Shown: positions 1-14,485 of the stretch, piece by piece
Position numbering within the stretch: the first letter of the stretch is position 1
Layout: each line of letters opens with the position of its first letter
DNA from: Anaerolineales bacterium
GTDB lineage: Bacteria; Chloroflexota; Anaerolineae; Anaerolineales; Villigracilaceae
Direction: 5' to 3'
NCBI GenBank assembly: GCA_028689195.1
Contig: JAQTWR010000025.1
Coordinates: forward strand, 1 to 14,485
Length of the DNA stretch: 14,485 bases
The notes under the pieces: model-generated
What the model was told of the DNA's origin: nothing
The model's input: only the letters and a program-made list of their open reading frames with translations
Database searches by the model: none
Program-made: the position numbers and the translations under genes

Positions 1-41
1 GACCCTTCGGTTGCTGAAATGCGCTCCCTCAGGGTGACATG
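1..41. repeat. Partial intergenic palindromic repeat (ACCCT...AGGGT arms)
   Basis: The stretch begins with GACCCTTCGG and ends with CTCAGGGTGAC, so its outer arms ACCCT and AGGGT are complementary around a 20-25 base centre. It has no start codon with a ribosome site and lies between the T-box terminator and the unseen gene at the left. It resembles short dispersed hairpin repeats that I associate with Anaerolineae intergenic regions, but only one copy is present here and it may continue past the window edge. Confidence 0.35.
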
Positions 42-106
42 CTGATGTTTTTGGCTTATCCATTATTCACGTTAATTAGTAAATTGGTAATTGAGGGCGG
101 CTTAAA

Positions 107-141
107 ATAAAAACACTCCGTCCATAATGAGGACGAAGTGT
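107..141 (-). terminator. T-box-controlled intrinsic terminator
   Basis: On the minus strand ACACTTCGTCC (141-131) pairs with GGACGGAGTGT (123-113), 11 bp with one wobble around a TCATTAT loop. TTTTTATTTT follows. The CGTCCT part of the 5' arm is what the T-box antiterminator would capture, so the two structures are mutually exclusive. Confidence 0.88.
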
Positions 142-170
142 ATGCTTCGCGGTACCACCTCAATTCGTTC

Positions 171-284
171 TAATTGACTAATCGCCTAATAACTAATCAA
201 CTAACAAACGCGCTTGATTGCTGTAACGGGCAAACCCGCGCCGTTCTACTGATTACTGACCGCTAATGACTGATCACTAATTTT
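171..284. repeat. Degenerate TAAT/CTAAT-rich short repeats inside the T-box linker
   Basis: Two tracts (171-207 and 246-284, plus strand) are made of near-repeats of CTAATNACT / CTGATCACT units. A related tract lies at about 70-95 after the terminator. They fall between Stem I and the T-box sequence, where stem II/III elements normally sit. The origin is unknown; they could be slippage-derived or dispersed microrepeats. Confidence 0.4.
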
Positions 285-394
285 CTTCGGCAAATCCATC
301 AGACGACTTCGGCGCTGTTTTCTTGTGGAGACTTCCACCTTGCATCTCCTTCTCTATCAAGTAACTGCGCGCCTACTACTTCTGAATGGCGGGG

Positions 395-423
395 ATTATA
401 TGCGCGGGGAGGAAATGCGTCAA
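395..423 (-). promoter_or_regulatory. Sigma-70-type promoter of the T-box leader
   Basis: The minus strand carries TTGACG (423-418), a 17-base spacer and a perfect TATAAT (400-395). The predicted start is near 388, just upstream of Stem I. This is among the strongest consensus promoters in the window. Confidence 0.85.
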
Positions 424-446
424 GAAAATTTTGCGTTTGCCTTGAA

Positions 447-455
447 TGTTATAAT
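447..455 (+). promoter_or_regulatory. Extended -10 promoter of the HD-GYP gene
   Basis: TGTTATAAT is an extended -10 (TGn plus TATAAT at 450-455) with no convincing -35. It lies about 58 bases before the ATG at 513. It diverges from the T-box promoter, and the two -10 boxes are only 49 bases apart, so the two transcription units share a control region. Confidence 0.6.
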
Positions 456-512
456 CTAATTGAAGGTTACACGGAAGTTTGGCATGGATCAGCTCTACTC
501 AGAGAAGCGTCT

Positions 513-1721
513 ATGAACTTAATCAAGTCAACTATATTCGCCATGCGCGCGCGAAGAATCTGGAATGTGGCGGGGATTTTTATTCTCGGCGCGTTGTTTC
601 TAAGCGTCTTTTCGATATTACAAAAATTCATGCTTGGCGCCGATATTTTTGCGCTTCGCGGTTATATCATCCCTGTCCTTTATGGCGGAATTACGGGCGT
701 CATCCTTAACGAATGGTATTTTCGATTGAAGAATTACTCCCGACAGATCGAACAGAGCGAAAAACAGCTGCGGTCGCTGATCAATAACCTGCCCGACTTC
801 GTCATCTTCAAAGACGGCGACGGGCGCTGGCAGGATGTTAATCTGGTGGGGCAAAAACTATTTCAACTTGAAAGCGGACAATACAAAGACTCGACGGATT
901 TGCAACTCGCAGAACAGAACAGCCCCCTGCGCGACCTTTTTACCTGGTGCCATACCACAGACTTGGAAGCGTGGAATTGCGGCGTAACCGTCCGCTGCGA
1001 GACAGCCTCGCTTTCGCTGGAAGGTCAAGATAGAACCTACGACGTGCTCAAGATACCGTTATATCGCTCAAACGGGAGCCGTCAGGGAATGGTGATCGTC
1101 GGGCGCGACATTACCGAAATTCGAGATAACGAAAAAAAACTGATGATGGCGTATGATTCCACGCTGGAAGGCTGGGCAAAAGCGGTCGAAATGCGCGACA
1201 AAACCACCGAAGACCATACGCGCCGCGTCGTCGTCCTCACCGAAAAACTCGCGCGAATTTTCAGAGTCGACGAGAAAGACATCGTTCACATTCGGCGCGG
1301 CGCCATGCTGCACGATATCGGCAAAATCGGCGTTCCCGATTCCATCTTGAATAAACCCGCTGCGCTGACCGACGAAGAAATGAACGTCATGCGGCAGCAT
1401 CCCCAACGCGCCTATCAAATGATCGAACAGATCGAGTTTCTCTCCCCCGCGTTGGATATTCCCTATTGCCACCACGAACGCTGGGACGGAACGGGCTACC
1501 CGCGCGGACTTGCAGGCGAAGAAATACCGTTTGCCGCGCGCATCTTTTCTGTGGTGGACGTGTGGGACGCGCTGACCAGCGACCGCCCCTATCGAAAGGC
1601 GTGGACGTATGCCGACGCGCTGGCTTACATCGAGGAACAAGCTGGCAAACTCTTCGACGCCAAAGTCGTGGAGGTTTTCCTTGCAAACATTGACGATATA
1701 TTAAAATTTAATGGGGATTGA
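513..1721 (+). CDS. Membrane-anchored PAS/HD-GYP domain phosphodiesterase
   Basis: This is a predicted c-di-GMP phosphodiesterase of the HD-GYP class, 402 residues. Two hydrophobic segments (about 20-41 and 45-68) anchor it, followed by a short linker and a PAS-like sensor (about 85-205: the NNLPDFVIFKD start and the VIVGRDITE end are typical). The HD-GYP domain spans about 211-395. Its metal-binding and signature residues are present: H235, the HD pair H267-D268 in LHDIGKIGVPD, H296, H320-H321-E322, the GYP motif at 328-330 and D349. The intact GYP argues for activity rather than degeneracy. The ATG at 513 is preceded by a weak AGAGAAG; the upstream ATG at 484 is in another frame. No diguanylate cyclase or partner is visible nearby. 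The stop codon abuts that of the convergent SDR gene, so there is no room for a terminator. The substrate is known only at the family level, and the PAS ligand is unknown. Confidence 0.9.
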   Translation: MNLIKSTIFAMRARRIWNVAGIFILGALFLSVFSILQKFMLGADIFALRGYIIPVLYGGITGVILNEWYFRLKNYSRQIEQSEKQLRSLINNLPDFVIFKDGDGRWQDVNLVGQKLFQLESGQYKDSTDLQLAEQNSPLRDLFTWCHTTDLEAWNCGVTVRCETASLSLEGQDRTYDVLKIPLYRSNGSRQGMVIVGRDITEIRDNEKKLMMAYDSTLEGWAKAVEMRDKTTEDHTRRVVVLTEKLARIFRVDEKDIVHIRRGAMLHDIGKIGVPDSILNKPAALTDEEMNVMRQHPQRAYQMIEQIEFLSPALDIPYCHHERWDGTGYPRGLAGEEIPFAARIFSVVDVWDALTSDRPYRKAWTYADALAYIEEQAGKLFDAKVVEVFLANIDDILKFNGD

Positions 1722-2438
1722 TCAACCTTTGCGCGAATTGTAAAACCCAACCAGCGGAGCAGCCCAACGCGCGAGGATAAATACCCCGCGATACCACCAC
1801 GGCGCGATGAGTTCCCTGCGCCCATTTTTAATCCCGCTCACAATGAGACGCGCGGCTTTCTCCGCATCCAAATCCAAATCCCGATACCATTTTGGCTGCC
1901 CCGCGCGCGGATGCGCGATGGACTGCGCGAAATCCGTGCCGCGCAGCGGACCGAGAATGACGAGCAATGTCCGCGCGCCTTCGAGTTGAATCGCCCGCGT
2001 GAACGCATGGATGGAAGTTTTACTCGCCGCGTATAAACTCATCGAAGGCAGGTTCATCTCGCCGGCGACAGAACCAATATTGACGACCAACTCTAATGGC
2101 GACAACCCCGCGATGAGTTCCAACGGCGCGAGCGTATTGACTTGCATCACGCGCTCCACTTCGTCCACGCTGAGTTGACTCAATTGCGAATGACTTCCAA
2201 TCCCCGCGCAGTTGATGAGAATATCAGGTTTTTGAGTTTCTTCGATCAATCGTTTTCTTTCTGAAAAATCGCCCAGGTCGCAAAAAAATGATTTCGCATT
2301 TCGATAGTTATTAAGGTTGATGTTTTCCCTGTCAACCAAAACAAGGCGGCAGCCCTCTTTATCCAGCAGATTCGCCAGTTCGCGCCCAAGTCCGCGCGCC
2401 GCGCCGGTAATCAAAATAGATTTCCCGTTTATCCGCAT
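1722..2438 (-). CDS. Short-chain dehydrogenase/reductase (classical SDR)
   Basis: This is a predicted NAD(P)-dependent oxidoreductase of 238 residues with a Rossmann fold. The cofactor loop TGAARGLG is at 11-18, an acidic residue (D36) at the end of the second strand suggests NAD preference, NCAG at 76-79 is a variant of NNAG, and N101, S123, Y136 and K140 (YAASK) form the catalytic set. The C-terminus (about 212-233) is hydrophobic and aromatic and may associate with membrane. It is the last gene of the rsmG operon. The stop codon of the upstream epimerase gene touches its ATG (TAGATG), which implies translational coupling. The substrate is unknown; two SDRs in one transcript suggest a shared pathway, but nothing in the sequence names it. 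Confidence 0.88.
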   Translation of the reverse strand: MRINGKSILITGAARGLGRELANLLDKEGCRLVLVDRENINLNNYRNAKSFFCDLGDFSERKRLIEETQKPDILINCAGIGSHSQLSQLSVDEVERVMQVNTLAPLELIAGLSPLELVVNIGSVAGEMNLPSMSLYAASKTSIHAFTRAIQLEGARTLLVILGPLRGTDFAQSIAHPRAGQPKWYRDLDLDAEKAARLIVSGIKNGRRELIAPWWYRGVFILARWAAPLVGFYNSRKG

Positions 2439-3410
2439 CTACCCTAATTCCCTGCCCACTGAATCTTTAATCGATTCGTCTAAAGTAAACTTCGGCTCCC
2501 ATCCCATCTCTGATTTTATCTTTTCATGCGAGCAGGGCTTGTCCACATTCATCTGCGAGAGACGGCGGACGCCGGGATTAAGATGGAGCGCGTCGAGCAG
2601 CGCGATAAATTTATCCGCGAGATTTAATCCAAATTTAGAAAGCGGAAAGACGCGCGTATTTTTTCCAAGATGTTTTACAACGCCGCGCGTGAATTCGATC
2701 ATGCTCGCGTTATGCGCCGAGACAATATAGCGCTCGCCGCTGCGACCTTTCGTCAGCGCCAGCGTTACGGCGCCTGCCACGTCGCGCACATCCACAAAGG
2801 CGTTGACGTAATCCATCATCGGCAAAATGGGGAATTTGCGAATCGCGTTGATTGCGGCTTCCACGCGCTCCGAACCGCGACCGAGAATCACGCTGGGGTT
2901 GAGCATGACCACGCGCATATCGTCTTTCATTTCGCGCAGTTCGATTTCGCTCAATCGTTTTGTGTAACCGTAGATATCGTATTTTTCTTTATATACGAGG
3001 TTGGGGAGGAATGTCTCGTCTGTGATTTGCGGCGGACGAAATTCGACCGCAGAAATGGAACTGATGAAGATGAAGTTTTTGCATCCCGCGCTGCGCGCCG
3101 CCTGCGCGAGATTGCGCGTACCGATTACGTTTGCGTCGAAAACTTTTTGCCGCTGCGCCGGACTAAACGAAACCATCGCCGCGTTGTGAATAACCGCGTC
3201 TACGCCTTCGAGGTGTTCGGCGAAAGTTTCGGGCTTGGTCAACTCTCCGCGCACCCACTTCACGCGGTCTAATTTTTCGAGGTCGAGAAATGTTTTGCGC
3301 TGCGTGCGGATCAACACGCGCAGTTCCGCCTGCGGGTCGTATTCGTGGATCGCCTGCACAATGTATTGACCGAGGAATCCGTATCCGCCGGTGATGAAAT
3401 ATGTGGTCAT
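2439..3410 (-). CDS. NAD-dependent epimerase/dehydratase (extended SDR)
   Basis: This 323-residue extended-SDR protein carries the N-terminal dinucleotide motif TGGYGFLG (7-14), HNAA (75-78), SSISA (117-121) and the catalytic YGYTK (Y147/K151). Its C-terminal half, GWEPKF then DESIKDSV, is typical of sugar-nucleotide epimerases, dihydroflavonol-reductase-like and 3-beta-HSD-like proteins. I place the start at 3410 because TGGYGFLG should lie within about 10 residues of the N-terminus, and AGAGGAAAATTT precedes that ATG. The longer reading to 3446 would overlap rsmG by 23 bases and add a basic tail unlike the family. It lies 13 bases after rsmG and is coupled to the SDR downstream. The precise substrate cannot be assigned. 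Confidence 0.88.
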   Translation of the reverse strand: MTTYFITGGYGFLGQYIVQAIHEYDPQAELRVLIRTQRKTFLDLEKLDRVKWVRGELTKPETFAEHLEGVDAVIHNAAMVSFSPAQRQKVFDANVIGTRNLAQAARSAGCKNFIFISSISAVEFRPPQITDETFLPNLVYKEKYDIYGYTKRLSEIELREMKDDMRVVMLNPSVILGRGSERVEAAINAIRKFPILPMMDYVNAFVDVRDVAGAVTLALTKGRSGERYIVSAHNASMIEFTRGVVKHLGKNTRVFPLSKFGLNLADKFIALLDALHLNPGVRRLSQMNVDKPCSHEKIKSEMGWEPKFTLDESIKDSVGRELG

Positions 3411-3423
3411 AAATTTTCCTCTT

Positions 3424-4134
3424 CTACAACGGCGTTTTCGCGACAACTCCCGCGTTGCGCGGATATTTCGGCGGCGTCGCTGCCGATTTATCTATCAGCA
3501 CAAGGTAGCGATCATCCGCCACGCCGGGCAGGTTGATTGGAATTAATTGCTTGAGTTTTCCGCCCAATATTTTCATCGCCTGTTCGGCAGATTGCGTTTC
3601 GGCGGGCGCGTTTTCTCCCTTTTGCGCGAGCGCCGTCCCGCCGACTTTTACCAGCGGAAGCAAATATTCGCTTAACACATTCAAATTCGCAACCGCGCGC
3701 GCGACCGCCCAATCGTACTTCTCGCGGTGTTCGGGTTGTTGACCCAAATCTTCGGCGCGCGCGTGAATGACGTCCACATTTTCAAGCCCCAACGCGTCGA
3801 CAATATGACGGCAAAATGCGACTTTCTTTCCTACAGATTCAACCAGCGTCAGGCGCATATTCGGGTAGATGATTTTCAACGGGATGCCGGGGAATCCCGC
3901 GCCCGTTCCCACGTCTACCATGCGTTTTGGCGGATTGGCTTTCCACGCGACGACGCACGAAAGCGAATCCAAAAAATGTTTGACGCGGATTGATTCTACG
4001 TCCCGTATCGCGGTCAAATTGAATTTTTGATTCCACTCCAAAAGTTCGCGCTCGTAAACGTTCAAAGCGTTGATGTGTCTTTCGGTCAGGCGTAAATTGA
4101 AAAGCGCAAGCGCGTCGCGGATTAATGTTTCCAT
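3424..4134 (-). CDS. rsmG: 16S rRNA (guanine-527-N7)-methyltransferase RsmG
   Basis: RsmG (formerly GidB) transfers a methyl group from SAM to N7 of G527 in 16S rRNA. The 236 residues fit the family length. Recognisable blocks are FNLTAI (38-43), HFLDSL (53-58), the SAM-binding DVGTGAGFPGIPL (74-86), RAEDL (126-130), ARAV (145-148), QKG (171-173) and the terminal KYPRNAG (223-229). The final VVAKTPL departs slightly from the usual PKKxPL end. In many bacteria the gene sits next to mnmG and parAB near the origin; here it leads an operon with two SDR genes, so that linkage is lost. A TATAAT ends six bases before the ATG, predicting a leaderless message. In known bacteria, loss of this enzyme gives low-level streptomycin resistance. 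Confidence 0.95.
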   Translation of the reverse strand: METLIRDALALFNLRLTERHINALNVYERELLEWNQKFNLTAIRDVESIRVKHFLDSLSCVVAWKANPPKRMVDVGTGAGFPGIPLKIIYPNMRLTLVESVGKKVAFCRHIVDALGLENVDVIHARAEDLGQQPEHREKYDWAVARAVANLNVLSEYLLPLVKVGGTALAQKGENAPAETQSAEQAMKILGGKLKQLIPINLPGVADDRYLVLIDKSAATPPKYPRNAGVVAKTPL

Positions 4135-4146
4135 GCGGTCATTATA
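4135..4146 (-). promoter_or_regulatory. Leaderless-type -10 box of rsmG
   Basis: The minus strand has TATAAT at 4146-4141, six bases, then ATG at 4134. This places the predicted transcription start on the A of the ATG. There is no Shine-Dalgarno and no good -35. Confidence 0.6.
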
Positions 4147-4196
4147 AAACGTAACGCGGCATTTATGTCGCGGCGGTTTTCGCGGACGATTCGCGT

Positions 4197-4208
4197 TAAA
4201 ATAGAAAT
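4197..4208 (+). promoter_or_regulatory. Leaderless-type -10 box of the FmdB-like gene
   Basis: TAAAAT at 4197-4202 is followed by six bases and the ATG at 4209. There is no Shine-Dalgarno between them. It is divergent from the rsmG -10, which has the same geometry. Confidence 0.55.
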
Positions 4209-4589
4209 ATGCCCACTTATGATTTTATCTGCAATACATGCCAACAGCGCTTCGACGTATTTATGACCTTCAGCGAATACGGCAAAAAAACCGTGATTTG
4301 CGCGCGTTGTCAGAGCAAGGACGTTCGCCGCCGTATGACGAAAGTGCGTATCGCCAAATCGGACGCGAGCCGCATTGAATCCGCCGCCGGTGATTTCTCT
4401 GGCATGGAAGGGATTGAAAACGACCCGCAAGCCCTTGCGCGCATGATGCGTAAAATGGGAAATGAAATGGGCGAGGATTTGCCTTCCGAGTTTAACGACG
4501 TGGTGGGCAGGCTTGAAGCGGGTCAAAGCCCCGAAGAGATCGAATCCGCGCTGCCTGATTTGGGTATGGATACCACGAACGAAGATTAA
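4209..4589 (+). CDS. FmdB-family zinc ribbon protein
   Basis: This small protein (126 residues) starts with the FmdB/CxxC zinc-ribbon signature: MPTYDFxC, C8-x2-C11 and C31-x2-C34, about 40 residues binding one zinc. The rest is an acidic, helix-prone tail with a methionine-rich stretch (MARMMRKMGNEMGE-like, about 78-90) and a short PDLG segment. The family name comes from a putative regulator of formamidase/acetamidase genes in Methylophilus, but most members have no proven function. It is a single-gene unit between the divergent rsmG promoter and a strong bidirectional terminator. Comparable C-terminal extensions occur in many FmdB-like proteins and are poorly conserved. Function remains open. 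Confidence 0.85.
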   Translation: MPTYDFICNTCQQRFDVFMTFSEYGKKTVICARCQSKDVRRRMTKVRIAKSDASRIESAAGDFSGMEGIENDPQALARMMRKMGNEMGEDLPSEFNDVVGRLEAGQSPEEIESALPDLGMDTTNED

Positions 4590-4604
4590 CGCGGCGCATC
4601 CTGA

Positions 4605-4650
4605 AATTAAAAAGCGAGTCAGACTGCAAAGTCCGACTCGCTTTTTAATT
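4605..4650. terminator. Bidirectional intrinsic terminator
   Basis: A perfect 16-bp stem (4605-4620 with 4635-4650) has a GAGTC/GACTC core and A-rich/T-rich outer arms. Inside it GACT pairs with AGTC around GCAA after one mismatch. The A5 and T5 tracts on either side let it stop both the FmdB-like gene (+) and the long acetyltransferase/SH3 block (-), whose stop codon is 9 bases away. Confidence 0.93.
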
Positions 4651-4658
4651 TGATTTTT

Positions 4659-4925
4659 TTACTTATACTTCATCAAGGTGTTGCCGTTGTATTTCATGGC
4701 AGCCCATTTGCCTTCGCCGAGTTTGCACCATGCATTTTCGCCGTCATTCCAAACGCCGAGCACATCCACTTCGTCGCCTTCCTTCAAGCCGCCGACGGTT
4801 TCGCTTGTGACGCTGTGATCCTTGCGGATGTGCAGGCTGGGCGTGACGACCACCGCTTTTTTTGGAAAGGCTGTAGGCGGTACGGGGTTCATTTTTTTGA
4901 CTTCTTTATCTTCCACTTCGCTCAT
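4659..4925 (-). CDS. Small SH3b (bacterial SH3) domain protein
   Basis: This 88-residue protein has a charged N-terminus (1-12), a short proline-containing linker and one bacterial SH3 domain (about 24-84). Typical features are a strand with LHIRKD (31-36), GGLKEGDEVDVLG (45-57) and WCKLGEGKWAAMKY (66-79). SH3b domains usually bind cell-wall peptides or act as protein-interaction modules. There is no signal peptide, membrane segment or lipobox, so as read it is cytoplasmic, which is unusual for SH3b. AAAGGAG lies 8 bases before the ATG. It sits 28 bases after the HAD gene, last before the terminator. Partner unknown. Confidence 0.8.
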   Translation of the reverse strand: MSEVEDKEVKKMNPVPPTAFPKKAVVVTPSLHIRKDHSVTSETVGGLKEGDEVDVLGVWNDGENAWCKLGEGKWAAMKYNGNTLMKYK

Positions 4926-4953
4926 TTTATGATCTCCTTTTTTTGAATGGTAC

Positions 4954-5559
4954 TCAATCTTTCAAAAAACGCTTCAAGTCTCTCATGCCTTTTTGGGGGT
5001 CTTTGAACAACACTCCCTTCATGCCGAGTTTTTCGCATGCTTCAATGTTGACGGCAAAATCGTCCACGAAGACGGATTCCTCCGCATTGACGTTTGCCTG
5101 CTGCAAGGCATGTTTATAGATTTTGGTTTGCGGTTTGACGGCGCCAATTTCCGACGAGATCGCGAGGCTGTCGAAAGCGTCAATCACTTTCTCTTTGGTC
5201 ATATATTCGCGCAGACCGCTCCACGCGTTGGAGATTAATCCCGTGTGGATGTTTTTTTCGCGCAATTCTCGGATGAATAGAATCAACTTGCGGTCAATCA
5301 CATCTCCGCCGAAGAACGCGTCCTGAAACGCCTGTAATTCAGACGCGGGCTGTTTCAACTTCTTCAATACTTCCAGCCAGTGCGCCTCTTCGCTGATCTC
5401 GCCCAAAGACGCGCGCTTGGAAGATTCGCTGGCAAAGACGGCTTGGTCAATATCGTCGTAATCCATATTAAAGCGCTCCGCCAGTTTTTGGCGGGGCGCT
5501 TGATATTCGGTGCGTAGAATCACGCCCCCAAAATCAAAAAATACTGCGCGAATGGACAT
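4954..5559 (-). CDS. HAD-superfamily hydrolase (subfamily IA, YihX-like)
   Basis: This is a 201-residue HAD phosphatase. Motif I is FFDFGGV with nucleophile D9; the usual second Asp is replaced by G11, as in the YihX/epoxide-hydrolase-N-terminal-like branch. Motif II is S110 in LISNAW, motif III is K142 in VKPQTKIY, and motif IV is D166-D167 in FVDDF. A helical cap occupies about 16-90. Members of this branch dephosphorylate sugar phosphates such as glucose-1-phosphate; the substrate here is not predictable. I start at 5559, since D9 must be near the N-terminus. A longer open frame to 5925 only reads through the lysine-rich upstream gene in another frame. The start follows the upstream stop by 8 bases with a poor Shine-Dalgarno, so re-initiation is likely. 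Confidence 0.9.
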   Translation of the reverse strand: MSIRAVFFDFGGVILRTEYQAPRQKLAERFNMDYDDIDQAVFASESSKRASLGEISEEAHWLEVLKKLKQPASELQAFQDAFFGGDVIDRKLILFIRELREKNIHTGLISNAWSGLREYMTKEKVIDAFDSLAISSEIGAVKPQTKIYKHALQQANVNAEESVFVDDFAVNIEACEKLGMKGVLFKDPQKGMRDLKRFLKD

Positions 5560-5567
5560 GCGCTGGT

Positions 5568-6035
5568 CTACTTCTTCTTTGTCGCGGCGGGTTTCTTCGC
5601 AGCGGGCTTTTTTGCGACGGGTTTCTCTTTTGCGGCAGCGGGCTTCTTGGCGGCTGGCTTTTTTACGGCAGGCTTGGCTGTTGTCTTCTTCGCGGCGGGT
5701 TTCGCTTCGGCTTTTTTCTCGAGCGCAGCCTTCATCGCTTTGGGCAGAGGCTCGGTCTTGAGAAATGCAGACGCGGGCGTTTCCGCTTTGGGGGCGGGCG
5801 GCGGCGCGGCGTGAACGGGTTCTACAGGCGCGGCGGCTTGCTGTTTCGCGGCGGCTTGCCAGTTGGGGAAGAATAATTCCATCCGCTGGCGTGAAATAGA
5901 ATTGGCGCGGCGGCAGCGCGGACAATGCGCGTCGTAATGGCTCTGGTGTCTTTCGTTCATCGTCACAATTGCGCTCAGCATTTCAGAGCGGCTGAGGGTA
6001 AACGGGGTCTGGCAATAGATACAACGCAAGTTCAT
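5568..6035 (-). CDS. Zinc-ribbon protein with histone-H1-like Lys/Ala/Pro tail
   Basis: This 155-residue protein has two parts. Residues 1-60 hold paired cysteines, C5-x2-C8 and C38-x2-C41, in a compact MNLRCIYC...HCPRC module that should bind one zinc. Residues 61-155 are disordered: first Ala/Gln/Pro-rich, then from about 107 runs of AKKPAAKKP-type repeats ending in KKK, like eukaryotic H1 tails and bacterial HU/H1-like extensions. A nucleic-acid-binding role is the natural inference, with the basic tail contacting the phosphate backbone. I chose the ATG at 6035 (AAAGGA 9 bases upstream, zinc cysteines at the N-terminus) over a GTG at 6059. It is followed after 8 bases by the HAD gene and preceded by the acetyltransferase array with a 73-base gap. 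No established family name recognised. Confidence 0.8.
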   Translation of the reverse strand: MNLRCIYCQTPFTLSRSEMLSAIVTMNERHQSHYDAHCPRCRRANSISRQRMELFFPNWQAAAKQQAAAPVEPVHAAPPPAPKAETPASAFLKTEPLPKAMKAALEKKAEAKPAAKKTTAKPAVKKPAAKKPAAAKEKPVAKKPAAKKPAATKKK

Positions 6036-6108
6036 AGTGAATATCCTTTCATGGATCACGAATGTTCTTTGATTCTACACCGAATTTCGCCGCATTGCGG
6101 AGCAACTT

Positions 6109-7104
6109 TTACTTTTCAGGAATTCTCCCCGCGCGCAGTTCTTTTTCGTACGTGACAAATTCGCTCGCCACAGCCATGCCCGCTCGCTGATATAAGCGCG
6201 TCGCCCCCGTCGGATTCGACGCGTCTACGCCCAGCCCGATGGTGGTCATACCGCGCCGATAGAATTCTGCAAACGAGTGGCGCAGCAGCGCGAGTCCCAG
6301 CCCGTTTTTTCTCCATGCGCGGCGGACTCCCAACGTGCCGACCCAGCCGATTCCCATGCGAAAGCGGTTCTGCGAGAAGCCCGCAATTTGATCCCCGTCC
6401 CATGCGATCATCCACAAAGTCGGGTCGAATTCGGGTCTGCCGAATTTTCGGTGTTCCCAGGTTTCAAAGGGAACGTCATGGCTGCCCCAATGATCGCGGA
6501 AGGCTTCGTTATCCGCCTGCCAAACTGCGCGGACATGTTCCTCGCGGACAAAGGGGCGCAACTCGATTCCGGCGGGGAAGAGCGGCGCGGGCTGCGCTTC
6601 ATCCAATTTGATTTCCATGCGCCAGTGATAGCGGATTGGCGCGTACCCTTCGTTTTTATGCAGGTCATGTCCCGCTTTGTCTTTGTTGTCTATCGAACTG
6701 CGGATGAAAACGCGCAAATCAGATTCCGCCAACGTCATATCTTCCCGCGCGCGCGCTTCGACGCTTCGCAGCAGCGATGTGCCGACGCCCAGATTTTTGA
6801 AGTCGGGGTGGATGTATCCGTCGGCGCGCAAGTCGTAATGATCTTTTGTGTTGAAAAATTCTTCGTAGCCAATGACGCGCCCGTCCCGCGTTTCGACGAT
6901 AAAAGCGTCGCGCTCCACGTTGAAGCCTTCGCTTTCCCATTCGTTCTTTAATTCAGCGGGCGTGATCGCCACCGTCGTATCGCCGTCGGCTTCGCAAACG
7001 TCGTAGACGAGTTTTGCGACCGCGTTCAAATCGTCCCAGCGGGCGGCGCGCAAAGTCAACGCTGAATCAAGATGCGTTTCATTTGACGAAAATAGATTTG
7101 TCAT
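6109..7104 (-). CDS. Double-domain GNAT acetyltransferase (array member 5)
   Basis: This protein of 331 residues contains two GNAT folds in tandem (about 16-165 and 180-325), an arrangement also seen in mycothiol-synthase-like proteins. GNATs transfer an acetyl group from acetyl-CoA to an amine. The acetyl-CoA loop of the second domain is canonical, RKNGLG (265-270), followed by LALLRHSF and the late GNAT signature DASNPTGATRLYQRAGM (294-310). The first domain has KNLGVG (103-108), close to the consensus. It is about 60 percent identical by eye to the array's first gene (8893-9873) and collinear with it along its length. AAGGA precedes the ATG, 38 bases after the previous gene, with a hairpin repeat in the gap. 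Substrate unknown; drug, peptide or small-amine targets are all possible. Confidence 0.9.
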   Translation of the reverse strand: MTNLFSSNETHLDSALTLRAARWDDLNAVAKLVYDVCEADGDTTVAITPAELKNEWESEGFNVERDAFIVETRDGRVIGYEEFFNTKDHYDLRADGYIHPDFKNLGVGTSLLRSVEARAREDMTLAESDLRVFIRSSIDNKDKAGHDLHKNEGYAPIRYHWRMEIKLDEAQPAPLFPAGIELRPFVREEHVRAVWQADNEAFRDHWGSHDVPFETWEHRKFGRPEFDPTLWMIAWDGDQIAGFSQNRFRMGIGWVGTLGVRRAWRKNGLGLALLRHSFAEFYRRGMTTIGLGVDASNPTGATRLYQRAGMAVASEFVTYEKELRAGRIPEK

Positions 7105-7119
7105 TTTTATAATCCTTAA

Positions 7120-7148
7120 CCCTGACAGGTTTGAAAAACCCGTCAGGG
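7120..7148 (-). repeat. Palindromic hairpin repeat overlapping a stop codon
   Basis: CCCTGACAGGTTT (7120-7132) is followed by a three-base loop and AAACCCGTCAGGG (7136-7148), a 13-bp stem. The single mismatch is A/C on the plus strand but a G-U wobble in minus-strand RNA, so the fold favours the minus transcript. It contains the TGA stop and last codon of the upstream acetyltransferase gene and ends 16 bases before the next ATG. It lacks a U-tract, so RNA processing or stability is likelier than termination. Confidence 0.75.
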
Positions 7149-7700
7149 CTCATTTGAGTACCATTCCTCGCGCAGGATTCCCATGGTGAGGATGTCCCAG
7201 CGTTTGCCGTCGTGCAGCAGCGCGCCGCGCGTCTGACCTTCATGGCGGAAGCCCGCTTTTTCATACGAGCGAATCGCGCGCGGATTGTATTCAAACACGC
7301 CGAGCGTTACGCGGTTCAAGTTGATTTCGGTAAACGCGAAGCGCAGCGCGAGTTTCATCGCGTCTGTGCCGTAGCCTTTGCCCCAATCGCTGCGATTCCC
7401 CAGCCCAATGCCCACGAAGGCGTCGCGCCCGCTCCAGTTGTTGATGACGTCCAGCCCAATATCGCCCAGCAGGCGGTCGTCTTCCAATGCGCGGATGGCG
7501 AAGAGATGATGGGCGGGCGTCGCCTCTTCGGTTATTTTCTTGAAGAACTCGATGCCCGACTTGGCGGAATGTAAACGCGCCAAAGGAGATTGCAGGCGGT
7601 CTAATTCCGAATCGCGATTCCAAGTTGTGTATGCCTTGCCGAGTTCTTCGGGATCGAACGCCGCGAGCCTGACAAGGTTGCCTGTGAATATGTCTTTCAT
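7143..7700 (-). CDS. RimJ/RimL-type GNAT acetyltransferase (array member 4)
   Basis: This is a single-domain acetyltransferase of 185 residues in the RimJ/RimL (Acetyltransf_3) group. The acetyl-CoA loop is WGKGYGTDA (106-114), followed by the family-typical NLNRVTLGVFEYNPRAIRSYEKAGF pattern (127-151) and a C-terminal DILTMGILREEW (169-180). RimJ/RimL homologues acetylate N-termini of ribosomal proteins; many relatives modify other amines or antibiotics. The start at 7700 gives the same MKDI start as the preceding paralogue and overlaps that gene's stop as ATGA, showing translational coupling. The open frame back to 7748 is upstream noise. Its last codon and stop lie inside a palindromic repeat. 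Confidence 0.9.
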   Translation of the reverse strand: MKDIFTGNLVRLAAFDPEELGKAYTTWNRDSELDRLQSPLARLHSAKSGIEFFKKITEEATPAHHLFAIRALEDDRLLGDIGLDVINNWSGRDAFVGIGLGNRSDWGKGYGTDAMKLALRFAFTEINLNRVTLGVFEYNPRAIRSYEKAGFRHEGQTRGALLHDGKRWDILTMGILREEWYSNEP

Positions 7701-8257
7701 ACAGCCTCTCGCCGCGCCAGCCACTCTTCGCGCAGAATGCCCATCCACAAACCGTCGTAGCGGACTCCGTCGCGCAATCCGTCGCCGCGCGTTCTTCCCT
7801 CCAGTTGAAATCCCGCTTTTTGATATGACTTGAAAGCGCGCTCGTTATATGCGTGCAGCCCAAGCGAAATGCGGCGCAGGTTCAGTTCAAGGAATCCATA
7901 TTGCGCGACGAGTTTCACCGCGTCTGTGCCGTACCCGCGACTCCAATAATCGCGGTCGGCGATGAGGATATAGAACCACGCGTCGTCGTGCGTAAAATTG
8001 GGGACGAGTCCCGTGATGCCGATGTATTTATTTTCCGCGAGCGTATAAATCGAAAAGCGATAAGCGCGCGGCGGGTCTTTTGCATATTCTTTTTCGTAAA
8101 ACTCCTTCAATCTTTTCTCCGACCATAACTGCGCCGGACCCGTATCTGCGAGGCGATGCATTTCCGTATCGCGGTCCCAATTGACGAAGGCTTTTGCCAT
8201 TACTTCAGGAGATGCGTTGGATAAGCGGACGAGCTCTCCGCAATAGATGTCTTTCAT
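7697..8257 (-). CDS. RimJ/RimL-type GNAT acetyltransferase (array member 3)
   Basis: This is a 186-residue acetyltransferase, the closest relative of its downstream neighbour. Both begin MKDI-x2-G-x-LVRL, share W-x-RD at 27-30 and end in MGILREEW. The acetyl-CoA loop is WSRGYGTDA (105-113), followed by LNLRRISLGLHAYNERAFKSYQKAGF-type sequence (125-150) and RDGVRYDGLWMG. It starts 4 bases after the previous stop (TAG-CGCG-ATG) with GAGGG just upstream. Its TGA overlaps the next ATG. The acceptor-side residues differ from the neighbour's (for example PNFTHDDAWFY near 86-96), suggesting a different substrate. Confidence 0.9.
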   Translation of the reverse strand: MKDIYCGELVRLSNASPEVMAKAFVNWDRDTEMHRLADTGPAQLWSEKRLKEFYEKEYAKDPPRAYRFSIYTLAENKYIGITGLVPNFTHDDAWFYILIADRDYWSRGYGTDAVKLVAQYGFLELNLRRISLGLHAYNERAFKSYQKAGFQLEGRTRGDGLRDGVRYDGLWMGILREEWLARREAV

Positions 8258-8261
8258 CGCG

Positions 8262-8846
8262 CTACCCTCGCCCTTGATTTTGATCCTGCCATTCGGAATT
8301 AAGCAACCCGAAAGCGATGATGTCCCAGAATTCTCCGTCGCGGTTCACGGCTTTGCGCCTGCGAACCTCTTCCACAAAACCGAACTTTTGAAAAAGTCGG
8401 ATTGCGCCTTCGTTATAAGCGGGGACGACCGCCGTGACGCGGTACAAATTCAATTCGCCAAATGCGTAGCGCAGCAGCATATTCAACGCCTGCGAGCCGA
8501 ATCCTTTGCGGCGGTTTTCTTCCGCGCCGATTCCAAGCCGGATATAGCCGTTGCCGTTCGTCCAATCAATCCATTCCACAACCGCCTTGCCGATGAGCCG
8601 GTCGTCTTCGCGCGCGCGGATGGTGAAATAGAAGATATTCTTTTCTTCGTCCATTTCTTTTTCGACGGCTTCGTATTGTTTCTTGACCATCGCGGGCGAA
8701 AGCGGGCGCGCGGGTTTGAGTTCCATCAGGCGCATGAATTCCGCGTCATGCGTCCATTTGGATTCGATTTCGGGATGCGCTTCGTGGTCAATGGGACCGA
8801 AGCGAATATCCTGCGATTCAAATAGTTGAGTTTGTATAGATAACAT
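8262..8846 (-). CDS. RimJ/RimL-type GNAT acetyltransferase (array member 2)
   Basis: This is a 194-residue single-domain acetyltransferase. The acetyl-CoA loop is RRKGFG (112-117), followed by LNLYRVTAVVPAYNEGAIRLFQKFGF-type sequence (132-157) and NRDGEFWDIIAFGLL (168-182). It is related to but more distant from the two MKDI genes. I place the start at 8846 behind GGAGAATATCATC; the longer open frame to 8921 only reads back through the upstream hairpin and the end of the preceding gene. The 28 bases covering its ribosome site and ATG are identical to those of the array's first gene, evidence that the leader was duplicated. Confidence 0.88.
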   Translation of the reverse strand: MLSIQTQLFESQDIRFGPIDHEAHPEIESKWTHDAEFMRLMELKPARPLSPAMVKKQYEAVEKEMDEEKNIFYFTIRAREDDRLIGKAVVEWIDWTNGNGYIRLGIGAEENRRKGFGSQALNMLLRYAFGELNLYRVTAVVPAYNEGAIRLFQKFGFVEEVRRRKAVNRDGEFWDIIAFGLLNSEWQDQNQGRG

Positions 8847-8892
8847 GATGATATTCTCCAAAAACAAAAAAACATAACGCGACTTTCGCCGC
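8844..8892 (-). repeat. Copy 2 of hairpin/U-tract/RBS cassette
   Basis: Directly after the TAA of the preceding gene, minus strand GCGGC-GAAA-GTCGC forms a small hairpin (8892-8879). It is followed by T7-G-T5-GGAGAATATCATC-ATG. The last 28 bases (8871-8844) are identical to 9898-9871 before the array's first gene, where a longer hairpin also begins AAGCGGC and closes GTCGC. This is a duplicated control cassette, with a shortened hairpin here. Confidence 0.82.
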
Positions 8893-9873
8893 TTATAGAC
8901 CCGCGCGAAGTTCCTTCTCAAACGTGACGAATTCGCTCACGGTGTTCATGCCAGCCTTTTGATAGAGCCGCGTGGCGCCTGTAACGTTAGACGCATCTAC
9001 GGCAAGTCCAATGGCGGTTGTCCCGCGCTTGTAAAATTCGCCGAAGGAATGGCGGAGCAGGGCAAGTCCCAGCCCTTTGGCGCGCCATGCCGGGCGGACT
9101 CCCAAAATATGAATCCAGCCGATGTCCATCCGATATTGATTGATGGAAAATCCCGCCGCCTCCGCGCCGTCCCAGATCACAACCCAGAGCGCGGGGTCAT
9201 ATTCGGGGTCTTCAAAAGTGAGATAGGCGAACTCTTCAAAGGTCAGCTGGTGGCTGCCCCAATTATTCTGAAAGGACTCGTTCCGCGCCTGCCATACAGC
9301 CGTTACATGCTCGTCCTTTACGAAGGGACGTATTTCAAACCCCGACGGGAGTATTGGCGCAGGCGGCGCGGCGTCGAGATCAATTCCCATGCGCCATTGA
9401 TAGCGAATGGGCGTATAACCTTCGCGCGCGAGTATGGCTTCGCTCGCTTCGTCTTTGTGGTCTGTGATGCGGATAAACGCGCGTAAGTCGGCTGCCGAAA
9501 GTTGAATATGCTCGCGGGCGCGGATTTCCATGGCGCGCAATAACGCTGCGCGAACGCCAAGCCCGCTGAATTTCGGATGGACGTATACGTCGCCGCTGAG
9601 GTCGCAATGATTTTTTACGTTGAACAACGCCGCATAACCAGCCATGCGCCCGTCGCTGGTTTCAACAATGAAGGCGTCCTGCTCTGGATTGAAACCTTCG
9701 TATTTCCATTCATTTTCCAAATCATCCGGCGTATATGCAACGCTGGTATCGCCTTTCGCTTCGCAGACGTTGTAAATGAGTTGCGTTGCGGCGTTTAGAT
9801 CGTTCCAATGGACGGCGCGTAAAGTCAGCGCAGCGTCCAGATAAATTCCATTTGATGCAGGTTGTTTGGTCAT
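8893..9873 (-). CDS. Double-domain GNAT acetyltransferase (array member 1)
   Basis: This 326-residue tandem GNAT protein is a paralogue of the array's last gene, with one-residue gaps only. The second domain (about 178-322) has an intact acetyl-CoA loop RAKGLG (264-269) and the DASNVTGATRLYQKAGM signature (293-309). In the first domain (about 16-163) the loop reads SGLGVR (103-108): the leading Q/R and the final G/A are both replaced, so this half may no longer bind acetyl-CoA and may be structural or substrate-binding. The start at 9873 follows GGAG at 9 bases. The longer frame to 9936 runs through a terminator-like hairpin. It is the first structural gene after the leader-peptide region, so it should be the first gene controlled by the attenuator. 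Confidence 0.9.
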   Translation of the reverse strand: MTKQPASNGIYLDAALTLRAVHWNDLNAATQLIYNVCEAKGDTSVAYTPDDLENEWKYEGFNPEQDAFIVETSDGRMAGYAALFNVKNHCDLSGDVYVHPKFSGLGVRAALLRAMEIRAREHIQLSAADLRAFIRITDHKDEASEAILAREGYTPIRYQWRMGIDLDAAPPAPILPSGFEIRPFVKDEHVTAVWQARNESFQNNWGSHQLTFEEFAYLTFEDPEYDPALWVVIWDGAEAAGFSINQYRMDIGWIHILGVRPAWRAKGLGLALLRHSFGEFYKRGTTAIGLAVDASNVTGATRLYQKAGMNTVSEFVTFEKELRAGL

Positions 9874-9898
9874 GATGATATTCTCCAAAAACAAAAAA
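9871..9898 (-). repeat. Copy 1 of the 28-base RBS/start cassette
   Basis: On the minus strand the block runs T6-G-T5-GGAGAATATCATC-ATG and is a perfect direct repeat of 8871-8844. It supplies the ribosome site and ATG of the first acetyltransferase gene and doubles as the U-tract of the hairpin just upstream. Confidence 0.85.
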
Positions 9899-9926
9899 GC
9901 GACGATGGGGCGAACCCATAGCCGCT
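9898..9926 (-). terminator. Second leader hairpin (B), terminator-like
   Basis: On the minus strand AGCGGC pairs with GTCGCT (one wobble) and, after one mismatch, ATGGG pairs with CCCAT around TTCGC. TTTTTTGTTTTT follows directly, then the Shine-Dalgarno. Its 5' arm resembles that of hairpin A (CGGCTAxGGGTT), so the two can exchange partners. It may stop transcription or occlude the ribosome site. Confidence 0.65.
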
Positions 9927-9941
9927 TAATAGGCAATAAAA

Positions 9942-9977
9942 AACGGCTACAGGTCGCAAGCGCAACCCGTAGCCGTT
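9942..9977 (-). terminator. First leader hairpin (A), intrinsic terminator/attenuator
   Basis: On the minus strand AACGGCTAC pairs perfectly with GTAGCCGTT. The inner arms GGTTGC and GCGACC extend the stem to about 16 bp, counting wobbles, around GCTT. TTTTTT follows. It stands after the leader ORF stop codon and before the first acetyltransferase gene, as an attenuator should. Confidence 0.8.
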
Positions 9978-10001
9978 AGGCGCGAAAATGAAAACCTAAC
10001 G
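9974..10001 (-). promoter_or_regulatory. Candidate antiterminator stem
   Basis: CGTTAGG (minus 10001-9995), which contains the leader ORF's last codon and stop, is perfectly complementary to CCTAACG (9980-9974) across a 14-base loop. The second arm uses AACG of terminator A's 5' arm, so this 7-bp stem and terminator A cannot both form. A ribosome at the leader stop would cover the first arm. Confidence 0.5.
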
Positions 10002-10079
10002 TTGAACGGGCGCACTGCAAGAATCAAAACCAGCTTGGCTGGCGATATCAAAGACAGAAACACTCTTGTTCATTATCAT
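9996..10079 (-). CDS. Leader peptide upstream of the acetyltransferase array (27 codons)
   Basis: This short open frame has a consensus Shine-Dalgarno, AAAGGAGG (minus 10097-10090), 10 bases before its ATG; a second in-frame ATG lies two codons later. The peptide begins MIMNKSVSVF and ends SAPVQR, with five serines and one cysteine but no run of a single amino acid. It has no membrane segment or known domain. Its stop codon lies in one arm of the candidate antiterminator stem, and terminator A follows 18 bases later. It is more likely a translated sensor for attenuation than a functional peptide. It is too short for ordinary gene calling; support comes from the ribosome site and position. Confidence 0.6.
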   Translation of the reverse strand: MIMNKSVSVFDIASQAGFDSCSAPVQR

Positions 10080-10128
10080 TGGGCGTGCGCCTCCTTTCGT
10101 AAGATTTGCTTTGTTTCAAGCGAGGGCG

Positions 10129-10158
10129 AGTTTATCACGCGAATCAAATCCGCGTCAA
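10129..10158 (-). promoter_or_regulatory. Promoter of the leader peptide/acetyltransferase block
   Basis: The minus strand has TTGACG (10158-10153), an 18-base spacer and TAAACT (10134-10129) preceded by TGA, an extended -10. The predicted start is near 10122, about 43 bases before the leader ORF. Confidence 0.65.
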
Positions 10159-10170
10159 GGAATTTTTTTT

Positions 10171-10186
10171 GCGACATGAATGTCGC
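10171..10186. promoter_or_regulatory. Perfect 16-base palindrome upstream of the -35
   Basis: GCGACATGAATGTCGC has 7-base arms around GA and lies 12 bases upstream of the array's -35, just after the lipoprotein stop codon. It could be an operator or activator site for the array, or an RNA hairpin ending the lipoprotein message. In the minus direction it is followed by an A-tract, not the U-tract a terminator needs. Confidence 0.45.
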
Positions 10187-10187
10187 G

Positions 10188-11204
10188 TTATGGGTTTGAG
10201 GTCAATATCCTGCCAGCCAGCAGCGCGTCCAAAGTTTCTTGCGCGAGGCGGAGTTTTCCGGGGGAGAGAATCGTCGGGTCTACATCCGCAATTCCAAGCG
10301 GAGATTGAACTGTGATTCCGCCCTGCCCCGCGGCGAGCGAAGTCCACGCGCTTTGAATCGCTTTGACCGTATCGGGGCGAATGGTCATCACCCAGCCGCC
10401 GGGTCGCGGTTCTGGCATCGAAGTCCCGATTAACAGCACGCCTTGCGTTCCCACATACGATAGAAAGTCGGGGTTCGCCAGCGTGGGATAAATATACAAC
10501 GCCTCCACCTTTCGATCATTAATCAGCACATTGGCATAACCGCCGTAACGCTCCGGCTTTTCATCGGCGGGGATTTCAATGGGCTGCGGGTACGCAAGGT
10601 CGCTGTAGTAGAAGGTGCGGCACAATCCGCAATAATAATTTTTTCCGTTATTGAAAGCGTAGAAAGCGCGCTGCGCGTCGGGGTTATCTTTGGGAAGTAC
10701 GATGCCGATGTGATATTCCTCGATAAGCATCGAAAGCACATATCCCGCAAGGAAGGCGGGCAGTTCCACTTGAGTATCGCCTGCCAGCACGCTGACGTTT
10801 CCGCCCGCCGCGATATTGGGAATATTCACCGTAAGGAATTGCACATTCGGCGCGGTGGATGCGTACGTTGCCACGCCCGGGTCGGGCGGCAGCACGATCA
10901 CCACCTTTAACGTCGGGTCGGTCAAATCCATCGCGGTCAGCGCGTTGCGGACTTGGAAACGAAAGCCCGATCCCTGCGCGAGATCGTATACGGTTTTTTG
11001 ATACAAGTCAGACGAGGCTTTGTCCATGTCGGCGGGGATGACCAAAATCGCCAGCGGCGTGGATGGCGTTGGGATAATCGTCGGCGCGGGCAAGGGCGTA
11101 TGCGTCGGCACAATCGTCGGCGGCGCGATTTCGGTTGAACTTCCGCCGCAGGCGCTTAAGATTGCGACGATAAGAATTGTAAAAAGAAAATATTTTATAC
11201 GCAC
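10188..11204 (-). CDS. Lipoprotein, possibly BMP/PnrA-like solute-binding protein
   Basis: This 338-residue exported lipoprotein has a basic start, a hydrophobic core and a lipobox LSAC with C19 as the lipidated residue. A Thr/Pro-rich spacer follows (about 25-50, repeats of PTxxPTxTPLPAP type). The globular part contains VELPAFLAGYVLSMLIEEYHIGIVLP-like sequence (about 146-172), which resembles the FLAGYLAALMTKTGKVG region of BMP/PnrA nucleoside-binding lipoproteins. The position of the YYCGLC pair (C193, C196 approximately) is unusual and could bind metal or form a disulfide. Translation starts at GTG with GGAG 7 bases upstream. No ABC permease or ATPase genes are adjacent, so a transport role is uncertain. 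It is transcribed toward the acetyltransferase leader and divergently from the M23 gene. Confidence 0.6.
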   Translation of the reverse strand: MRIKYFLFTILIVAILSACGGSSTEIAPPTIVPTHTPLPAPTIIPTPSTPLAILVIPADMDKASSDLYQKTVYDLAQGSGFRFQVRNALTAMDLTDPTLKVVIVLPPDPGVATYASTAPNVQFLTVNIPNIAAGGNVSVLAGDTQVELPAFLAGYVLSMLIEEYHIGIVLPKDNPDAQRAFYAFNNGKNYYCGLCRTFYYSDLAYPQPIEIPADEKPERYGGYANVLINDRKVEALYIYPTLANPDFLSYVGTQGVLLIGTSMPEPRPGGWVMTIRPDTVKAIQSAWTSLAAGQGGITVQSPLGIADVDPTILSPGKLRLAQETLDALLAGRILTSNP

Positions 11205-11236
11205 AGGGCTGCTCCGTTAATGTAGATATAAAAGCA

Positions 11237-11273
11237 AGTATACAAGTAAACGCGCAAACGTGTAAACGTTTGC
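11237..11273 (-). promoter_or_regulatory. Lipoprotein promoter with an overlapping inverted repeat
   Basis: The minus strand has TTTACA (11266-11261), an 18-base spacer and TATACT (11242-11237). The -35 is exactly the spacer of a perfect 7-base inverted repeat, GCAAACG / CGTTTGC (11254-11260 and 11267-11273). An AAACGTTT core is also present, resembling LacI-family operators. A repressor bound here would cover the -35. Confidence 0.6.
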
Positions 11274-11413
11274 CCGCAGGGGGAGTGACTAATCTTGTGG
11301 GCTAACCACAAAGGCGCAAAGCCGCCAAGTCGCTAAGAATCCTTTGAGTCTTCGTGCCTTTGTGGCTTCGTGGTTAATGAAAGCCCATTCTTTTAGCCAC
11401 TCCCGCCCGCAGG
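11272..11413. mobile_element. MITE-like element with 9-bp target duplication
   Basis: The 124-bp element (11281-11404) has terminal inverted repeats GGGAGTGACTAA and TTAGCCACTCCC, which differ at one of 12 positions. It is flanked by perfect direct repeats GCCCGCAGG (11272-11280 and 11405-11413), the expected target-site duplication. Inside, the two halves form a long imperfect inverted repeat built on AACCACAAAGGC and GCCTTTGTGG-type sequence. It encodes nothing. A transposase supplied by a full-length relative elsewhere is inferred. The right-hand duplication abuts the -10 box of the M23 gene. Confidence 0.85.
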
Positions 11414-11425
11414 TATAATTTTGGC
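11414..11425 (+). promoter_or_regulatory. Leaderless-type -10 box of the M23 gene
   Basis: TATAAT (11414-11419) is followed by six bases and the ATG at 11426. There is no Shine-Dalgarno. The -35 position falls inside the right end of the MITE (TTTTAG at a 17-base spacing), a weak match. Confidence 0.6.
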
Positions 11426-12118
11426 ATGTCTAAAAAACTTGTTTTACTCATTGCGCTTGTTGCGATTGCCACTGCGGGAATTTATCTCTACTTCAAGTTT
11501 GGACGAAGTTCCGCGCGCACCGCGCAAGTCTTCGCCTGGATTCGAGATTCCGCTTCGCGCCCCGAATTGGCGATGAAATCAGGAACGCGCTGCGGCGACG
11601 CGCCCTTCGTTTTTCCCACCGACGGTTTGGTCGGCTATATCTGGGACGATTATTTCAACCGCCATCGCCATCAAGGGATGGATATTTTCGCGGGGACAGA
11701 CGCCGGCGTTACGCCCGTCTACGCCGCTTACGGCGGATACCTCACGCGCAAAGCGGATTGGAAATCTTCGGTGATTATTCGCGTCCCCAATGATCCGCTT
11801 GAACCTGCGCGTCAAATTTGGGTGTACTATACTCACATGGCAGACCCAAACGGAACCTCATTTATCGTCGGGGAATTTCCCGCGGGAACATCGGAAGTTT
11901 TTGTAGAGGCGGGAACTTTGCTTGGCTATCAGGGAAATTATTCGGGGTCCCCGATAAACCCCGTCGGCGTGCATTTGCATCTCTCCATTGTGAAAGACAA
12001 CGGCTTTGGAAATTTCATGAACGAACTTGAGATTGAAAACACGCGCGACCCTTCGCCATATTTCGGCTTGTCGTTGAATGCGAACGAAAATACGGATACG
12101 ATTCCAACGTGCAAATAG
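11426..12118 (+). CDS. Membrane-anchored M23-family (LytM-type) peptidase
   Basis: This is a predicted zinc endopeptidase of the peptidoglycan-hydrolase family M23, 230 residues. A single N-terminal hydrophobic segment (4-24) anchors it, with the rest outside the membrane. The zinc and catalytic residues are in order: H82-x3-D86 in HQGMDIFAG, H137 in YYTHM, and H183-x-H185 in GVHLHLS. The complete set argues for an active enzyme, probably cleaving peptide cross-links of the wall. Cysteines C56 and C229 could form a disulfide. It starts a two-gene unit with the DinB-like gene 19 bases later. The -10 box predicts a leaderless message. A MITE inserted directly upstream may have altered its control. 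Confidence 0.9.
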   Translation: MSKKLVLLIALVAIATAGIYLYFKFGRSSARTAQVFAWIRDSASRPELAMKSGTRCGDAPFVFPTDGLVGYIWDDYFNRHRHQGMDIFAGTDAGVTPVYAAYGGYLTRKADWKSSVIIRVPNDPLEPARQIWVYYTHMADPNGTSFIVGEFPAGTSEVFVEAGTLLGYQGNYSGSPINPVGVHLHLSIVKDNGFGNFMNELEIENTRDPSPYFGLSLNANENTDTIPTCK

Positions 12119-12137
12119 TAAAAAAATTGGAGGAATA

Positions 12138-12599
12138 ATGAAAGAATTGTTTGAATATCGCTTGAAGATGATCGCGCGGCTGGAACAAGCCGCGCAGGAA
12201 TTCTGCGACGCGTGCCTCGCGCGCGATGCGTTCGCCAAACTTGAAGGGGAGTGGAGCGCGCATCAAATCGCGGCGCATACGCGCGACGTGGCGAAAACTG
12301 TCTACGGCGAACGAATTCAACGCACGCTGCGCGAAGAAAATCCTGCCTTTGAAAACTTCGACGCGGATGCGTGGATAGCGGCGCATTACGACAAAGACGA
12401 ACCGCTCGCGGAAATCCTCTCCGCGTTTTTGGAAAACGTCAAAGCCCTTTGCGTCACCTTGAGCGGTTTGCCAAACGAATACTGGTCGCGCGAAAGCAGT
12501 CATGAATCCTCGGGCAGCGGGTTGACTCTGCAATTGTGGGTCGAGCGCAGCCTGGCGCACATTGAAGAACATTTGGTTACGTTGTTAAAACCGACGTAA
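12138..12599 (+). CDS. DinB-like four-helix-bundle protein
   Basis: This 153-residue all-helical protein is of the DinB/DUF664 type. Recognisable elements are WSAHQIAAHTRD (39-50), where the family's first metal-binding His sits (H47), and the C-terminal helix SLAHIEEHLVTLL (138-150) with H141 and H145. These three histidines form the usual metal triad. Relatives include thiol-dependent S-transferases (bacillithiol and mycothiol enzymes) and many proteins of unknown role. I start at 12138, directly behind TTGGAGGAATA; an earlier in-frame ATG at 12078 lies inside the M23 gene. It is likely cotranscribed with the M23 peptidase. Function not assignable further. Confidence 0.8.
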   Translation: MKELFEYRLKMIARLEQAAQEFCDACLARDAFAKLEGEWSAHQIAAHTRDVAKTVYGERIQRTLREENPAFENFDADAWIAAHYDKDEPLAEILSAFLENVKALCVTLSGLPNEYWSRESSHESSGSGLTLQLWVERSLAHIEEHLVTLLKPT

Positions 12600-12616
12600 T
12601 TTACCCTTATTCGAGG

Positions 12617-12628
12617 TAAAATACGCCC
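12617..12628 (+). promoter_or_regulatory. Leaderless-type -10 box of the response regulator
   Basis: TAAAAT (12617-12622), six bases, then ATG at 12629. There is no Shine-Dalgarno in the gap. It is the fourth gene in the window with this exact spacing. Confidence 0.55.
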
Positions 12629-13288
12629 ATGAAAAAACAACGCATTATTCTTGTGGACGACCACGAAGTGGTGCGTCTGGGTTTGAAGTCTTTACTCGAA
12701 CATCACCCGCAGTTTGAAGTAGTGGGCGAGGCGATTTCGGCGCGCGAGGCATTGGAGCAGGTGGCTTTGCTAAAGCCGGATGTGGCTGTAATGGATATTC
12801 GGCTGCCCGGCACTTCAGGTATTGAAGCGTGCGAGCAAATCGTCAATCAATATCCGAACACCAAAGTAATCATGCTTACTTCGTACGCCGAAGACGAAAT
12901 GTTGTTCTCCGCTATTCGCGCGGGCGCTTCGGGGTACATCCTCAAACAGATCGGCAGCGACGACCTCATCAAAGCGCTTGAGTCGGTTGGGCGCGGCGAA
13001 GCGCTCCTCGACCCCGCCGTTACCCAGCGCGTATTCCAAGAAGTGCGCCGCGCGGTGAAAGAAGAGGAGGCTTCGGCTTTCGCGCATTTGAGCCAGCAAG
13101 AGAAGCATGTGTTATTGCTGGTCTCTGAAGGCAAGACCAATCGCGAGATTGCAAAGAATCTATTTTTGGGCGAAGGCACGGTGCGAAATTACGTCTCCAG
13201 CATCCTCTCCAAATTGAGCGTCAACAATCGCGCAGAAGCCGCCGCGTACGCGGTTGAACATAGTTTGAAGGAATACATCAGTTTGTAA
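12629..13288 (+). CDS. NarL/FixJ-family DNA-binding response regulator
   Basis: This two-component response regulator has 219 residues. The receiver domain (1-120) has D10-D11 for the metal, phospho-acceptor D56 in [11 protein letters not shown]84 and K106. A linker precedes a LuxR-type helix-turn-helix (about 152-215) with [18 protein letters not shown] and [26 protein letters not shown], the recognition helix being GTVRNYV. It resembles the DevR/DosR branch. No histidine kinase is within the window, so it is an orphan at this locus; the kinase would have to be elsewhere. It lies just before nusA, which has its own promoter. Confidence 0.94.
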
Positions 13289-13293
13289 ATCCC

Positions 13294-13322
13294 TTGCGCC
13301 TTCCATCCCTCTATGCTAAAAT
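13294..13322 (+). promoter_or_regulatory. Promoter of nusA
   Basis: TTGCGC (13294-13299), a 17-base spacer, and TAAAAT (13317-13322) preceded by TGC, an extended -10. Transcription should start near 13329, giving an 85-90-base leader before nusA. Confidence 0.65.
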
Positions 13323-13360
13323 CTCGCGCGGACGGAAAACCCAATAGAGAAGACATCGAG

Positions 13361-13381
13361 AAGTGGGTAACCCCCACTTTT
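13361..13381 (+). terminator. Hairpin in the nusA leader, attenuator or weak terminator
   Basis: AAGTGGG (13361-13367) pairs with CCCACTT (13373-13379) around TAACC. TTTTCTG follows, a short U-tract. It lies after the predicted nusA start site, so it could attenuate nusA as well as end the regulator transcript. NusA influencing a hairpin in its own leader would be a plausible feedback loop. Confidence 0.5.
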
Positions 13382-13415
13382 CTGCTTGTAAACAGGAGTA
13401 ATGGAGTAAGGTCGC

Positions 13416-14485
13416 ATGGCAAAAAATGAATTTGCGTTAGCATTCAACGAAGTGCTGGAAGAAAAACAACTTGCAAAAGATATCGTCGTCGCCGCAATCG
13501 AGGCGGCGATGGTTTCCGCATATCGGCGCGCCGTAAACGCATCTACCGCTCAACAGGTGGAAGCGAAACTAGACCCCGATACGGGTCTGGTCACAGTTTA
13601 CGCCGAGAAGGAAGTCGTTGAAGATTCCGTCGTGGATGATCGCACCGAAGTATTGTTGGATGAAGCGCGCAAAGTCAACCCTGAAGCGCAGCCCGGCGAT
13701 ATGGTCATTGTGGAAACCACGCCCGCAGATTTCGGGCGCGTAGCCGCCCAGACCGCGCGGCAGGTAATCCAACAGCGCATCCGCGAGGCGGAACGTTCCA
13801 ATCAAATGGAATATTACGAACGCCAGGTGGGCGAGATCGTTTCTGGTTTGGTGCAGGCGAGCAACGCGCAAAGCGCCACCATCGGTTTGGATATGAAAGC
13901 CGAAGGTATCCTGCCGAACAATCAGAAGATTCCCGGCGAAAGACTCAAATTACATGACCGCATCCGCGCGGTAGTGATGGAAGTCAAAGACGGCACGCGC
14001 GGACCGCAGATTGTGCTTTCGCGCGCGCATCGCAACTTCTTGCGCCGCTTGCTCGAAAACGAAGTCCCCGAAATTTATCACGGCATTGTCGAAATTCGCG
14101 CCATTGCGCGCGAACCGGGCGCGCGCGCCAAGGTCGCTGTCTCTGCAACGCAGCCGGGCATTGATCCCGTTGGCGCGTGCGTGGGTATCAAAGGCGTGCG
14201 TATTCAAGCCATCGTCAAAGAATTGCACGACGAAAAAATTGACATTATCCAATGGGATCAAGACCCCGTTGTTTATATTTCCAAAGCGATCAGTCCCGCG
14301 CGCGTCAATGGCGTATATCTCGCGGACGTCGAGGGCGCGCACACGGCGACGGTTGTCGTGGGCGAAGATCAACTCAGCCTTGCCATTGGTCGCGACGGGC
14401 AGAACGCGCGCCTCGCCGCGAAGTTGACCGGCTGGCGGATTGACATCAAGTCAGTGGCTGAATCTGCGGGCGATACAATTAAGAA
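13416..14485 (+). CDS. nusA: Transcription termination/antitermination protein NusA (3'-truncated by window)
   Basis: NusA binds RNA polymerase and modulates pausing, intrinsic termination and antitermination. The first 356 codons are present, without a stop, so the gene runs off the right edge. The N-terminal polymerase-binding domain (1 to about 125) contains [11 protein letters not shown] and [16 protein letters not shown]. An S1 domain follows (about 138-205, ending [14 protein letters not shown]). Two KH domains come next: the first has [18 protein letters not shown] (about 252-270), the second [20 protein letters not shown] (about 312-330), with GxxG-type loops. GGAG lies 9 bases before the ATG. 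In many bacteria rimP lies immediately upstream; here a response regulator does. Any C-terminal extension is beyond the window. Confidence 0.96.

What the first reader, a model, noticed from the sequence alone, without database searches (positions are those of the whole stretch)
9871..10158. Candidate leader-peptide attenuator controlling the acetyltransferase array
Seen: a promoter, then a 27-codon ORF with AAAGGAGG, then two terminator-like hairpins (A 9977-9942, B 9926-9898), then the first gene. The alternatives chain together. CGTTAGG at the ORF stop pairs with CCTAACG, which shares AACG with the 5' arm of A. The 3' side of A (9955-9944) can pair over 12 bases, with wobbles, with the 5' side of B (9924-9913). 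So forming the first stem would disrupt A, free its 3' arm, and in turn disrupt B. Inference: a ribosome stalled early in the leader leaves CGTTAGG free and gives read-through, while a ribosome reaching the stop favours termination. This is the logic of antibiotic- or amino-acid-sensing attenuators. Acetyltransferase cargo makes drug sensing conceivable, but no inducer is indicated.
Basis: partly seen in the sequence, partly recalled or inferred. Interest (0 to 1): 0.8.

Follow-up and report, generated by a model that had tools for sequence, protein, structure and literature searches.

The report
Conserved translation-sensing resistance-gene attenuator
A tiny leader gene ending in a conserved Arg-Ser-Ala-Pro-like peptide, plus a set of competing RNA hairpins, sits in front of acetyltransferase, drug-pump and ribosome-protection-like genes in many Anaerolineae bacteria and probably switches them on when ribosomes are stalled, for instance by antibiotics.

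Summary
In detail: promoter, SD, 27-codon ORF, hairpins A and B and the proposed pairings are there and conserved. Covariance models find the element in 126 of 152 genomes of the family (E <= 0.05) and 177 of 396 of the class (E <= 0.01). Of 203 distinct copies, 149 end in RSAP and 177 in it or a close variant. Partner swaps weaken the first two (0 of 2000 each). Cargo: GNATs, ABC exporters, ABC-F ribosome-protection-like proteins, MFS pumps. Best reading: a ribosome stalled at the start or early codons frees the SAP codons and gives read-through; one at RSAP or the stop gives termination. The logic is known (vmlR, BmrB); the portable, class-wide element with its peptide signature appears undescribed. 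No expression data exist; the inducer is inferred.

The parts
10129..10158 (-). sigma-70-type promoter, TTGACG (10158-10153), 18 nt, TAAACT (10134-10129), TG before the -10
   Evidence: TTGAC ... TG[A/G]TA[A/G/C]ACT in 30 of 30 leaders found by DNA similarity
10090..10097 (-). Shine-Dalgarno AAAGGAGG of the leader ORF
   Evidence: start of GGAG to start codon is 12-15 nt in 122 of the 131 leaders in which a GGAG was measured
10085..10091 (-). segment 1, GGCGCAC: complementary to the SAP codons (anti-antiterminator, also hides the SD)
   Evidence: 1:2 duplex -17.1 kcal/mol; partner-swap and shuffle tests
9996..10079 (-). 27-codon leader ORF MIMNKSVSVFDIASQAGFDSCSAPVQR*, stop TAG 9998-9996
   Evidence: in-frame SD+start in 137 of 143 leaders against 2 and 1 in the other two frames
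10006..10016 (-). segment 2, AGTGCGCCCGT (codons S-A-P and next): shared strand of the anti-antiterminator and the antiterminator
9994..10001 (-). 5' side of the stop-codon hairpin P0 (CGTTAGGT), apex of the antiterminator
   Evidence: an inner hairpin accompanies the 2:3 stem in 140 of 143 leaders
9974..9981 (-). 3' side of P0 (GCCTAACG); 9977-9974 is shared with the base of A
9959..9970 (-). segment 3: upper part of A's 5' arm and loop, pairs with segment 2 to form the antiterminator
   Evidence: 2:3 duplex -16.7 kcal/mol; 142 of 143 and 60 of 60 leaders
9942..9977 (-). intrinsic terminator A (16 pairs), T's follow at 9941-9938
   Evidence: 11 of 12 pairs with changes on both sides in 100 aligned rows
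9897..9927 (-). intrinsic terminator B, followed by T's
   Evidence: a B hairpin within 70 nt in 78 of 88 GNAT-labelled, 3 of 46 ABC-labelled, 4 of 4 MFS-labelled and 2 of 4 ABC-F-labelled leaders
9944..9955 (-). A 3' arm, can pair with B 5' arm 9924-9913 (antiterminator of B)
   Evidence: -25.2 kcal/mol; swap test 0 of 2000 on 78 leaders
8893..9873 (-). gene 1, two-domain GNAT (first gene behind the leader)
8262..8846 (-). gene 2, PF13302-type GNAT; similar GNATs follow the leader directly in relatives
7697..8257 (-). gene 3, PF13302-type GNAT
7143..7700 (-). gene 4, PF13302-type GNAT
6109..7104 (-). gene 5, two-domain GNAT

Best explanation
The element is a ribosome-mediated transcription attenuator. 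SHOWN by sequence: a translated-looking short ORF with a conserved C-terminal [S/C]-R-S-A-P signature, and three conserved competing pairings around its SAP codons: SD:SAP (1:2), SAP:A-5'-arm/loop with a hairpin at the stop codon as its apex (2:3), and terminator A (3:4). In the acetyltransferase branch a second terminator B follows, whose 5' arm can pair with A's 3' arm. INFERRED working: RNA polymerase and a leader ribosome move together. With an unhindered ribosome the SAP codons are covered (possibly by a pause at RSA|P or at the stop) while A is made, so A and B form and transcription stops. With no ribosome, 1:2 is expected to form and have the same effect (the weakest step). If an inhibitor holds the ribosome at the start or early codons, segment 1 is covered or hindered and segment 2 is free. 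The 2:3 antiterminator then forms before A's 3' arm is made, A's freed 3' arm takes B's 5' arm, and the resistance genes are transcribed. The signal is therefore slowed or stalled translation, most likely from ribosome-targeting antibiotics; which ones is unknown.
For: Frame and start: in-frame SD+start 137 of 143 (other frames 2 and 1), and 55 of 60 in the wider set (3 and 0). Peptide-level selection: Arg 178 of 203 with all CGN wobbles and AGA used (75 CGT, 53 CGG, 27 CGC, 19 CGA, 3 AGA); the residue before it is Ser in 109 (TCN or AGC) and Cys in 38 of 203; RSAP kept with a TCT serine codon in L332. RNA-level selection: Ala is GCG in 195 of 203 and Ser AGT in 173 of 203. 1:2 mean -16.35 own, -14.63 swapped, -7.8 shuffled, 0 of 2000 swaps (n=137), also within cargo class, with visible compensation such as GACGCAC/GTGCGTC (L149), GACGTATTT/AAATGCGTC (L172), GCGCTAC/GTAGCGC (L186). 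2:3 mean -15.36 own, -13.78 swapped, -9.4 shuffled, 0 of 2000 (n=143). Antiterminator fold in 142 of 143 (shuffled 60.9) and 60 of 60 (shuffled 28.8). Terminator A covaries. Masked folds of the window: with polymerase just past A's loop, no ribosome or one at codon 1, 5 or 10 leaves 2:3+P0 in the best fold; one at RSA|P or the stop removes it. Cargo (143 leaders): 88 GNAT-labelled, 46 ABC, 4 MFS, 4 ABC-F, 1 with a methyltransferase domain; the three ABC-F proteins scanned exceed NCBIfam's ribosomal-protection-like cutoff (436.5, 434.7, 439.3 against 380).
Against: No expression, inducer or stalling data. At equilibrium A forms in every state once complete (with the ribosome at the start codon P0 takes its base and leaves 13 of 16 pairs), so the switch must be kinetic. 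Mask widths are assumed. In one search the no-ribosome fold with polymerase just past A's loop also shows 2:3 rather than 1:2, so an untranslated leader need not be off. 1:2 is weak or absent in distant families (14 of 35 beat their shuffles by more than 3 kcal/mol) and in SD-less ABC-F copies, so it is not essential. Shuffled controls fold a 2:3-like stem in over 40% of cases. Leaders are related, so swap tests are not independent draws; R1 and R2 contain the SAP columns, so motif counts in their hits are partly ascertained. One same-genus relative (L026) has lost the ORF and A.
Confidence: 0.72

Rival explanations
1. Drug-dependent arrest at the RSAP codons is the ON signal, as in erm-type leaders: a drug-bound ribosome stops at RSAP and so rearranges the RNA downstream.
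For: RSAP is the best-conserved peptide segment, and conserved peptide stretches in erm-type leaders are where the drug stalls the ribosome (recalled).
Against: A ribosome on RSAP covers segment 2, and the masked fold then has no antiterminator; A's 5' arm lies a median 20 nt after the stop, beyond an assumed footprint.
Confidence: 0.12
2. Amino-acid starvation attenuator: a shortage of a charged tRNA read in the leader slows the ribosome and induces.
For: The general logic would answer to starvation too, if early codons were slow.
Against: The upstream part of the peptide varies widely and I saw no shared run of one amino acid in the leaders printed; cargo is acetyltransferases, transporters and ABC-F, not biosynthesis.
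Confidence: 0.08
3. One reading: the stop-codon hairpin P0 alone breaks A, whose freed 3' arm breaks B; the SAP pairings do not matter.
For: P0 and A3':B5' exist, and with the ribosome at the start codon P0 does take the base of the completed A; A3':B5' is favoured over swaps.
Against: P0 (-9.4) overlaps A (-28.3) by 4 bases and leaves 13 of its 16 pairs; P0's sequence drifts while SAP:A-arm pairing is kept across classes.
Confidence: 0.07
4. The tandem hairpins are ordinary terminators or processing sites and the ORF is incidental.
For: Hairpins plus T's occur by chance too (3 found, 1.0 expected, in this region).
Against: Frame, codon and pairing conservation over 203 copies; not expected for incidental ORFs.
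Confidence: 0.02

Closest known systems
Bacillus subtilis vmlR leader (ABC-F; PMC9226507: abstract and section 18 read)
   Same: Anti-antiterminator, antiterminator with a small hairpin at its apex, intrinsic terminator; uORF; antibiotic stalling prevents the anti-antiterminator; cargo includes ABC-F here too.
   Different: vmlR's uORF is a tripeptide inside SL-1. Here the ORF has 21-36 codons in 142 of 144 leaders, ends in a conserved RSAP whose codons are the shared strand, the ORF's own SD region is the other strand of the anti-antiterminator in most of the first set (133 of 137), and one element serves several unrelated gene families.
BmrB leader of the bmrCD ABC exporter, B. subtilis (PMC4191407: abstract and section 15 read)
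   Same: Leader peptide whose translation is needed; loss of translation lowers expression; inhibitors raise read-through into an ABC exporter.
   Different: The BmrB ORF has 53 codons with the terminator inside it; no RSAP signature or SD:ORF-end pairing described in the parts read.
toiL uORF of topAI-yjhQ, E. coli (PMC12121999: abstract and section 13 read)
   Same: A uORF sensing several classes of ribosome-targeting antibiotics, by stalls at start and later codons.
   Different: Acts on a ribosome-binding site with Rho-dependent termination, not on intrinsic terminators.
RAPP/RAGP arrest peptides: ApdA, ApdP, ApcA, SecM (PMC12992588 and PMC10951233: passages read)
   Same: Four-residue motif starting with Arg near the C-terminus of a short regulatory ORF; Pro at the last position as in SecM's RAG/P.
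   Different: RSAP is not named in PMC12992588 (0 occurrences); Arg is replaced in 25 of 203 copies; SecM's stall turns expression ON, while here a stall at RSAP should favour OFF.

Membership tests
Ribosome-mediated transcription attenuator (leader-peptide type) | Short ORF with start and SD upstream of the regulated genes | tested here: met
   137 of 143 and 55 of 60 in frame against at most 3 in other frames
Ribosome-mediated transcription attenuator (leader-peptide type) | Intrinsic terminator before the first gene | tested here: met
Ribosome-mediated transcription attenuator (leader-peptide type) | Mutually exclusive antiterminator using the leader ORF's end | tested here: met
Ribosome-mediated transcription attenuator (leader-peptide type) | Read-through depends on leader translation | not testable with these tools
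   needs reporter or in vitro transcription-translation
vmlR-type three-state leader | Anti-antiterminator overlapping the antiterminator | tested here: met
   1:2 in 133 of 137 leaders of the first set beats its own shuffles by more than 3 kcal/mol; only 14 of 35 in distant families, where it is therefore not general
vmlR-type three-state leader | Sequence homology to the vmlR leader | not tested
   no direct comparison made
RAPP-like arrest peptide | Invariant Arg in RAPP, RGPP, RAPG or RAGP | tested here: not met
   Arg in 178 of 203; second residue mostly Ser and third mostly Ala
RAPP-like arrest peptide | Ribosome stalls at the motif | not testable with these tools
   needs toeprinting
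Any Rfam 15 family | Score above the gathering threshold | tested here: not met
   window 0 matches; in 8 loci only a neighbouring tRNA reached its gathering score

The most novel reading that the evidence does not exclude
RSAP is a new nascent-chain pausing signal used in the opposite sense to SecM: a built-in pause parks the ribosome over the antiterminator strand and so enforces OFF, and any inhibitor that keeps ribosomes from reaching RSAP releases it. One such portable cassette coordinates acetyltransferases, ABC exporters, ABC-F and MFS genes as a translation-stress resistance regulon throughout the class Anaerolineae.
Probability: 0.4. Interest if true: 0.88.

Novelty: new variant of a known kind. 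Interest (0 to 1): 0.8.

Why it matters
It would be a class-wide antibiotic- or translation-stress sensor in Anaerolineae, where my searches listed no such leader. One element occurs before several unrelated gene families and gives up to six model matches per genome (G048 at E <= 0.01), so it predicts which uncharacterised GNAT, HAD and transporter genes belong to a translation-stress response. It also offers a candidate arrest motif that can be tested in standard cell-free systems.

Tried and rejected
P0 as the whole switch: rejected on energy and overlap. Rfam family: none. A drug stall at RSAP as the ON state: disfavoured by the masked fold. Occurrence outside the class: with R2 at E <= 0.001, 39 of 400 phylum genomes match, 36 in the class (own included) and 3 outside; the three outside loci (L380-L382) show a terminator but, as read by eye, no RSAP-type ORF end. 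Membership of the RAPP family: Arg and residue pattern not met.

Dropped rows. One search's L002 (a duplicate of the window), L003 (chance match) and L026 (ORF lost) were left out of the leader sets. Of the 20 loci L070-L089 (printed), five weak R1 matches (L082, L085, L086, L088, L089) in which I saw no such ORF end were left out (listed). L038-L060, L062, L063 and L066-L069, apart from L044, were not used as they repeat genomes or leaders already taken. Of the 147 loci kept, L084 was dropped (poor match to the SAP codons) and L037 and L127 as duplicates (144 left); L145 was lost because my hairpin finder missed its A (143 left). L380-L389 are in no count. Weaker matches, and those beyond their capped lists, were mostly not read, so the genome tallies rest on E-values, which are rough for these models.

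Cargo labels: the three large groups come from blastp clusters, the rest from longest-ORF reading and from Pfam or NCBIfam on samples; five 'GNAT?' labels and L174 (contig end) are guesses. A few A boundaries were placed too far upstream by my finder (e.g. L144, L181), and the start codons of L126 and L177 were misplaced by my script.

Control of ascertainment: R1 and R2 include the SAP columns, with pairs in A and a small three-pair stem near the SAP codons, but not the 1:2 or 2:3 pairing; one search was plain DNA similarity, and 29 of the 30 leaders read from it keep the motif.

Full report
WHAT WAS CHECKED. The described features are present on the minus strand at the stated places: promoter 10158-10129, AAAGGAGG 10097-10090, ORF 10079-9996 (MIMNKSVSVFDIASQAGFDSCSAPVQR), terminators A 9977-9942 and B 9927-9897, then five GNAT genes.

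CONSERVATION. Plain DNA similarity finds the leader in 46 of 121 genomes (own included), 41 of them in the same genus. Of 30 such leaders read, 30 keep the promoter and 29 the ORF end, 26 as RSAP and 3 as CSAP, the window among the latter. Stems keep pairing while their sequence changes. A covariance model of the region from the SAP codons to A (R1, 28 sequences) hits 126 of 152 family genomes at E <= 0.05. A wider model (R2, 100 rows, one of them a false opposite-strand match) hits 177 of 396 class genomes at E <= 0.01, in 122 of 222 genera. In a phylum sample at E <= 0.001, 36 of the 39 matching genomes are in the class; the three outside lack the ORF end. The window's own genome has a second copy (C232:2172-2266, L334) before an ABC-exporter-like gene.

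THE ORF IS TRANSLATED AND ITS END IS SELECTED. An SD and start lie in frame with the SAP codons in 137 of 143 leaders, against 2 and 1 in the other frames; in 60 further leaders 55, 3 and 0. Over 203 distinct copies, 149 read exactly RSAP and 177 RSAP or a close variant. Arg occurs in 178, with free wobble and AGA as alternative; the residue before it is Ser in 109 (TCN or AGC) and Cys in 38; L332 keeps RSAP with a TCT serine codon: selection on the peptide. Yet Ala is GCG in 195 of 203 and Ser AGT in 173 of 203: selection on the RNA as well. The stop position relative to RSAP varies. ABC-F copies such as L161 and L188 have no SD and a -10-like box close to the start codon, yet end GPCRIAPVC* and PPRSAPVCR*, so the peptide end is kept where SD pairing is not available.

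THREE COMPETING PAIRINGS. (1:2) SD region with SAP codons: own -16.35 kcal/mol, swapped -14.63, shuffled -7.8, 0 of 2000 swaps as strong (137 leaders), also within cargo class. Co-changes include L149, L172, L186, L170 and L155. In distant families only 14 of 35 leaders beat their shuffles by more than 3 kcal/mol, against 133 of 137 in the first set, so 1:2 is not general. (2:3) SAP codons with A's 5' arm and loop: own -15.36, swapped -13.78, shuffled -9.4, 0 of 2000 (143 leaders). The region up to A's loop folds into this stem in 142 of 143, 140 with an inner hairpin around the stop codon, against 60.9 of 143 and 59.4 when spacer and A side are shuffled; in the wider set 60 of 60 against 28.8. 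(3:4) Terminator A: 11 of 12 pairs change on both sides; for the whole counted structure the covariation score is 0.374 against 0.187 shuffled and at most 0.129 when slid. In the GNAT branch 78 of 88 leaders have terminator B within 70 nt, against 3 of 46 in the ABC branch. A3':B5' is -18.09 own and -15.86 swapped (0 of 2000). The mirror pairing A5':B3', which serves no purpose in the model, also beats swaps (0 of 2000), as likeness of A and B would give, but is weaker (-14.62); the excess of A3':B5' is what the model predicts.

WORKING MODEL. In the window, with polymerase just past A's loop, the best fold holds 2:3 plus P0 if the ribosome is absent or masks codon 1, 5 or 10, but not if it masks RSA|P or the stop. 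Once A is complete it forms in all states, though with the ribosome at the start codon P0 takes its base and leaves 13 of 16 pairs. So the choice is kinetic and set by where the leader ribosome is (inference). An early-stalled ribosome gives read-through of A and, through A3':B5', of B. A ribosome on RSAP or the stop gives termination. For the untranslated leader, 1:2 should favour termination, as reported for bmrB (PMC4191407 section 15) and in the vmlR scheme (PMC9226507 section 18), but one search does not show this for the just-past-loop state, so that step is weaker. PMC12121999 section 13 notes that the drugs sensed by the vmlR, cplR and vga(A) uORFs probably all stall at start codons, which is where a stall would mask segment 1 here.

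WHAT IT CONTROLS. Of 143 leaders, 88 are labelled GNAT, 46 ABC, 4 MFS, 4 ABC-F and one methyltransferase (label caveats under Tried and rejected). Three ABC-F proteins pass NCBIfam's ribosomal-protection-like cutoff. The exporter L111 is most like P-glycoprotein, with Sav1866 and MsbA further down the list. Distant families add ABC-2 permease and ATPase genes, HAD hydrolases and a RIO-domain protein. Cargo of kinds that protect against or export ribosome drugs makes a ribosome-targeting antibiotic the likeliest inducer (inference). The GNATs' substrates are unknown; none of the five window GNATs reaches an NCBIfam cutoff.

RSAP AS AN ARREST MOTIF. RSAP resembles SecM's RAG/P and the RAPP class (passages): Arg two residues before the P-site residue, Pro to come. 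But RSAP does not occur in the text of PMC12992588 and Arg is not invariant. I give about 0.4 to an intrinsic pause that enforces OFF. That chloramphenicol-like drugs favour Ala next to last is a recalled lead only.

LIMITS. No RNA or translation data; the named records listed are metagenome-assembled genomes; leaders share ancestry; footprints and 37 C energies are assumptions; model hits are ascertained on the SAP columns.

Noticed in passing
8844-8871 and 9871-9898: Identical 28-nt copies of the pre-gene untranslated stretch stand before gene 1 and gene 2. In 72 of 143 leaders the next gene is a gene-2-type GNAT, so gene 1 may have been inserted between leader and gene 2.
   Followed up: partly
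8892-8865: A short GC hairpin (GCGGC GAAA GTCGC) followed by a T-run lies just before gene 2, a possible internal terminator (read).
   Followed up: no
L026 (G022:C47): A same-genus relative keeps promoter and SD but has lost the leader ORF and terminator A, a natural deletion that might be constitutive.
   Followed up: no
L161, L177, L188, L375: Leader ORFs before ABC-F-type genes look leaderless: a -10-like box lies close to the start codon and no SD is seen.
   Followed up: partly
L322, L325, L327, L332: In distant families the leader precedes HAD-type hydrolases (L325 by Pfam; the others by likeness); a HAD hydrolase also lies downstream of the GNAT array in the window (about 5595-4954, minus).
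   Followed up: partly
L344: One copy precedes a RIO-domain kinase-like protein, unexpected for a resistance cassette.
   Followed up: no
10188-11204 (-): A 338-aa lipoprotein-like ORF upstream of the leader has no Pfam match at E <= 0.001.
   Followed up: no
between stop codon and A in many leaders: The apex hairpin drifts in sequence (GACC-GTTA-GGTC around the stop in the ABC branch, TTACACGNAGTGTAA in other genera); it may also act as an RNA polymerase pause hairpin, as SL-2 in vmlR.
   Followed up: partly
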